Part shown: positions 1-64,000 of the stretch, one piece after another
How positions within the stretch are numbered: the stretch's first letter is position 1
How the letters are laid out: every line of letters begins with the position of its first letter
NCBI GenBank assembly: GCA_028277605.1
Contig: JANQFZ010000076.1
Span: forward strand, 1-64,000
DNA from: Vallitaleaceae bacterium
GTDB taxonomy: Bacteria > Bacillota > Clostridia > Lachnospirales > Vallitaleaceae
Length of the DNA stretch: 64,000 nt
Direction: 5' to 3'
Position numbers and translations under genes: made by a program
Notes under the pieces: generated by a model
Seen by the model: the letters and a program-made list of their open reading frames with translations, nothing else
Database searches by the model: none
What the model was told of the DNA's origin: nothing

Positions 1-353
1 CTTTGAGAACTAAAAAAGTATCCATCGTCACCTACATAAATACCTTTAATTAATTTTTTATCAAAACAATGGTATTGTATTATGCCATATAAATTAATCA
101 AACTACTTCTTAGTGGATAATGATCTTCAACATACTTGTCAAACTTCTGTTGAAACTCGGAACTAATAAAAGATTGTATATTTATACTTGGAAATGAAGC
201 TAAAGTCCTATTTTCCTGTATTGACTTAGTTTGTTCGGATAATATTAACCTAAGCATGGGCATGCCAATTATTATTAAACAGAAAACAATAATAAAAGCA
301 ATGTTTAATCCCTTAAGAGTTTTATTGTTACATCGGATTGTATTATCGCTCAT
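1..353 (-). CDS. DHHW / AlgX-like surface polysaccharide protein, N-terminal part only
   Basis: An open frame runs from an ATG at 353 off the left edge; about 117 codons are visible. It has a short cytoplasmic start, one membrane segment (about residues 17-38) and then the pattern ENRTLASFP, FDKYVEDHYPLRSSL and IYVGDDGYFF. This matches the start of the DHHW / AlgX-AlgJ SGNH-hydrolase-like families, which act outside the membrane on cell-surface polysaccharide, often as O-acetyltransferase partners. The start overlaps the end of the upstream glycosyltransferase by 11 bases, with AAAGGAG about 12 bases upstream, so the two are probably translationally coupled. The catalytic part lies outside the window, so the exact family is inferred. 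Confidence 0.6.
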   Translation of the reverse strand, partial: MSDNTIRCNNKTLKGLNIAFIIVFCLIIIGMPMLRLILSEQTKSIQENRTLASFPSINIQSFISSEFQQKFDKYVEDHYPLRSSLINLYGIIQYHCFDKKLIKGIYVGDDGYFFSSQ

Positions 354-1362
354 TTTTCATTTGTACTCCTTTAATATTAATTATCCGTCTATGCACAAAT
401 CTAATCAATAAATCTGTAACTATTAAAAATCCAAAGTATAGTAATTCAATTTGAACTGCCATCTTTTGTTTTATTCTTATGCTTTTTATTCTTTTTCTTC
501 TGGATTGGTTAATAGACTTAAATGCTTCTTTATAACCTTGAATCAATTCATTTAATTTACCTTTGCGTACAAATTGAATTCCTTTTAGAAATTCACCTAT
601 AATAATAGGGATTAAATTGATAAATATGAAAAACAAGCTCATATTTTTAAGTATAACAAATATATTATTTCTAACTGAGTTTTTAACTTTAAGAGAACTC
701 ATTTTATCTGTACTACCACTACCAACGTGGTAAACAATCGCATCAGGATTGTAATAACTGTAATAGCCCTTTAACCTCGCTCTAAATCCAATGTCAACAT
801 CTTCCAGATACGCAAAAAAATCTTCATCAAACAATCCAATTTTATCAAATATACTTTTTTTATAAAACGCAGCTCCGCCACAAGCTGAAAAAACTCTGGT
901 TATTTTACTATATTTATTTATAGATTTTGAATTACCTCTCTGATAAGCTATGCCAAATACAGAATATAAATCACCAGCACTATCAATACTATCTTTTTTA
1001 GAATCTTGAATCATAAGTGATGCTAATGCATATGCATTAGGAAGCTTTTCAATAAGACTAATATGTGCATACAAACAATTTGGATGAAGTTCAGTATCAT
1101 TATTTAGCAAGAATATATATTCTCCTATAGCAGTGTTTATTCCTACGTTAACAGCTTTTGAAAATCCATAATTATCATTTAGTGCAATCCATTTTAATCC
1201 AGAAATATTTAGTTCTTCTACTATAATCTTACTTCTATCCTGAGAATTATTGTCTACAACAATAACTTCAAAATTTTGATAGGTCTGATTCTTTAAAGAC
1301 ATTAAGCATTTTTTCAAAAATTTTTCGCCATTCCAATTAGGTATTACAACCGAAACAGTCAT
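343..1362 (-). CDS. Family 2 glycosyltransferase, rhamnosyltransferase-like (WbbL type)
   Basis: A GT-A glycosyltransferase begins at once with VSVVIPNWNG, then VVDNNSQD, a LLNNDTEL metal-binding region (DxD-like), and EDVDIGFRARLKG, the ED motif of WbbL-type enzymes. After about residue 225 a hydrophobic segment and a basic tail suggest membrane association at the cytoplasmic face. Products of this family extend lipid-linked surface polysaccharide. The position just after the four dTDP-rhamnose genes suggests a rhamnosyl donor, but that is inference. An in-frame ATG lies 18 bases upstream at 1380; I prefer 1362 because GGAGAGG stands just before it and the conserved fold begins there. Confidence 0.88.
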   Translation of the reverse strand: MTVSVVIPNWNGEKFLKKCLMSLKNQTYQNFEVIVVDNNSQDRSKIIVEELNISGLKWIALNDNYGFSKAVNVGINTAIGEYIFLLNNDTELHPNCLYAHISLIEKLPNAYALASLMIQDSKKDSIDSAGDLYSVFGIAYQRGNSKSINKYSKITRVFSACGGAAFYKKSIFDKIGLFDEDFFAYLEDVDIGFRARLKGYYSYYNPDAIVYHVGSGSTDKMSSLKVKNSVRNNIFVILKNMSLFFIFINLIPIIIGEFLKGIQFVRKGKLNELIQGYKEAFKSINQSRRKRIKSIRIKQKMAVQIELLYFGFLIVTDLLIRFVHRRIINIKGVQMKNER

Positions 1363-1419
1363 AGTCCTCTCCATTATCATTAAAATTAGAATCTGATATA
1401 AGTTAATTAAGTACCAATA

Positions 1420-2412
1420 TTAGCTTAATTTTTTTATATACCATTCTATCGTTTTTTCAATTCCTTTTTCAAAAGTATAACTAGGTTCCCAAGAAAGCTC
1501 TGTAGTTATTTTAGTATTATCTATAGCATATCTTCTATCATGCCCTAATCTATCTTGTACGTATGTAATCAAGTCTTCTGACTTATTTAATATATTAATA
1601 ATTAATTTTATAATTTCTATATTTGCTTTTTCATTATTTCCACCAACATTATAGACTTCACCGCTTTTACCTAAATGTAAAACAGTATCAATAGCACTAC
1701 AATGATCTTTTACATGTAACCAATCCCTTATCTGCATACCATCACCATAAACAGGTAGTACCTTATCTTTTAATGCATTAGAAATTATTAAAGGAATGAG
1801 CTTTTCTGGATATTGATAAGGGCCATAATTATTTGAACATCTTGTAATATTGATAGGAAGTTTAAATGTCTCTGCATATGACCTAACTATCATATCAGCA
1901 CTTGCCTTTGATGCAGAGTATGGACTATTCGGTGCTAACGGAGTATTTTCAGCAAACATACCTGTTTTCCCAAGAGCTCCATATACTTCATCAGTTGATA
2001 CTTGAAGATATTTCACACCTTTTCTATAAGTCGGGTAACCTTGTTCATCTTTTCCTATTTCCCAGCTATTCTTTGCTATATCTACTAATATTTGCGTGCC
2101 CATAATATTAGTCTTAACAAATATCTCAGGGTCTTCTATACTTCTATCTACATGAGATTCGGCTGCGAAATTCACAACATAGTCAAATGTATTCTGTTCA
2201 AATAATCGTTTTACAAGGTTCCTATCTGTAATATCTCCTTTAACAAAGATATAGTTAGGATCATCTTCAATATCTTTTAGATTGTCTAAGTTTCCTGCAT
2301 ATGTTAGTAAATCTAGATTAATAACTCTGTAATCATTATATTTATTTAACATATATTTCACAAAATTACTTCCAATAAATCCTGCTCCACCTGTTACGAG
2401 TACAGTCTTCAT
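1420..2412 (-). CDS. rfbB: dTDP-glucose 4,6-dehydratase
   Basis: Second enzyme of dTDP-L-rhamnose synthesis, converting dTDP-glucose to dTDP-4-keto-6-deoxyglucose with bound NAD. It shows the Rossmann motif TGGAGFIGSNF at the start, FAAESHVDRS, STDEVYG, the catalytic YSASKA (Tyr-x-x-x-Lys), TRCSNNYGPYQ and GDGMQIRDWLHV, all diagnostic of RfbB/RmlB. About 330 residues is normal. The frame is open upstream to 2442, but GGAGAGGAG seven bases before the ATG at 2412 and the one-base gap to rfbC decide this start. Fourth gene of the rfbDACB run. Confidence 0.97.
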   Translation of the reverse strand: MKTVLVTGGAGFIGSNFVKYMLNKYNDYRVINLDLLTYAGNLDNLKDIEDDPNYIFVKGDITDRNLVKRLFEQNTFDYVVNFAAESHVDRSIEDPEIFVKTNIMGTQILVDIAKNSWEIGKDEQGYPTYRKGVKYLQVSTDEVYGALGKTGMFAENTPLAPNSPYSASKASADMIVRSYAETFKLPINITRCSNNYGPYQYPEKLIPLIISNALKDKVLPVYGDGMQIRDWLHVKDHCSAIDTVLHLGKSGEVYNVGGNNEKANIEIIKLIINILNKSEDLITYVQDRLGHDRRYAIDNTKITTELSWEPSYTFEKGIEKTIEWYIKKLS

Positions 2413-2413
2413 C

Positions 2414-2986
2414 TTATAACTCCTCTCCGTTAGTTTTGTCACTTAATCCCTTTAGTTTTTTATCCTTATCAGAGAGAATTATATCTTCTACTTGCTCTAT
2501 CGGCCAATCAATACCAATATCTGCATCATTCCATGTAATACCACAATCATACTTTGGATAATAGAAATTTGTACATTTGTAAGTAAAGACAGCTTCATCT
2601 GATAGAACTAAAAAACCATGAGCAAAGCCTTCTGGTATATAGAACTGCTTTTTATTCTCTTCTGACAAAATAACACTTGTCCATTTCCCGTACGTAAGAG
2701 AGTCTTTTCTAAGGTCTACGGCTACATCAAATACTTTTCCTTTTATCACACGTACAAGTTTTCCCTGAGATTTCTTAGTTTGAAAATGTAGCCCTCTCAA
2801 TACACCTTTTCTTGATTTTGATTCGTTATCTTGAACAAATACCATATCTAAACCTGCTTGTTTAAAGGATTCATAATGATAGGTTTCTTGAAAGTAGCCC
2901 CTATCATCCCCATACACCTTTGGCTCTATTATATATACATCTTTTATCTTTGTTTCTATAAAAGTAAAATTACCAACAGTTTTCAT
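2414..2986 (-). CDS. rfbC: dTDP-4-dehydrorhamnose 3,5-epimerase
   Basis: Cupin epimerase of dTDP-L-rhamnose synthesis; it inverts C3 and C5 of the 4-keto sugar. Seen: DDRGYFQETYH near residue 28, QDNESKSRKGVLRGLHFQ with the catalytic His of the RGLHFQ motif, VFDVAVDLRKDS, and YIPEGFAHGFLVLSD with the second conserved His. About 190 residues is the usual length. It lies between rfbA (3-base gap) and rfbB (1-base gap), so all three are read from one message. Confidence 0.97.
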   Translation of the reverse strand: MKTVGNFTFIETKIKDVYIIEPKVYGDDRGYFQETYHYESFKQAGLDMVFVQDNESKSRKGVLRGLHFQTKKSQGKLVRVIKGKVFDVAVDLRKDSLTYGKWTSVILSEENKKQFYIPEGFAHGFLVLSDEAVFTYKCTNFYYPKYDCGITWNDADIGIDWPIEQVEDIILSDKDKKLKGLSDKTNGEEL

Positions 2987-2989
2987 TTT

Positions 2990-3859
2990 CTACAGTCCTT
3001 CTGCTACATCTTTTAAATACTGCCCAAAAGCAGTTTTCATTAAAGGTTCTGCTAAGCCAAGTAGCTGGTCTTTATTAATGAACCCTCTTTTAAATGCAAT
3101 TTCCTCTATACATGAGATATATAAGCCTTGTCTTTTTTGAATAGCTTCAACAAAATTGCTTGCTTCCAATAAACTATCATGTGTACCTGTATCCAGCCAT
3201 GCCATACCCCTGCCAAATACTTCTACATTGAGATTGTCTTCATTCATATATGCCTCATTAATAGACGTAATTTCTAGCTCTCCTCTCCATGAAGGCTTAA
3301 CGTTTTTAGCTATATTAATTACATCATTATCATAAAAATAAAGCCCTGGTACGGCATAATGAGATTTAGGATTTTTGGGTTTTTCTTCTATAGATATTGC
3401 TTTTCCATCTTTATCAAATTCTACAACTCCATAAGCACTAGGGTTTTTTACATAATATCCAAAGATTACTGCACCCTTTTCAAGATAAGCCGCATTTTCT
3501 AAAGTCTTACTAAAACCTCTACCATAGAAAATATTATCACCTAATACTAGAGCTACCTTATCTTTCCCAATAAATTCTTCTCCAATAATAAACGCTTCTG
3601 CTAACCCTCTCGGTTCTTCTTGTACCTTATAGGTAAAATTTAAACCCAATTGGCTTCCATCGCCAAAGACTTTTTCAAAAATTGGCAGATCATAAGGCGT
3701 TGATATAATTAATATATCTTTAATACCTGCCAACATAAGAGTAGATAGAGGATAATAGATCATCGGCTTATCATATATTGGTAATAATTGTTTACATACT
3801 CCTCTTGTAACCGGGTACAATCTTGTTCCTGAGCCACCTGCTAAAATAATACCTTTCAT
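2990..3859 (-). CDS. rfbA: Glucose-1-phosphate thymidylyltransferase
   Basis: First enzyme of the pathway: glucose-1-phosphate plus dTTP gives dTDP-glucose. The N-terminal nucleotidyltransferase signature [16 protein letters not shown] and [15 protein letters not shown] is intact; LGDNIFYG carries the metal-binding Asp, followed by [20 protein letters not shown] and [14 protein letters not shown]. The 289-residue length fits the single-domain RfbA/RmlA family. Its start codon overlaps the end of rfbD by four bases, an arrangement typical of translational coupling. Confidence 0.97.
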
Positions 3860-4722
3860 CGTAATTCCCCCTGATTTAGATAATTACTTAATGCATTTTC
3901 CCACTCTTTGAATTGGAATAATCGGTTATCATACAATTTTCTATTCTCCAAAACTGAATAATTGGGTCTTTTTGCGGGTCTTGGAAATTCATCGCTATTA
4001 ACAGGTATAACATCAATATCAATATGTTTTAACTTGAAAATTTCTTTTGCAAATGTATACCAGCTACATTGACCCTCACAAGTCCCATGATATATTCCAT
4101 AATCATCTTCTTGTATGATTGCTTTTATCATTAATGATAATTCATAAGTACTAGTTGGTGAACCTAATTGATCATTAACCACTTTTATTGTATCATGTTT
4201 TTTTGCTAACTCTAGCATCGTGTCAAGAAAATTTTTGCCTTGTCCATATAACCATGCTGTTCTTATTATATAATAATTATCGATGATACTTGTTATATAC
4301 TTTTCTCCGTCAAGCTTGGACTGCCCATAAACATTTTGAGGATTAGGCTCATCCGTTTCTATATATGGTCTTATAGAATCATCCTCTAATTTGATTCCTT
4401 TACCATCAAATATGTAATCGGTAGATATATGTACTAGTTTAGAACCTACTTGATTTGCTATAGTTGCTAAATTCTTAGGTCCTATTGCATTTACCTGATG
4501 TGCAAGAACTTTATTTTCCTCACATAAATCAACAGCTGTATATGCAGCAGCATTAATAATAATATCGGGCTTTACTTCGCCAATGACAGCATATACTTGA
4601 TCTATATTTGTAATATCCAGATTATCTATGTCAAATAATGTCAAATCATACATGTCACTCAGCATTTTCTTTAATGCTCTACCTAACTGTCCTTTACTTC
4701 CCGTTATTAGTATTTTTGACAT
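3856..4722 (-). CDS. rfbD: dTDP-4-dehydrorhamnose reductase
   Basis: Last enzyme of dTDP-L-rhamnose synthesis, an NAD(P)H-dependent short-chain reductase. Seen: [12 protein letters not shown] nucleotide-binding motif, [41 protein letters not shown] with catalytic Tyr-x-x-x-Lys, and RTAWLYGQG. At 288 residues it is normal. It is the first gene of the minus-strand sugar operon and is divergent from the O-antigen-ligase-like gene, sharing a 157-base intergenic region. Start supported by a GGTGA site before the ATG. Confidence 0.96.
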
Positions 4723-4879
4723 ACTTCACCATCTTCCATTGTTTTTCCTTATTTATATTACCATAATAGTGCAAAAAAGTAAATTAAGAGGAGCAATATA
4801 CTTTATACATTTTTTAGGTAGTTTTAAATCTGACAAAAAACTGCTATAATAGATGCAAACCACATTAAAGGAGGCAACA

Positions 4880-6670
4880 ATGAAGCATCGATACAAGAAA
4901 AAGAATAAAAATAGTATAGGCAAACTCATGCCTATCGCTTTTTTTATAGGCATCATACCTTTTATTGCCTATTTAAAAATAATAAATTTTAATATGTCTA
5001 TCTACGAGTGGTATGCAAATACAGCTATTTTCCCAGACTTATTTACCTATTATAAAAGCCTTGCTGTTATATTGATCACAGTTATTGCTATTATACTCTA
5101 CTTTAAATATCTATTAAATAGTAAATACATGAAACTTGATTTACATCAATATTATTACCCATTAATTGCATATTTTGCTTTAATGCTTCTGTCTTGGATT
5201 TTCAGTCCCTATTCTTATACAGCATCAATGGGATATATGGAACGGTTTGAAGGCGGATTAGTTTTATCTGGTTACTTAATCCTGTTTTTTTACATCACAC
5301 AATTAATAAACTCAGAATACGATGTTAAATGGATTACCAAGTTTTTTATTGGCTCTATTGTAGTTATGAGCCTTATAGGGTTACTTCAATATTTTAAATT
5401 AGACTATATGCGTGTTGAATTTATTCAAAAGCTGGTTATACCTAAAGCTTATGAAAATAGTTCTTTAAGCTTTAATGTTTTACCTGGACGAGTCTATATG
5501 ACCTTGTATCACCCCAACTATGTGGGCCTGTATATTGCCTTGGTCTTACCATTTATCATAACCTTTTTCTTATGCGAAAAAAACTTAAAGAAAAAAGTAC
5601 TATACGGATTATTGAGTATCGCTATTTTAGTTAACTTACTGGGCTCACAATCAAGAGGAGGTATTATTGGTGTTGCTTTTGCTGCTATCATGGCACTGAT
5701 TTTCTTAAGAAAACAGATATTTAGGTATTGGAAAGTACTTATACCAGTTGGTGTCGTTTGTTTAGCTCTATTAGTTATCATGGATTTTAGATCGGATCAT
5801 AATAATAGTAATAGAATAAAACAAACGATAGCAGAAACCTTTGGTCAACCCACAACCTATCCACTGAATAGTATTGTTACAGATGGTAATAGTCTCCATA
5901 TTGATTACAAAGAATCGCCAATTACCATTTCTTATAAGAATAAAAAAAATTTTGAATCCTTAAGTATTAAAGATGTGAATAATCAACCCATCCCATATAC
6001 ATATGAAGATGGCGTATACACAATAATGACAGTGCCCTATAACACGGCTCAGCTCCATTGTATGATCCACCAAAATGAACCTTATATTAAATTTATCTCA
6101 TCGGATAATTCTCAATGGGCGTTTGCGTTAACGGATCAAGGATTTAAGTTCTTAAATCCTTATGGTAAATTAGTGGATTTAAATGAGGTTCCTGCTACTG
6201 GTTTTCAAGGTAAGGAAAGAATGGGATCAGCCAGAGGTTACATATGGTCAAGGTCTATTCCAATGCTGAAGGATGCAATTTTTATTGGACATGGTCCTGA
6301 CTCTTATATTTTTGAGTTTCCACAAAATGATTATGTAGGAAAATATAATGCTTACCAGACACAAAACATGATAGTTGATAAACCGCATAATATTTATCTG
6401 CAAATTGCTTTAAATACTGGTGTTCTATCACTGATAGCCATGCTCATATTCTGGGGTATGTATATCGTCTCATGTGTAAAATTATACTTTAGAAATGCTT
6501 TAGATGATTATCTATCTATAACTGGTATTGCCTTATTTTTAGGCATATGTGGTTATTTAGCTGCTGGTATCTTTAACGATGGTAATGTATCTGTGAGTCC
6601 TATTTACTGGGGTATGATTGGTCTCGGTTTCGCTGTTAATACCATTGTTAAGAAGAAGCTGGTACACTGA
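4880..6670 (+). CDS. O-antigen ligase / Wzy-type polymerase-like membrane protein
   Basis: A polytopic membrane protein of 596 residues with roughly a dozen hydrophobic segments in two blocks (about 20-330 and 500-590) and a large outer loop of about 170 residues between. The Wzy_C-like pattern includes YHPNYVGLYIALVLPF, LLGSQSRGGIIG (conserved Arg region), IGHGPDSYIFEFP and KPHNIYLQIALNTG (conserved His). Proteins of this superfamily ligate or polymerise undecaprenyl-linked glycans. AAAGGAGG lies five bases before the ATG at 4880; an upstream in-frame ATG at 4853 lacks such a site. Divergent from the rhamnose genes, suggesting one surface-glycan locus. The substrate cannot be read from sequence. 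Confidence 0.88.
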   Translation: MKHRYKKKNKNSIGKLMPIAFFIGIIPFIAYLKIINFNMSIYEWYANTAIFPDLFTYYKSLAVILITVIAIILYFKYLLNSKYMKLDLHQYYYPLIAYFALMLLSWIFSPYSYTASMGYMERFEGGLVLSGYLILFFYITQLINSEYDVKWITKFFIGSIVVMSLIGLLQYFKLDYMRVEFIQKLVIPKAYENSSLSFNVLPGRVYMTLYHPNYVGLYIALVLPFIITFFLCEKNLKKKVLYGLLSIAILVNLLGSQSRGGIIGVAFAAIMALIFLRKQIFRYWKVLIPVGVVCLALLVIMDFRSDHNNSNRIKQTIAETFGQPTTYPLNSIVTDGNSLHIDYKESPITISYKNKKNFESLSIKDVNNQPIPYTYEDGVYTIMTVPYNTAQLHCMIHQNEPYIKFISSDNSQWAFALTDQGFKFLNPYGKLVDLNEVPATGFQGKERMGSARGYIWSRSIPMLKDAIFIGHGPDSYIFEFPQNDYVGKYNAYQTQNMIVDKPHNIYLQIALNTGVLSLIAMLIFWGMYIVSCVKLYFRNALDDYLSITGIALFLGICGYLAAGIFNDGNVSVSPIYWGMIGLGFAVNTIVKKKLVH

Positions 6671-6710
6671 CTAATTACAAAGACGTAAAAGTAAAGATTT
6701 TTCCCATAAT

Positions 6711-6769
6711 AATGCACTAAATTATAAGTAGACCTAATGTGTCTGTACTAAATAATTTAGTGCATTTTT
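6711..6769 (+). terminator. Long-stem terminator after the O-antigen-ligase-like gene
   Basis: A perfect 15-bp inverted repeat pairs 6711-6725 (AATGCACTAAATTAT) with 6752-6766, with a 26-base loop, running straight into a T tract at 6765-6769. It lies between two convergent genes and could stop transcription from the left; the A-rich other side makes it less convincing for the minus strand. Confidence 0.7.
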
Positions 6770-6787
6770 CGTTAATTATCCCATGTA

Positions 6788-7096
6788 TCATAAATCTCTT
6801 TTATAGATATATTTCCCTACACTTTCGATATGCTTTATTAGCTCTTGATTTAAAATATCCTTATAATTTATAACATCAAAGAAATAAGGCAGCGGATATT
6901 CTTCATTTAAATCATCACTTAATCTTCTTATTATTTTTCTGTCTACTTCTTCTCCCACTATTGCTAAGTCAACATCGGAACCTTTTTTATAATTTCCCAT
7001 GGATCTACTGCCAAACAGGATAACTTCTTCTATTTCTGGATATTTTCTAACAGCTTTTAAGATGTATCTCAAATCTCTATCTAATAATCCATACAT
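6788..7096 (-). CDS. MNT-family nucleotidyltransferase (antitoxin-like partner of HEPN)
   Basis: A 102-residue minimal nucleotidyltransferase. The signature ILFGSRSMGNYKKGSDVDLAI gives the G-S-x10-D-x-D metal-binding core (residues about 27-43). Proteins of this type pair with HEPN proteins; in the studied MntA-HepT systems the MNT protein neutralises the HEPN RNase by AMP transfer. Two bases separate it from the upstream HEPN gene, and its AAGGAG site lies within that gene's last codons. Whether this pair is a toxin-antitoxin module or a housekeeping HI0073/HI0074-like pair cannot be decided here. Confidence 0.88.
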   Translation of the reverse strand: MYGLLDRDLRYILKAVRKYPEIEEVILFGSRSMGNYKKGSDVDLAIVGEEVDRKIIRRLSDDLNEEYPLPYFFDVINYKDILNQELIKHIESVGKYIYKRDL

Positions 7097-7098
7097 TC

Positions 7099-7500
7099 CT
7101 ATAACTCCTTAACTAACTTATCGTATAGTTTTTTAAGTTGTGGATAATAAGTTTGAGCTATGTCTCTTACCATTTTCTCTGCCAATTTTTCATCATAGGT
7201 ATGAACTGTTAAATTCCTATCTGAAAGTGCATCAATCCAAATATGCCCATCATCAAGCAACCCTATTTGATAAGCCTGCTTGATTGCTTCTCTTGGGCTT
7301 TTAACTCGTAGCTCCTGCGCTTCAAGATAATCTTTCATTAATTCCCAAGATAGCTCAAAAGAGATTTGAAAGAGTTGTATAATTCCAGCCCTTTCTAGTT
7401 CTGTTTCAATAGGTTTGTCAATATATTGTTTTAATAAATGGTAAGCCTTTTCAAAATTTACAAACCGTTGTCTCCATCTTACATCTTTTAAATGATCCAT
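7099..7500 (-). CDS. HEPN protein, HI0074-like nucleotidyltransferase substrate-binding family
   Basis: A 133-residue all-helical HEPN protein. The family signature is near the C-terminal third: SDRNLTVHTYDE, giving R-x4-H followed by TYDE, as in the HI0074 family. FELSWELMKDYLEAQ and SPREAIKQAYQIGLL are also typical. HEPN proteins with R-x4-6-H can be RNases; the HI0074 branch was first described as binding with the MNT partner. AAAGGAG lies seven bases before the ATG. It is the first gene of a two-gene operon with the MNT gene and is bordered by gene-free DNA at 7501-7709. Confidence 0.87.
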   Translation of the reverse strand: MDHLKDVRWRQRFVNFEKAYHLLKQYIDKPIETELERAGIIQLFQISFELSWELMKDYLEAQELRVKSPREAIKQAYQIGLLDDGHIWIDALSDRNLTVHTYDEKLAEKMVRDIAQTYYPQLKKLYDKLVKEL

Positions 7501-7709
7501 TTAGAGACTCCTTTCCTAGATCATAAAAATACATCCCTATTTTTTCCACCCTAATATTTTTTTGCTGTAAGACAATAATATTCCAAAATTTATTGTTTGT
7601 AAAGATCAAAGACGAACTCTAATCATAGCTTTTTAGGGAGATTTTCAAAAACTAGAACTTATCTTACCTTTTATTTTTAAGAAACTAGAATACTACTAAC
7701 TTCTAAATT

Positions 7710-9245
7710 TTATGCTCTTTTACATTGTATTGATTCTAAAAACCGTTCAAAAGCTTGATAGCCTGCTTCATTAACCTTATAGACGCCTGCACAGCATAAA
7801 ACATCTTTAAAAATCAAGCCAACCTCTTTCTGAATAACAGCTTCCGCCTTATCCTTTGATAATTTAGTTCCATAGTTCTTCTTAAGCTTATTTATCCATT
7901 CCATATGTTTTTGGAGTATTTCATATCGTTCAGCCTCTGAGCATCCAGTTAATACATCTTCAATTAGCGATAACTCCTCTTTTAATCTAGCTGGTAAAAC
8001 TGCTAGCCCCATCACTTCTATAAGACCAATATTTTCTTTCTTAATATGATGCAAATGCTGATGAGGGTGAAAAATACCATCTGGATGTTCTTGACTTCTT
8101 CTATTATTTCTAAGGGTTAAATCTATCTCATATAAGCCATCCTGATTCATACGTGCAATAGGAGTTATCGTATTATGTGGTACACGCTTACCAGCTTCTT
8201 CTGAAAAGGCAAAGATATCAGCTTCTTCATCACTAAAGGAACGCCAGCTATTTAAAATTTCATCTGCTAATTCAATCAGCTGCACCTTACTCTCTGAAGA
8301 CAGTCTAACCACTGACAATGGCCATCGAACAATGCCAATGTTCACGTCTGGATAAGCATCATGTTTAAAGCTATGAACGATAGGAGCTTTCTCCATTGCA
8401 AAGGTATGATGTCCTCCTTGAAAATGGTCATGACTAAGTATAGAACCCCCAACGATAGGTAAGTCAGCATTAGATCCAAGAAAGTAATGTGGATATTGCT
8501 CCACAAAATCAAGTAATCGCTTAAACGTCTTCTTAAAGATCTTCATAGGTGTGTGTTCTTCTTTAAACACAATGGAATGCTCATTATAGTACACATAAGG
8601 AGAGTACTGTAGGTACCATTGTTCCTCATCTAATGTCACAGGAATCACTCTATGATTATTTCTTGCTGGATGGTTGAGTCTGCCGGCATACCCTACATTC
8701 TCTAAGCATAGTAGACACTTAGGATAATTAGATTGAGGCAGTTCTTTAGCCTTAGCAATTTCTTGAGGGTCTTTTTCTGGCTTAGATAAGTTAATAGTAA
8801 TTTCTAAATTACCGAACTCAGTATCCACTAACCAATACTCATTCTTTGCAATTCTATCCGTTCTTATATAATTAGAATCCCTTGAAAGTTTATAGAAGAA
8901 ATCTGTTGCTTTCTCTACACCTTCTGTCTCTGCAACGGCATTAAAAGTCCGAATTAATTCAGACTGTCTAGGCATCAACTGAGCCATAATCTTAGCATCC
9001 AGCATATCCCTATAGGTCACTGTATCCTCAATTAATCCGCTTTCTACTGCATAACTTAGCAGTTGATTGAGAATAGGTACTGGAGTATCAGGTATCTCTT
9101 CTTCTATAGCACCATCAAATGGTTCCTCTACACCAAGCACTTCCATTATCTGATTTCTAACCTGAACTATATCCCACTTCTCAATGATATGATTCTTAAG
9201 CGCAAACTGTATTAAAAGTTCTATGTTTTTAGCAGCATTCATCAT
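7710..9245 (-). CDS. galT: UDP-glucose--hexose-1-phosphate uridylyltransferase, class II
   Basis: Leloir-pathway enzyme exchanging UMP between UDP-glucose and galactose-1-phosphate. The 511-residue length and motifs identify the Firmicute class II GalT rather than the shorter E. coli type: PKCLLCLENVGYAGR, NHRVIPVTL, GGSILSHDHFQGG with the catalytic-region His residues, and HPHQHLHHIKKENIGLIE. AAGGAGG lies six bases before the first of two consecutive ATGs. It is the last gene of the galK-galE-galT run, 79 bases after galE. Confidence 0.96.
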   Translation of the reverse strand: MMNAAKNIELLIQFALKNHIIEKWDIVQVRNQIMEVLGVEEPFDGAIEEEIPDTPVPILNQLLSYAVESGLIEDTVTYRDMLDAKIMAQLMPRQSELIRTFNAVAETEGVEKATDFFYKLSRDSNYIRTDRIAKNEYWLVDTEFGNLEITINLSKPEKDPQEIAKAKELPQSNYPKCLLCLENVGYAGRLNHPARNNHRVIPVTLDEEQWYLQYSPYVYYNEHSIVFKEEHTPMKIFKKTFKRLLDFVEQYPHYFLGSNADLPIVGGSILSHDHFQGGHHTFAMEKAPIVHSFKHDAYPDVNIGIVRWPLSVVRLSSESKVQLIELADEILNSWRSFSDEEADIFAFSEEAGKRVPHNTITPIARMNQDGLYEIDLTLRNNRRSQEHPDGIFHPHQHLHHIKKENIGLIEVMGLAVLPARLKEELSLIEDVLTGCSEAERYEILQKHMEWINKLKKNYGTKLSKDKAEAVIQKEVGLIFKDVLCCAGVYKVNEAGYQAFERFLESIQCKRA

Positions 9246-9324
9246 AAAAAACCTCCTTAATCCATCATAACTATAAATCCGTCACTTTGAAAAATACATA
9301 TCTATTCCGTTAGTCTGTCTGCTA

Positions 9325-10314
9325 CTATGCTTCATAACCATTCGGATGATTCTCATGCCATTTCCAAGCCGTCTCTATAATCTTCTCTAAAGAGTTAAAC
9401 TGAGGCTTCCACCCAAGCTCCTTTATAGCTTTTTCAGAAGAGGCTACTAAAACCGCAGGATCCCCAGCCCTTCTCGGAGTCACTTCTGCTAGTATAGGAT
9501 GATTGGTTACTTTTCTGGCAATATCTATCACTTCTTTCACCGAAAATCCCTTACCGTTACCTAGATTATAAATCGCACTATCTCCACCCTTTTGAAGTCT
9601 TTCTAAGGCCGCTATATGAGCTTGTGCTAAATCCGTTACATGAATATAATCTCTAACACATGTGCCATCCTCTGTTGGATAGTCATCTCCATAGATAGCT
9701 ATTTTCTCTCTTTGACCCAGTGCCACTTGAAGAATAATAGGAATTAAATGAGTTTCTGGCGTATGGTCTTCCCCAATTTCACCACTGATATGCGCTCCAG
9801 CAGCATTGAAATATCTAAGTGCTGTATATTTAATATCATGCGCATTGTCCACCCATTTTAACATCTTTTCTACTGATAGCTTAGTTTCCCCATATGGACT
9901 GGTTGGCTCTGTTTTATCCTTTTCCAAAATAGGAACATTTTCAGGCTCTCCATAAGTCGCAGCTGTAGAAGAAAAGACAATATACTTAACGTTATACTCC
10001 TTCATTTTTTGTAATAAGCATAACGTACCATATAAGTTATTATCATAGTATTTTAAAGGGTCTTGAACACTCTCTCCCACAAGCGAATCAGCAGCGAAGT
10101 CTATAATAGCTTCTATTTTGTTTTCACTAAACACCTTATCCAAACTTCGAGGCTCTCTTAAGTCTCCCTCATAAAGCTTTACACCACTCGGCACCGCCTC
10201 CTTATGTCCCTTTTGCAGGTTATCAAAAACAATAACATCTTTCCCCTTCTCTTTTAACGCATAAGTTGTGTGCGATCCGATGTATCCAGCACCACCACAA
10301 ACTAAAATTGCCAT
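9325..10314 (-). CDS. galE: UDP-glucose 4-epimerase
   Basis: Interconverts UDP-galactose and UDP-glucose using bound NAD. Seen: VCGGAGYIGSHT at the N terminus, DFAADSLVGESV, FSSTAATYGEP (catalytic Ser/Thr), SPYGETKLSVEKML with Tyr-x-x-x-Lys, YFNAAGA, and GTCVRDYIHVTDLAQAH. 329 residues is normal. It precedes galT and follows galK after a 349-base spacer containing a large palindrome, so it may be partly uncoupled from galK. Confidence 0.97.
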   Translation of the reverse strand: MAILVCGGAGYIGSHTTYALKEKGKDVIVFDNLQKGHKEAVPSGVKLYEGDLREPRSLDKVFSENKIEAIIDFAADSLVGESVQDPLKYYDNNLYGTLCLLQKMKEYNVKYIVFSSTAATYGEPENVPILEKDKTEPTSPYGETKLSVEKMLKWVDNAHDIKYTALRYFNAAGAHISGEIGEDHTPETHLIPIILQVALGQREKIAIYGDDYPTEDGTCVRDYIHVTDLAQAHIAALERLQKGGDSAIYNLGNGKGFSVKEVIDIARKVTNHPILAEVTPRRAGDPAVLVASSEKAIKELGWKPQFNSLEKIIETAWKWHENHPNGYEA

Positions 10315-10446
10315 ATTGTTTTCACTCCTTTTAAGTTATGGTTAATTACTAATATTAATACCCTTACAATTTTCTATATCTTTAATAGTTAGCTTAAGAC
10401 ACTCTATCTAATACGTAGAACCGAGTTTTAAGTTTTACTATTCCGA

Positions 10447-10606
10447 AAAATTTTAGCTCCAACCGATTGATTATCAGAAAGGGGGAATAGTATTAGCTAC
10501 ACAGCGAAACAGGAGTGGAGCGTAACCCCTACTAAACACGGACGTTTAGGGGGTTATGAAGCTAATACTATTCCCCCTTGACCGTTCACCAATTAGCTAA
10601 AATTTT
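10447..10606. repeat. 160-bp nested inverted repeat between galK and galE
   Basis: Three nested arms are visible. Outer arm: AAAATTTTAGCT at 10447-10458 pairs perfectly with 10595-10606. Middle arm: 20 bp, 10479-10498 (AAGGGGGAATAGTATTAGCT), pairs perfectly with 10560-10579. Inner arm: CGTAACCCC and CTAAAC (about 10521-10537) pair with GTTTAG and GGGGTTATG (about 10544-10558) with one G-U. The G/C runs stand out from the AT-rich surroundings. It could be a MITE-like insertion or a structured RNA within the galKET message. No transposase is nearby, and the rest of the 349-base spacer (10315-10663) shows no gene. Confidence 0.8.
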
Positions 10607-10663
10607 AACTGTCATTCGTTATCTAATTTAAAACAGGAACTAAAACCCTTTATAACAAACATT

Positions 10664-11827
10664 TTAAGGCAAAATCCTACCTGCCCCATCTCCTACATTC
10701 GCCACATAAAACTCTGGTTGAAGACCTGTTCTAGCTTCATAACTGCTAGCCACTTTTTCAATGAAGGTGTCCACAGCCTCTTCTTCAACAATACTAACCG
10801 TACAGCCTCCAAAGCCTGCTCCTGTCATTCTAGAACCTATAGTACCCTCTACTTTTAAAGCTTCCTCAACCATGGCATCTAATTCAATGCCTGTAACCTC
10901 ATATAAATCCCTTAAGGAATCGTGAGATGCATTCATAAGCTTACCAAATTGTTCTAAATCAGCTTTTTGAAGTGCTTGGACAGCTTCTTTTACGCGTTGA
11001 TTTTCATAGACAGCATGTTCAGCACGTCTCTTAGCTGTTTCATCCTCTATTAGATAATTGTATTGTTCAAAGGTCTGGGGATCTATCTCACAAAGCGCTT
11101 GGATATCTAGCTCCTTTTGTAAAAACTCAAGAGCTTTGTCACATTCTCCTCTTCTTTCATTGTATTTTGAGTCTGCTAAGCCCCTTCTTTTCTTTGTGTT
11201 ACCAATCACTAACTTTGCACCATTAAGAACAAGTGGTGTGTATTCATACTCCAGGGTATTACAATCTAGGAGTATAGCATGGTCTTTTTTCCCCATACCT
11301 ACAGCAAACTGATCCATAATGCCACAATTCACACCAACAAATACATTCTCAGCTTTTTGACTTAGCTTAACTAATTCCACTCTATTTTCATTAAGAGCAA
11401 ATAGGTCATTACATAAGACAGCCGTAAGCACTTCTAGAGATGCTGAAGAGGATAAGCCTGAACCATTAGGAATGTTGCCATAATACAAAACATCAAAGCC
11501 CCCTAAAGTATGTCCCTTGTCCTGCAAAACCTTCAAAACACCCTTTGGATAATTTGTCCAGTCATCCTTCTCCTCATAAACTAAATGGTTAATGTCTACC
11601 TCAACCTTGAGGTCGAAGTTCAAAGTGGCAAATCTAACAGTATCATCTTCACGCCTTCTTACAGCCGCATACGTTCCAAAATCAAGTGCGCAAGGAAACA
11701 CATACCCACCATTATAGTCAATATGCTCACCAATTAAATTGACACGTCCAGGCGCAAAAAAAACCATAACATCCTTGTCACTGTCGCCATACAAATCCAA
11801 AAACTTACTCACTAACTCTTTCTGCAT
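10664..11827 (-). CDS. galK: Galactokinase
   Basis: Phosphorylates galactose to galactose-1-phosphate. GHMP-kinase features in order: the galactokinase signature [23 protein letters not shown] (residues about 27-49), the ATP-binding loop [27 protein letters not shown] with the catalytic Asp, and the C-terminal [14 protein letters not shown]. 387 residues is the family norm. It starts 30 bases after the LacI-type regulator, so both probably share the promoter at 12939-12967. Confidence 0.97.
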
Positions 11828-11857
11828 AATCCTCTTCCTCTCTATATAGTTTTATTA

Positions 11858-12901
11858 TTACTTATTGCCTTGCTTTAGTTCTCTAGTAGATTTTCTTATC
11901 ACTAATCGAGTATCCAATAAAATTTTTTTGATTTCTGTATCCTTTTCTTTAATTATTTCTTTAATCCTTTTGGCTGCCAACACACCTAACCGATTCATAT
12001 TTTGGTCCACTGTTGTGAGCTGAGGCTCTGATATTTGACTGATAATCGTATTGTCAAAGCCAATAATGGATAGGTCATTCTTAACCGATAAGCCCAATCG
12101 ATTGACTGCATTCAAAGCACCTACTGCCATCCAGTCATTGCAAGCAAATAGTGCTGTAAATCCTGCACCTTTTTTAAGTCGTTTTTTCAACAGTTCTCTT
12201 GATTGCTGTACCGTTTCTAGATCGTTTCCGCTATTAACAACTAGTATACGGTCTTCTATAATTTCTAAGCCATTATCTTTCATAAATTTTCTATATACGC
12301 TCTCCTTAATATCATAGGAATGGCTACGCTTCCCTCTTAAAAAAGCTATAGTACGGTGACCTAGCTTTATTAAATATTTAAGAGCTTCATAAGTACCAAC
12401 CTCTTGATCATTAAGAATAAAATTACACTGAACCCCCTTGTTATAGCCATTAATTAGCACAGTAGGTATTTTCTTAGCAAGCGCTTCATAAAACCCCGAC
12501 CGAATTAACTCAGTCTGAGGATCGATAGATATTATACCATCCACACTTCTTTCTAGAAGGTTATCTGCCATGAGGCTTTCATAGTTCGCTTTACCTTCGG
12601 TATTGCATAAGAAAGATGTATAACGTTCCTTTTTAATATAAGCATCAATACCTTTAATAACTTCGGAAAAGAAAAGGTTTTCTATGCTGGGTGTTAAAAT
12701 ACCGATAGTTTGCGTCTTATTCTGAATAAGTCCTCTAGCTAACATATTAGGTTTATAGCTCAGCCGCTCTATTGCTTCCTCTACCTTTTTCTTGGTAGCA
12801 TCCTTTACTGGGTAATTTTTATTAAGGACTCTTGAAACGGTAGTGATGGATACTTTTGCCAGATTTGCTACATCTTGTATAGTTGCTCTTTTTTCAGTCA
12901 T
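11858..12901 (-). CDS. LacI/GalR-family transcriptional regulator of the galactose genes
   Basis: 347 residues with an N-terminal LacI-type helix-turn-helix and hinge (ATIQDVANLAKVSITTVSRVLN, then LSYKPNMLARGL) and a periplasmic-binding-protein-like effector domain (IGILTPSIENLFFSEVIKGID, FACNDWMAVGALNAV, LSIIGFDNT, LTTVDQNM). GAGGTGATATA precedes the ATG. It heads the galR-galK-galE-galT run; with a dyad over its own start site (12916-12935), autoregulation and control of galactose use are the simplest reading. The effector is inferred from context. Confidence 0.93.
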   Translation of the reverse strand: MTEKRATIQDVANLAKVSITTVSRVLNKNYPVKDATKKKVEEAIERLSYKPNMLARGLIQNKTQTIGILTPSIENLFFSEVIKGIDAYIKKERYTSFLCNTEGKANYESLMADNLLERSVDGIISIDPQTELIRSGFYEALAKKIPTVLINGYNKGVQCNFILNDQEVGTYEALKYLIKLGHRTIAFLRGKRSHSYDIKESVYRKFMKDNGLEIIEDRILVVNSGNDLETVQQSRELLKKRLKKGAGFTALFACNDWMAVGALNAVNRLGLSVKNDLSIIGFDNTIISQISEPQLTTVDQNMNRLGVLAAKRIKEIIKEKDTEIKKILLDTRLVIRKSTRELKQGNK

Positions 12902-12915
12902 TATATCACCTCATT

Positions 12916-12935
12916 TATAGAAAAGGTTTTCTATA
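12916..12935. promoter_or_regulatory. Putative LacI-type operator upstream of the galactose regulator
   Basis: TATAGAAAAGGTTTTCTATA has 9-bp half-sites TATAGAAAA and TTTTCTATA that are perfect inverted repeats around a GG centre. It sits just downstream of the -10 box at 12939-12944, over the expected start of transcription, and 15 bases before the regulator's ATG. That position suits repression by the encoded LacI-family protein. I saw no second copy before galK, galE or galT. Confidence 0.65.
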
Positions 12936-12938
12936 ACT

Positions 12939-12967
12939 ATTATAGCCGTTTTTTTAATAGATTGCAA
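12939..12967 (-). promoter_or_regulatory. Sigma-A promoter of the galactose regulator operon
   Basis: On the minus strand TTGCAA (12967-12962) and TATAAT (12944-12939) are separated by exactly 17 bases. The operator dyad follows immediately. This is the only convincing promoter seen upstream of the galactose genes. Confidence 0.7.
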
Positions 12968-13308
12968 GGATTTAATAACATAAATAATTAATCATACCCT
13001 TCTATAGAATAGCCTTAACAGAATCCACCTTCTACCTATTACTAAGCTTATATTCTGACGATATGTCAATTTCAGACAAGTTAATGGTACATAATACCTT
13101 AAAAATGCTATAATGATAGTGAGCACAGGCACATCTTCTGCTATAATTAAACAATGTACTATGCCTTGTATAGAAAAATAATTTTTTTGGCTTTTACTTA
13201 GAATACTTAGCTTGCTATTTAAGATTTAATTTATCTATTAGTGATATTTTGATAAGAAGTTGATCATACTACTTTTGTAGCAATATACATATCTTGGAGG
13301 TTATTAAA
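12968..13308. other. Intergenic region between galactose regulator and MurG-like gene
   Basis: A 341-base AT-rich stretch between divergent genes. TATAAT-like boxes occur at 13109 and 13142 on the plus strand but neither has a good -35 box at the right distance. A GGAGG ribosome binding site for the next gene is at 13296-13300. No gene, RNA motif or strong repeat was seen. Confidence 0.5.
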
Positions 13309-14379
13309 GTGAAGCGAATAATACTCACCGGCGGGGGAACTGCTGGTCACGTTACACCTAACATTGCTTTAATTCCTACTCTCGCAAAAAGAGGCTGGGA
13401 CATACATTATATCGGTTCATATAATGGCATTGAAAAAAGGTTACTCAATAAGCTAGGCATCCCCTATCATGCTATAGCATCTGGAAAGCTTAGGAGGTAT
13501 TTTGACATAAAAAACTTAACCGATCCCTTTAAGGTTATTAAAGGCACTTCTCAAGCTTTTAAATGCATCAGAAAACTTAAACCCAATGTAGTTTTTTCAA
13601 AAGGGGGGTTTGTTTCTGTTCCTGTCATTATAGCTGCTAAACTAAGTGGTGTTCCATCCATTGTTCATGAGTCAGATATGACACCTGGATTAGCTAATAA
13701 ATTAAGCATACCTTTTACTACTAAGGTGTGTACCACCTTTTCAGAAACCTTAAAACATCTGCCCTCCAATAAGTCAATCTTAACGGGTACCCCTATTCGC
13801 CAAGAAATATTAAATGGTAATGAAGCAAGAGGCTATCATCTGTGCAATTTTACATCAGATAAACCCGTTCTTCTTATGATTGGTGGGAGCAGCGGCTCAG
13901 TAAGAATTAATCAAGTTTTAAGGTCTGCATTGGATATGCTATTACAACATTTTCAAATTGTTCATTTATGTGGTAAGGGCAATTTAAACGATGACTTAAA
14001 AGATAAGAAAGGCTATAAGCAGTTTGAATATGTTACAGAACAGCTTGCTGATCTTTTTGCTATGTCTGATGTTGTGATTTCAAGAGCTGGCGCAAATGCT
14101 ATCTATGAACTGCTGGCACTTAGAAAACCGAATGTTCTAATTCCACTCCCACTTAGCGCAAGTCGAGGAGATCAAATTCTAAATGCTAGGTCTTTTGAAA
14201 AACATGGATATAGTATGGTACTTGAAGAAAATCAAATGAATAAAACAAGTCTTGTTGAAAGCGCCCTTAAAGCACTTAAGTCTAAGCAGCACTATATAGA
14301 CAAAATGGATAAAAGTGAATTAAAGAATGGCATCGGTAACGTATTAACGGTCATTGAGCGTAATGCTAAATATCTGTAA
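13309..14379 (+). CDS. MurG-like UDP-GlcNAc:undecaprenyl-PP-MurNAc-pentapeptide transferase (second, stand-alone type)
   Basis: A GT-B glycosyltransferase of about 356 residues with the MurG N-terminal glycine-rich motif ILTGGGTAGHVTPNIAL, SKGGFVSVPVIIAA, IVHESDMTPGLANKL, the second glycine loop LMIGGSSGSVRINQ, and ISRAGANAIYELLALRKPNVLIPLP with sugar-nucleotide-binding residues. MurG makes lipid II at the inner face of the membrane. It stands alone, not in a division/cell-wall cluster, and the SGKLRRYFDIKN segment resembles the paralogous MurG2 type of some Firmicutes; whether a second murG exists elsewhere is unknown. The GTG at 13309 has GGAGG eight bases upstream; a TTG at 13294 would overlap that site. 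Confidence 0.88.
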   Translation: MKRIILTGGGTAGHVTPNIALIPTLAKRGWDIHYIGSYNGIEKRLLNKLGIPYHAIASGKLRRYFDIKNLTDPFKVIKGTSQAFKCIRKLKPNVVFSKGGFVSVPVIIAAKLSGVPSIVHESDMTPGLANKLSIPFTTKVCTTFSETLKHLPSNKSILTGTPIRQEILNGNEARGYHLCNFTSDKPVLLMIGGSSGSVRINQVLRSALDMLLQHFQIVHLCGKGNLNDDLKDKKGYKQFEYVTEQLADLFAMSDVVISRAGANAIYELLALRKPNVLIPLPLSASRGDQILNARSFEKHGYSMVLEENQMNKTSLVESALKALKSKQHYIDKMDKSELKNGIGNVLTVIERNAKYL

Positions 14380-14435
14380 TTTAACTTAAATGAATAGTGT
14401 TAAGTTTAATAAACATCAAAGCTCAATTAGTTGTC

Positions 14436-14524
14436 CTTATAGAAGCTATAGCTTATCATAGATACTATGTATCATTTCACTTTATCTTTGATAATCTATA
14501 GCTTTATTAGGTACTGCTATAAGG
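14436..14524. repeat. Nested inverted repeats between convergent genes
   Basis: CCTTATAG at 14436-14443 pairs with CTATAAGG at 14517-14524. Within this, CTATAGCTTATC (14446-14457) pairs with GATAATCTATAG (14490-14501) with one mismatch. A further small AT-rich hairpin (AACTTAA/TTAAGTT) follows the stop codon of the MurG-like gene. The place, between the ends of two convergent genes, suggests transcription termination in both directions, but no clear T tract follows. Confidence 0.5.
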
Positions 14525-14536
14525 CTATAGATTAGA

Positions 14537-14953
14537 TTATATCTCTTTTTCTATGTCAGAAGCAATTTGATTTAATTCTTCGTCAGTTAGCTGCAAAGTT
14601 TCCCATGGAATTGTTACACCATCGTCTTTAAATCTAGGAATTAAATGTAAATGGAAGTGCCCTACTGTTTGTCCTGCTATCTCTCCGTTGTTTTGTACGA
14701 TATTCATACCCTCACATTTCGTTGCCTTTTTCAAGGCTTTAGCTATATGGGTGGCTAAGGCAAATAGTTTGCCGCCTGTATCACCGTCTAATTCGAAAAT
14801 ATTCTCTACATGTTCCTTAGGAATAATAAGAACATGACCTTTAGCCGCAGGATATCGATCGAGTATAACTTTGAATTCGCTGTTTTCAAAGATAGTTGCT
14901 GAATCCATCTGTCCATTCGCTATGCTGCAAAACAAACAATTTGGTTTTATCAT
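14537..14953 (-). CDS. HIT (histidine triad) family nucleotide-binding protein
   Basis: 138 residues with the HIT motif VGHFHLHLIPR (H-x-H-x-H, active-site His in the centre) near residue 100, the N-terminal CLFCSIANGQ and the RYPAAKGHVLIIPKEH strand. Such proteins hydrolyse nucleoside phosphoramidates or related nucleotides in the cytosol; the physiological substrate of the bacterial Hit proteins is mostly unknown. GGAAGGAG precedes the ATG. It is monocistronic as far as can be seen. Confidence 0.93.
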   Translation of the reverse strand: MIKPNCLFCSIANGQMDSATIFENSEFKVILDRYPAAKGHVLIIPKEHVENIFELDGDTGGKLFALATHIAKALKKATKCEGMNIVQNNGEIAGQTVGHFHLHLIPRFKDDGVTIPWETLQLTDEELNQIASDIEKEI

Positions 14954-15136
14954 GTTTATCTCCTTCCTTGTAGCATCAAACTAAATACTACTGTATAGTT
15001 TATAGTATATGATATCCGTACTTTTTTCAAGTGCAATAATATATTTTTTTATTTTTCAAGTATGTAACCATCTATAGTAAAATTACTATTTAAATCATTA
15101 TTTTAAATAAATTTTTTAAGTAATTTTCATAATCAA

Positions 15137-15165
15137 TTGTAATCATAGGTAATATTTGGTAAAAT
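15137..15165 (+). promoter_or_regulatory. Sigma-A promoter of the orphan histidine kinase
   Basis: TTGTAA at 15137-15142 and TAAAAT at 15160-15165 with a 17-base spacer, 24 bases before the kinase start codon. Confidence 0.55.
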
Positions 15166-15189
15166 AGGCATGGATGGTGGGTGAAATAA

Positions 15190-15921
15190 ATGCATTGGAA
15201 AGATAAAAGCTTTATGGAGAAATTTTCTACTATATACGACAGCTGGCTAGAGCTGGTGCTTCAATCAAAGCATGTAAATCCTACAATAAATGCAAAGATA
15301 GCTCATGAGATTAAAAATCCTTTAGCAATCATTCGCAGTACACTACAACTAATTGAAAGTCAAATACCGACTGTTAAATCTAATAAGCATTGGGGTTCTC
15401 TTTATGGTGAGATAGATTTTATTAATACTCTAATCAAAGATTTTACAGTGCTAAATCAAAGCTTTAAGATTGATAAACAACAGGTAGATGTCTGCGGTAT
15501 CATTGAAATTTTAGCGCACCAATTTGAGCCTATATGCAAAGAAAAGAATATATTTTTATATACTTCTATTCCTAAAAACCTTCCACACGTTGATGGTGAT
15601 CAATTGCGTCTAAGAGAAGCCTTTGTTAATATCATCAAAAATGCTTTTGAAGCATGTAAAGCAAAGGATACCATTTCCATTATCATCAAGCGTCTGGATA
15701 ATTATATCATAATAACATTTACAGATACAGGAACAGGAATCGAAAAAGACAAAATAGACACGATTTATGATCATTTTGTAACCTACAAAGAAAATGGCAC
15801 AGGGTTAGGTCTAGCTATTGTAAAAGCAATCATTGAACAGCACAAGGGAAGCATCGAAGTGACTAGTGAAGTGGATTACGGAACCTCTTTCATTGTCTAT
15901 TTACCCATTATTGCTCATTAG
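15190..15921 (+). CDS. Soluble orphan sensor histidine kinase
   Basis: 243 residues with no membrane segment and almost no sensor domain: the HisKA H-box AHEIKNPLAIIRSTLQLIES (phospho-His about residue 39) follows only 37 residues, then the HATPase N-box REAFVNIIKNAFEACK, the G1 box DTGTGIEKDKI and the G2 box NGTGLGLAIVKAIIEQHKGS. No response regulator is adjacent. In Clostridia, cytosolic orphan kinases of this build include ones that phosphorylate Spo0A, but that is only a possibility. Its last 21 bases overlap the end of the convergent gene at 15901-16335, with no terminator between. Confidence 0.88.
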   Translation: MHWKDKSFMEKFSTIYDSWLELVLQSKHVNPTINAKIAHEIKNPLAIIRSTLQLIESQIPTVKSNKHWGSLYGEIDFINTLIKDFTVLNQSFKIDKQQVDVCGIIEILAHQFEPICKEKNIFLYTSIPKNLPHVDGDQLRLREAFVNIIKNAFEACKAKDTISIIIKRLDNYIIITFTDTGTGIEKDKIDTIYDHFVTYKENGTGLGLAIVKAIIEQHKGSIEVTSEVDYGTSFIVYLPIIAH

Positions 15922-16335
15922 ATGAGTCAGAATATTTAACGTGGTATGAATATTAGAGTGGATGGTATGAACTGTCATCATGTCCACTCTTATTTTGCTA
16001 CTTTTTAACAATTGCAAAATAAAAAGCAATTGTTCGCTATATGTATATTCTGATGCTGTTAGTATTTTTAATTCACTGGTAAGCCGTTCGTGACAGGTTA
16101 AGATACCAGCAGATGGCTCTATCGATAACAAGACCTCAAGTAAATACCGACATATCCACAACTTCCATTTCATTAAAGCCTTGATATAAATCTTTATATC
16201 CAAGTCGATATGCTGTTTATCCCACAAATGATAGCAACGAACCATATACAATCCTTTACTAATTAAATAAGAAAGGTTGTTTTCTAGCTCTTCTGCCTCT
16301 AAAGTCTTTCGTTCAATATCATAATTTTTCATCAT
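15901..16335 (-). CDS. Hypothetical all-helical protein, antisense-overlapping the kinase gene
   Basis: A 144-residue protein not recognised. It is predicted largely helical, with no signal peptide or membrane segment; the N-terminal part is charged (YDIERKTLEAEELENN) and the middle has an aromatic-rich helix (KALMKWKLWICRYLLEVLL). AAAGGGG seven bases before the ATG supports translation. Its 3' end overlaps the kinase coding region tail-to-tail, and a plus-strand terminator lies only beyond its start, so kinase transcripts would run antisense through it. A functional link to the kinase is inference. Confidence 0.7.
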   Translation of the reverse strand: MMKNYDIERKTLEAEELENNLSYLISKGLYMVRCYHLWDKQHIDLDIKIYIKALMKWKLWICRYLLEVLLSIEPSAGILTCHERLTSELKILTASEYTYSEQLLFILQLLKSSKIRVDMMTVHTIHSNIHTTLNILTHLMSNNG

Positions 16336-16640
16336 TTCTAAACCCCTTTTGAGTTTTACTCCGCTTAGACTTAGCTAAGAGTAAATTTTTGCATTTAATC
16401 TATTGAGTTTAACTTGTATAGAGTAGATACGATTGGATTATTTTCTTTTTTTAGTGATATTCTTTTTTTTGACATTATAGCTACTATTAATTTAACTTCA
16501 TTTTAGTAGATTAATAAAAAAGTCAATAGTATTAGCTCTTGATACCATTATATTTAAAAAAAAGTTATATATTACCAAAAACTATAGGTATACTTTAGGC
16601 CATTTATTTCCATAATATAAGTGGAAGGAAGTGACAGCAT
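16336..16640. other. Gene-free region upstream of the SH3-CAP gene
   Basis: 305 bases holding the terminator-like hairpin at 16355-16390, an AATAGTATTAGCT 13-mer at 16525-16537 that also occurs in the galK-galE palindrome, and a TATACT box near 16589 with no good -35 partner. No coding sequence was seen. Confidence 0.5.
16355..16390 (+). terminator. Plus-strand terminator beyond the antisense gene
   Basis: TTTACT (16355-16360) and CTTAG (16364-16368) pair with CTAAG (16375-16379) and AGTAAA (16380-16385), with a three-base CCG bulge, followed at once by TTTTT (16386-16390). The T tract is on the plus strand only, so it would stop read-through from the histidine kinase gene after it has crossed the whole convergent gene. 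Confidence 0.55.
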
Positions 16641-17387
16641 ATGAAAAAATTATCAAGAAATCACATTATCTTGCTTTTAACTGCCTTATTACTCTTATGT
16701 TCAACACTGATGACATCCAACAGCTACGCTAAAGCGTACCGATATCTATGGACAGATATTAAACAAGTGGAAGTTACAGCTTACCGCTTAAATGTTCGTA
16801 CAGGTCCAAGTACATCTCATTCCAAGATTACTCAAGTTAAACAAGGACAAAAAATTGATGTCATGGGTACACTTGGTGCTTGGTATGTCGTTCAGCTTGA
16901 TAACGACACCATAGGATGTATTTCAAGTACTTATACAAGAGTCATTGCTAAACACAATACAACTAACCAGGATACGACAACAAAAGATAAGTACAGTGGA
17001 GCTATAACTACAGAAGAACAAAACATGATCAACTTAATTAACGCAGAAAGACAAAAGGCGGGTCTGCCAGCCTATAAAGCAGATATGGAACTCATGAGAG
17101 TAGCAAGGATAAAAGCAGAAGATATGGTAGCTAACCAGTATTTTAGTCATGATTCCCCTGTTTATGGATCACCATTTCAAATGCTAAAGAGCTTTAAAAT
17201 CACCTATTCCTATGCTGGTGAAAATATTGCTGGTAATAGTACCGTTGAAGGCGCTCACCAATCATTAATGAACAGTTCAGGACACAAAGCAAATATCTTA
17301 AGCTCTAATTATGAGTACGTTGGCATTGGTATTCATAACCATAGTAAATATGGTAAAGTCTTTGTTCAGATGTTTATAAAAAAATAA
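16641..17387 (+). CDS. Secreted SH3-domain plus CAP (SCP/YkwD) protein
   Basis: 248 residues. A signal peptide (basic start, hydrophobic residues about 8-27, Ala-rich cleavage region near 31) is followed by one bacterial SH3 domain (VEVTAYRLNVRTGPSTSHSK, about 43-100), a short Thr-rich linker and a CAP domain (about 125-248) with AENIAGN, HQSLMNSSGHKANIL and the final strand VFVQMFIKK. SH3 domains of this type bind cell wall; the role of bacterial CAP domains is mostly unknown. GGAAGGAAGTGACAGCAT precedes the ATG. A strong terminator follows 16 bases after the stop. Confidence 0.93.
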   Translation: MKKLSRNHIILLLTALLLLCSTLMTSNSYAKAYRYLWTDIKQVEVTAYRLNVRTGPSTSHSKITQVKQGQKIDVMGTLGAWYVVQLDNDTIGCISSTYTRVIAKHNTTNQDTTTKDKYSGAITTEEQNMINLINAERQKAGLPAYKADMELMRVARIKAEDMVANQYFSHDSPVYGSPFQMLKSFKITYSYAGENIAGNSTVEGAHQSLMNSSGHKANILSSNYEYVGIGIHNHSKYGKVFVQMFIKK

Positions 17388-17403
17388 ACAGCTGGATATA
17401 GCA

Positions 17404-17431
17404 AACAGGTGGTCTTTGCCACCTGTTGTTT
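17404..17431 (+). terminator. Rho-independent terminator after the SH3-CAP gene
   Basis: AACAGGTGG (17404-17412), loop TCTTTG, and CCACCTGTT (17419-17427) form a perfect 9-bp GC-rich stem, followed by GTTTT. Confidence 0.85.
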
Positions 17432-17557
17432 TACATATTTGAATAAATATTTTAAAGATAAATCTGTAATTACTAAAATCAAATGATTTCTATAAAACAT
17501 TTTTATACTTAAATAGAATAATAATTGTTCAGATCTTAACTATATCTTTATTTATGT

Positions 17558-18565
17558 TTATATAAATTCAAATAGCTTATCAAATTCATAAACTAAGCCT
17601 ATATTCCCTTTGGCACTTAACTCTCCCGTCATAAAAGCCCTATGCGTAGTAAGTTTGCCGTCTAATACCTGATTCATTTTATCTTCGGTCAAATGCATGA
17701 CTACATCTGGATGCATAATGGTTCCTAAAATAACCTCTATTTCACCATTTCTTATGATAATGCCTATTTCTTCATTAGTATCCGTCTGCTTAATTAAATA
17801 ACGATAGTTTTTATCCTCATCAGCTCCCTTAAAAGCATTCTTTAGATGATAAAGCTGTGGATTAGAATTACTATCACTATCCTGATCTAACTGGCGCTTA
17901 AAACGATTAGCAATAATAGTTATATCTTTTTGATGAGCATTGTCATGATTTAAAATACTATGCTTATGGTTTTTCACCGTACTCTCATTTTCTATAGTAT
18001 GTTGCACATCGCTTAAATTATATGTGTCAACAGACTTTGGACTCAAATAATTAATGCTTTTTGGAATTTGGCTTCTTTTTTGATGGACGATTCTATAATA
18101 GTCCTCTGTTTTTTTGTCTATAATGGATAATAACGCAGGGCTGTTTTCAATTTCTATCGCATCATTGACCATACCGCAAATAGTTTGTCCTTCTAATCCA
18201 CCAAGCATTTCCCAAGATTGGAGTAGATGATTCAGTGCGTCTCTTTCTCCATGTTTTTTTGAGAGAACAACAGCCATTAGATACTTATCATTGAAATCTG
18301 CCGGTTTTCCATATTTATAACATTGATCCATAAAAGTCTGCATACGACCACCAATACCAAGCCATTCAACCGTAATGCCTAAAACAACCCCGTCAGACTC
18401 AATTAAATCATTAAAAAACTGTTCATTATCATACGTATCCTCATGGAGGTCAAAACACTTTGTTTCTACCTCTAATTCTTCTAAGACAGACTTTATTCTA
18501 TCAAGAGTAAAGTTAGCAGGATCGTTTGCAATCGGACTTCCACCGTAAACTAGAATAATTCTCAA
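17558..18565 (-). CDS. NADPH-dependent FMN reductase/flavodoxin-like protein with C-terminal SCP2 domain
   Basis: 335 residues in two parts. Residues 1-165 have a flavodoxin-like fold: ILVYGGSPIANDPANFTLDRI, then SDGVVLGITVEWLGIGGRMQTFMDQ, as in NAD(P)H-dependent FMN reductases. After a polar linker (about 170-210), residues about 215-335 resemble an SCP2 sterol-carrier domain (IIIRNGEIEVILGTIMHPDVVMHL, and ALMTGELSAKG-like FMTGELSAKGN). SCP2 domains bind lipids or other hydrophobic molecules. The pairing suggests a redox reaction on a hydrophobic substrate, but that is inference. Last gene of a minus-strand group after the glycosylase. Confidence 0.82.
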   Translation of the reverse strand: MRIILVYGGSPIANDPANFTLDRIKSVLEELEVETKCFDLHEDTYDNEQFFNDLIESDGVVLGITVEWLGIGGRMQTFMDQCYKYGKPADFNDKYLMAVVLSKKHGERDALNHLLQSWEMLGGLEGQTICGMVNDAIEIENSPALLSIIDKKTEDYYRIVHQKRSQIPKSINYLSPKSVDTYNLSDVQHTIENESTVKNHKHSILNHDNAHQKDITIIANRFKRQLDQDSDSNSNPQLYHLKNAFKGADEDKNYRYLIKQTDTNEEIGIIIRNGEIEVILGTIMHPDVVMHLTEDKMNQVLDGKLTTHRAFMTGELSAKGNIGLVYEFDKLFEFI

Positions 18566-18680
18566 TATAAGTACCCCCTTCCTTTTGAGTTCAAATGAAT
18601 GGCATTTGTGAAGACATAGGTAATTTCTTGTATTATACTTATCTTATGATATAGCTATCATGTACTTGGCATATGTTTTA

Positions 18681-19274
18681 TTATTGATGTATCAACTGTT
18701 TCAATATTTTAAGGTCGTTATAATATGCATCATATAAACTGCGGTTGTATATAATAGATGCTGGGTGATAAAGAGGAAAAAGTTCATAAGTTCTAGATGT
18801 TAAACTTAATGTCAACAATTGTCCATGCTCCTCTCCTATATTTAGGTGGAACCGAGAAGACACAGCTCTTAATGCAACATTGCCTAATGTTACTATGGTT
18901 TTGGGTTCAATGACTTCAATCTCATTATGTAAATAAGGCATGAAAAGCTCAATTTCTTTTTTATTAGGTGGTCGATTGCACTTTCTACCTGTTTTGGGGT
19001 TGATTCTATAGGGACGATATTTAACGACATTGGTTATGTAAATAGCCTCTCTTTTTAAATCTAAGGTTTCTAAAAACAAATCTAGATTCTTTCCTGCCTG
19101 TCCCACAAAAGGCTTGCCTTGTTCTACTTCTTTAGCCCCTGGTGCTTCACCAACAAGCAAAACATTAGCATCTGGATTACCAAATCCAGATACTAGCTGT
19201 GTCGGTTGTTTGCGAATATCAACTACTTGTTGTTGACATAAATCTAATAAATGTTTTAGCTCGGATGCTTTCAT
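18681..19274 (-). CDS. Family 4-like uracil-DNA glycosylase, Fe-S cysteines not conserved
   Basis: 197 residues of the uracil-DNA glycosylase superfamily: [28 protein letters not shown] (the GEAPG uracil-pocket motif and PFVG), [19 protein letters not shown], and the C-terminal [12 protein letters not shown] motif (catalytic-pocket His). Family 4 enzymes normally carry a [4Fe-4S] cluster bound by four Cys, two near the N terminus in C-x2-C and one in NVVKCRP. Here there is a single N-terminal Cys (about 13) and Tyr in NVVKYRP. It may excise uracil without a cluster or have another base preference. Confidence 0.85.
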
Positions 19275-19312
19275 TATCTACCCCCTAATAAGTTGTCTTT
19301 TTGTGCCCATAA

Positions 19313-20032
19313 TTACAAATAACAGCCTACTTGATTAGAATAATACTGTTTTAGCTCAATAATATCCCATGTGGTATAAAATAGCTTTCTTTTTATTCTC
19401 ATATGCATCATATCTTTTACATGCATGTCATTTGTTACTTTTTTATCTATTTTAAGCTTAATAAACATTTCTGAAGTTTTCTTTTTTAGAACAACATAAC
19501 TGCCCAAAATCTCAATAACTTCAAATAAACCTTGTTCATAAATCATCTTCTTTTGACCTATCACGGGTTGGTCTCTGTGATTCTTATAGGATTGAAGATT
19601 AATAACCATAGGACTAAAGCTTATAACGGGTGTCTCTGTGAACCTTTGCAGACTACGTCTGATATATATCACTCTAGATAGCTCTTCAAAATTAGACATA
19701 TAGAGTTTCTTATAAGCTTCTGTTAAATCATAATGGTATTTTTTATTAATGAAACCGAGCAATTCATGAATGTATAATAAATGTCTTTTTATTTCTTTAC
19801 CAGACAGCTCTAAACTATATCTAGGTATATACATCAGCATATACTTTGTAAAAAAATCAACATCCATATGATCGAGCATTAATCCATTATACCTTTTACA
19901 ATAGTTTTCAAATAGCTTTATTTTACTGATTGGTTTCACCTTATACTCGGTTTTATACTCGTTTATCGCTTTTATGATTGGAAAGGTTTTGTGCTTGTGT
20001 GCCACGTTTATATCTTTTTGATTGTAAAGCAT
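19313..20032 (-). CDS. Hypothetical cytosolic protein
   Basis: 239 residues, not recognised. No signal peptide or membrane segment. The first two thirds are basic and predicted helical (KTEYKVKPISKIKLFENYCKRY, SGKEIKRHLLYIHELLGFINKKYHYD); the last third is strand-rich (LFEVIEILGSYVVLKKK, MFIKLKIDKKV). The arrangement suggests a small nucleic-acid-binding or regulatory protein, but nothing decisive is seen. Its ribosome binding site (GGCGGTGA) lies in one arm of a hairpin in the 64-base gap after the rhomboid gene. Confidence 0.7.
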   Translation of the reverse strand: MLYNQKDINVAHKHKTFPIIKAINEYKTEYKVKPISKIKLFENYCKRYNGLMLDHMDVDFFTKYMLMYIPRYSLELSGKEIKRHLLYIHELLGFINKKYHYDLTEAYKKLYMSNFEELSRVIYIRRSLQRFTETPVISFSPMVINLQSYKNHRDQPVIGQKKMIYEQGLFEVIEILGSYVVLKKKTSEMFIKLKIDKKVTNDMHVKDMMHMRIKRKLFYTTWDIIELKQYYSNQVGCYL

Positions 20033-20039
20033 ACTTTCA

Positions 20040-20082
20040 CCGCCACTAAGAGTTTGTTTACTTATTTTTCACTTAGTGGTGG
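20040..20082. promoter_or_regulatory. Hairpin overlapping the ribosome binding site of the 19313-20032 gene
   Basis: CCGCCACTAAG (20040-20050) and CTTAGTGGTGG (20072-20082) form an 11-bp stem with one G-U on the plus strand (an A-C mismatch on the minus strand) and a 21-base loop. On minus-strand mRNA the 3' arm contains the GGCGG of the Shine-Dalgarno region just before the ATG. It could mask that site, or act as a terminator for plus-strand transcription (TCTTTTATT follows). Confidence 0.5.
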
Positions 20083-20096
20083 TCTTTTATTCATTT

Positions 20097-21125
20097 TCAA
20101 TCTTTAACCAATAATGATGTTACTACAAAGCCTCCAATAAAACCACCTAAATGAGCCAAATTATCTATTCCTTGGTTGACAACACCATAAACTATACCAG
20201 AAATTAACATAATAACTAAGGTTGCAGACGTCAACCCTCCGATATTTCGCCTTGTTTTAATATTAAAAGCAAGTAGACCGCCCATTAAACCATAAATACC
20301 ACCAGATGCCCCAGCAGCTATTTTTAATGTATGAGTTAGAACCGCACTTGTAAGACTAAATAATCCCCCCATAAGACCCGAAAGCAAATAAATAAGTACA
20401 AATTGATACCACTTAGTTACTTTTTCTATTCTCGTACCAAAAATATACAATCCAAAACAGTTATAGAATAGGTGCGCAGCTCCTATATGAAGAAACATGG
20501 ATGTAAATAAACGCCAGTACTGACCTTGTACAAAAGTTCTATAAGAATCCATAGCTCCAAACTGTATTAATAAGTCATTACGTGTAGAGCCGCCTTTATA
20601 CTCCATATAAATCCATATTAATATATTGACAGCAATTAAGAAAAAAGTTATAAAGGATGGTTTTTTCTTCTCAACAATGGAATGCTGTCGCGGGCTCCAC
20701 CTTCCTTCCAGTACCTCCGTAAGTTTATTCTCTAGCCCTATCATTTGATTGATTTGCTTATTAGGTATGATTAAAGCCTTGTGCTTAATATCGACTAACC
20801 AATTGATATCGATTAAAAACTGCTCTAAGTCTGGAACATAATTAATTTTATCATAGACTTCATCCATTTGATCCGTTACCATTAGATTTAGCAGTATCAG
20901 CTTACTTGCATTCACATCTCTAAACTGATTTTCTGTAATTTTCTTGTAGTCTTCAAAACGATGGGGATCAAATTGATAGACATCGGTTAATTGTATAACA
21001 TTGATAAGATAAAGGTTATTACCAACAAAAGAAGCGAACATGTGAACCCTTTCACTATCTGTTGGTATGACCTGATATTTTTCCGTAATAAAGTAATTAC
21101 ATATCTGTTCATATATTTCATTCAT
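20097..21125 (-). CDS. Rhomboid-family intramembrane serine protease
   Basis: 342 residues. A soluble N-terminal domain of about 165 residues precedes six or seven membrane segments (about 170-340). The catalytic GASGGIYG (Ser about 274) and the C-terminal NLAHLGGFIGGF (His about 325) form the Ser-His dyad; RLFTSMFLHIGAAHLFYNCFGLYIFG is the classic L1/TM2 region with WR and the HxxxN-type residues. The cytosolic extension recalls B. subtilis YqgP (GluP), which has a role in membrane protein turnover. Substrates are unknown. It begins the group rhomboid, hypothetical, glycosylase, flavodoxin-SCP2. Confidence 0.93.
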   Translation of the reverse strand: MNEIYEQICNYFITEKYQVIPTDSERVHMFASFVGNNLYLINVIQLTDVYQFDPHRFEDYKKITENQFRDVNASKLILLNLMVTDQMDEVYDKINYVPDLEQFLIDINWLVDIKHKALIIPNKQINQMIGLENKLTEVLEGRWSPRQHSIVEKKKPSFITFFLIAVNILIWIYMEYKGGSTRNDLLIQFGAMDSYRTFVQGQYWRLFTSMFLHIGAAHLFYNCFGLYIFGTRIEKVTKWYQFVLIYLLSGLMGGLFSLTSAVLTHTLKIAAGASGGIYGLMGGLLAFNIKTRRNIGGLTSATLVIMLISGIVYGVVNQGIDNLAHLGGFIGGFVVTSLLVKD

Positions 21126-21564
21126 AAGCTCACCTAATTATTTTATTTAATTGATATAGGTAAAACAATGCTACTTTAATCCATTTTGCTTCACAAAAAC
21201 TCTGTTTTATAGTCATTATTATATTCCATTAATAGATAAGAATTTCATACTTTTGATGTTGAATTATTGACAGTTCTATGTATCCTTATTATTACCCTTT
21301 ACTATCAAAAGTTAAGTTCAATAATTATAGCTCTTTTTTCATTTTTTTACAATAACTGATACATTTTACAGTTTATCAAATGTAGCTTGTCTTGTAAATA
21401 TTATCTATTTTATTTCCAATTACTACAACTAGAGTTTTTTGCAAGACCCTTATATAATAAGTACTATAGTATTTATTTTCTCACTCTAAAATATACGATA
21501 CTTGTGGTGAGGAGATTAACACAAATAGATTATAGATAAATAGAAAAATAAAAGGGGGATTAGC
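21126..21564. other. Gene-free divergent promoter region
   Basis: 439 bases, very AT-rich, between the divergent rhomboid and secreted coiled-coil genes. A TTGACA at about 21259 on the plus strand lacks a good -10 box; TATAAT at 21453-21458 lacks a good -35 box. AAGGGGGA precedes the ATG at 21565. No gene, RNA motif or repeat was recognised. Confidence 0.45.
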
Positions 21565-21987
21565 ATGAAAAAACTAAAAAAAATTATTATAGTAGGTATT
21601 GTATCGATTCTTTTGGCTAATACTATTGCATTTGCAGCTCAAACCGATTTGTATACCATTGTTAGAAATAGTATCCTTGCCGTTAAAGAAACCATTCTAA
21701 AAAGAGATTCTGCTTTAGAAGATAATGGAGATGATGCTATTCAACGTCTAGATGAATTTGTTACGGATTATAAAGTGGATTTGCAAATAGAGCTGGAAAA
21801 ATACGAAGAAGAAAAGAATGAGGAAGCAGCTGTGGCTATAGAACAAGAAATTGATACAACGATTCAACAGCTTGAAGACGAGAAAAAAGTTCTAATAGAG
21901 GAAGCAAAAAAAGAAATAGATACTAAGATACAAAAAGACTTAGATAATGAGTTAACAAAAATTAGAAAACATTTTAAATCTCAGTAA
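21565..21987 (+). CDS. Small secreted coiled-coil protein
   Basis: 140 residues: signal peptide (basic KKLKK, hydrophobic 7-23, cleavage near AFAA, residue 25), then a highly charged helical mature part with heptad-like spacing (ALEDNGDDAIQRLDEF, QLEDEKKVLIEEAKKEID). No cysteines and no wall anchor. The family is not recognised; similar short secreted helical proteins occur in Clostridia without known function. AAAGGGGGATTAGC precedes the ATG, and a strong terminator lies about 33 bases after the stop, so it is a single-gene unit. Confidence 0.8.
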   Translation: MKKLKKIIIVGIVSILLANTIAFAAQTDLYTIVRNSILAVKETILKRDSALEDNGDDAIQRLDEFVTDYKVDLQIELEKYEEEKNEEAAVAIEQEIDTTIQQLEDEKKVLIEEAKKEIDTKIQKDLDNELTKIRKHFKSQ

Positions 21988-22019
21988 CCCAAAAACGTCA
22001 TTACACAATTTAAGCTACA

Positions 22020-22054
22020 AAAACCGCTGAGTCATTAGCTCAGCGGTTTTTTTT
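22020..22054. terminator. Bidirectional rho-independent terminator
   Basis: AAACCGCTGAG (22021-22031), loop TCATTAG, CTCAGCGGTTT (22039-22049), an 11-bp perfect stem flanked by an A run on the left and eight T on the right. It separates the convergent secreted-protein gene and porB and should serve both. Confidence 0.92.
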
Positions 22055-22095
22055 GAATTTTAAATTCATTGCTTAATCTATAGTGTTATATGCTT

Positions 22096-23025
22096 TTAAG
22101 CTTCGCCGCAAAGCTTAAGTAATTTTTCCCATCTTGTGTCAATTTCTTTCTGTAATTCTTCAACAATTTCAGGCTTCTTAACTACATGTTTAAATCTTCC
22201 CTGGGACTCTAACCAGTCACTGATAGGACGTTTTTTCTTTGGCTTATAGGAAAGCTTATATTCGCCTTCAATAACTTCGTACATTGGCCAGAAACATGTA
22301 TCTACAGCAATATTACAGATTTCCATTAATTTTGGCGACTCATAGCGCCATCCACGTGGACATGGAGCTAAGACATTAAGGAAAGCTGGTCCCGGTGTAT
22401 AGATTGCTTTTTCGGATTTTTGATAAAGATCCTTAAAATTACCAATTGGAGCTGACTGTGCAACATAAGGAATGCCATGTCCTACAAGTATTTTGGTTAA
22501 ATCTTTTCTGTACTGCTGCTTACCAGGAATAACCGAACCTGCTGGTGATGTAGTTGTATCTGCATACTTTGGAGTTGCTGATGAACGTTGGATACCTGTG
22601 TTCATGTAAGCTCCATTATCATAACAGACATAAACCATGTCATGACCTCTCTCCATCGCACCAGATAGAGATTGTAACCCAATATCATAAGTACCGCCAT
22701 CGCCACCAAAGGCAATAAACTTATAGTTATCATTAATTTTACCTTGTCTTTTTAATGAAGTATAAGCAGCTTCTGCTCCAGAAACTGTTGCTCCTACATT
22801 TTCAAATGCAGAGTGAATAAAAGAATCCTGCCATGCAGTATAAGGATAAAGGAAAGTAGAAACTTCTAAACAACCGGTAGCTGCTCCAATAACAGCACGA
22901 TCCTCTTCCTTCAATGCTCTAAGAACTGTTCTAACAACGACAGGCGCACCACAACCAGCACATAGCCGATGCCCCCCTGTTAACCTTTCAGGTTTATCTG
23001 TTGTTGCTTTTAAATTATATGCCAT
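22096..23025 (-). CDS. porB: Pyruvate:ferredoxin oxidoreductase, beta (TPP-binding) subunit
   Basis: 309 residues. GHRLCAGCGAP (Cys residues that bind one [4Fe-4S] cluster) near residue 20, GCLEVSTF, and the thiamine diphosphate motif AFGGDGGTYDIGLQSLSGA with the Asn of YDNGAYMNTGIQRSSATP. It decarboxylates pyruvate, passing electrons to the delta subunit and ferredoxin and yielding acetyl-CoA. Last gene of porCDAB. The strict substrate (pyruvate rather than another 2-oxoacid) is inferred from overall resemblance to four-subunit pyruvate enzymes. Confidence 0.94.
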   Translation of the reverse strand: MAYNLKATTDKPERLTGGHRLCAGCGAPVVVRTVLRALKEEDRAVIGAATGCLEVSTFLYPYTAWQDSFIHSAFENVGATVSGAEAAYTSLKRQGKINDNYKFIAFGGDGGTYDIGLQSLSGAMERGHDMVYVCYDNGAYMNTGIQRSSATPKYADTTTSPAGSVIPGKQQYRKDLTKILVGHGIPYVAQSAPIGNFKDLYQKSEKAIYTPGPAFLNVLAPCPRGWRYESPKLMEICNIAVDTCFWPMYEVIEGEYKLSYKPKKKRPISDWLESQGRFKHVVKKPEIVEELQKEIDTRWEKLLKLCGEA

Positions 23026-23046
23026 TCTGTTTCACCTCCAATGGAT

Positions 23047-24231
23047 TTATGCTTCTACTACGCCTAAATAGCGATAGGGATCTTCAACCTTATTAGCTGT
23101 AACAATTTCACTTAAATCGGAATAGACTTTTTCAATATCAGTAGTTTTAACATCACGTCCACCTAATCCATAAATATAATTAACAGCCAATGGTGTGTAA
23201 CCATTAACAAATAATGCACTTGTTGTCTCAGAGAATAGTGGACCGCCTTTAGCATTAAAACCGTCACATTTGTCTAATATCGCAACTGTCTTAACACCTT
23301 TAAGTGATTGAGCTAACTCTTCTGCTGGGAATGGACGGAAAACACGGACTTTTATTAAACCAACTTTCTCGCCTTTTTCCCTTAAAGCATCAACAACAAA
23401 TTTGGCTGTACCTACTGAAGATCCAATGAGAACAATAGCTCTCTCCGCATCTTCCATTTTATAGGCTTCAAATAAACCATATTCTCTGCCAGAAATTTCT
23501 TTAAAAGCTTTTGCAACTTCTACAATAACTTCCTTAGAATTTCTCATACTTTCAGCCTGCTGACGTTTATGCTCAAAATAATGTGTTGGGACTGCTAGTG
23601 GTCCAACAGCAATCTGCTCGTCGCTATTTAGCATATAAGTAGATGGTTTATATTGACCAACAAAGGCTTTAACTTTATCATCTTCTATAAGTTCAATATT
23701 TTCTACTGCATGAGATGTAATAAATCCATCATAGCAGTTCATAACTGGAAGCTGTACATCAGCATGTTCTGCAATTCTAACTGCCATAATTGCATTATCA
23801 TACGCTTCTTGATTATTTTCTCCGTATAGTTGAATCCAACCTGAATCTCTTGCACCCATAGAGTCTGAGTGATCATTATGTATATTAATTGGACCTGATA
23901 AGGCACGGTTGACTACGGATAGTACCATAGGTAACTTACATGAAGCTGCTATGTATAACATCTCCCACATAAGAGCTAAACCATTTGCTGAAGTAGCCGT
24001 CATCGTTCTTGCTCCTGCTGTACCAGCACCTATACATGCTGACATAGCTGAATGCTCAGATTCAACTGGAACAAATTCTGTATCCACTTGACCATTAGCA
24101 ACAAAAGCTGAGAAATATTGAGGTATTTCAGTAGATGGTGTTATAGGGAATGCAGCTACCACATCAGGATTGATTTGTCTCATAGCAACAGCAACAGCTT
24201 CATTACCAGATAATTTATCACGAATTGCCAT
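23047..24231 (-). CDS. porA: Pyruvate:ferredoxin oxidoreductase, alpha subunit
   Basis: 394 residues. N-terminal GNEAVAVAMRQINPDVVAAFPITPSTEIPQ and ESEHSAMSACIGAGTAGARTMTATSANGLALMWE are the pyrimidine-binding half of the TPP site; the middle domain has NIHNDHSDSMGARDSGWIQLYGEN, and the C-terminal domain has GSSVGTAKFVVDALREKGEKVGLIKVRVFRPFP. This matches PorA of four-subunit enzymes. It lies between porD and porB with short gaps (14 and 21 bases). Confidence 0.94.
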   Translation of the reverse strand: MAIRDKLSGNEAVAVAMRQINPDVVAAFPITPSTEIPQYFSAFVANGQVDTEFVPVESEHSAMSACIGAGTAGARTMTATSANGLALMWEMLYIAASCKLPMVLSVVNRALSGPINIHNDHSDSMGARDSGWIQLYGENNQEAYDNAIMAVRIAEHADVQLPVMNCYDGFITSHAVENIELIEDDKVKAFVGQYKPSTYMLNSDEQIAVGPLAVPTHYFEHKRQQAESMRNSKEVIVEVAKAFKEISGREYGLFEAYKMEDAERAIVLIGSSVGTAKFVVDALREKGEKVGLIKVRVFRPFPAEELAQSLKGVKTVAILDKCDGFNAKGGPLFSETTSALFVNGYTPLAVNYIYGLGGRDVKTTDIEKVYSDLSEIVTANKVEDPYRYLGVVEA

Positions 24232-24245
24232 TTTTATTTTCCCTC

Positions 24246-24560
24246 CTATTCTTCACCTTCTGGTACATAATCAAACGCTTTAAAAGGACAAGCTTCTACA
24301 CAGACACCGCATCCTTTACAATGATCATAATCAATACCAGTCATTTTTTGATCTTTTATTATAATGGAACTGTCTGGACATACTGGATAGCACATCATAC
24401 AATGCTTACACTTATCAGGATCCCAGATAGGCTTCATCGCTCTCCAATCCCCAGTTTTAAAATGATGAGCATTTCCAGATTCTTTTATAACGCCACCTGG
24501 TGTTGTTTCCTGCCAAGGGGTATAGGCTGGAATAATGTCATGTTCAAATTTTTTACTCAT
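24246..24560 (-). CDS. porD: Pyruvate:ferredoxin oxidoreductase, delta (2[4Fe-4S]) subunit
   Basis: 104 residues with two complete C-x2-C-x2-C-x3-CP motifs: CKHCMMCYPVCP (about 56-67) and CKGCGVCVEACP (about 82-93). The N-terminal extension containing TPGGVIKESGNAHHFKTGDWR is typical of PorD. It carries electrons from the TPP site to external ferredoxin. Its start overlaps the end of porC by eight bases. Confidence 0.95.
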   Translation of the reverse strand: MSKKFEHDIIPAYTPWQETTPGGVIKESGNAHHFKTGDWRAMKPIWDPDKCKHCMMCYPVCPDSSIIIKDQKMTGIDYDHCKGCGVCVEACPFKAFDYVPEGEE

Positions 24561-25134
24561 GCGCCTTCACCTCCGTAAGAGATCTTTTTAACGCTTCCAT
24601 GTTTGGTGCGATAACATGTGGTTTATTAGCGAATTTATGGTGGAATGATTTTTCCATAGCTTCAACTAATGTATCATCATCCATAATTTTTGCTACCTTA
24701 ACAACCGCTGCTAACATTGGTGTGTTTGGAAAATAACGTCCTAATGTTGCCATAGAAATCTCTCTTGCATCAATGGTGTAAACCCCGCCATTATAACCAT
24801 TAAGCTTATCTTTTATTTCCTCTGGTGATTTTGGTGTATTGATAACAATGGCACCAGTTTCCTTAAGCCCTGCTGTTACATTGACAACGTCTAATAATGT
24901 TTCGTCTACAACGACAACATAATCAGGCTCATAGATATTCGAGTGAATAGGACATCTTTCATCACTGATACGGTTATAAGCTGTGATTGGTGCTCCCATA
25001 CGTTCTGGACCGTATTCTGGGAAACCTTGGATGAATTTTCCAGTATCGAAGGCTGCTTCAGCTAATAATAAGGATGCTGTTTTTGCACCTTGTCCACCTC
25101 GACCATGCCAACGAATTTCCAACATATTACTCAT
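24553..25134 (-). CDS. porC: Pyruvate:ferredoxin oxidoreductase, gamma subunit
   Basis: About 193 residues with the signature IRWHGRGGQGAKTASLLLAEAA near the start, FPEYGPERMGAPITAYNRIS, and the C-terminal NTPMLAAVVKVAKIM. This is the PorC/IorB-type gamma domain. Start is uncertain: a TTG at 25140 lies four bases after GGAGGG, an ATG at 25134 ten bases after GGAGG; I chose the ATG. First gene of porCDAB, with a good promoter upstream. Confidence 0.94.
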   Translation of the reverse strand: MSNMLEIRWHGRGGQGAKTASLLLAEAAFDTGKFIQGFPEYGPERMGAPITAYNRISDERCPIHSNIYEPDYVVVVDETLLDVVNVTAGLKETGAIVINTPKSPEEIKDKLNGYNGGVYTIDAREISMATLGRYFPNTPMLAAVVKVAKIMDDDTLVEAMEKSFHHKFANKPHVIAPNMEALKRSLTEVKAHE

Positions 25135-25199
25135 GTTCAAGTTCCCTCCTTATTAAAAAGTATATTAGTATTAATAGATAAATATATTAAGCCAAGGTT

Positions 25200-25229
25200 A
25201 GTTTATCATTAATAGCTCCCCAATGTCAA
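25200..25229 (-). promoter_or_regulatory. Sigma-A promoter of porCDAB
   Basis: On the minus strand a perfect TTGACA (25229-25224) and TAAACT (25205-25200) are separated by 18 bases, about 65 bases before the porC start. TTGTTAA, a possible Rex half-site, lies upstream near 25257-25275 but its second half is poor. Confidence 0.65.
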
Positions 25230-25471
25230 TAAGTAGTATATTGTATACACGGTTATTTTTTAACAAATTTTTTGTGTATTTATTATGCATTTTTTTGTCT
25301 AAGAAAACATTTAATTGTCTAACTTTTATATATTTAATTCAACACAGTTTTATCACTCAAAAGTATCAGTTGCAAAACTATGATAAAAACTACCCTTCTT
25401 TAATGGGAAGTTAACCACAATTCACTAATCTATGTAGAATAATGTTAAAATGGATATAAATGGGTGGCGGT
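25230..25471. other. Gene-free region between por promoter and pilus locus
   Basis: With the por leader it makes a 337-base gap. It is AT-rich with a low-complexity 63-codon plus-strand open frame that lacks a ribosome binding site. No clear terminator for the pilus-like operon was found. Confidence 0.4.
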
Positions 25472-26428
25472 TTATTGTAATGGGTGATATCCTTGTAATG
25501 CAGCTTCTTTTTTAGATTGAAACACTTTTTCAACTACTGTATTGTTAGGCATTTTATCAGCTTCTACATAGTACTGGATGCCCTTTCCTGATGTATATCC
25601 AACATAGGTCTTACTTTTTAAAATAGATGCACCATTATAACAGAATAGATTTAAATATTGGTTGTTTGAAATGGGTTTTCCTTGAAATACAGCTATGATA
25701 CCTACATCTTGAATTGCATTATACCAGTCTGCTTTATCAATACGAGGTAACGTAAATTCATAAATTATCCCCAGATGGTGGCTAAAACGATTATGGTTAT
25801 TCACATGATAGCTCATACTCTCCTCAATCTGAGCTATCATACACTCTTTTTTCTCAATCATAAATTTAGAAGTATTTAGAAAAGGCGAAAGATGCCTTAA
25901 GTCCTTATAGTTTCCTTCATATTGCACTTTCTGATTTATATCATAAATTCTAACGGTATCATCTAATGTGAGGTTAATTATAGTACCATTATCGTCAACG
26001 ACTTGATAATAGCTTTTTGGGGAAAGCTGATGTTTTAGACAGGTATTATTATTATCATCCACATATTCTCTCATACTATATATATAATAACCGTCATAAT
26101 CTATAATAACCATGACTGGAATGTATGCTTTGACTCCTTCTTTCTCAGATTCTCCTATAGTTTTAAAGCTATAAAACAAGCTATTTAGAAAGGCTTGCAA
26201 ACCTTCTTCTGGCTTAATATTAATTGCTTTTAAATGAGCATATTCAAAAGAATGTGTATTAAAAATTTTTAGTGCTGTACAGCCATCCACTACAGCTGTT
26301 TTAATCATGTTTTCATAAAGGCATTGAATCTGCCTTGTTTTTAAATGAATATCTGATTGTACCTTATGAGTCATTAGGAAAGGAAGCATTGAAAATAAAA
26401 CCAATACACTATATTTAATGGTTCTCAT
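25472..26428 (-). CDS. Membrane-anchored pseudopilin-like protein, last gene of the Tad-like locus
   Basis: 318 residues with one N-terminal hydrophobic segment (about 6-20) followed by a long extracytoplasmic part. The C terminus (KGIQYYVEADKM, then VFQSKKEAALQGYHPLQ) resembles uncharacterised proteins of clostridial Flp-type loci. No catalytic motif seen. The frame is open 42 codons further upstream; the ATG at 26428 is preferred because GAGGAGGG precedes it and the hydrophobic segment follows directly. It overlaps the upstream gene by 14 bases, implying coupled expression. A role as minor pilin or tip protein is inference. Confidence 0.65.
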   Translation of the reverse strand: MRTIKYSVLVLFSMLPFLMTHKVQSDIHLKTRQIQCLYENMIKTAVVDGCTALKIFNTHSFEYAHLKAINIKPEEGLQAFLNSLFYSFKTIGESEKEGVKAYIPVMVIIDYDGYYIYSMREYVDDNNNTCLKHQLSPKSYYQVVDDNGTIINLTLDDTVRIYDINQKVQYEGNYKDLRHLSPFLNTSKFMIEKKECMIAQIEESMSYHVNNHNRFSHHLGIIYEFTLPRIDKADWYNAIQDVGIIAVFQGKPISNNQYLNLFCYNGASILKSKTYVGYTSGKGIQYYVEADKMPNNTVVEKVFQSKKEAALQGYHPLQ

Positions 26429-26936
26429 TTCGCACCATCCCTCCTCCTCGAACAAAAATTGTAGGATGTGTGGTTTGATTAACATATAAGTAATCTCTGA
26501 TAACTGCTGCTTTTGTTTTTCCTTGATTTTTAACCTCAATATAAACAAAATCACCTATATCCATAGAATAACTGCCCGAGCTGCTTAATACTTCTTCAAT
26601 ATTCTCTGTATAGGTGCCGTCATACACAATGGTATACTCCTCTAGGAATTGATGCGTTTTGTCATCATACACTGGTACATACTGCTTCTTATAATGTTCC
26701 AATTCAATCTGATATAGGTTGCCCGTTGCAGAGATTTTCTTTTTTAACTCATTGTACATGGTATCTGTCATATACCCTAAATCTCTAACAGAATCGATAA
26801 ATTTATGGGTTTCCGTATAAACCACGGAATAGGTTATATCATCTTGTCTTTCAAATGTATGCATAATAGGGATAACATAGAGTAAAATAACGACTAAAAG
26901 AATAGAGAAAATCTTCCAAATAGATTGATCCAACAT
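26415..26936 (-). CDS. Membrane-anchored pseudopilin-like protein
   Basis: 173 residues. One N-terminal hydrophobic helix (about 6-26) followed by a segment with FIDSVRDLGYMTDTMYNELKKKISATGNLYQIELEH, the layout of TadE-like or DUF4320-like minor pilins in clostridial loci; the rest is strand-rich. There is no prepilin peptidase motif (G-x4-E-Y/F). Gap of nine bases to the preceding gene, overlap with the following one. Function in the pilus-like machine is inferred from position. Confidence 0.65.
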   Translation of the reverse strand: MLDQSIWKIFSILLVVILLYVIPIMHTFERQDDITYSVVYTETHKFIDSVRDLGYMTDTMYNELKKKISATGNLYQIELEHYKKQYVPVYDDKTHQFLEEYTIVYDGTYTENIEEVLSSSGSYSMDIGDFVYIEVKNQGKTKAAVIRDYLYVNQTTHPTIFVRGGGMVRNENH

Positions 26937-26945
26937 CTATCTATA

Positions 26946-27344
26946 TTATTTTGGCAGATAGCGCATACCAATTAACTGACCATCAGTATTATATTGGCAG
27001 CTTACTATATAACAATCTTTAGGATGGATGAAGGATATATTTTCTTTTATTCTATCCTCACTCGTCATATGGTTGTTGTAAGTATACATTTGACCATCCA
27101 CCTCAATATTAACTTTATTCTCATCCCTATTCAATAGCTGTAAAATGACTTCTGAACCCAATATTTGATTCACTTGCACCCACTCACTTAATATAGTTAC
27201 ATTTTTTTGTTCACTCGTTCTGACTAAAGCAGTATTAAAATACCTTGTTAACTGATGCTGGTAACTAAAAAATAATGTAGCGGCACTTACTGAAATAAGC
27301 ATACCAACACCAATGTCTAAAAGTCTTTCCATGTGTTCGTACAT
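26946..27344 (-). CDS. Small pilin-like protein, paralogue of the 32014-32499 product
   Basis: 132 residues: an N-terminal hydrophobic helix (about 9-28) and a short globular domain. VNQILGSEVILQLLNRDENKVNIEVDG aligns by eye with VSGSDVVNAIKRYKSNSGELIICVDT of the pilin-like protein at 32014-32499 (shared V-x-G-S-D/E-V-V/I-x2-I/L followed by a strand), and both end soon after a final hydrophobic turn. AAGGAG precedes the ATG. No Flp prepilin motif. Confidence 0.65.
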   Translation of the reverse strand: MYEHMERLLDIGVGMLISVSAATLFFSYQHQLTRYFNTALVRTSEQKNVTILSEWVQVNQILGSEVILQLLNRDENKVNIEVDGQMYTYNNHMTSEDRIKENISFIHPKDCYIVSCQYNTDGQLIGMRYLPK

Positions 27345-27396
27345 TTTTTACTCCTTCTCTTTCTTATGATATCTGTCCCCGATATAGTTTTGTTAC

Positions 27397-30300
27397 TTAA
27401 CGACCTATCACATAATCTTCACTTGCCCTTTTATCTGTATAGTATAAGACAATGTCACCATAGGTCAGATGAAATCCATCCTGATTTATTTTAAAGCCTT
27501 CTCTTAACCATTGATTGGTATAAGAAGGATTGTTATAGGCTTGTACTGGGTTATTTAAGTCTGCATCTTGTATCCCTTCCAGTTTAAAGTTAACCATTAT
27601 ATACCCGTTATGTAGAAAGGGCGACTCATTGACATTGAGGTGTTTCATCGTTGTTAAATCAGTACCTTTAGGTACGGCTACTGTTGAGGATGGCAGATAG
27701 AACTCTCCATACCATTTTTGAACACTTTGAATCGCTTCTTCTTGTGTGATACTAGATGGTATATTAGCTGTGGAACCTATAAATGTTCTAACCGCTTCTG
27801 TTAGTAATACCCGACCGCCTTTTGCTATACTACGTTCCATACCGCTGAAGTACATCTGTTGATAGTCTTCTAAACTTTTATTTTCGTAGCTTCTATTTTG
27901 AGCATCTAATGCTTTTGCTGTATTCCATATTTCCTGCTTAGAAATATTTCTATAGGAATCATTGAGTATCATTGTTCTTGCTAGCTTATCGTACTGGCTG
28001 CCTATTTTTATCAGCTGACTACAGGATTCATAATATAGGTCAACCTCTTGGCGCTGTTTCCCAGTTAGAGACATATAGTAATACGTCGGAGTAATCAGTA
28101 TGCAGTCATATTTATCCATATAATCCCCATTGGTTATTAAATCAAAGCTTATTCTATAGCCTAGCTTTAATGCATAGCTCTCATACCCTTGGGTATCATT
28201 TTTATCTTCCATAATGGGTAAATGATACTGTCTTGTACTATCTATTTTTCCATTTCTATCCTTATCTCCTGAATAGAAGTACTTCCCTGTGTGTTCCGTA
28301 CTCTCTTCTTTTCTAAAAAATTTCTGCCAGTTCCAATCGGATATATCTGTTATTCTAAAGTCATATAATCTCCCTGTAACCTGTACGTCTATCTTTTCTA
28401 CCGCTTTATACTTATTAATGTCTAGATTGGCATGATACTCGTACTTTTGCTCATGCTCAGGTGTAAAGTTTAAAGGTATGGTTCTAAATAGAAGTGTATA
28501 AGTATCTTCTTTCACCCATGTTGGTATGTAGAAGATCATCTCGTCCAACCCGTCTGGAACGGTCATCCATGTATTCTTTTTCCCAAAAACACCTGTTCTG
28601 TCATGTCCTATATAGATGTCAAAAGGGAATTTAACTTGTCGTTTTTTGACATATGCCTCATAGTCTCTGAGTCCGTATCCTTTAATGCCTCTATGCTGCC
28701 CTTTTGTAGGATAATTAAGTATCATGGTATGACCTATTTGAAGTTGTATTGCATTTGTATTATGGTTAAGTGTCTGGGAATAATCCTGTTGATTTAAGAG
28801 TGTCGGTTTACAAATGACGGGTGTATGAATCGTGACTGGGTTAATACCTTTAATCGATTGTTGAATATTGGATTGAGCAGTATGGATACCTTTTATTAGC
28901 GAATAATGAATACTTCCTGTACTTGGAAGCTTATACTTATTAGGCTTGGTATGCTCTATAGGTATTTGTGCTGTATATAAGGTGTCATATGATAGTTCTG
29001 GTGGTTTTGGTAAAGCACTGGGGGCAGTTGTCCGAGTTGATACTAGTGAATCGTCTAGAATTATCGTATGATTAATGATACATTTATCATTTTTTACCTG
29101 TATTTCACTTATAGCTGCGTCAGCTTCATTCAACCAATTACTTGAAGGTATAGAAGGCTTACCCCTCTTACCACCGTTTAAGGTTGATGTTTTTAGAGTA
29201 ATCGTTCTATCATTTGGCTCAATCATGTGATCCGATGGCTTTGTGCTATGCCAAACATCTACCTCTGGTTGTGTGTAGTTCTTAGGTGCTAATACCATTT
29301 GATGGTTAGGTAAGGCTTCGTTTTGTATTACTGCTTTATCAAGACCAAAGATTTCTAACTGAGCTATCTCCCAATAAGCATACGTTCTAGGTATCGTATA
29401 AGTTTTCCTTATGGTTTTGGTATCCTTTTTATTCATCCATTTCTCTTCCCATTGACCTTCTTCGTTATAATCTCCTTTATCTTCTTTCCATTTAAGCTTG
29501 TACTTCTTACTAACGGTAACGGTGTAATATTTAGTCCCTGACTTTTGTACATAGGAAATGTTGGATAAGTATGATTTTGCATGAACTTGGATATAAACCT
29601 TTTCTCCAGTCGGTATCCCGTCTAAGGTATTAAATGCTTCATTTCCTCTTGGGTCAGCTTGGATAACGGCTGTTGCTTCGGCTGACATGTAACCGCTGGT
29701 TGACGAATTGGATTGGGAAATTTCGTCACTGGGCTTAAGATAAAAAGTATGCTCCTTTTCACGCGTTATTTTTTCGTGTTCCCCTGCGTGTATAATAAGT
29801 TTAAATTGAGTGGTTGGTTTCGTTGCTGTATAAGCTGCATGTTCGGTTGTGGCTATTGCTACATAACCTTGTCCTTCATCTGCAAACCATTCATAAGTAC
29901 AATGCTCTTCATCTATATGGTTGAGTTGGGATTTATTTTGAAGAGCTACAGCAACAGATGCATGTGGGGAAGCTGTAATAACTGGTTTATCATAATTATC
30001 TGTAACTTGATTACCTTGATGATAGATATCAAATTCTGCTACTGCATCTTGCTTAAGCTTCCTAGGAAGAATAATTGTAATATACCATTGCTCCATAATA
30101 CCATCACCATTACTATCCCAATCATGCCACATACGACCTACCCCATCACAAACAGTCGTTCGAGGCTGTAATACATGAACATAGGTATACCAGTTCTTAA
30201 CTTGTGTTTCATCAAATAGGTCTCCAAAACGGTCTTTTAAGGCTTGTCTGATGTAGGGTTCGTTTGATTCCTTGTAACTCCATTGATTAAATGTTCCTAA

Positions 30301-30672
30301 TTTATAGTTGGTAGGCATCTCTATCCACTTCCATTGATTAATAACAGTAGTTGCTGTATGATCATCAGGAAAATATTTATTAGGGATTTTATCATCATCT
30401 ATTGTATTGCCTATATATCTATGCTCATTTCTATTTGACTCATCTGAGAATTTTATATCACCTGAAACCTCTCCTTTAGCAAAAACACCATATTCAGTCC
30501 ATATATCATTTTTAAAATTAAAGAAAGAATAGTTATAGTAATTAAAGCCTAATTCATTATTTGCTTGGTCACAAGCCTGCTCTAATAAAACATACTCTTT
30601 ACCATAAGAATCTAAGCAATAATAATGCATACATAGCAAAATAAAGCTTATTATAATAATTTTAATCTTCAT
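27397..30672 (-). CDS. Large secreted surface protein with Ca-binding-like loops
   Basis: 1091 residues with a signal peptide (about 1-24). Early region YNYSFFNFKNDIWTEYG and FPDDHTATTVINQWKWIEMP recall clostridial proteins labelled DUF5704, a label I give with caution. Two EF-hand-like loops are visible: DWDSNGDGIMEQ (about 185) and GDKDRNGKIDS (about 800). The middle is Ig-like, strand-rich and Pro/Thr-rich; no wall-sorting motif is seen. It follows the SLH gene by 15 bases, so it may be a pilus-associated adhesin or be displayed through its neighbour. AAGGTGAG precedes the ATG. Confidence 0.7.
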   Translation of the reverse strand: MKIKIIIISFILLCMHYYCLDSYGKEYVLLEQACDQANNELGFNYYNYSFFNFKNDIWTEYGVFAKGEVSGDIKFSDESNRNEHRYIGNTIDDDKIPNKYFPDDHTATTVINQWKWIEMPTNYKLGTFNQWSYKESNEPYIRQALKDRFGDLFDETQVKNWYTYVHVLQPRTTVCDGVGRMWHDWDSNGDGIMEQWYITIILPRKLKQDAVAEFDIYHQGNQVTDNYDKPVITASPHASVAVALQNKSQLNHIDEEHCTYEWFADEGQGYVAIATTEHAAYTATKPTTQFKLIIHAGEHEKITREKEHTFYLKPSDEISQSNSSTSGYMSAEATAVIQADPRGNEAFNTLDGIPTGEKVYIQVHAKSYLSNISYVQKSGTKYYTVTVSKKYKLKWKEDKGDYNEEGQWEEKWMNKKDTKTIRKTYTIPRTYAYWEIAQLEIFGLDKAVIQNEALPNHQMVLAPKNYTQPEVDVWHSTKPSDHMIEPNDRTITLKTSTLNGGKRGKPSIPSSNWLNEADAAISEIQVKNDKCIINHTIILDDSLVSTRTTAPSALPKPPELSYDTLYTAQIPIEHTKPNKYKLPSTGSIHYSLIKGIHTAQSNIQQSIKGINPVTIHTPVICKPTLLNQQDYSQTLNHNTNAIQLQIGHTMILNYPTKGQHRGIKGYGLRDYEAYVKKRQVKFPFDIYIGHDRTGVFGKKNTWMTVPDGLDEMIFYIPTWVKEDTYTLLFRTIPLNFTPEHEQKYEYHANLDINKYKAVEKIDVQVTGRLYDFRITDISDWNWQKFFRKEESTEHTGKYFYSGDKDRNGKIDSTRQYHLPIMEDKNDTQGYESYALKLGYRISFDLITNGDYMDKYDCILITPTYYYMSLTGKQRQEVDLYYESCSQLIKIGSQYDKLARTMILNDSYRNISKQEIWNTAKALDAQNRSYENKSLEDYQQMYFSGMERSIAKGGRVLLTEAVRTFIGSTANIPSSITQEEAIQSVQKWYGEFYLPSSTVAVPKGTDLTTMKHLNVNESPFLHNGYIMVNFKLEGIQDADLNNPVQAYNNPSYTNQWLREGFKINQDGFHLTYGDIVLYYTDKRASEDYVIGR

Positions 30673-30687
30673 AGTATACTCACCTTA

Positions 30688-31698
30688 TTAATCTGATTTA
30701 TTTTTATACATTTCACTCCCATACCAAGAATTTATAGTTATAAAAGAACCTCTTTTTTTATTATTTTTGCCAGTTTGTTGATGCTCATAAATACATATTG
30801 AATCTCCTTCTATTAAATACCATTTTTCTTTTTGAGCTAGAATACTATAGAGTCCCTTTTTTTGTTTAATATATTCAATAACATCACAAATGTTTTGTTT
30901 AGAATATCTCTTTAATAATAAATCTTCAACATCTGATACTTGCAATTCTATAGGTTTAAAATAATCTATACAAATACTTAAGTCACAGTTATTAATCTTT
31001 TTAGTATCAACTATATCCAAATCACTATCAATCAACATTAAATCCTCTCTAAACGTCTCATCTACATTCAAAAATCGTTTTCTCTGATTTTTATCAATGA
31101 GTCTTCTTATTACGGCTGCGCCTTCTGCTCGTATCAAGCCGTTATTGGCTCTAAATGTACTATCTGGATAACCAGTAATGATACCTAGTCCATATATTTT
31201 GTAGACATCTTTTCTTAAGCTTTCAGGTATATCCAAGATATCTTCTAAGCATCTGCTGTAATTATTTAGATTCGCATAATGCTGCTCTCCCTCTATGACC
31301 CAAAGGGCTCTTTCAATGATGCGTGCCATTTCTCCTCTTGTGATGACTTTTGTATAACTGCTAAAATCCTCTTCTTTCACGTACCCCAATTCTTTTGCCT
31401 TCTGTATGTAAGATTCTGCCCAATTATCCCCCTGACTGATCGCTAAGTTGAAATGACTAGCGCGTATAACCATCGTAATGAACTCTTCTGCGGTTAACAA
31501 GAGATCGGGTCTAAAGGTTCCATCTGGATACCCATCAATAATTTGACGGCTATCAGCACTCAAAACATTGACATCTTCCATGAACCAGTCCTTTTCCTTG
31601 ACATCAGAGAACCTATTTCCAATTGCATAAGTATCACTAAGTTTTAAAAAAGATCCTATAAGAAATAGTACACCTATTAAAACAACTTGTTTTTTCAT
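30688..31698 (-). CDS. S-layer-homology (SLH) domain protein
   Basis: About 336 residues. Signal peptide (about 1-25), then SLH modules: FSDVKEKDWFMEDVNVLS with IIDGYPDGTFRPDLLLTAEEFITMVIRA, a second with WAESYIQKAKELGYV and ITRGEMARIIERAL, and a third with YGLGIITGYPDSTFRANNGLIRAEGAAVIRRLI. SLH modules bind pyruvylated secondary wall polymer, so the protein should be held at the cell wall. The last 110 residues are unrecognised. The frame is open to 31743; the ATG at 31698 directly precedes the signal peptide and has AAAGGAT upstream. Confidence 0.88.
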   Translation of the reverse strand: MKKQVVLIGVLFLIGSFLKLSDTYAIGNRFSDVKEKDWFMEDVNVLSADSRQIIDGYPDGTFRPDLLLTAEEFITMVIRASHFNLAISQGDNWAESYIQKAKELGYVKEEDFSSYTKVITRGEMARIIERALWVIEGEQHYANLNNYSRCLEDILDIPESLRKDVYKIYGLGIITGYPDSTFRANNGLIRAEGAAVIRRLIDKNQRKRFLNVDETFREDLMLIDSDLDIVDTKKINNCDLSICIDYFKPIELQVSDVEDLLLKRYSKQNICDVIEYIKQKKGLYSILAQKEKWYLIEGDSICIYEHQQTGKNNKKRGSFITINSWYGSEMYKNKSD

Positions 31699-31795
31699 TG
31701 AGCCCATCCTTTCTATTTGACTGTCTACTATATATTTATCCATTCTGTACTTAAAACTCGTTATTCTATTGATATTATTGTCTTAGAAGGGACAC

Positions 31796-31839
31796 ATGGG
31801 ACGGTTAATAGAAATGAAGAACCGCTCGTACCGTCCCAT
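31796..31839. repeat. REP-like palindrome
   Basis: ATGGGACGGT (31796-31805) and ACCGTCCCAT (31830-31839) are a perfect 10-bp inverted repeat around a 24-base loop that contains AACCGCTCG-type sequence. It is GC-rich compared with its surroundings and resembles GGGAC/GTCCC palindromes repeated in some Firmicute genomes. Confidence 0.5.
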
Positions 31840-31860
31840 ATCTATGTCCATTTGATATAT

Positions 31861-31953
31861 AAAAAGCCCACTAAATAATAACCGTTTATCTGCTATGTAT
31901 ACAAAATACTCTCCCTCATAAAGTAAATCATACATTTTTATAAAGCGGGCTAA
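31861..31953 (-). terminator. Possible terminator after the pilin-like gene
   Basis: On the minus strand AGCCCGCT (about 31951-31944) pairs with AGTGGGCT (about 31873-31866) with one G-U, and TTTTTAT follows. The loop is long, about 70 bases, so it may reduce rather than stop transcription. Confidence 0.4.
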
Positions 31954-32013
31954 TTATCTTAAAATAGGTTGAAAATATATTTATTCTACTGCTGTCAAAT
32001 CAAGTAGCCTACT

Positions 32014-32499
32014 TTACTGCTGAATAAAGGTCATCCCTCTAACGACCTCATTATCATCGTAAATAAGCTCGGAATAGAATTTGCCACTCTTATTAATATA
32101 TAAATTATCTGTTTTATCTTCTGATTTAGCTATATCATTATCAATAACCGCTTTAGTCTTAGTATTTAAAGTACCACTTAATGATGTGCCTGTCACAGAA
32201 CCACCACTGATGTATTGATAGGTAGCGGCTAGCTTGGTATCCACACAGATGATTAATTCACCACTATTACTTTTATATCTTTTGATAGCATTGACAACAT
32301 CGCTTCCCGAAACCGTTGTGTTATCAAAAGGTGAATACTCAGCCTCACTTAATGTCACACTGACATCCGTTAACTGCTTGCCTGCTTCATTAGCTAATCC
32401 CTTGCCTTGATTTAAGAGAAATAAACCGATACTAACCACGGTTATAAAAAAAAGTATCCCCACACCTAACCACAAGGCTTTTTGAATATTTTGATCCAT
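32014..32499 (-). CDS. Putative major pilin-like subunit of the Tad-like machine
   Basis: About 161 residues: a short charged start, one hydrophobic helix (about 8-28) and a small domain with VTLSEAEYSPFDNTTVSGSDVVNAIKRY, a Gly/Ser/Thr-rich middle and a C-terminal KFYSELIYDDNEVVRGMTFIQQ. Similar proteins lie beside TadA/B/C genes in other Clostridia. It lacks the Flp leader motif G-x4-E-Y, so standard prepilin processing is not expected. Position straight after TadB/C and before a possible terminator suggests the main filament subunit; that is inference. AAGGAG seven bases before the ATG sets the start; the frame is open to 32544. Confidence 0.68.
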   Translation of the reverse strand: MDQNIQKALWLGVGILFFITVVSIGLFLLNQGKGLANEAGKQLTDVSVTLSEAEYSPFDNTTVSGSDVVNAIKRYKSNSGELIICVDTKLAATYQYISGGSVTGTSLSGTLNTKTKAVIDNDIAKSEDKTDNLYINKSGKFYSELIYDDNEVVRGMTFIQQ

Positions 32500-32603
32500 A
32501 ATATCGCTCCTTATCTCGTGTACATTTATATTGACCCTCATCATTTTGCTCTATAAATTCAAATTAATGACACTTTAACATTATATGTTAGTATTCCTAC
32601 TCC

Positions 32604-34643
32604 CTATGATAATGATAGCTTTGAAAAATAGGTATTCATTTCATTAATACTGGTTATCAGCATTGGAAGCATTAAGTATACAAGCAAAAGTGCATATATA
32701 GGCAGAAAGCCAAAAGCTCTTCCAAGTCCTGTTTTCTTTTGGATAATTCTATTGTTGGTTTCTTTTCTCTGTTCCTGATAATAGTTTTTTTCACTTTCCA
32801 ATTCATCAAAGGCTTGCACTAAAGACAAGTCATTAGCTGCCATTTGAAGCTGCTCAATTATCTTTTGAAATCCCTTAAAAGAAACCACGTGTTTCAACTC
32901 TTCTAATGCTTCATCCATACCATAGGCTAGTGAATTGACACAGTTTTGAATCGGTTCTCGAAAGGTGAAGGAAAACCGTTCCATCCATTCTAAAAGCTCT
33001 TCAACTGAAATCCTCTGGTGATGCATCAGCATTAGAATGATGGCTTGAAAATGAGAAACTTCATCCTCCATATCCATCTTTCTTACCTCTTTTTGAAAGT
33101 GGATTGATAAAAAAGGCACTTGATAACCCACTATAAATACAATAAGACATAACAAAATTTCCCACCATCTAATATACTGATGATTCAGCTTTGAAAGTTT
33201 TTCTAAAATTCTATCCACACTAGCATCTGATAGATGATGTCTTCCCTCATGTGTCCTCATGTACTTTTGGAGTGCTATTAAGTCCGTGGCTCTTCCAACT
33301 TCTTTTATAATCTGCCTATCCTGCCTCGTTATGGCTTCAGCCTTTTCTGCTTCTTGACGAGATAGTTGACCTCCTAAAAAGCCATCAGGCATAGTGGGAC
33401 TAAATAAAACGTGATGGACAGCCATTCTATGCATCATTACTACGATGATAAAGGCTATGATAAAGCTAAATAATCCAAAAAGTAATCGGCGTGTATAAAA
33501 AACTTCTATTTTAAGCCTAGAGAAAGTCTTATTGAGCTTACTTTGAAACTTGGCTCTATCACTACATTTTCTTGGTAATAGAGGATCAATTATAAAATAA
33601 AACCGTTTATAAATTTTCTCTGAAATAGACTTTTTGTTAATGAGATACAGTGTTCTATCATCAAACTGCTGAATTTTTCTTATGGCAAAATAACAAACCC
33701 ATATAATCCCAAACATAGCTACTTCTAGCACAAATCCATAACTACTGTCATAAAAGGAACCTAATGGTAAGAAGTTCTTACCTGCCCAGCTCTTTATAGG
33801 GTTCATAAAAAACAGAGGAAGCAACACAATAATATTTAAACTTTTCAAAGCATAATTAAGTCTGTCTCTTTTAAAGACCTCTATTCTGAGAGCACTTGAT
33901 AAATCATTTAAATTTTTCATAAATACTGACACTCCATTGACATACGTATCGCCATATTCTAATGTCATGTAAGCTAATCCAGCAAGCATCTTGAGATACT
34001 TATTCGGTGCTGTATCGTAGTACTTTAAGATTTCTTTCTCAGCATCCTTTGCCGTCAGGGCATCATAGATTTTTTGACCTTGTATACCTATTTCATATTG
34101 GTCTTCTACCATTTGAGAAGCCTCATATAAAGCTTCATCAACCATCTTAGTTTCATAGTATTTATGTCTAACGGTATTATTAAAATGTATCTGCTGGTTT
34201 AATAACTTGTTTCTTATTCTCACCACAAAATAATCTATAATCGTTTCACCCAAAAACCATAGGGCTACGATAAAAATGACAATACTATAAAGCTGATTAG
34301 TCATAGCAATAAATAAAATAACGAGCAAACTTAAGACTATAAGTATTCTTAAATAAAGCTGTACAGCCTTTTTGCGTATAGCTGCCTCTCCATAGTTATG
34401 AAGCATTTCTAACCTTGAACGAATGTCATAAATATAGCGCTTAGTAATCCATGATCTGGATAGTACTCTATAGAGCTTTTGATAAATAATTTCTTGTTTT
34501 GAACGTGTTTGATCCTTAGTTTTTATAGCTTTAAAGCCTAACTTCTGACGCTTTTTAAGCATCATCATCAGCAACAAGAGAAATATCATGACTAGAATGG
34601 ATCCCGCCATAATTCCTATTAAAATTAATTGCCTATTATTCAC
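32604..34643 (-). CDS. Fused TadB-TadC-like inner membrane platform protein
   Basis: About 679 residues, twice the usual length, with two T2SSF-like halves. Each half has a cytoplasmic helical domain followed by hydrophobic segments: first half helices about 150-270, membrane about 100-140, 275-295 and 320-345; second half membrane about 390-410, 495-515 and 650-670, with the helical domain about 530-640 (EELLEWMERFSFTFREPIQN, LSLVQAFDELESEK). TadB and TadC, normally separate, form the platform on which the ATPase works. Start: GTG at 34643 nine bases after GGAG; a TTG at 34658 would overlap the ATPase gene. Confidence 0.75.
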   Translation of the reverse strand: MNNRQLILIGIMAGSILVMIFLLLLMMMLKKRQKLGFKAIKTKDQTRSKQEIIYQKLYRVLSRSWITKRYIYDIRSRLEMLHNYGEAAIRKKAVQLYLRILIVLSLLVILFIAMTNQLYSIVIFIVALWFLGETIIDYFVVRIRNKLLNQQIHFNNTVRHKYYETKMVDEALYEASQMVEDQYEIGIQGQKIYDALTAKDAEKEILKYYDTAPNKYLKMLAGLAYMTLEYGDTYVNGVSVFMKNLNDLSSALRIEVFKRDRLNYALKSLNIIVLLPLFFMNPIKSWAGKNFLPLGSFYDSSYGFVLEVAMFGIIWVCYFAIRKIQQFDDRTLYLINKKSISEKIYKRFYFIIDPLLPRKCSDRAKFQSKLNKTFSRLKIEVFYTRRLLFGLFSFIIAFIIVVMMHRMAVHHVLFSPTMPDGFLGGQLSRQEAEKAEAITRQDRQIIKEVGRATDLIALQKYMRTHEGRHHLSDASVDRILEKLSKLNHQYIRWWEILLCLIVFIVGYQVPFLSIHFQKEVRKMDMEDEVSHFQAIILMLMHHQRISVEELLEWMERFSFTFREPIQNCVNSLAYGMDEALEELKHVVSFKGFQKIIEQLQMAANDLSLVQAFDELESEKNYYQEQRKETNNRIIQKKTGLGRAFGFLPIYALLLVYLMLPMLITSINEMNTYFSKLSLS

Positions 34644-34648
34644 AAACC

Positions 34649-36502
34649 TCAACTCCAATATGTATCTATAAACGATTGAAAACTCTTTTTATCTTCCTCT
34701 GTCATATGCGCGTTCATCTGTGACATATTATGGTGGGATATTTTATGCTTAGCAACATATTGACCATTAACATACTCAAGTATATTATTGGCTACATACT
34801 GCTTACGATCAGTTCTTCTTCTATAATATTCAGTCGTTGTGTCCATAAAAAGGGCTTGTTTTTCATCTTTATCATGGGCTTCCTTATAGGTATTGGGATA
34901 TTCCATATCTTGATTCAGTGCAATTATTTCTGTGATTCTTTCTATATATCTTTTACCTGAATAATCTCTTGTTAAGTGAATATCAAAATTAAGAACTTGA
35001 ACCACCTGTTGTTCAGCAACCTTTTCATTATTAAAGACCTCACACTTTAAAAGAGAATTTCTTAAGGATAAGACTAAATCATGAACCGTTTTTGCATGGT
35101 GGGTAAAAACGGTGAATAAGCTCGCAACCTGAGCCATTTGTATCATCCAGGCAGCTACAGGATCTGTTGCCACCTCTCCTAAGATATTCACTGATCCATC
35201 CGTTTTTTTCTGTATATCCAGCCCCTGCTGACCTGAGATAGTGTCCGTTTCCTTAAAGGTGAGTATATTTCTCATAGGATAAACCTTTCTAAGATGCAGT
35301 TCGAAAGCCATTTCTTGCACCCTTAATGTCAAGGTGGCATAAATATGCCTTACAAATGCCATTAATAAGGTTGTCTTTCCAGAGCCTTGTGCTCCTGTAA
35401 CAGCAGTAACTCTACATCCTTTTGCTAAATAGGTAATCAGCTTTATGGGAAGCTCACTATTCTTATCTTTAATCAGTTGGTTCAATGTAACATGTTTGAT
35501 ATGAAACTTTCTAACAAAAAATGCCCAGCTTTCTGAGAAATTAGGTCTCACAACAACAACCCTGGAGCCATCCTTCATTTCATTCACTTTATATCCAACA
35601 TTTTCAGATAATTGCCCTGCTTTATTATAGCGATAGATATTTTGGCATATTCTTCTAAGCTCTTGAACTGAATCAAAGCTTAGGAAAGACAGATGTATGG
35701 ATTTACCCTTATAAAAAATCCAAACACTGTTATAACCACTAATTGTCTGTTGCCCCTCCCCTATACGTATTAAGTTTTTTGCATCTAAATCTCCAGAAAC
35801 GCCTCCAGAGACACCATCAATGTTCATGTCTCTTATCTCATCAATAACACCATACCCCTTATAGATTTGGTAAACCCTTTGAACAATAACATTAAGTTTA
35901 TCCTCATAGGATAATAAAAGACGTTCCTTTTTAAAAATGGTTTCTATTTCTTCTTCTGATATGATATAGGAAACCGTATGACCATCTTCTATCATGCACT
36001 TAAGCTGATCTAAATGATATACTTCTATGAGTTTTGTTAAACCATCATATCCATGGCGCTTTTTAAAGGTATATAGGAGAATATCAAATTTATCTCTTAC
36101 AGTTAATCGATTGTATTCATCAAATGGTATAACCTTATCAACACAACTGGCATTTAGGTAAGTGTCCTTTAGTAAATCTAAAATAAAATCTTTTACATAG
36201 GCTTTATCCTCAACGGAACCATAAAGGCAGTTTTTTAAGGCTTTTTTTAACTCACTTCTTTTATTTATTCTTCTTTGAAAGGTTTCACTATCAAGTCCAA
36301 GCTCATAAAGATTGGTTCTTGTCATTTCATTAATATAATCTCTAACATAGTTTACCAGTGAGTTAATTGTGAATTTTTCACTTGCAATAGTTTTTTTAAC
36401 CTTTCGTTCATTATGTCTGCCTCTTCTCATGTAATGAATAAGAAAGGCTAAACATAGGAGGATAATAGTTAAAATTAAAGCAGTGTTAAGCCAGTCTTTC
36501 AT
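34649..36502 (-). CDS. TadA/CpaF-type secretion ATPase with N-terminal membrane anchor
   Basis: 617 residues. The C-terminal half is a CpaF/VirB11-type ATPase: Walker A GAQGSGKTTLL (Lys about 376), an Asp/Glu-rich region RNILTFKETD, a Walker B-like NILGEVATDPVAAWM and THHAKTVHDLV in place of the usual THAN box. This is the only intact P-loop in the locus. Unusually a hydrophobic helix (about 6-26) and a basic stretch precede the cytosolic part. It powers filament assembly or secretion. The ATG at 36502 has AGGTGG five bases upstream; overlap with the preceding gene is 17 bases. Confidence 0.88.
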   Translation of the reverse strand: MKDWLNTALILTIILLCLAFLIHYMRRGRHNERKVKKTIASEKFTINSLVNYVRDYINEMTRTNLYELGLDSETFQRRINKRSELKKALKNCLYGSVEDKAYVKDFILDLLKDTYLNASCVDKVIPFDEYNRLTVRDKFDILLYTFKKRHGYDGLTKLIEVYHLDQLKCMIEDGHTVSYIISEEEIETIFKKERLLLSYEDKLNVIVQRVYQIYKGYGVIDEIRDMNIDGVSGGVSGDLDAKNLIRIGEGQQTISGYNSVWIFYKGKSIHLSFLSFDSVQELRRICQNIYRYNKAGQLSENVGYKVNEMKDGSRVVVVRPNFSESWAFFVRKFHIKHVTLNQLIKDKNSELPIKLITYLAKGCRVTAVTGAQGSGKTTLLMAFVRHIYATLTLRVQEMAFELHLRKVYPMRNILTFKETDTISGQQGLDIQKKTDGSVNILGEVATDPVAAWMIQMAQVASLFTVFTHHAKTVHDLVLSLRNSLLKCEVFNNEKVAEQQVVQVLNFDIHLTRDYSGKRYIERITEIIALNQDMEYPNTYKEAHDKDEKQALFMDTTTEYYRRRTDRKQYVANNILEYVNGQYVAKHKISHHNMSQMNAHMTEEDKKSFQSFIDTYWS

Positions 36503-37322
36503 AAGCACCACCTACTTTATTCAGCTGTTCCAACTCTTTTAGTAAAACTCTGGATGCCTCTCTTAAAGGATGAAAGAATGCATAATTAGGATCCGTTTTC
36601 CTTACATACATATTTCTTATAAAATAATCCACCACATTGCAATTGTTACAGCTGTTTTGAAACCCTATGTGATATGGTACAGTAATAACAGGATTAAATC
36701 GGTATTGCTTGATGGTATTTTTAATGCTCTGCTTAGACAGCTTGTTAAACATACCTAAACATACGACATGCTTTTTATCTTTAAAGAAGTCTTTGTATTC
36801 CTGTACTTCTAGGAAGTCATTGAGCACTGCCTTGTTTTGATTGAGACAGATAACTATCAGCTGTGAATGCTCTAGTAGTGTACGAGTCAACTGATGACTT
36901 AATCCACTGTGAACATCAATAGCTACCAGATCATAATATTGATTAGCATAATTAAAAATCTGCTGTAAAAGCTGGTGTTGTTCTTGCAGCTCACCTATAT
37001 TTTTCTGTGTTGTACCCATCATCATATCAAGTCTGCTCTTGCTTAATATAGGTGTTGTATAGTTGTGAATCATATCTGATGATAATCGACCATTTTTAGC
37101 TAAGCGTGTCAAGGCATCCATACCATGATCACTAAAGGTCAGCATGTTTTGCTGTTCATACTGTGCACCTGTAAGACTTCTTTCTAAGGTGCTTCTTGAA
37201 GCATGACTATGCCCAATTAAAATCTTATAGTCATGATGAAGGGCTATGGATAAGGTTAAGGCAATGGCATTGGATGTCGTTGCTGTTTGTCCATGAACGG
37301 TCGACCAAAAAGCAATCTGCAT
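36486..37322 (-). CDS. TadZ/CpaE-like protein with degenerate P-loop
   Basis: 278 residues, ParA/MinD-like in layout: IAFWSTVHGQTATTSNAIALTLSIAL at the position of the P-loop (no Lys), YDLVAIDVHSGLSHQ at the position of Walker B/switch II, and LIVICLNQNKAVLNDF. TadZ/CpaE proteins place the Tad machine in the cell. It overlaps the upstream gene by one base and tadA by 17. The C-terminal CNNCNVVDYFIRN contains a C-x2-C pair of unknown meaning. Confidence 0.72.
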   Translation of the reverse strand: MQIAFWSTVHGQTATTSNAIALTLSIALHHDYKILIGHSHASRSTLERSLTGAQYEQQNMLTFSDHGMDALTRLAKNGRLSSDMIHNYTTPILSKSRLDMMMGTTQKNIGELQEQHQLLQQIFNYANQYYDLVAIDVHSGLSHQLTRTLLEHSQLIVICLNQNKAVLNDFLEVQEYKDFFKDKKHVVCLGMFNKLSKQSIKNTIKQYRFNPVITVPYHIGFQNSCNNCNVVDYFIRNMYVRKTDPNYAFFHPLREASRVLLKELEQLNKVGGAYERLA

Positions 37323-37966
37323 TATACCCTACTCCTCTCTGCCTGCTTCATAACTTTTCTTATGGCTTTACTATCCATTAATGTAATATCGGTTAACAGA
37401 TGGTTTAAAATTTTTTTGTATCCTTTGGACAAATGCTTAATAGCTAAAGCGTTATCATATTCATTTTCCAAATGAACCACCTGATCATATTCTGTAAAAT
37501 ATAGGGTATATTTGAATTTGCTAACCGTCTCTAGCACTTGTTCAAAGTAAATATTAAGTACTTTTTCATTAATCTTGGAATCCGTATGTACATTTTGATA
37601 GAGTAATATCGTTTTTGTAGCTTTGGTCAGCTCAATTTGCTGAAACAGTTTTTGATTATCTATCATACGACTTTTATGGCTGTCCGTGATCAAGCAGACC
37701 CAATCACCATCATTGATTCTCAGTTCCTCTTGTTCACAATCCAATAGAACATAATCATAAGCATCTAACTCTAAACCCTGTGACTCTTTACTAGTATTAT
37801 ACAGGTCTAAGTTATGGCATAACTCATACGGATTGATAGATTCCTGCTGAACCTCATTACAGGTGATGAGTATGGTTTTTCCAATAAAACTAAGGCATTT
37901 ACCAACATATAGGATTAAAAAGCCTTTATCTCTATATTTCTTGCCAACAAACAAACATCGTTTCAT
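37322..37966 (-). CDS. Degenerate CpaE/MinD-like protein without P-loop
   Basis: About 214 residues. The order of strands and helices (GFLILYVGKCLSFIGKTILITCNEV, then LDAYDYVLLDCEQEELRINDGDWVCLITDS) follows the MinD/CpaE fold, but the P-loop is absent, replaced by KKYRDKGF. It probably binds no nucleotide or binds it differently. Start chosen at the ATG with GAGGGG six bases upstream (37966); the open frame extends to 38017 into the CpaB gene. The assignment to this superfamily is from overall pattern only. Confidence 0.6.
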   Translation of the reverse strand: MKRCLFVGKKYRDKGFLILYVGKCLSFIGKTILITCNEVQQESINPYELCHNLDLYNTSKESQGLELDAYDYVLLDCEQEELRINDGDWVCLITDSHKSRMIDNQKLFQQIELTKATKTILLYQNVHTDSKINEKVLNIYFEQVLETVSKFKYTLYFTEYDQVVHLENEYDNALAIKHLSKGYKKILNHLLTDITLMDSKAIRKVMKQAERSRV

Positions 37967-37976
37967 GAACATCCCC

Positions 37977-38906
37977 TCAAAATTCGAAAGCATCCTGCTC
38001 CTTTTTATTTTCTTCAATTAAACCGTTTTCTTGATTGACTCTTAGGCTAGATGCTTTTTTTTCTGGTGTTTCTTCATCGTGAAAGGCATATAAATGGTCT
38101 TCGAGTTCCTCTCTTTTTCTCAATTCCAAAGCTTCCTTAGATTGAAAAACAAGATTTGGATCCGCTAACATAAGTTCTAAAACCGCTTGGTTCACAGGAT
38201 AAGTCACTTGGGCTGCTGATTGTACTACTGCATCCACATACTGCAAGGCATACAGCTTCGTTCCCTCGTGTAAATAGGCATCTACACAGGCACTAGCTAT
38301 TCTTAAAATCTCTTCTTCGTTCAGCATCATCCAAAGTGTTTCTTTTATACTTCCATTGTCACTCTGCAAGCGTTCTATGGCTTCCACTCTTTTTTTGGTT
38401 AAAACAATATAGTCTTGACCGGTTGGAAACTTAATTCTTACATCAATAGCATCATTTTTTTCTAATAGAGAAGGCAGGAATAACAAACTCATCTCATAGC
38501 GTCTCAAATCATCACTAATAGACTCAAAATCGTGCAATATATCCTCCGTCACGGGTGTATTCGCCGCTAGATGGATTTTTAATGTTTTTCCTACTATATC
38601 CTCTAAAGCTTCAATGGTATTATTAGGCTTGATATCTTCGTTTAACCCCACTAATATGACATCTTCTTGTTTAAGCTGCTCTCCAGCTTTTATGTCTCTA
38701 CTTAATAAATAGACACTTTTTTCATTTTTATTGGCAGATTCAACTAAGGCATGAGAAGCATTTTCCAATTCGGCTACCTCTTGCTCTAGTTCTCGAATCT
38801 GATTGTGATCCAAGATAAAAATAATAACGGTTACAACTGACATTAACAAGGCACCTATTAAGCCAGAAGCTATTAGATTTTTTGTTCTCTGTCGGATAAT
38901 TGACAA
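37977..38906 (-). CDS. CpaB/RcpC-like SAF-domain pilus assembly protein
   Basis: 309 residues: membrane helix (about 12-31), a coiled coil (about 35-58, HNQIRELEQEVAELENASH), then a SAF domain (VYLLSRDIKAGEQLKQEDVILVGLNEDI through NTPVTEDIL, about 64-125), the mark of CpaB/RcpC proteins that sit at the outer side of the membrane in Tad systems. The C-terminal 150 residues are charged and helical. It lies between two CpaE-like genes, 11 bases from each. Confidence 0.82.
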   Translation of the reverse strand: MSIIRQRTKNLIASGLIGALLMSVVTVIIFILDHNQIRELEQEVAELENASHALVESANKNEKSVYLLSRDIKAGEQLKQEDVILVGLNEDIKPNNTIEALEDIVGKTLKIHLAANTPVTEDILHDFESISDDLRRYEMSLLFLPSLLEKNDAIDVRIKFPTGQDYIVLTKKRVEAIERLQSDNGSIKETLWMMLNEEEILRIASACVDAYLHEGTKLYALQYVDAVVQSAAQVTYPVNQAVLELMLADPNLVFQSKEALELRKREELEDHLYAFHDEETPEKKASSLRVNQENGLIEENKKEQDAFEF

Positions 38907-38917
38907 TACTCTCTCCC

Positions 38918-39550
38918 CTAACTATTTAATATGGTTGACAACTGTAGTGACGTATCTGGGTGTAAGATAAAAGGATCGGGGTGAAAGGGTATCAGATATA
39001 CTTTTTTGTTAAGATGTTTATTCAATTCCTTTACCTCCTGCTTGTTTGAAAAAAGAATACAAAACATCCATTTTGAAGCATTTGATTCGTTTTTGTGATG
39101 GTTCCAAAAATCAATTAGTTCCTCTCTTTTCCATTCAATAGCATGCCCGATGACTATTGATCTATCCGAACGTAAAAATTCATCAAAATATGGAGACTCA
39201 CAACTACCAATATCCATAATGACGTAATCATAGGACTTGGATAGAATGTTTAACAAATGGATAGACTCATGATGCTTATAATAATGAACCCCCTTCATAT
39301 GGAAATCACGATCCTCTAATGTCAGATGACTCCCTTCATAAGCCCTTTGTATCGATTGAAAAGCACCTGTAGAATTCAGCTCTACCAAAGCAGTTTTTTG
39401 TTTGAGCTGGTTTAGATACTGAGCAAATAGAAGACTTGTATGGGTCACTCCAATCCCGCTGTTGACACCAATAATACCAATAGTTATCGTTTTATGAATG
39501 GTATGGATGGTTTTTCTTTTACCTAGTAACATGGGTTTTCTTTTCATCAC
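38918..39550 (-). CDS. CpaE-like protein with altered Walker A (GxxxGxGVTHT)
   Basis: 210 residues. TIGIIGVNSGIGVTHTSLLFAQYL occupies the P-loop position but the deviant Walker A lysine (GGxGKT) is replaced by Val-Thr-His; SYDYVIMDIGSCESPYFDEF is the Walker B/switch region and SIVIGHAIEWKREEL follows. Soluble. It overlaps the kinase-fusion gene by 33 bases, which implies coupling, and resembles that protein's C-terminal domain (both have G-x-T-H-T), so the two may be paralogues that pair. Confidence 0.75.
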   Translation of the reverse strand: MMKRKPMLLGKRKTIHTIHKTITIGIIGVNSGIGVTHTSLLFAQYLNQLKQKTALVELNSTGAFQSIQRAYEGSHLTLEDRDFHMKGVHYYKHHESIHLLNILSKSYDYVIMDIGSCESPYFDEFLRSDRSIVIGHAIEWKREELIDFWNHHKNESNASKWMFCILFSNKQEVKELNKHLNKKVYLIPFHPDPFILHPDTSLQLSTILNS

Positions 39551-40961
39551 TTCTTCTCCTAAACCATCTTTTCTTCTTTTGCTGCTTTTTTGGCAGATAG
39601 GACTTAATTAACTCATTAAATTTAACATTCGCTGCTTTGCTGGGTTGATAAGGATTAGGGGAATAAGGTAATACGAAACAGTTGAATCCTTTCATATTTT
39701 TTCTAATGTGCTTTATGTTCTCTTCATCCATGAATGAAAAACAGTATTTAAAAGACTTTGCACTTCTACAGCTCAATAGAAAATTATCTAACATCGGTAT
39801 TTCCCAATCCTTGCCACCACATACCACTAACTTTACATGACATTTCGCTATTAAGTCTTCGGTCGTCTCTACATTAAACCCTCCTAAATCCAATATAACA
39901 TAATCCAAGTGTCCAGTTAAAAGCTCTGTTAGATCCCGATTTTCTTGGTACAGATAGAAGGCTATATTTCTTAAAATAAACTGTTCACCTAAATCGTTAC
40001 TATCGTAATACATATTTTTGATGTGCGTAAAATCATTAGAGTTAGTAAAATCAACGATTGCTGCCTTATACCCTTTATCTGTTAATAGGCTCCCTAGCGT
40101 CAACACGGTATGGGTTGTTCCAATACGAGGCATTAATCCCATAACCCCTATTAAAACAGTTCCAATTATTTCGGATTTATGAGTGTTTGGTTGATGTATC
40201 ATACCTAACTGCTTTTTGAAAGCTAATGCTTCTTGAAATCTATCTGCTGGAAGTAAACTGGTAGCTGTCATGAGGCACTCATTCAGTTGATTAGAATAAG
40301 ATTTGATTTCATTGTTAATGGGCAGTATTTTATATGGGGGATCCGATAAGGTTTTCCCAGTTGCCAAGTAGTAAAGCGTCAGACCTACACCATAGATATC
40401 TGAGCGTTCATCACTCTGGGCTCCACCATACTGTTCAGGTGCCGCAAACCCCCTTGACCCAATCTGCATGGTATCGGAGTGTGCTTGATACTTATACTCC
40501 CTAGATATGCCAAAATCAATAAGTTTAATGCATCCATTCTCCATTAGAATAATATTATCCGGCTTCATATCTCGATAAATGATAGGATAGGGCTTTCTGG
40601 TATGTAGGTAATGCAATATCTCACACAGTTCTCCGCCCCACTGAACAATGTCTGTCTCATTCACATGGATATGCTTTTCTTTATACTCCCTTAGATTTAT
40701 GCCTTCAACATATTCCTCAATGATATAAATGTTATCTGCATCTTCTTCTATATCAATAATTTTAGGTATGGCTGGATGATTCAGCTCTTTTAAAATCTTT
40801 GGTTCAGCTAAAAAATTTAGCTCACTTTGACTCTTATGGATAACCTTAATCGCCCATTTTGATCTAAGTTTAATATTCTCTGCTAAATAAACAACACTCG
40901 TTCCTCCTCTTCCAATGGGCTTGAGAATTCTATACTTACCAAATAGTATTGTCCCTAGCAT
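39519..40961 (-). CDS. Ser/Thr protein kinase fused to a CpaE-like domain
   Basis: 480 residues, first gene of the Tad-like operon. Residues 1-262 are a complete Hanks-type kinase: GRGGTSVVY glycine loop, Lys39, Glu53, YRDMKPDN catalytic loop (Asp131, Asn136), DFG at 149-151, APEQY at 174. Residues about 266-440 are CpaE/MinD-like: GLMPRIGTTHTVLTLG in place of a P-loop, LDYVILDLGGFNVETTE and VVCGGKDWEI. A very basic tail (KKQQKKKRWFRRR) ends it. No PASTA, FHA or membrane segment. Phosphorylation control of machine assembly or placement is the obvious inference. GGAGGGG precedes the ATG. Confidence 0.85.
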   Translation of the reverse strand: MLGTILFGKYRILKPIGRGGTSVVYLAENIKLRSKWAIKVIHKSQSELNFLAEPKILKELNHPAIPKIIDIEEDADNIYIIEEYVEGINLREYKEKHIHVNETDIVQWGGELCEILHYLHTRKPYPIIYRDMKPDNIILMENGCIKLIDFGISREYKYQAHSDTMQIGSRGFAAPEQYGGAQSDERSDIYGVGLTLYYLATGKTLSDPPYKILPINNEIKSYSNQLNECLMTATSLLPADRFQEALAFKKQLGMIHQPNTHKSEIIGTVLIGVMGLMPRIGTTHTVLTLGSLLTDKGYKAAIVDFTNSNDFTHIKNMYYDSNDLGEQFILRNIAFYLYQENRDLTELLTGHLDYVILDLGGFNVETTEDLIAKCHVKLVVCGGKDWEIPMLDNFLLSCRSAKSFKYCFSFMDEENIKHIRKNMKGFNCFVLPYSPNPYQPSKAANVKFNELIKSYLPKKQQKKKRWFRRRSDEKKTHVTR

Positions 40962-41303
40962 AACCCCTCCTTATGCAAGTTGTTTTTTTGCAGTATTAAC
41001 GTGTTGGTGTATAGATGTGTCGTTGTCTGTACATTTAAATTCTATGATTAATGTCTATTGATGAGATTTTTTTGATGATTAGGTAATATCACAGATGTCA
41101 ATACATTAGAAATGTTATCAGCTTTGATTTTGAATTCTTATAGGAAGATAGAATGGTCCCATAAGAAAATAAACCACCCAAAAAGGGTGGATTAATGCCC
41201 CTTTTTCTTATTAATATAATCCCTTTCACCCTCATTTACCAAAATACAATACTATTATACATAATTAATCAAATAGTTGCAATAATTTTTTTTATAAAAT
41301 TAT
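40962..41303. other. Leader region of the Tad-like operon and tail of purA
   Basis: 342 gene-free bases. A TTGACA on the minus strand near 41100 has no matching -10 box, so the operon's promoter is not identified and may need another sigma factor. The terminator of purA lies at 41174-41190. Confidence 0.45.
41174..41190 (-). terminator. Terminator of the purA operon
   Basis: On the minus strand CCACCC-TTTTT-GGGTGG, a 6-bp GC-rich stem, is followed by TTTATTTTC. It lies 114 bases after the purA stop codon. Confidence 0.65.
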
Positions 41304-43975
<2,672 letters not shown>

Positions 43976-44029
43976 AATCATCACCCTTCACAGCTTTTAA
44001 TGCATTAACGTGAGACATAATCCTTTAAA

Positions 44030-44058
44030 ACTATAACAGATTTTTAGAATTAATTCAA
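44030..44058 (-). promoter_or_regulatory. Promoter of the flavoprotein-purA operon
   Basis: On the minus strand TTGAAT (44058-44053) and TATAGT (44035-44030) with a 17-base spacer, about 55 bases before the start codon and just downstream of the PurBox pair. Confidence 0.6.
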
Positions 44059-44062
44059 TAGG

Positions 44063-44105
44063 TATTCGAACATTTTTTTGGTTTTTTATAAAAACGTTCG
44101 GAAAT
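44063..44105. promoter_or_regulatory. Paired PurBox (PurR operator) upstream of the purA operon
   Basis: CGAAC at 44067-44071 followed by ATT, and in inverted orientation GTTCG at 44096-44100 followed by GAAAT (read on the minus strand, ATTTCCGAACGTT). Both fit the B. subtilis PurBox consensus AWWWCCGAACWWT with one mismatch or so each; the cores are 24 bases apart, as in paired Bacillus PurBoxes. The pair lies just upstream of the -35 box. Confidence 0.7.
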
Positions 44106-44456
44106 CAGGTTGTTATGAAAGATAATTAAGTTGTCTTATTTATCCTCTTTACATTTGACCCGCTTTTCTATTATACTATACTTAGAAGTAAAACTATCTA
44201 AAGCTTTGCATAATACAACTTGTTTGCATGACTAAGACATATATTGACCAAAGCAAGCATAAAATCAAAGCAAGAGAGTCATTTGACCTTATCCGTTAGT
44301 AATTAAGATTAAACACTATGGTTTTCTTCATAACATCAGTGATACTTTGATCGTGCATTAAGACTATGTTATGGAACATGATGTGTAAGAGATTGGACTA
44401 TTACCTCATACGTATGGTAACCTTAGAGATCTCTCATGTGTAAAGGATGTGATGCT

Positions 44457-45116
44457 ATGAAAATAGAAAAAGTGAATAGTAACCAAATAAGGTGTACTTT
44501 AAGTAAAGTAGATTTGGTCAATAGAGAAATTAAAATTAGCGAACTTGCTTATGGAACTGATAAAGCTCAAGAGTTGTTTAAGGATATGATGGAGCAAGCT
44601 TCTAATGAGTTTGGCTTTGAGGCTGAGAATGTTCCCCTAATGATAGAGGCAGTACCCCTATCCACCGATAGTATTATGCTGATTATTACCAAAGTGGATA
44701 AACCCGAGGAATTTGAAGATAAATTTTCTGCTTTGGCATCCAGTAATGTTAGGAAATTTAAAAAGCATGAACAAAAAGAGAAAAAAGATAGCAAGCCCTC
44801 TCAAAAAAGCTTTAATATAAAAAGTAAAGTTGCTGTTTTCTCCTTTCAATCACTGGATGACGTTACTAGCTCAGCAACTCAGGTTAAGACCTTATTTAAT
44901 GGGTATAATACCCTTTATAAAGATGAAAAAAATAAGAAATACTATTTAGTTCTGCATAATACGCTTGAAAATGATACGCCTTTTGTAAGTATTATCAATG
45001 TTTTATCTGAATATGGAGATCGAGTACATTCCTCTGATCTTGTAGAAAGCTTTTATCAAGAACACTACGAAACTATCGTAAGAGATAAGGCACTTCAAGT
45101 ATTGGGGCATTTATAG
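44457..45116 (+). CDS. mecA: MecA-family adaptor protein
   Basis: 219 residues. The N-terminal domain MKIEKVNSNQIRCTLSKVDLVNREIKISELAYGTDKAQELFKDMM and the QASNEFGFEAENVPLMIEAVPLSTDSIMLIITKV strand pattern are typical of MecA, an adaptor that presents proteins to ClpC. A charged linker (about 85-115) leads to the C-terminal MecA domain (about 120-219), which in Bacillus binds ClpC. AAAGGA precedes the ATG at 44457. Single-gene unit ending in a strong terminator. Confidence 0.88.
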   Translation: MKIEKVNSNQIRCTLSKVDLVNREIKISELAYGTDKAQELFKDMMEQASNEFGFEAENVPLMIEAVPLSTDSIMLIITKVDKPEEFEDKFSALASSNVRKFKKHEQKEKKDSKPSQKSFNIKSKVAVFSFQSLDDVTSSATQVKTLFNGYNTLYKDEKNKKYYLVLHNTLENDTPFVSIINVLSEYGDRVHSSDLVESFYQEHYETIVRDKALQVLGHL

Positions 45117-45147
45117 AATTATTTTATTCTTTATCCACATTAAAATA

Positions 45148-45180
45148 AGCCATGACTTTTCGTCATGGCTGTTAATTTTT
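45148..45180. terminator. Terminator between mecA and the DUF1858 gene
   Basis: AGCCATGAC (45148-45156), loop TTTTC, GTCATGGCT (45162-45170), a perfect 9-bp stem followed by GTTAATTTTT. It lies 31 bases after mecA and between convergent genes. Confidence 0.85.
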
Positions 45181-45218
45181 CATATCTTGTTAAGCTATAT
45201 TTAAAGTACATATACTCA

Positions 45219-45542
45219 TTATTTTTCTTCTGAATCTGGTTTCTTTTCAGTATCTGTTTTTGTTTCATCTACTGGTATACCAGTTTCCATCACTGGTAAT
45301 GCCGTTTCCCTTATTGGTGTCTCAACAACCGATATTGCATCATCTGACTCAAGAAATTCATTGATTTTGTTAATTAAAACATCAGGATCTATTCCATGAA
45401 CTATTGCACCTTCTTCTAAACTTTCTGCCTGAGATATAGGGCAACCAATACAATGCATACCCATATCCATTAGTACAGGGATCACACCTGGATTTATCAT
45501 AATAACATCAGCAATAATCATGTCTTTAGTTACTTTTGCCAT
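45219..45542 (-). CDS. DUF1858 (hybrid-cluster-associated redox disulfide) protein
   Basis: 107 residues. The DUF1858 core (residues 1-67) shows KDMIIADVIMINPGVIPVLMDMGMHCIGCPISQAESLEEGAIVHGID with the redox C-x2-C pair in HCIGCP. The family often accompanies hybrid-cluster or other redox proteins in anaerobes. The C-terminal 40 residues are an acidic tail with short repeats (VVETPIRET, PVMETGIPVDET) not normally part of the family. GGAGG precedes the ATG. Single gene. Confidence 0.88.
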   Translation of the reverse strand: MAKVTKDMIIADVIMINPGVIPVLMDMGMHCIGCPISQAESLEEGAIVHGIDPDVLINKINEFLESDDAISVVETPIRETALPVMETGIPVDETKTDTEKKPDSEEK

Positions 45543-45753
45543 ATCTAATGACCTCCTTTATCTAAATAATCCTATTATAATACAAAAAATATGAAATGTC
45601 CAATAAACTTACTTCATCTATTGAACATAACCTTCTTATACTATTACACTTACTTTATTCAATTCATTTATCTTTGTTGATTTAGGATTTTGTCTCTATT
45701 ATATCTTTTGTTATTATAGAAAAATTATGCATAGCTAATTTTCTATCAATAAT

Positions 45754-46464
45754 TCATCTCTTAAAAACGTCTACATGGAACTTATATAAGTCAGATCGAT
45801 AGTAGGATTCTTCATAAAAAAGTTTTTCTCCGCCTGTTATACAGCTTACACCTTTACATTTTAGTAAAGCCCTTGGTTTACTTAATTTGAGAACCCTCAT
45901 CAACACAGCATTTGAGATACAAGCATCCATATCATAGGAAATATTTTCAACGGTATATTGATAAACACTTCTTAATAGTTTATATAAGGATTGCGTTAAA
46001 TCATGGTCAATCAAACCAGGACATTTTTCTTTTGGAATGTAAATGGTTTCAAGTGCCATAGGGATATCGTTTCCAAATCTTAGTCTTTTTATTTTATAAT
46101 ACTCAGTAGATGGAGCAAGCTGTAGGATTGTACTAATCTCTTTTAACTGATAAACGGTTGAGAGCTCTATAATACTAGTGCTGGGCGTATAACCTTGCTC
46201 TTTTAATGTATCTGTAAAACTTTTACAGTTTTCTTGTAATAACTTAGGATTAGATACAAAAGTTCCCCTTCCTTTTTCACGAAAAACTATACCTTCCTTA
46301 ACTAGTTCATTCAATGCCTGCCTTGCTGTCATTCTGCTGATATTATAGTAAGCACTTAATTCTCTTTCTGAAGGTATCTTATCTCCAGACTGATATTCTC
46401 CCATATTAATTTTTTCCTCTAGTGTTTTTTTGATGCTTTGGTAAACGGGCTCTTCTTTTCCCAT
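45754..46464 (-). CDS. GntR-family (HutC/UTRA type) transcriptional regulator
   Basis: About 236 residues: winged-helix DNA-binding domain (SGDKIPSERELSAYYNISRMTARQALNELVKEGIVFREKGRGTFV, about 25-70) and a UTRA effector domain (IIELSTVYQLKEISTILQLAPSTEYYKIKRLR, ALETIYIPKEKCPGL, CKGVSCITGGEKLFYEESYYRSD). UTRA domains bind small molecules, often phospho-sugars or organic acids. It is divergent from pflBA, and a dyad lies in the pfl promoter, so pfl control is likely. ATG at 46464 is preferred over an upstream GTG (46476). Confidence 0.9.
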   Translation of the reverse strand: MGKEEPVYQSIKKTLEEKINMGEYQSGDKIPSERELSAYYNISRMTARQALNELVKEGIVFREKGRGTFVSNPKLLQENCKSFTDTLKEQGYTPSTSIIELSTVYQLKEISTILQLAPSTEYYKIKRLRFGNDIPMALETIYIPKEKCPGLIDHDLTQSLYKLLRSVYQYTVENISYDMDACISNAVLMRVLKLSKPRALLKCKGVSCITGGEKLFYEESYYRSDLYKFHVDVFKR

Positions 46465-46502
46465 GTTTTTCCCCACTTTATTGACCTTTTATTAATTGTT
46501 TT

Positions 46503-46531
46503 ATTGTAACATCTAATTTCTTCTTTTACAA
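46503..46531 (-). promoter_or_regulatory. Promoter of the GntR-family gene
   Basis: On the minus strand TTGTAA (46531-46526) and TACAAT (46508-46503) with a 17-base spacer, about 40 bases before the start codon. Confidence 0.6.
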
Positions 46532-46609
46532 TACCACGACATCAAGAATAAAGCTTAGGGTAAACGGTAAAAAATGAATAGTTAATAATTATTATTACAT
46601 AAAAGTATA

Positions 46610-46639
46610 TTGACGTGTATACAGTATACGTGATATAAT
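46610..46639 (+). promoter_or_regulatory. pflBA promoter with embedded operator dyad
   Basis: TTGACG (46610-46615) and TATAAT (46634-46639) with an 18-base spacer. Inside the spacer GTATACAGTATAC (46617-46629) is a perfect 13-bp dyad, well placed for repression by the divergent GntR-family protein. The implied leader is about 135 bases. With the gntR promoter this accounts for the 318-base gap 46465-46782. Confidence 0.72.
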
Positions 46640-46782
46640 ACTTTTGAAAAAAAACATAAAGATTTCAATGAGTTTTGATCATACTATACTTATAGGTTGT
46701 TTATCAAGCTAGAATTTTATTTTTAAATAAGATACTTATGTAGTTAAAATGCATATTCAATATTTTAAGGGAGGCATGAACG

Positions 46783-49014
46783 ATGAAGGAAGCATGGAAT
46801 GATTTTAATTCAGGTAAATGGATGAAAACAATTGATGTTAGAAGCTTTATTCAATCTAATTACGTACCTTATGAAGGGGATAGCAGTTTTTTAGAAGGAC
46901 CTACTCAAGATACACTAAGATTATGGGAAAAAGTATCAGAGCTTTCTAAAGAAGAGATGAAAAATGGCATTCTAGATGTTGAAACAAAAACACCTTCTTC
47001 TATAACATCTCACGAACCCGGTTACGTTGACAAATCCCTTGAGAAAATTGTGGGACTTCAAACTGACCAGCCATTGAAAAGAGGGATAATGCCATTTGGT
47101 GGTATTCGAGTGGTTAAAAATGCGTTAAATGCTTATGGCTATGAACTAGATAAAACAACAGATAAAATTTTCAAACATTATCGTAAAACCCACAATGATG
47201 GTGTTTTTGATGCCTATACAGAAGATATGAGAAAGGCAAGACATTCTGGCGTTATTACAGGTCTTCCAGATGCTTATGGAAGAGGAAGAATCATTGGTGA
47301 CTACAGACGTGTTGCTCTTTATGGTATTGATACTCTAATGAATGGTAAACAGTTAGAGAAAAAACAATTAGAAATGGATTACATGGAATCCGATGTCATC
47401 GTGTTAAGAGAAGAACTATCTGAACAGATGAAAGCGCTTAATCAACTAAAAGAAATGGCAACCTCTTATGGATTTGATATCAGTAAGCCTGCTAAAAATG
47501 CAATAGAAGCAATTCAATGGACATATTTTGGTTATCTTGCAGCTATCAAAGAGCAGGATGGAGCAGCTATGTCACTTGGTAGAATATCTACCTTCTTAGA
47601 TATCTATATTGAAAGAGATCTTAAAAAAGGCATTCTCACAGAATTAGAAGCACAGGAACTCATAGACCAATTTGTTATGAAATTACGTATGGTACGTTTT
47701 TTAAGAACACCTTCCTATAATGAATTATTCTCTGGTGATCCGACATGGGTAACAGAAGTAATTGGTGGTATGGGTATTGATGGTAGAACACTTGTTACAA
47801 AAAACAGCTTTAGAATACTTCAAACCCTCTACAATTTAGGTCCTGCACCTGAGCCAAACTTGACCATTCTATGGTCTGTGAACCTACCAGAAGCATTTAA
47901 ACGTTTTGTTGCAAAAATCTCTATTGATACAAGTTCCATTCAATATGAAAACGATGATCTAATGCGTGTCTGGTACGGAGATGATTATGGCATTGCATGC
48001 TGTGTCTCTGCTATGAAAATAGGTAAACAAATGCAATTCTTTGGTGCTAGAGCTAACCTAGCTAAAGCTTTACTCTATGCCATTAATGGTGGTGTTGATG
48101 AAAAGTCAGGGGAACAAATTGGTCCTCAATTTGCACCGATTACCTCAGAATATCTAGACTATGATGAAGTCGTTTATAAATTTGATCAAATTTTAGATTG
48201 GCTTGCTCAGCTTTATATTAATACACTCAATATCATTCATTACATGCATGATAAATACAGTTACGAAAAGCTACAGATGGCACTACATGATAAGAACATC
48301 TTAAGAACCTCTGCATGCGGTATAGCTGGATTATCTGTTGTCGCAGATTCTTTATCAGCTATGAAATACTCAAAAGTTAAGGTTATTCGACGTGAAGACG
48401 GATTAGCAGTGGATTACGAAGTAGAAGAGGGTAGCTACCCAGCGTATGGTAATAACGATGAGCGTGTGGATGATATTGCATGCTGGATTGTTGAACGATT
48501 CATGAATAAGTTGAGAAAACACAAAACTTATAGAGATTCTGTCCCTACCTTGTCTATATTAACCATCACATCTAATGTAGTGTATGGCAAAAAAACTGGT
48601 AGCACACCAGATGGAAGAAAAGCGGGAGATCCCTTTGCTCCAGGTGCAAATCCTATGCATGGAAGAGATACCAATGGTGCAATTGCCTCAATGGCGTCTG
48701 TGGCTAAGCTACCTTATGAACACGCAGAAGATGGTATATCATATACCTTCTCTATAGTTCCAAAAGCCTTAGGTAAAACTGAAGAAACGAGAGTGGATAA
48801 TTTAGTTGGTATGATGGATGGTTACTTTAGTGACGATGGACACCATATTAATGTTAATGTTTTTGATAGAGAAACCTTGATTGATGCTATGGATCATCCT
48901 GAAAAATATCCTCAATTAACAATTCGTGTGTCTGGCTATGCTGTAAATTTTGTTAAGCTAACCAGAGAACAGCAACTAGATGTTATCCATAGAACCTTCC
49001 ATGAGCGTATTTAA
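46783..49014 (+). CDS. pflB: Formate C-acetyltransferase (pyruvate formate-lyase)
   Basis: Glycyl-radical enzyme converting pyruvate and CoA to formate and acetyl-CoA. 743 residues, normal for PflB. The catalytic Cys-Cys pair is in [10 protein letters not shown] (about 406-407) and the glycyl radical motif RVSGYAVNF has Gly about 718. Also [20 protein letters not shown] and [29 protein letters not shown] precedes the ATG. The activase gene follows after 38 bases. Both need strict anoxia. Confidence 0.97.
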
Positions 49015-49052
49015 GTATTTTCATGGTGTAGCCAATAAAGGTGGTGATAGCG

Positions 49053-49784
49053 ATGCATTTAGAAGGTAGTATTCATTCTATTGAAACGTGTGGAACTGTG
49101 GATGGTCCAGGTATACGGTATGTTATTTTTTTTCAAGGTTGTCCCCTAAGATGTCAGTACTGTCATAATCCTGATACATGGGCACTTAATCAAGGAAAGA
49201 CAAAAACTGTGGAAGAACTTATTACCGACATAAAAAAATACAAATCCTATATCAACTTCTCACGTGGCGGTGTTACAGCCACAGGTGGTGAACCACTGGT
49301 TCAGTATCAATTTGTTGAATCTTTGTTTAAGCAATGTCGAAAAGAAGGGATTCATACTGCATTAGACACTTCTGGTTATATCTTTAATGATAAAATTAAA
49401 GAAGTCCTTGAGTATACAGATTTGGTTTTATTAGATATTAAATGCATGAATCCTGAACAATATAAATATATAACAGCTGTAAAATTGGATCCTACTATTG
49501 CATTTATGAACTATCTTGGAGAAATCAACAAACCTGTATGGGTACGTTACGTTCTTGTTCCAGGTTTAAGCGATAATCCCGATCACATACATGCTTTAGG
49601 GCATTATCTAAGTCAGTTTAGTAATATGGAAAGATTTGAGCTGTTACCATTTCATAAAATGGGAGAATACAAATGGGAAGAGCTTGGTTATGATTATAAA
49701 TTAAAACAGACAATGGAGCCTACACAGCAAGAAATTGATGCTGCTACAGCTATTTTAGAATCTTACAAAATCGATGTTAACTAG
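49053..49784 (+). CDS. pflA: Pyruvate formate-lyase activating enzyme (radical SAM)
   Basis: 243 residues. Radical-SAM cluster motif CPLRCQYCHNPDTW (C-x3-C-x2-C), the N-terminal IETCGTVDGPGIRYVIFFQG typical of PflA, GGVTATGGEPLVQ, and DLVLLDIKCM, LVPGLSDNPDHI. It makes the glycyl radical on PflB from SAM and an electron from flavodoxin or ferredoxin. The ATG at 49053 has AAAGGTGG eight bases upstream; GTG codons at 49041 are less likely starts. Second gene of pflBA. Confidence 0.96.
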   Translation: MHLEGSIHSIETCGTVDGPGIRYVIFFQGCPLRCQYCHNPDTWALNQGKTKTVEELITDIKKYKSYINFSRGGVTATGGEPLVQYQFVESLFKQCRKEGIHTALDTSGYIFNDKIKEVLEYTDLVLLDIKCMNPEQYKYITAVKLDPTIAFMNYLGEINKPVWVRYVLVPGLSDNPDHIHALGHYLSQFSNMERFELLPFHKMGEYKWEELGYDYKLKQTMEPTQQEIDAATAILESYKIDVN

Positions 49785-49839
49785 CACTGATCTATCAACT
49801 GCAATTTAAGTAGAATGTCTAAGTAAGCTACTAGAAAAG

Positions 49840-49881
49840 GGTCTACTCTATGGGGTATAGTTATGCCTATTAGAGTAGACC
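49840..49881 (+). terminator. Hairpin downstream of pflBA
   Basis: GGTCTACTCTA (49840-49850) and TAGAGTAGACC (49871-49881) form an 11-bp perfect stem that may extend inward (GGTAT/ATGCC). The T tract after it is poor, so termination or message-end stabilising are both possible. Confidence 0.5.
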
Positions 49882-49938
49882 TAACCTACATAAAATTTTG
49901 ATTCATTTACCTAAAATCAATTATTTTTAGAAATAGGC

Positions 49939-49965
49939 TTGTATTATTGTTTTCTTTGGTATAAA
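49939..49965 (+). promoter_or_regulatory. Possible promoter of the ferredoxin gene
   Basis: TTGTAT (49939-49944) and TATAAA (49960-49965) are 15 bases apart, short of the optimum, 35 bases before the start codon. Confidence 0.35.
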
Positions 49966-49999
49966 ATTAAAATACAAAATATTTTAGGAGGTGCTATTT

Positions 50000-50170
50000 A
50001 TGGCATTTGTAATTAATGATGATTGTATTTGTTGTGGAGCTTGTGAACCTGAATGTCCAGTTGAAGCAATTACTGAAGGTGATAGTAAATATGTAATTAA
50101 CCCTGATATATGTATAGATTGTGGCGCTTGCCAGAATGTATGTCCTGTTGATGCTCCCAACCCAGAATAA
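50000..50170 (+). CDS. 2[4Fe-4S] ferredoxin
   Basis: A 56-residue clostridial-type ferredoxin, below common ORF size cut-offs. It has two cluster motifs: CICCGACEPECP (about 9-20) and CIDCGACQNVCP (about 38-49), with the usual pseudo-two-fold layout and the short linker EAITEGDSKYVINPD. TTTTAGGAGG nine bases before the ATG is a strong ribosome binding site. It is the likely electron carrier for enzymes such as PorCDAB and the radical-SAM activase nearby, though that is inference. A frame of 76 codons on the other strand over the same DNA is a shadow. Confidence 0.96.
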   Translation: MAFVINDDCICCGACEPECPVEAITEGDSKYVINPDICIDCGACQNVCPVDAPNPE

Positions 50171-50210
50171 GTATTACATGAGTTAAAATAAAAAGTTAAG
50201 CATATAAAAT

Positions 50211-50234
50211 ACAACTCGTCCTAGGACGAGTTGT
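50211..50234. terminator. Terminator between ferredoxin and MerR-type genes
   Basis: ACAACTCGTCC (50211-50221) and GGACGAGTTGT (50224-50234) form an 11-bp stem with a two-base centre (effectively a CCTAGG tip). On the minus strand ATTTTAT follows, fitting the end of the MerR-type gene; TTCATTA follows on the plus strand. Confidence 0.8.
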
Positions 50235-50237
50235 TCA

Positions 50238-50807
50238 TTATGCTTCCTTATTTTTATTCTTTCTCTTTAGACTAAAAAAACTTCTTTTATTGGTTGAAAT
50301 AGCTGCTTCTTGCCTCATTTTTTGGATTTCTCTTAACGTTTCATCTAATTTCTTATATCTTTTTTCTTCAATTTCTTCTCTTGTTCTTAAAAAACCACCT
50401 AGCTCCTCAGAAACTTCCTTTTTTATTTCCTGCTTTAAAGCTTCATTATTGCTCTTTAATGATTCTTCTATAATCTGTTTCATAAATGTTTGGAACTGCT
50501 TGACTTTATTATTAGGCTCAGCTAATGTAGTTTCAGTCGTTGTAAACTCTTTCTCAAGTTCTACAGGTAAGGTATCCCCCATATTAATATTAGGTAACAG
50601 CATCTTAATTGCCCTTAACTGAAGCCCTTGCTCCTTAAGCAGCTTAATATTCTTTAAAATCATGATTTGCTCATCTTTATAATACCTATGCCCTAATTCA
50701 TTCCTTGGAATTTGCAACTCTAGTTCCTCTTCCCAATATCTAAGTACATGAGATTCTACCTCAAGTAGTTTTGCTGCATCTGATATCATATATCTTAAGT
50801 CTGACAT
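50238..50807 (-). CDS. MerR-family DNA-binding protein with coiled-coil C terminus
   Basis: 189 residues. Residues 1-70 form a MerR-type helix-turn-helix and wing: MISDAAKLLEVESHVLRYWEEELELQIPRNELGHRYYKDEQIMILKNIKLL. The rest is a long charged, probably coiled helix (SEELGGFLRTREEIEEKRYKKLDETLREIQKMRQE) with a basic end. No effector-binding domain or metal Cys is seen. Such short MerR-like proteins can bind DNA architecturally (compare RacA), but its target is unknown. Own promoter upstream; terminator downstream. Confidence 0.85.
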   Translation of the reverse strand: MSDLRYMISDAAKLLEVESHVLRYWEEELELQIPRNELGHRYYKDEQIMILKNIKLLKEQGLQLRAIKMLLPNINMGDTLPVELEKEFTTTETTLAEPNNKVKQFQTFMKQIIEESLKSNNEALKQEIKKEVSEELGGFLRTREEIEEKRYKKLDETLREIQKMRQEAAISTNKRSFFSLKRKNKNKEA

Positions 50808-50844
50808 TGTCCCCCTCCTATAAGTGTATTTCCAATTATTTAAT

Positions 50845-50872
50845 ATTATACCATATATTTACATTTATACAA
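50845..50872 (-). promoter_or_regulatory. Promoter of the MerR-type gene
   Basis: On the minus strand TTGTAT (50872-50867) and a perfect TATAAT (50850-50845) with a 16-base spacer; GGAGGGGG ribosome binding site just before the ATG. Confidence 0.6.
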
Positions 50873-51006
50873 GCCATAGTTTAGAATTAATTATGAATAG
50901 GTTTATTCAACTTTAACAAGTTTTATCTAACTAAAATAAAAGGTAATTACGAAAGACAGTCAAAGCTTATACTTATCATTAAAGATATAGTATTTAACCT
51001 AACAAA

Positions 51007-51040
51007 AGCCTCCTAAATATAAAATGTTTATAAGGAGACT
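51007..51040 (-). terminator. Terminator after fliS
   Basis: On the minus strand AGTCTCCT (51040-51033) pairs with AGGAGGCT (51014-51007) with one G-U, then TTTTGTT. It lies 31 bases after fliS. Confidence 0.65.
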
Positions 51041-51070
51041 TTATTTCTTTTGCTTAATACTATTTTTATT

Positions 51071-51553
51071 TTATGCTTGAATACCTCTGTTCTGTCCATC
51101 TTCAACGATTATTTCATTTAATGTTTCTTTACTATAGGTTAAACCTGCATAGATTTTTTGAGTATTCTCCATAATAGGCTGCTGCTCTTTTTCCTGACTA
51201 GCCACCTGATTCCACCCTTTTAAAAGAATACTTAACAGTTTCTTAACCTCAAGTAACGGTTGAGAGGTACATTGTATGGAGGCATTGACTAATAATTGAT
51301 TGGTATAGATATACAATGTTATGAGTGATACACTAATATCATAAGACATATCTAGACCGTTTGTCAGCTCTTTTAAATACTTCTGTGCTTGTGAAATGTT
51401 ATAGGAAAACATGGCTTTATCTGGTAATTCTTCTTGCTTTATGCACTTTAACGCTTGGTCTACAGCTTCAATCAATAATTCATACGTAATAACTAATAGC
51501 TGCCCTTGACTTGCATTAATAATTCTATTTTTATAAGTATTAAGCACCATCAC
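51071..51553 (-). CDS. fliS: Flagellar export chaperone FliS
   Basis: 160 residues of FliS pattern: NTYKNRIINASQGQLLVITYELLIEAVDQAL at the N terminus (Y-x5-N/T-x-S-x2-Q-L), NISQAQKYLKELTNGLDMSYDISVSLITLYIYTNQLLVNAS and PLLEVKKLLSILLKGWNQV. FliS binds the C-terminal helix of flagellin in the cytosol and keeps it unfolded for export. The C-terminal tail (after about 125) is longer than usual. It starts ten bases after flagellin and shares its message. Confidence 0.9.
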   Translation of the reverse strand: MMVLNTYKNRIINASQGQLLVITYELLIEAVDQALKCIKQEELPDKAMFSYNISQAQKYLKELTNGLDMSYDISVSLITLYIYTNQLLVNASIQCTSQPLLEVKKLLSILLKGWNQVASQEKEQQPIMENTQKIYAGLTYSKETLNEIIVEDGQNRGIQA

Positions 51554-51562
51554 TACACTCCT

Positions 51563-52660
51563 CTATCGTTGTAAAAGCTGTAAAATCGTTTGAGGTCTTT
51601 GATTGGCTTGAGCAAGCATGGAGGTACTAGCTTGGGTCAATATATTGCTCTGAGTGTAGTTAGCCATTTCTTCTGCCATATCTGTATCCATAATTCTTGA
51701 ATAAGATGCTGTTAAATTTTGGCTCGCAGCTTCAAGATTTTTTACTGTATGCTCAAGACGGTTCTGATAAGCGCCTAGCCTTGATCGAACAGCAGAAACT
51801 GTACTGAGGGCATCAGCTACAATACTGATAGCTTTCTCTGCATCCTCAGCCTCTAGTAGACTTATATTTTCAATACCTAAGGACTTAGGGGACATATCGG
51901 GTATTGATATTTCCATATTTTGGTCTTTATTTGCGCCAATATGTAAATGTATAGAACCAACATCTAATACCATTACTTTGTAATTGCTAGCTACAGGACC
52001 CACTACATCTTCCAAAACCATTTCAAATCCATTGACATCTTTAATTGTAACTGTATCAGCAACACAGGTTACAGTAGCTCCAGCTGGAAAATTTGCACCT
52101 AAAACAACTTGAACATCATGTGTCATAGGTACATATTGCTGTGTTATATCAAGTACATAAACTCCAGCCTCAACCCCATCTGTAAAATTACCCACTTTTA
52201 GTGATGCATTATCACTTGTGTAAGCATAGTTTTGCCTACTCATATTCCCATTTAATAACTTTTTTTCATTAAATTCTATATCCTCTGACACTCTATTTAT
52301 TTCTTGTAACAGCTGGTCAACTTCCTCTTGAATATTGGCTCTATCTTCATCATTGTAAGTACCAGATGCTGCTTGCACGGATAGCTCTTTCATCCTTTGA
52401 AGCATGTTATGGACTTCACTAAGAGCACCTTCTGCTGTTTGAATTAAGGAGATACCATCCATAGCATTTCGGTTTGCAAGGTCTAAACCCCTAATCTGAG
52501 CATTCATTTTATGTGTGATGGCTAATCCAACTGCATTATCAGAGGCTTTATTAATTTGAAGTCCAGAGGATAACCTTTCCAAAGAATTTGCTAGTCTCAT
52601 ATCATTTTTGTTTAATTGCTGTAATACTCTAAGGGCTGATATATTATCATTGATTTTCAC
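51563..52660 (-). CDS. Flagellin
   Basis: 365 residues. The conserved N-terminal D0/D1 region (VKINDNISALRVLQQLNKNDMRLANSLERLSSGLQINKASDNAVG, about 1-140) and C-terminal D0 (DTDMAEEMANYTQSNILTQASTSMLAQANQRPQTILQLL) are intact; the variable centre (about 160-250) is small. The ATG-like start is a GTG at 52660 with GGAGAGGTG seven bases upstream; TTG-type starts upstream (to 52681) lack support. A sigma-D promoter lies at 52727-52754. A two-gene unit with fliS. Confidence 0.95.
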   Translation of the reverse strand: MKINDNISALRVLQQLNKNDMRLANSLERLSSGLQINKASDNAVGLAITHKMNAQIRGLDLANRNAMDGISLIQTAEGALSEVHNMLQRMKELSVQAASGTYNDEDRANIQEEVDQLLQEINRVSEDIEFNEKKLLNGNMSRQNYAYTSDNASLKVGNFTDGVEAGVYVLDITQQYVPMTHDVQVVLGANFPAGATVTCVADTVTIKDVNGFEMVLEDVVGPVASNYKVMVLDVGSIHLHIGANKDQNMEISIPDMSPKSLGIENISLLEAEDAEKAISIVADALSTVSAVRSRLGAYQNRLEHTVKNLEAASQNLTASYSRIMDTDMAEEMANYTQSNILTQASTSMLAQANQRPQTILQLLQR

Positions 52661-52726
52661 TCTTATACACCTCTCCTGCATCTTTATGATTATGTTAAAG
52701 CTTTATTGCTTAATGTTCTACTAATA

Positions 52727-52754
52727 TTATCGGTTTAATCTTAGCATTACTTTA
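52727..52754 (-). promoter_or_regulatory. Sigma-D (FliA-type) promoter of flagellin-fliS
   Basis: On the minus strand TAAA (52754-52751), 16 bases, then ACCGATAA (52734-52727); the consensus is TAAA-N15-GCCGATAA. It lies 67 bases before the flagellin GTG and inside or just past the small ORF at 52747-52857. Confidence 0.8.
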
Positions 52755-52857
52755 CTTTTGCTTTCTCCTTATCAATACTTTGAATTAATATAGTGAAAGC
52801 TTTAGCAAGCTCTTTAATTTCCTTTTCTTTATGTTTCCTGCCTGTAGTTCTGTTCAT
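52747..52857 (-). CDS. Small basic ORF of 36 codons overlapping the end of the large flagellar gene
   Basis: The ATG at 52857 follows GAGGTG by four bases and lies within the last codons of the large flagellar gene in another frame, which is typical of translational coupling. The product is 36 residues, basic and helical: it begins MNRTTGRKHKEKEIKELAKA, continues with a hydrophobic stretch (FTILIQSI) and ends in KEKAKVK. Codon composition looks protein-like. Its stop abuts the flagellin -35 region. Function unknown; perhaps a flagellar regulatory peptide. It would be refuted if relatives lack it. Confidence 0.5.
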   Translation of the reverse strand: MNRTTGRKHKEKEIKELAKAFTILIQSIDKEKAKVK

Positions 52858-55800
52858 AGGACACCTCATTTCTCTGGGTGGTAATAGGCAGTAAACCATT
52901 CTCAGCTTCAGGATTATCTAAAGCAAAAAGAACCGTCCCTACCACTTGAAGGTCTTCTAGAATCTGTGTGAAGTGATTTTCGTATTGTTTAATGAAGTCA
53001 GTATTCTCCTGTTGGTCGGAGGTTACCGTTATATTTACAGTTTGTTCTTGTTTATGGATAAGCATACGGACTCTTCCCAGCTCGTTTGTTTTCAAGGATA
53101 GAATGAAATGAATGCCTTCCTTTTCTATTCTTTCATCCGATAAGTCCTTAAGGATATACATATTTAACTGAGTGGTGCTGTCGTCTGTGACTATAGGAAT
53201 TGGATAATAGTTTTCTTTTAGTTGAATAGTTCCTTGCATGTTGAATACTTCTAAAGCGGAATCTAGGGCTCTAAGCTGATCTGTTGATGTATCGGGGCTT
53301 AATAATAAATCTGTTTTTAACTGGTTAAGGTGCTTTTCCAGAGTTTTATTTATACTCTTTAAATCTATGTTTTCTAGATTATCTAAGGGCTGTTTGAGTA
53401 AGGTATGGAGTGTTTTTCTGCTTTTTTCATCTAAATGCCCCAATAATTTTTCTAACCGTTCACTGAGTTCAAAAGGTTTATTAACCATTGACTGCATAGT
53501 GGAAATATGTCTTATAGTTAGAGGTATATCATATTTTATCATTTCTCTTAGTACAGCCTCTTTCACGCCATCCAATTGCTGGATATGCTGAACAATATCC
53601 TGGGAGTTATTGGTGTTCCCCTTAACTTCTTGTTCTAAGAAATACTGTTTTATCATATCTTCAAGAGATTGTTCCCCATAGGCATCATTCTCTTTCATCA
53701 CTTGTTGAAGTCTTTCGCTATCTATGGACTGTATCCATGCCTCTATGGTTTCCTCCATTGATTGTCCTTGAATGAGAGTATTTTTATCTATATCTACTTG
53801 GAGTTCTTGTAATGCTAATGCTTGACTCACATTATTTTTTGTATATTCTAACCCTGCCTGAGTAAAAGCATTTTTTATAATTTGATTAATATTTTTATCA
53901 TTCACCTTCAATTCAGATAGATAACCAAAGGCTTCATCAATTGTTACATCTATTTTCGTTCTCTTAGCCCCTGTTGCTTGTAAGTACTTAGCTGCTTCCA
54001 TAAGATTATTGAGTGTCAACTTCATCTTATTTTTAACTAAAAAACCAACTGCTCTACCCTCTGATTGTGTTATGACATGAAGCATTCTATAAACACCTAT
54101 TAGTCCTTGCCTTTCTTTTGGAGATAGTTGCTTTTGCTGATCAAGCTCTAGAATCAAATGACTTAACTTATCGTTTAAATCTTCTCCCTTTGATGTATCA
54201 AACTGTGATAGATATTCAAGAACTTCATCAATAGGCATATCGATAGGTATATACTTATCTTTTATCATAGCTGCTATGATCGTAGGATGAAGCTCATTAA
54301 GTACTCGATTGACTTTCTTGTCAATTAACTTGATATGCTCGATCTGATTGTCTGTAATTTCAAGTCCATTGTAGGATAAAATTCTTGCCGCTCGCAAGTT
54401 GTCTTCTGTTACCTCTATGTTTTGCTCCAGTAGGATATGATCAAGTTGACCATAGGCTTTGAAAATAGAATCTCCCATATCCGTCCTTGGTTTAGTTCCT
54501 AATGTTTCATACATGACTTGGGCTTCTGAGAGAGCCACTAGAAGGTTCTTTCCATTTGTATTTAGTCCCCTAAGACTAAATGCGGTTTCATTAAGTAAAA
54601 TCCTGCCTAAGACAAGCGTTGGGATATGTTTTACTGATTCTATCTGTTGAATGGTTTCTTTCAGATGATGGATAGTTTGTTTATTATCAATAGCTCCTGC
54701 TTCTTTAAGCTTACTTCTGTAAACATCATTTTCAAGCTGTCTTAAATGCATAACTAATGTATCTAAGGTATCATTTTCTATATCTACATTATTTCGAGTG
54801 AGTTTTATTGCAGCATCAAAAGTCATTTTAAGTCTTATTTCTTGCAATTGATTTTTTGCTTCTATATAGGCTGGTGAGTAATTATCATTTATAAAAGCAT
54901 TCACATCAAAGGATTGCTTGAGTAACCCTAAATTCTTTAATGTCAACGGCTGACTATTCAGAATTAAATAAGCGAGCTGTTCATCTTTATATTGATCAAT
55001 CTCATTGACTAATCGCTTTATCTGGGATGGATTACTTATATTTTCTAGTTCTTGCTTAATTAAAAGTATATCACCTAAATCTCTATCCTCTTTCATATAT
55101 TGAACCGCTTTTTCTATAATAGAATTTATATCTATGGTGTTAGATATATTGGATAGAGAAAGCGCCTGTTCTATGTTATTCTTATCAACAGGGATATTAT
55201 TCTTTATGAGAAGTCTAGCCGCTTTTAAAGTCTTATCCTCTACAGATATTCCCTGCTGTTCTAACAGATTTCTAATTTGAGGTTCTAACCCCTTAAGTTG
55301 TTCATCACTAATCGGTATAGACTCCTCTGTATATGCTCCATCATCAGCTTTAGACTTCGATTGTCCGCTTGAATATTTTGCTTTATATACGTTATTAAGC
55401 GTTAAGGGGGTCTTGTTCTTAATCATCTGCGTTATGGTATAGTCATCAATAGTTGCACAAGTATTAAACTTGGTTACTGCCTCTTGTATCTTCTCTATGT
55501 TATGTACGTTTACTGGCAAATGATGCGACTTAAGTTTTTTTATAATGGCTTTTACTTCTTCACTTTTGCCGTAGATATGTTCATACTTCTTAACTTCCCG
55601 TTCTAACCATGTCTCTTCATCTATTTGAAGCACTTCCATCTGCTGCTTATTTTTGTTAACAAGGCTATATAAGGATTCTAAAGTCATTTTTAGAGGATGA
55701 TACTTTTCATCAAAAAGATATTTGACATCTTCACTGGTTACTTGATTCATTAAGGTATTCAGTTTTTTCTGGATGTCCTTTATACTTGTTTGTTCATTTT

Positions 55801-56164
55801 CATTGGACTGCAAAAAAGCACTGAGCTGTAACCCTAAGACATCCTCTGAAAGTTGGATGGATGGATGCTCTTTTCTTACTCCCAATTTGAAAGAATGTTG
55901 ATGACAACATACTTTTGGGATATATCTTAATTTTAGCTTATGTCCTCTTTCTCTTGTTGCCTTAAAGTAGACATCCTCTCCTTCTTGCTCGTTAACCTCA
56001 ATTTCAGAAAAAAAACAATGTCCCTCTATATTAATGGTAGTCCCATGATTATGCTTTAATATGACGGTTCCTTTTATAACAGATTCTCTGTTTTCTAAAT
56101 TATATCCACCATAATAATTGTATCGACCAATGCTTCTTTGGGTATAAATAGTATGGATTGCCAT
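52829..56164 (-). CDS. Large repeat-rich flagellar protein, FliK-like C terminus (DUF6240-like)
   Basis: 1111 residues without signal peptide or membrane segment. The body holds ten or more copies of a helical repeat with the core L-x3-N/K-x-I-P-V/L-T-x2-N-I/L, e.g. LLIKNNIPVDKNNIEQAL, MIKNKTPLTLNNVYKA, LILNSQPLTLKNLGLL, LVKNKMKLTLNNLMEA and MIKYDIPLTIRHIST. The C terminus (about 1010-1095; ILSLKTNELGRVRMLIHKQEQTVNITVTSD) resembles the FliK hook-length-control domain. Clostridial proteins labelled DUF6240 have this build beside flagellar genes. The ATG at 56164 has GGAG eight bases upstream; open frame to 56206. Confidence 0.72.
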   Translation of the reverse strand: MAIHTIYTQRSIGRYNYYGGYNLENRESVIKGTVILKHNHGTTINIEGHCFFSEIEVNEQEGEDVYFKATRERGHKLKLRYIPKVCCHQHSFKLGVRKEHPSIQLSEDVLGLQLSAFLQSNENEQTSIKDIQKKLNTLMNQVTSEDVKYLFDEKYHPLKMTLESLYSLVNKNKQQMEVLQIDEETWLEREVKKYEHIYGKSEEVKAIIKKLKSHHLPVNVHNIEKIQEAVTKFNTCATIDDYTITQMIKNKTPLTLNNVYKAKYSSGQSKSKADDGAYTEESIPISDEQLKGLEPQIRNLLEQQGISVEDKTLKAARLLIKNNIPVDKNNIEQALSLSNISNTIDINSIIEKAVQYMKEDRDLGDILLIKQELENISNPSQIKRLVNEIDQYKDEQLAYLILNSQPLTLKNLGLLKQSFDVNAFINDNYSPAYIEAKNQLQEIRLKMTFDAAIKLTRNNVDIENDTLDTLVMHLRQLENDVYRSKLKEAGAIDNKQTIHHLKETIQQIESVKHIPTLVLGRILLNETAFSLRGLNTNGKNLLVALSEAQVMYETLGTKPRTDMGDSIFKAYGQLDHILLEQNIEVTEDNLRAARILSYNGLEITDNQIEHIKLIDKKVNRVLNELHPTIIAAMIKDKYIPIDMPIDEVLEYLSQFDTSKGEDLNDKLSHLILELDQQKQLSPKERQGLIGVYRMLHVITQSEGRAVGFLVKNKMKLTLNNLMEAAKYLQATGAKRTKIDVTIDEAFGYLSELKVNDKNINQIIKNAFTQAGLEYTKNNVSQALALQELQVDIDKNTLIQGQSMEETIEAWIQSIDSERLQQVMKENDAYGEQSLEDMIKQYFLEQEVKGNTNNSQDIVQHIQQLDGVKEAVLREMIKYDIPLTIRHISTMQSMVNKPFELSERLEKLLGHLDEKSRKTLHTLLKQPLDNLENIDLKSINKTLEKHLNQLKTDLLLSPDTSTDQLRALDSALEVFNMQGTIQLKENYYPIPIVTDDSTTQLNMYILKDLSDERIEKEGIHFILSLKTNELGRVRMLIHKQEQTVNITVTSDQQENTDFIKQYENHFTQILEDLQVVGTVLFALDNPEAENGLLPITTQRNEVSYEQNYRQET

Positions 56165-56393
56165 AGCATCATCTCCAAATCTTTTCTCTAAAATAGATTT
56201 CGGCACATAACAACAAAAATGTTAGGTATGGATGTTGCTTTCCATCAATTCATACCCTTAAGAAGCAGATTTAAAGCTAACCCCTTACACTATGTAGTAC
56301 TATATGATTATTGATTTAAACTGTGAAAACCATATAGAAGTAATTATAATCTTTTCATGTCTACTAAGTTTTAAGTTATTAAGATCATTTAAA

Positions 56394-58469
56394 TTAACTT
56401 AATTTGAATTTATTTATAATTTCTTTAAGCTCTAAAGCTAGATTAGATAAGGATTTACTTGCACTTGAGACCTCTTCCATGGATGCGGTTTGCTCTTCTA
56501 TCACTCCTGATGCCTGCTGTGTAGATGCAGAATTCTCTTCAGCTATAGAAGCTAGGTTATGTAATGTATGGATGATTTCATCCTTCATAGCAGCCATATC
56601 ATCTCCAGATTTATTCAGGTTGTTTACAGCTTGCTCTGAAACTTTTATGGAATGATCGATTGCTGTATATTTTTGTTTACTTAGCTGTACTCCATTTTCT
56701 TGTTCTTTTAGAATTTCTGCAACCTTTTCCATAATTTCTACGGCATGCTTAGAATTGCTCTGTAGTTCATTAAGTACTTCATCAATTGTATTGGTGGATT
56801 CGGTTGACTGCTCTGCAAGCGTCCGTATTTCATCCGCTACAACAGCAAAGCCTTTTCCTGCTTCACCTGCTCTAGCTGCTTCAATGGCTGCATTTAAGGC
56901 AAGCAGATTGGTTTGCTCGGATATAGATGCAATCACCGTACTAGCATGACCAATTTTAACAGCACTATTATTGGTTTTTATGATACTTTCCTGCACTTCT
57001 TCAGTTGCCGTTTTACTACGATTAGAAATCTTAGTTAGCTTATCAATTTCTATTAAACCTTCATTTACATTATCCAACACTTTATTTGATGCCTTGTTTA
57101 AATTAGATACATGGTCAAAATTGTCTTCTAGTTTTTTCTCCAAGTTTGCAGCTTTTACGGTACCATCTTCTGCACTCTTCGCTTGATTAGTTGCTGATAT
57201 TGCTATTTCTTCTACCGTTTTGGCTACTTCTTGTGCTGAGCTCGCACATTGATGTGATATAGCACTAAGTTCGTGGGATGACGACGTTACTTGCTCCGAT
57301 GCTTTATTAATATCATGGATAACCACGGTTAAAGATTCTGATATGGTATTTAACGCTTTGGATATATCTCCAACCTCATCTTTTCTATTAATAAGCTTTT
57401 TTGACACCTTTTGTGAGAGGTCTAATTTTGCAAGAATCTTTAGCTGTTTGACAGCATGCTTTATAGGTTTACTAATGGAACCTGCGAAGTATAAAGCTAA
57501 TGCAATTCCCCAGATAAACACAATGACTAGGAAAATGGTCGTACTACTTCTCATACTGTATAAACTACTCATAGCCTCTTCTTCATCTACTTCAATAATA
57601 AGCCCAGCATAGATATTTCCTAGTTCAACAATACCCGCTGATCCTAGGACACTATTGCCATAATAATCTGCATATATATCTGTGTATTCATAGGATACAT
57701 CTTGTTTTTTTATAGCTTCTGACAAGAGGGCTGTTCCCTTTGTTTCTATAGTTTCTATAGTGTTATCAGACTGCTTATCCCGTATGGTATTGGTTAGCAA
57801 CTTCTTTTCTTCATCTACAATATAGGCATCTCCACTAACTCCTATTCTCTCAATATCTGAATGTACTATATCATCAATTCTTTGTCTATCGATAACAATA
57901 TTAACGGTACCAATAACTTGAGACGTACCTCCCTTAGAGTAAACAGGAGTTGATAGAACCATAACATACTGATCATAGTTTTCCATATAGAAGAACTCCG
58001 ACCATTTTTGTTCTCCTGATAATGCATCCTTAATGAATCCATATTCTAAGAGTTCTAAACCTTTTAGATCATTCTCATCGTTAGAAGCCAGAATTATCTT
58101 CCCACCCTTATCAGTAATAAAAACATTAGCTAGCTCAAACTCTTCTACAGCTACTTGAAAAGTTTCTTGTATCCCTTTATAGACACCTTGCCATTGGGTT
58201 GAATGTTCACCTTTATCTAGCACATGAGTGAGTCCTGTTATGACATTCTGATAGTTGCTTAAAATTTTTCCATCACCTAATCGTTCACTATAATACTCAT
58301 TAATACTTTCTCTTTTTAATCTAAAAAAGGTTTTATTTTGTTCTAATACGTTTTTATGAAGTTGATGGGATATATTCATTTGTAAAAAAAGGCTTAATCC
58401 CATGATAGGTATGATACCTGTCATAATAAACATAATGATTAACTTCATTCTCATTTTAATATTTTTCAT
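56394..58469 (-). CDS. Methyl-accepting chemotaxis protein with dCache sensor
   Basis: 691 residues: membrane segment 1 (about 9-30), a dCache-like outer sensor domain (about 35-300), membrane segment 2 (about 305-328), HAMP (about 330-385, [25 protein letters not shown]) and a long coiled signalling domain with the conserved tip [47 protein letters not shown]-type end, no CheR-binding pentapeptide. The ligand is unknown. It faces the flagellar group and is separated from recR by 731 gene-free bases. Confidence 0.95.
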
Positions 58470-58877
58470 TTAACAATCTCCTTATTTTACTCAACGCCTC
58501 CAAAAATTTGGACAGGAAAAGTGTCATGAAAACACTTGTATTACCCTATAAAAATATATAAAAGTAATTTTTCGTTTTCTCTAGATGTATCCTTCATGTT
58601 AGGTTTTCACTTTATGGTATAGAGCCCTCCCTTTTAAACATATTCATTTCTTTGTACATAATGGCTGAGTACCAAAACCGTTATATTTTTAGTTTGCTTA
58701 TCTGCAAATTTAAATAGGTCTTCTCATTAGAAATATAGATAGCCTATAATTCCTCTAAAACCAGCTTTAAGACTTTAGTTGGCTAATTATTAACTTATAA
58801 ATTAGCATTCCATAATTGTTAATTTTTACTATTATGCACCTATTATACACTATTTTGTAAAGTATGTAATCCTAATT

Positions 58878-58884
58878 TGTCGAA
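58878..58884 (+). promoter_or_regulatory. Possible Spo0A box
   Basis: TGTCGAA is the exact seven-base 0A box core, with TT before it as in strong sites. A single seven-mer may occur by chance, so the site is tentative. Confidence 0.35.
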
Positions 58885-59071
58885 TATTACTTTTTTATTG
58901 TAGTTTTTGTATTTTCTATTTATGGTATACTACAAGGATAAATATTGAGATATGATACCAAAGAAAACTATGAAAAACTTTAAAGAAATGAGCAAATACG
59001 TTTTATAAAACCATCTGTATAGCGAAATACAAAAAGAGGTTTTTAAGAAATCTAATTCTGTTAGATGCATA

Positions 59072-59121
59072 AAAAATCATGGATATGGATAAGAATTTTA
59101 CTCATCGTTACCATGATTTTT
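59072..59121. terminator. Hairpin terminator downstream of recR
   Basis: AAAAATCATGG (59072-59082) pairs perfectly with CCATGATTTTT (59111-59121) across a 28-base loop. A and T runs form the outer ends, so it can act on both strands. It lies 80 bases after recR and would end the dnaX-ybaB-recR message. Confidence 0.6.
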
Positions 59122-59200
59122 AACAAGGCTTTATTACTTGTGATAAATATTTATTATATTGATTGGGGTTTTCTATGTTTCAAAATTCTTTCTTTCAAAT

Positions 59201-59800
59201 TTACAGCTCTATTCTACCTTCTAACGCTCTTGATAAAGTAATTTCATCTACATACTCTAGGTCGCCTCCAACAGGAACACCATTAGCTATGCGAGTGACT
59301 TTAATATCAATAGGCTTTATTAATTTGCTAATATACAAGGCGGTTGCTTCACCTTCTACGGTTGAATTGGTGGCAAGGATGACTTCTTGTATCTCATGAT
59401 TATGAAGTCTTGCTAACAATTCCTTTATCTTTAACTGAGATGGTCCGATACCAAGCATTGGTGAAATGGCACCATGTAATATATGGTACACACCTTTATA
59501 CTGCTTTGTTTTTTCATAGGCTGCCATATCTCTAGGATCTTCTACTACCATAATTGTGTTATGATCTCTATCTGAACTACTGCATATGTCACAGACTTCT
59601 TTATCCGTTAAGGTGCAACACTCTTTACAGTATTTTATATTTTGCTTAGCTTTTAGAATAGCTGATGATAGATTCTTTGCATGCTGTTCAGGCATTCCAA
59701 TAATATGAAAAGCCAGCCTCTGAGCTGTCTTAACACCAATCCCTGGCAATCTTGACAGCTCTTCAATCAATCTACCAATTTCGTTTCCAAAGTACTCCAT
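59201..59800 (-). CDS. recR: Recombination mediator protein RecR
   Basis: 199 residues of normal RecR layout: N-terminal helix-hairpin-helix ([20 protein letters not shown]), a zinc finger [16 protein letters not shown] (about 57-72), the Toprim domain ([17 protein letters not shown] to [22 protein letters not shown]) and [23 protein letters not shown]. It acts with RecF/RecO in gap repair. Third gene of the conserved dnaX-ybaB-recR set. Confidence 0.97.
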
Positions 59801-59868
59801 GAGAATATCCTTCCTTATTCAACACGTTAATATGGCTTAATAGTAAGCTTACCCAATGTAAGCGTATT

Positions 59869-60216
59869 CTAGAATAAACCACCAGGTAAATTCATTCCCC
59901 CAGTAAGAGAAGACATTTGCTGATTGACTTTTTCATCTGCTAATCTAAGAGCTTCATTAACAGCTGCTGTTACTAGATCTTCTAGCATTTCAACATCATC
60001 AGGATCAACAACCTCTTGACTTATTTTAACACTTGCTACTTCTTTCTTACCTGTTACGGACACCTTAACCGCTCCACCACCTGCTGCTGCTTCAAAGGTT
60101 TGATTATCTAAGTCCTCTTGCATCTCCTGCATTTTTTTTTGCATTTTTTGTGCTTGCTTCATTAGATTACCCATATTATTAGGCATACCGCCTTTAAATC
60201 CGCCTCTTTTACCCAT
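59869..60216 (-). CDS. YbaB/EbfC-family nucleoid-associated protein
   Basis: 115 residues with the family pattern [83 protein letters not shown], here quoted only as landmarks: N-terminal Gly/Met-rich stretch, central AAGGGAVKV and the C-terminal MNLPGGLF. It binds DNA as a dimer. Between dnaX and recR, the usual place. Confidence 0.95.
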
Positions 60217-60234
60217 TACAATTCCTCCTAGCCT

Positions 60235-61818
60235 TTATTCATACTTAATTTCAAACTTTATTTTTGATTCAAGCTGAGCATACATATCATCATCTGGTTC
60301 ATCATTGACTTCTAGATGTGTATATAGGGTTTGATACTCCTGCTGAGTTAGCAAGTTAACATTAAATGCTCTATCTTCTGCCTGTTCCAATATATTTTTA
60401 ATTGTACTCATATTCTCAGACTGTGACAAGTATTTTTTAGCAATTTCATCTTGACATATAATCCCTAATGTATCTGGTTCTAAATACTCCACAACCGCCT
60501 GAGTTAAAAATGCTTTTACAGATGAACTTGTATTACTAACTATTGTCGACCATTTTTCTATCAGCTGCTTTATTTCTTTTGGCGCAGCAGCTTTTTTTAT
60601 TGTCTTTTTTGGAATATTAGTTTTTTTTTGATCCACCTTAGCATGTGTCTGCACTGGTGCCATGCCATTTTTAACTTTTTCTTCTAAGGCGTTTATGCGT
60701 TCTAAAATCGAACTATAGTCTTCATTCATAGATGGCTGGCACAGCTTCATCAGTTGAACTTCTAATAAGATTCTTTTCCCTGAAGCATATTTTAGTGTCC
60801 TTTCAAGCTCTGAAAAACCACTGATATAATTCATGACTACCTGTTCATTAATTTTCTTAGCTTGATTCTCTAAATGATGAATAGCTTCTTCTGACATATC
60901 CAAAATATGCTGAGGGTGTTGAACGGTTTTTACAATAAGTAGATTTCTAAAATGGACAACTAAATCCACAACCAATTGATGCAGATCCCTACCACTCACC
61001 ATAATCTTTTCTACTATGTCCAAGCATTGCTTAACATCTTTTTTTACCAGTGCCTCTACTATGTCTAATAATACTTTCGTATCCACAGCACCAAGTATTT
61101 CAAGTACCTTATCTATCGTTATCGTTTCCCCTAAATAAAAGGCAATACATTGCTCCATAATACTTAAAGCATCGCGCATTGAGCCATCTGCTACCTTTGC
61201 GATATATTGAACCGCCTTATCATCCGCACTTATACCTTCTTCTTTTAGATAATAGCTTAACGTATCAGCTATGGTATTCAGTGAAATTCTTTTAAAATCA
61301 TACCGTTGACATCTTGATAAAATGGTTGCAGGTATTTTATGAGGCTCTGTAGTAGCTAATATAAATATAACATGGCTTGGGGGTTCTTCAAGTGTCTTTA
61401 ATAATGCATTAAAGGCCCCTGTTGAAAGCATGTGCACTTCATCAATGATATATACCTTATATCGTCCTTCTGTTGGTGTATATTTGACTTCTTCTCTTAT
61501 TTCTCTTATGTTATCCACACCATTATTTGACGCAGCATCAATTTCTATTATATTCATACTACGATTTTGATCGATCGCTTTACAAATATCACAGGTATTG
61601 CATGGATTTCCTTCAATCGGCGACATACAATTCACAGCTTTAGCAAATATCTTAGCCGTTGAAGTTTTCCCCGTACCTCGTGTACCACAAAACAAGTATG
61701 CATGCCCCACTCTATTACCGGTAATTTGATTTCTAAGTGTTCTAACAATATGCTCCTGACCAATAACATCATTAAATGTTTTTGGACGCCATTTTCTATA
61801 GAGTGCTGTATAAGCCAT
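60235..61818 (-). CDS. dnaX: DNA polymerase III subunits gamma/tau
   Basis: 527 residues. AAA+ clamp-loader ATPase with RPKTFNDVIGQEHIV, Walker A GTRGTGKTSTAKI (about 45-57), the zinc-binding Cys set CMSPIEGNPCNTCDIC (about 64-79), YIIDEVHMLS (Walker B) and SRCQRYDF sensor region; domain III runs to about 365, then a Lys-rich linker and a C-terminal domain. At the linker (Gln397-Lys-Lys) a run of nine A at 60621-60629 could give transcript slippage: gain or loss of one A leads to a stop within about ten codons, producing a short gamma form as in Thermus. Confidence 0.97.
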   Translation of the reverse strand: MAYTALYRKWRPKTFNDVIGQEHIVRTLRNQITGNRVGHAYLFCGTRGTGKTSTAKIFAKAVNCMSPIEGNPCNTCDICKAIDQNRSMNIIEIDAASNNGVDNIREIREEVKYTPTEGRYKVYIIDEVHMLSTGAFNALLKTLEEPPSHVIFILATTEPHKIPATILSRCQRYDFKRISLNTIADTLSYYLKEEGISADDKAVQYIAKVADGSMRDALSIMEQCIAFYLGETITIDKVLEILGAVDTKVLLDIVEALVKKDVKQCLDIVEKIMVSGRDLHQLVVDLVVHFRNLLIVKTVQHPQHILDMSEEAIHHLENQAKKINEQVVMNYISGFSELERTLKYASGKRILLEVQLMKLCQPSMNEDYSSILERINALEEKVKNGMAPVQTHAKVDQKKTNIPKKTIKKAAAPKEIKQLIEKWSTIVSNTSSSVKAFLTQAVVEYLEPDTLGIICQDEIAKKYLSQSENMSTIKNILEQAEDRAFNVNLLTQQEYQTLYTHLEVNDEPDDDMYAQLESKIKFEIKYE

Positions 61819-62007
61819 AAGACATCACCTCTTATTTATCCTTCTTTAACTATTGATTATTCCTGCTCACCACGGAAATAAGATGCTTTAAGCTGTTTTC
61901 ATGATATTCATTGTATCATATATTTTACAGTTATGAAAGTTTTGTATGATTAGAGTTTAACCCTTAGGCTTAGCTTCACAACAAGAGTTATTAATAATCG
62001 ATCATTA

Positions 62008-62035
62008 AAAAAGAGACTGGTACCAGTCTCTTTTT
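62008..62035. terminator. Terminator of the SRP RNA gene
   Basis: AAAAAGAGACTGG-TA-CCAGTCTCTTTTT, a near-perfect palindrome of 13-bp arms with A and T runs outside, 14 bases past the RNA's 3' end. It can act in both directions, facing dnaX on the other side. Confidence 0.88.
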
Positions 62036-62048
62036 CATTATATTATGT

Positions 62049-62310
62049 CCGTGCGCCTCACTTTGACAAATATTCATAGGCGTTACCTGTATAGTTAACT
62101 CAAATCAGGCACCCTTACGGCACACAGAAGATTTTGCTTAGTGCTGCTTCCTTCCGGACCTGACACGGTTCACAAGCTTCTGTTGCGTAAGACCCAATCA
62201 TCATCGCCACTTTTAAAGGGCAGCCCTACAAGATATAAGCCTCAGATTGGCATCACCCCTGCTATAGCGGGTTGCAGGTACAGGGCACCGCTAACTCCCC
62301 AGCTGCACGG
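62049..62310 (-). ncRNA. ffs: Signal recognition particle RNA, long Gram-positive type (scRNA)
   Basis: On the minus strand the conserved core GTCAGGTCCGGAAGGAAGCAGC (helix 8, Ffh binding; about 62165-62144) is preceded by GTGAACC and followed by GGGTGCCTG. The Alu-domain strand GTTAGCGGTGCCCTGTACC near the 5' end and the terminal CCGTGC/GCACGG pair (62310-62305 with 62054-62049) fit the roughly 270-base Bacillus scRNA. A strong promoter and terminator flank it. It works with Ffh and FtsY in targeting membrane proteins. Confidence 0.95.
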
Positions 62311-62349
62311 AAACTTTATGGCATATTAATTTTTTTTGGTGCAAAGAAT

Positions 62350-62378
62350 AGTATATTACTTTTTTTATTGAATGTCAA
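62350..62378 (-). promoter_or_regulatory. Promoter of the SRP RNA gene
   Basis: On the minus strand a perfect TTGACA (62378-62373) and TATACT (62355-62350) with a 17-base spacer. The start of transcription should be near 62343, so a leader of about 30 bases is probably trimmed. Confidence 0.85.
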
Positions 62379-62456
62379 CTGGCAACTTTTTATATCTATA
62401 ATTAGTAATATGAGGAATATACACAGTTTTACAATTATGGTGAATGAATATACATT

Positions 62457-62912
62457 TTATTTTTTTCTTAGCTTACCAAAAAACTGCTTAATAAGAGTAC
62501 TGCTTTCTTGTAATAGTATACCTCTTATAATTTCTACTTGATGATTAAATCCAGGCTCTTGAAGTATATTCATCACTGAGCCTGCACAGCCTGCTTTTGG
62601 ATTATCTGCTCCAAGTATAACTTTTGGAATTCTTGCCTGAACAATAGCACCGGCACACATTGGACAAGGCTCTAGTGTAATATACATTTCACAATCCTCT
62701 AGCCGCCAGTCCCCTACAACCTTAGAAGCCTGATCAATAGCCATAATCTCAGCATGAGCTAAAGTGTTTTTTTTCATATTTCTCATATTATATGCTCTAG
62801 CTATGATGGTATCATTCTTTACAATAACGGCGCCGATCGGAACTTCATCAATCTCATAAGCCTTACCAGCCTCTATTAAAGCTTCCTTCATATAACTTTC
62901 ATAGTTTATCAT
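62457..62912 (-). CDS. tadA: tRNA-specific adenosine deaminase
   Basis: 151 residues of the cytidine/deoxycytidylate deaminase fold: HAEIMAI (zinc His and catalytic Glu) and PCPMCAGAIVQARI (two zinc Cys), GDWRLEDCEMYITLE between. It converts A34 to inosine in tRNA-Arg. The short C-terminal helix ending SSTLIKQFFGKLRKK is typical of bacterial TadA. GGTGAAAAA precedes the ATG. Not to be confused with the pilus ATPase TadA. Confidence 0.96.
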   Translation of the reverse strand: MINYESYMKEALIEAGKAYEIDEVPIGAVIVKNDTIIARAYNMRNMKKNTLAHAEIMAIDQASKVVGDWRLEDCEMYITLEPCPMCAGAIVQARIPKVILGADNPKAGCAGSVMNILQEPGFNHQVEIIRGILLQESSTLIKQFFGKLRKK

Positions 62913-63340
62913 TTTTTCACCACTCTAATTCAAATTACCTACGTTTGATTTTTCTGATTTAATTGATGAATGCTCAATAAAAAATAGGTTATATTAGCAA
63001 TCATCTTGAACGAAACAATAGCATCATCTAAAGGATTAATAGAAAGAGTGAATAGTTGAGCTGAACTAAATTTCGATCATCTTCCTTATTGCTTTTTCTT
63101 CCATCAAATGCTAACATTATTATAAAGGTTTTTCTATGATATAACAATCTTATTTTTTGTTACCTATAGATTGGAGCTACACATATAGTACTAAAATAGC
63201 TACACTTTTTAGTTTCCTGAATTTTTACAGCAAGAGTACTACTTATTTTCATCTTACCTCTTAGCAGAATTATTTTAACCATAGATTACAGCTAGAAATA
63301 GGGAACTGATACGATATCTACTAAAATAGGGAGGTATGTT
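62913..63340. other. Gene-free region upstream of the DivIVA-like gene
   Basis: 428 AT-rich bases between divergent genes. AGGGAGG precedes the ATG at 63341. I found no promoter with two good boxes, no repeat and no RNA motif. Confidence 0.4.
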
Positions 63341-63760
63341 ATGAATCAATCTTTTACAGTTGTCAAAAAAGGCTATGACCAGAAAGAAGTAACTAAGTAT
63401 ATTTTGCAATTAGAAAGCGAATTAAATAGGTACAAAGAAAAAGAAGAGCACATTTCCAAAGCTCTAGTAGAAGCTCAATCCTCATCAACAAGAATTATAC
63501 AGGATGCTGAGCTTCAAGCAAAGAATATTGAAATAAATGCTCTAGCACAACTTGAACATCTTAGAAATCAAATCCAATCCACTAAAGAAAAACTTGAAAA
63601 TTTCCAAATTCGCTACAATCAATTTATTCAAAGATTTACATTATCATTTAATGATGATGATTTAAACAGTCTTTTTAGTGCATTAGATACTATAGCAGCT
63701 ACCTTAGAAGTAGATGACGAAAGCGAGCATGAAGGAATAGTAAACGATACTAATATATAA
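63341..63760 (+). CDS. DivIVA-domain coiled-coil protein
   Basis: 139 residues. The start FTVVKKGYDQKEVTKYILQLESELNRYKEKEE has the DivIVA N-terminal pattern (F-x5-GYD-x-x-E-V-x-x-Y/F), then a long coiled coil (about 25-105) and an acidic end. DivIVA-like proteins bind curved or negatively charged membrane and organise cell poles, division or secretion. The protein is shorter than DivIVA itself, so the specific role is open. It is 13 bases ahead of the nrdG-like gene, perhaps co-transcribed. Confidence 0.82.
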   Translation: MNQSFTVVKKGYDQKEVTKYILQLESELNRYKEKEEHISKALVEAQSSSTRIIQDAELQAKNIEINALAQLEHLRNQIQSTKEKLENFQIRYNQFIQRFTLSFNDDDLNSLFSALDTIAATLEVDDESEHEGIVNDTNI

Positions 63761-63773
63761 GAAAGGATTAACT

Positions 63774-64000
63774 ATGACTATTGGCGGCTTTTTAAAAACA
63801 AGCTTACTAGATTATCCTGGTCATATTGCATCGACCGTGTTTATCTGTGGATGTAATTACCGTTGTCCTTATTGCCATAACGCCGATCTAGTCGCTGGTA
63901 AGAATTTAACTAAAATCTATACACAAGCTGAAATTATAGATTATTTGAAAAAACGAAGTGGGATAATTGAAGGTATCTGTTTTACAGGTGGCGAACCCAC
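63774..64000 (+). CDS. Anaerobic ribonucleotide reductase activating protein-like radical SAM enzyme, N-terminal part
   Basis: Open to the right edge; 75 codons visible. The start IGGFLKTSLLDYPGHIASTVFICGCNYRCPYCHNADL has the radical-SAM C-x3-C-x2-C motif, followed by GICFTGGEPT (the GGEP SAM motif). This matches the TIGR02495 branch (NrdG2-type) that activates class III ribonucleotide reductase. GAAAGGA precedes the ATG at 63774. The C-terminal part and any adjacent nrdD lie outside. Confidence 0.85.
   Translation, partial: MTIGGFLKTSLLDYPGHIASTVFICGCNYRCPYCHNADLVAGKNLTKIYTQAEIIDYLKKRSGIIEGICFTGGEP

Follow-up and report, generated by a model that had tools for sequence, protein, structure and literature searches.

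We favor, with moderate confidence, the reading that the locus at 25472–40961 encodes a Tad-derived membrane machine that raises a short filament of leaderless subunits, likely for surface or cell contact. The locus lies in the window, the 64,000-nucleotide stretch of Vallitaleaceae DNA analyzed here. As the earlier note on this DNA had stated, it comprises 13 tightly packed genes on one strand. All 13 open reading frames (ORFs) were present on the minus strand, and most overlap or almost touch. The sole real intergenic gap is 31744–32013, and no Flp-like gene was found among the small ORFs in the locus gaps. The flanking neighbors, named from their sequence, are a 2-oxoacid:ferredoxin oxidoreductase operon and purA.

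The motor gene (34649–36511) encodes a divergent TadA/CpaF ATPase with the motifs GAQGSGKTTLL (Walker A), GEVATDP, and HHA. The earlier note had called its TadA domain and the SAF domain of the locus conserved. The SAF domain was confirmed in Pfam (1e-07) in the CpaB-like membrane protein (37977–38906). The TadA protein matched Pfam T2SSE weakly (0.0029, below the cut-off), yet its family profile found CpaF as the best solved relative (E = 4.6e-16) and matched the canonical TadA of the same genome (4e-15). In the phylogenetic tree, the window TadA was separate from the type IV pilus ATPases, the canonical TadA, and a further TadA on contig C66 of this genome, with long branches that make the exact placement unsure.

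The long membrane protein at 32604–34658 was taken as the platform and lies 3′ of TadA in 78/80 related loci. Pfam gave no meaningful match among 25 members of its family. The claim that it is a fused TadB-TadC is based on size and position: the N-terminal half showed weak TadB similarity in sequence comparison, and the C-terminal half, which should be TadC, showed no TadC similarity. Pfam and NCBIfam likewise gave no usable match for the platform, the pilins, pp173, E1, or E2.

The CpaE-like proteins of the locus matched CpaE/TadZ weakly. E1 (37322–37966; start of the 231-aa ORF corrected to about 37966) was annotated from the family alignment as a CpaE-like pseudo-ATPase without a Walker A motif. 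E2 (36486–37322) has a degenerate P-loop, HGQTATTSN, in the alignment and a weak AAA_31 match (0.0035). An extra small CpaE-like protein (38918–39550; weak TIGR03815 CpaE match, 0.005) is confined to close relatives of the locus and was found in three other loci.

The gene at 39519–40961 encodes a Hanks-type Ser/Thr kinase (Pkinase PF00069, 1.8e-44) fused to a CpaE/TadZ-like domain. The kinase keeps the motifs YRDMKPDN and DFG, and its nearest solved relatives are StkP/PknB. The P-loop of the fused domain is degenerate (GLMPRIGTTHT). The kinase motif was present on the same fusion in 16 other loci, and the fusions of loci L059 and L071 were also kinases by Pfam. A different, unrecognized N-terminal region replaces the kinase on the CpaE-like body of a second copy of the system, on contig C15 of the same genome, and on plasmids. 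In the canonical CpaE of this genome, the position of the kinase is taken by the receiver domain TadZ-like_ARD. The simplest reading of these sequences is that swapped input domains may sit on a common CpaE-like body.

Four genes encode pilin-like or pseudopilin-like proteins. The candidate major leaderless pilin (32014–32499, 161 aa) starts with MDQNIQKALW at the corrected start 32499, shortly after the Shine-Dalgarno sequence AAGGAG, and this start removes an apparent extra N-terminus. The others are a small protein of 132 aa (26946–27344), whose family was found in most loci, pp173 (26415–26936, 173 aa), and the large pp360 (25472–26428), annotated as a 360-aa ORF and most likely starting at 26428, which gives 318 aa.

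A simple scan for class III prepilin signals was performed, with the canonical loci of this genome as positive controls. The scan found the controls (two TadE, one 57-aa Flp-like ORF, and one type IV pilus minor pilin) but detected such signals neither in the window, nor in the C15 copy, nor in 79 related loci. Among 183 subunits whose ribosome site was good, the start consensus was M-[E/D]-N-A-x-K (E2 in 118/183, N3 in 133/183, and K6 in 110/183), and a hydrophobic helix follows at once. The conserved start M-E-N-A-x-K leaves no room for a cleavable leader. Positive-inside charges weakly favor an N-in orientation. The number of subunits varied from 1 to 6 per locus.

AlphaFold2 models were built from the family alignments. 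The candidate pilin was modeled as a helix (residues 2–58) with an alpha/beta head (pLDDT 91), and pp360 as a helix (residues 2–52) with a beta-rich head (pLDDT 89), so that the N-terminal helices span 51–57 residues. Foldseek and VIA-align matched neither model to a solved type IV pilin and returned only scattered low-score rows. The term pilin-like is therefore based on architecture, size, and position, and the modeled subunits resemble type IV pilins in layout only, an analogy of form. Profile comparison showed no similarity between the pilins and the Flp-like ORF of the same genome, or between pp173 and TadE. A weak likeness of pp360 to double-Cache domains (TlpA, Z 4.2, 134 residues, rmsd 3.5) was not relied on.

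The scan of GTDB genomes retained 80 further loci, all from Bacillota, with carriers among Clostridia, Paenibacillus, Tumebacillus, Anaerocolumna, Alkaliphilus, and others. Genes were labeled with iterated profiles, and the counts are lower bounds, as contig ends and the 10-kb flanks cut many loci: TadA in 80, platform in 78, E2 in 78, CpaB in 74, E1 in 73, pilin-like genes in 73, pp173 in 66, pp360 in 53, a kinase- or other-CpaE fusion in 21, SLH in 13, and DUF5704 in 5. The pilin-like labels depend largely on the hydrophobic N-terminus, so that different kinds of subunit may be grouped under them. The core order CpaB-E1-E2-TadA-TadBC-pp173-pp360 was common to 68/80 loci. The same ordered set recurs in the neighborhoods of the TadA relatives, and its recurrence in 80 loci is more than chance. 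This bears out the earlier view of a co-conserved, regulated Tad-derived apparatus, which was found only in Bacillota in the searches made. Within the same order, 21/146 genomes encode the divergent TadA, three of them as weak matches. It was also found on 25 Bacillota plasmids, and 9/9 large plasmids examined had the same gene order.

The C15 copy contains the CpaE fusion without the kinase, CpaB, E1, E2, TadA, the platform, and several pilin-like genes, with no DUF5704. The earlier note mentions neither this copy nor the association of the system with T7SS (type VII secretion), with plasmids, and with published T7SSg/h loci. The window TadA is approximately 60–64% identical to those of Tumebacillus and some Clostridia and 40% identical to its own paralogue on C15, which suggests horizontal spread of the system.

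Two surface proteins are encoded between the candidate pilin and the other pilin-like proteins. The S-layer homology (SLH) protein (30688–31743; SLH 1.2e-18) is a candidate wall anchor, and SLH relatives sit downstream of pp360 in other loci. On three plasmids a Cu_amine_oxidN1 "stalk" protein takes the position of the SLH gene, and this swap supports a surface role for that gene. The secreted protein of 1091 aa (27397–30672; DUF5704 8.4e-52, Athe_2463 1.7e-10) is a candidate tip or wall adhesin and the only DUF5704 copy in this genome. It has no relative with a solved structure, and the literature search found no papers naming DUF5704. On 7/9 plasmids a DUF5704 protein is encoded downstream, adjacent or close to a protein with an SLH or stalk domain; it adjoins the SLH or stalk gene on most plasmid copies. 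Monoderms need no secretin. The earlier statement that the locus lacks one was right, as none was found in the whole genome and none is expected in monoderms. For the same reason, the proposal that SLH anchoring replaces an outer-membrane channel is not needed; its surface-anchoring part stood and is backed by the stalk-protein swap.

The C15 copy adjoins a type VII secretion system (T7SS) cluster with a 1522-aa EssC-type ATPase (FtsK_SpoIIIE 3e-60), a LytTR response regulator, and a protein that at 82 aa has the right length to be the ubiquitin-like component. Among the 16 genomes with an EssC match, EssC lay within 20 kb of the divergent TadA in 7. When the four genomes known in advance were removed, the count was 4 of 12, where random placement would give 0.17 (P about 1.6e-5; random placement is a crude null, and related genomes are not independent). 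EssC is absent from the window locus, and the window copy has neither a T7SS nor a conjugation partner within the stretch examined. T7SS clusters beside several copies, and the two co-encoded surface proteins, would also fit a Tad-like secretion system without a surface filament, in which a short pseudopilus piston exports DUF5704, SLH, or other proteins. We consider this rather unlikely, since the SLH and DUF5704 proteins have apparently ordinary Sec signals at their N-termini and so need no special export, and since the number of subunits varies between loci without a clear substrate gene.

The earlier note had reported that no TadV gene is present. This is correct for the locus and incorrect for the genome, in which four A24 peptidases were found, none of them at the locus. 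They lie on C77 within a type IV pilus cluster, on C28 between two TadE-type genes, on C66 in a cluster with another TadA and an SAF-type protein, and on C84 alone. A canonical TadA was found on C79 together with TadB-like, TadC-like, CpaE, and FHA-like genes and the 57-aa Flp-like ORF. By context, the TadV of this genome would belong to its canonical Tad genes. An A24 peptidase was present somewhere in the genome in 16/16 relatives and 45/47 other carriers. The two exceptions, G172 and G177, carry the MAG loci L076 and L087. Within the carrier loci, A24 was found as one short ORF in 1/80 (L090), and 0/9 plasmids carrying the system encode one, although their hosts probably do. The inference drawn from a missing TadV must therefore be corrected, because A24 peptidases occur elsewhere in this genome, as they do in almost every carrier. 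Carriers without any A24 peptidase were uninformative as a test, as nearly all have one. The absence of class III signals is a stronger point than the absence of a TadV gene.

As an A24 peptidase of some kind is encoded in almost every carrier genome, the subunits may be processed in trans through an unrecognized motif. An ordinary Tad pilus, whose pilins merely have a divergent signal and are matured by a peptidase encoded elsewhere, would agree with this distribution and with MSH loci, which likewise encode no peptidase themselves and may use one from elsewhere (Denise 2019, PMC6668835). We regard an ordinary Tad pilus as improbable: the scan of 79 loci found zero class III motifs with working controls, and the start M-E-N-A-x-K leaves nothing to cleave as a leader.

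It is very improbable that the locus itself carries out conjugative transfer: on 7/9 plasmids the system has T4CP and/or Replic_Relax genes nearby, but several of these plasmids have their own VirB4-like ATPase elsewhere, the C15 and other copies adjoin a T7SS instead, and the window copy is chromosomal, with no VirB4, T4CP, or relaxase domain among its 13 genes in Pfam.

For the membrane topology, polymerization, phospho-control, wall anchoring, and contact role of the favored filament machine, we infer the following scheme. The TadA/CpaF-like ATPase and the one-piece platform protein would raise a short filament, either a pseudopilus or a pilus. Its pilin-like subunits would be made already "mature", without a class III leader, so that no prepilin peptidase step would be needed. 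CpaB and the CpaE-like proteins may organize the base. The kinase, at the position of the receiver domain of canonical CpaE/TadZ, probably uses phosphorylation to switch the machine or to place it. The cell-wall and surface end would consist of the SLH and DUF5704 proteins. The task of the machine is likely surface or cell-cell contact across the thick wall.

Compared with the Tad/Flp (type IVc) pilus, the locus shares the TadA/CpaF motor, CpaB, and small single-helix subunits, together with proteins that weakly resemble CpaE and a presumed platform protein. It differs in that none of its genes encodes a Flp, TadE, or TadF bearing a class III signal, a TadV, or a secretin; its presumed platform is a single long protein, and its TadA falls in a separate clade. 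The system would work in the manner of a Tad pilus base, but it lacks two defining Tad features, class III prepilins and a TadV at the locus, and is placed within the Tad/type IV filament kind as a variant. The "no Flp_2" loci (Imam 2011, PMC3244431) are also tad-like and without a prepilin signal; they encode tadV and keep a conserved tadA, whereas the window family has no tadV and a divergent tadA.

"Tad pilus" genes have been described beside T7SSg/h in Paenibacillus and Acetivibrio (Garrett, Higginson and Palmer 2024, PMC11217815). Similar to those genes, loci L047 and L089 of the divergent family have an EssC-type ATPase upstream, and L097 has a homologue. The portion of that source available here names a Tad pilus set and does not mention the absence of prepilin signals, the kinase fusion, or DUF5704. 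The cluster beside the C15 copy resembles the T7SSi of the same authors, and a Tad link of T7SSi is absent from that portion. The Kil system of Myxococcus is described in the parts of the sources available here (PMC8460266, PMC12075869) as a Tad-like machine with a secretion-type complex for contact-dependent killing. It is likened here by description only, and it differs in its diderm host and in the identified major pilin KilP. The literature saw parts of the picture, namely the TadV-encoding "no Flp_2" loci and the "Tad genes" that neighbor T7SSg/h. The divergent family as such was not described in the literature searched, a set outside which most subscription journals fall.

To our knowledge, all type IV filaments are assumed to depend on prepilin processing. 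A large Tad-derived family whose subunits all lack the signal would be a natural test of which assembly parts are essential (the leader, the free N-terminus, and Glu5). That the system recurs beside two kinds of machinery for transfer between cells hints at a device that makes contact by pushing through the wall. We tentatively speculate that it may be a wall-crossing contact filament of leader- and peptidase-free pilins, a docking module shared by T7SS on chromosomes and by conjugation on large plasmids. Its repeated association with T7SS and conjugative-type plasmids offers a testable view of how Gram-positive bacteria may reach a neighbor through a thick wall.

The canonical Tad genes of the Vallitaleaceae genome (G000) appear to be divided between two contigs. 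Contig C79 (L014:4890-9782) carries CpaE, TadA, TadB-like and TadC-like genes and a Flp-like ORF, and contig C28 (L012:9013-14621) carries an A24 peptidase, TadE-type genes and the gene for a 1168-aa protein. An additional TadA is grouped with an A24 peptidase and a SAF-type protein on contig C66 (L015, C66:28000-46000). This group is possibly a mobile element, and it may be of the 'no Flp_2' type of tad-like locus (Imam 2011, PMC3244431).

The paralogous Tad-like copy on contig C15 adjoins a T7SSi-type (type VII secretion) cluster (L122:5974-12393), which encodes EssC (1522 aa), a LytTR regulator, a 283-aa protein, an 82-aa protein and an SLH protein. In the available text of Garrett, Higginson and Palmer (2024, PMC11217815), Vallitalea is the sole reported source of T7SSi, and no Tad link is reported for it.

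A predicted HAD-type phosphatase gene lies upstream of the Tad-like system, on the same strand, in 20 clostridial MAG loci (L044:5547-6422 and 19 others). The pilin run of Anaerocolumna includes a secreted protein of 1561–1728 aa (L100:14834-19519, L109:15284-20470, L110:14745-19865), with Ig-like domains in the L100 copy, at the place occupied by the SLH and DUF5704 genes in the window.

The candidate pilins of the divergent Tad-like family are annotated by NCBI as 'ABC transporter permease' (L129:18951-19424, L132:16884-17342, L134:16908-17390), evidently a misnomer that conceals the family.

Follow-up and report, generated by a model that had tools for sequence, protein, structure and literature searches.

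Little is understood of how Tad pili get their place and are activated; TadZ/CpaE proteins are thought to place them. A reading frame from a Vallitaleaceae bacterium may give this problem a new side, for it joins a Ser/Thr kinase to a domain resembling CpaE. We ask here what kind of protein this fusion is, how widely it occurs, and what a kinase might do in such a place. The window analysed is the whole stretch of 64,000 nucleotides that carries the gene (contig JANQFZ010000076.1, positions 1 to 64,000, forward strand).

Domain architecture of the fusion

The reading frame occupies exactly the interval given in Table 1, with an ATG start, no internal stop and a ribosome-binding site (aaGGAGGggtt) close upstream. 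Pkinase (PF00069) matches residues 10-207 with 152.5 bits, well above the cut-off of 31.7 (E=1.8e-44). The Lys, Glu, Asp, Asn and DFG that define a full Hanks-type Ser/Thr kinase domain are all there (K39, E53, D131, N136, D149-F150-G151), as the first-pass annotation of this DNA had read them, and so are P175/E176, D188 and R241. The full-length model has a mean pLDDT of 85.8. The nearest solved kinase domains belong to PASTA kinases of the PrkC/StkP/PknB type, namely StkP (9ruj, E=2.7e-32) and S. aureus PknB (4eqm). In contrast to these, the fusion has no PASTA match in Pfam and no evident membrane anchor, the sequence and the folded model having been inspected for a membrane segment; both absences had been claimed before. 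An assignment to the PrkC/StkP kinases themselves was rejected on a NF033483 score of 169 (cut-off 450) and on the lack of PASTA repeats among the Pfam matches. A defence-system reading was likewise set aside, as the PADLOC matches (mad6, PD-T4-6) span mainly just the kinase domain. The single other PF00069 match in the genome is a 638-aa frame adjoining a PP2C gene. The kinase coding sequence contains a 17-nt tandem repeat of 2.5 copies (40205-40248).

Since a fold search with the full-length protein gave kinases only, the C-terminal domain was modelled alone (pLDDT 92.9). Its top structural matches are ParF, FleN, the TadZ of E. rectale (3FKQ; Z 16.4, 182 residues, 12% identity), FlhG and MinD. 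Only about 1 Z unit separates these matches, too little for the fold by itself to single out TadZ; the operon does so. A profile of the C-terminal domain of 96 relatives matches ParA/MinD proteins across the P-loop. The first-pass annotation had staked its reading on this half not turning out to be an unrelated fold, and a MinD/TadZ fold is what prediction and profile return. Across the 96 relatives, the Gly preceding the Walker-A lysine position and a Walker-B-like Asp are invariant, while the lysine of GK(T/S) itself is almost always replaced by T, V or A and present in 0 of 96. Judged by its sequence, the domain is thus not a canonical MinD ATPase. The fusion shares with the TadZ/CpaE proteins of Tad pili the MinD/ParA-type fold and a position at or near the start of a Tad operon, but differs from them in lacking the Walker-A lysine and in its N-terminus, where a Hanks kinase occupies the place of the receiver-like domain (PF21194); the canonical TadZ of the same genome does match PF21194. 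The tail is as basic as first described (12 K/R and 2 D/E among the last 27 residues). The contact with membrane or DNA proposed for it is not supported as a general role: the tail is shorter in several Paenibacillus and missing in other relatives, and a conserved anchor is ruled out by this lack of conservation.

Genomic context

The fusion is followed by E2, a CpaB-like protein, E3, E4, a TadA-type ATPase, a 684-aa membrane protein and a pilin-like protein, in frames that overlap or almost touch (Table 1); E2 overlaps the fusion by 32 nt. That three more CpaE-like proteins stand in this operon and resemble the C-terminal half of the fusion had been proposed beforehand and was confirmed by comparison, clearly for E2 (E=3.9e-16) and E4, more weakly for E3. 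E2 is found in Lachnospirales and is absent from the Paenibacillus and Thermoclostridium loci. The operon TadA stays below the curated Pfam and TIGR cut-offs and is recognized by hhalign against the canonical TadA of the genome (98.3%, 28% identity over 269 columns). The fusion is thus encoded together with TadA and CpaB, as is expected of a TadZ/CpaE protein. For the 684-aa membrane protein no family match lies above cut-off, and for the pilin-like protein Pfam gives none; their names are inferred.

Table 1. Features of the kinase-TadZ-like locus, in window coordinates.
Feature	Position	Strand	Basis
Kinase-TadZ-like fusion, 480 aa	39519..40961	(-)	ORF, Pfam, full-length and domain models
Layout of the fusion: Hanks kinase ~1-257; linker ~258-266; MinD/TadZ-fold domain ~267-455; basic tail ~456-480 (residues)			
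E2, stand-alone CpaE/TadZ-like domain, 210 aa	38918..39550	(-)	homology to fusion C-terminal half
CpaB-like protein (SAF domain)	37977..38906	(-)	PF08666 E=1e-7; TIGR03177 E=6.4e-7, under curated cut-off
E3, divergent CpaE-like protein	37322..38017	(-)	hhalign to fusion C-terminal domain 90.8%, E=1.2e-6; no Pfam match
E4, CpaE-like protein	36486..37322	(-)	hhalign to fusion C-terminal domain 97.2%, E=3.6e-11; weak AAA_31
TadA/CpaF-type ATPase, divergent, 620 aa	34649..36511	(-)	TIGR03819 E=1.8e-7, under cut-off
Membrane protein, 684 aa, presumed fused TadB/TadC platform	32604..34658	(-)	position and conservation
Pilin-like protein	32014..32544	(-)	conserved position
Terminator-like hairpin between purA and fusion	41174..41190	(-)	consensus scan only

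The hairpin between purA and the fusion, together with the good ribosome-binding site, is consistent with a predicted separate transcript of which the fusion is the first gene; Rfam gives no RNA family upstream of the fusion. The same intergenic region holds a promoter-like site (10 of 12), which the terminator-like hairpin follows about 65 nt on (41174-41282, minus strand). A divergent MecA gene lies 3.5 kb upstream of the fusion (44436-45116, plus strand). After the pilin-like gene come an SLH-domain protein and a 1091-aa DUF5704/Athe_2463-domain protein (27397-31743, minus strand), perhaps surface partners of the pilus, and three neighbouring proteins with N-terminal hydrophobic segments (25472-27344, minus strand), by position possibly minor pilins (TadE/F-like). 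Elsewhere in the genome (G000:C15, L033) a second divergent Tad operon has an FtsK/SpoIIIE ATPase of 1522 aa and a protein of 82 aa as neighbours; it resembles the T7SSi reported for Vallitalea, and the N-terminus of its 456-aa TadZ-like protein is not a kinase.

Inside the fusion operon no FHA or PP2C gene was found, and the operon TadA has no FHA match in Pfam. Both families occur outside the operon: of the 35 fusion genomes, 27 have FHA and all have PP2C_2. The only fusion beside a PP2C gene is an atypical, related copy (G014), which also has a frame of 1569 aa with FHA nearby, in the manner of type VII loci.

Distribution and descent

Homologous fusions were recovered 98 times, from Lachnospirales, other Clostridia and Paenibacillus, which excludes an assembly error or single-strain artefact, the other outcome on which the first-pass annotation would have fallen. 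When the order was searched with the C-terminal domain, 55 of 392 genomes matched, many of the matches being kinase fusions, in most cases with E2 next to them downstream. In a scan of named genomes anchored on TadA, with Thermoclostridium caenicola among its matches, the fusion stands in the same slot at 22 of 80 loci. Among Paenibacillus, the slot is filled by the fusion in antarcticus, glacialis, macquariensis, lutrae, chitinolyticus and sediminis. In a phylum-wide sample, the matches listed cover the fusion model over almost its full length in 11 of 398 genomes, the source genome of the window counted. The order of the operon, and with it the linkage to TadA that had been marked for checking, is kept across Lachnospirales, Thermoclostridium and Paenibacillus. 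In other Paenibacillus and Cohnella loci the same slot holds a TadZ of classical layout, receiver-like plus AAA_31 with KGGVGKT; the kinase thus stands where a receiver domain would. All fusions examined outside Lachnospirales lie in Tad operons, these loci having been found through TadA. A single origin of the fusion was rejected on the TadA tree, on which well-supported branches force at least 6 changes, so that repeated loss, replacement or transfer is the likely course of its predicted history.

Conservation of catalytic residues

We compared the 98 fusions in three groups: 36 that share their stretch with TadA, 26 that are unlinked but whose genome has a cognate TadA, and 36 whose genome has none. 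The 62 fusions unlinked to TadA are mostly Lachnospiraceae-like, and a few of the 26 are contig breaks. The catalytic residues K, E, D, K, N, D and E are kept in 36 of 36 TadA-linked fusions, loci that are partly ascertained by TadA itself; the full set is found in 16/26 unlinked fusions with a cognate TadA and in 4/36 without. For a Thr in the activation loop (mostly DT), ahead of the GT/GS of the P+1 loop, the corresponding counts are 33/36, 1/26 and 2/36. The D-K-N of the catalytic loop is intact in 52/62 fusions from genomes with a cognate TadA versus 5/36 from those without, where one fusion classed as TadA-negative (L064) is the second fusion in a genome with a cognate TadA. The raw association between TadA and the catalytic motif is strong (Fisher p 9e-12), kinship being ignored in this value. 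Phylogenetically independent pairs give no signal; on the tree TadA changes 8 times and the motif 5 times. We have therefore dropped the strong claim that loss of Tad entails loss of catalysis; given the few independent changes, what can be said is that residue conservation is consistent with a kinase whose predicted activity serves the Tad machine.

The unlinked and Tad-less fusions belong mainly to one Lachnospiraceae-like family, whose variants exchange K133 for Q or N136 for H and often DFG for DFD. Many of the Q variants carry K or R two residues later, as in tyrosine kinases, and for this reason we do not call the Q/H variants dead. The pair of fusion and E2 is kept without cognate Tad genes at L080, L082-L087, L091 and L186-L212, many of which have LDLQPKN and DFD instead of HRDLKxxN and DFG. 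The LDLQPKN/DFD group is possibly a clade of pseudokinases or of kinases with altered chemistry. In several Lachnospiraceae-like genomes, reading of the loci places the Tad-less pair between divergent mecA and GH18/cwlD-like genes. This pair, which the first-pass annotation did not foresee, is either a candidate for a role outside this pilus or its remnant.

Discussion

We propose that the fusion serves a divergent Tad-like pilus machine as its positioning factor of the TadZ/CpaE type, and that an active Ser/Thr kinase has taken the place of the receiver-like domain and gates assembly or positioning; we give this reading a probability of about 0.55. As to catalytic activity, docking, localization, substrates and gating, we infer the following course. 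The C-terminal MinD-fold domain, probably with E2, E3 and E4, would dock on the complex of TadA and platform or on the membrane build site and so keep the kinase where the machine is built. Phosphorylation of the activation loop would turn the kinase on, which could then phosphorylate itself and/or neighbouring proteins of the machine, perhaps E2, E3 and E4 as the first-pass annotation suggested, and this phosphorylation would gate pilus assembly or positioning.

Parts of this arrangement are familiar from other systems. The threonine phosphorylation pathway of type VI secretion consists of a membrane-bound kinase, a phosphatase and Fha. There, as for the fusion, the kinase is encoded within the machine's own cluster and possibly gates assembly, but the fusion operon contains neither phosphatase nor FHA partner. 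The type VI pathway is also taken up in PMC11217815. FHA domains in class III CpaF (PMC12019362) and in the Kil system of Myxococcus (PMC8460266) hint that Tad-like machines are controlled through phosphothreonine; these systems carry the reader, whereas the fusion operon carries the putative writer. Type VII loci of the same phylum encode TscD/TsdD/TseD kinases or the TadZ-like TsfV, some of them beside Tad genes. These kinases are membrane-bound, TsfV has a receiver domain, and kinase and TadZ-like protein are separate, while in our case they are fused; the passages drawn on describe no kinase-TadZ fusion (PMC11217815). The kinase-TadZ architecture is undescribed in the literature searched, with subscription papers mostly outside that search.

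Other readings of the kinase have to be weighed against this proposal. Its domain might serve mainly as a binding or nucleotide-sensing module, with catalysis of minor importance, much as the EssB pseudokinase domain does in type VII secretion. The T7SS ATPase has FHA domains to which EssB-type pseudokinases bind (PMC11217815), and the Lachnospiraceae-like genomes retain the domain despite their exchanges at K133, N136 and DFG. We consider this reading rather unlikely, as TadA-linked loci, that of the window included, never vary the catalytic residues and rarely the activation-loop Thr, and some of the Q variants with K/R two residues on may not be dead after all. The Tad-less pairs next to mecA, and the related fusion of G014 near PP2C and FHA, would also suit a general kinase of envelope or cell-cycle signalling that is placed by its MinD-like domain, meets the Tad operon as one setting among several and has its main targets elsewhere. 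Such a kinase is improbable in our view: it is precisely next to TadA that the canonical residues of catalysis and activation loop are best preserved, and outside Lachnospirales the fusions all lie in Tad operons, though found through TadA.

The kinase could finally write for the other, canonical Tad system of the genome, whose operon lies on another contig (G000:C79; L213:5495-11782) and comprises TadZ with its PF21194 receiver, TadA and further genes. A DUF6382-FHA protein encoded 4 kb downstream of this TadA would then read its phosphothreonines. FHA is found downstream of canonical TadA, on the same strand and within about 12 kb, in 17 of the 25 cases listed, and genomes without the cognate Tad often retain the canonical one. 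However, a direct link between the two loci on their different contigs is absent, and the PASTA-type kinase of the genome could equally serve the FHA protein, so that we regard this as very improbable.

We therefore keep to the positioning factor with a built-in kinase. An architecture of this kind points to phosphorylation having a part in controlling where or when the pilus forms. More tentatively, a MinD/ParA-superfamily positioning protein with its own Ser/Thr kinase may represent a stable and widespread self-placing kinase, for which the parallel CpaE-like subunits would form the platform and whose phosphorylation would be confined to the pilus assembly site. If our reading is true, a kinase-dead point mutant would offer a direct handle in culturable hosts such as Paenibacillus, and Tad-like systems would possess a dedicated writer beside the FHA readers noted in others of their kind. 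A TadZ with a built-in kinase would then unite placement and control of the pilus in one protein.
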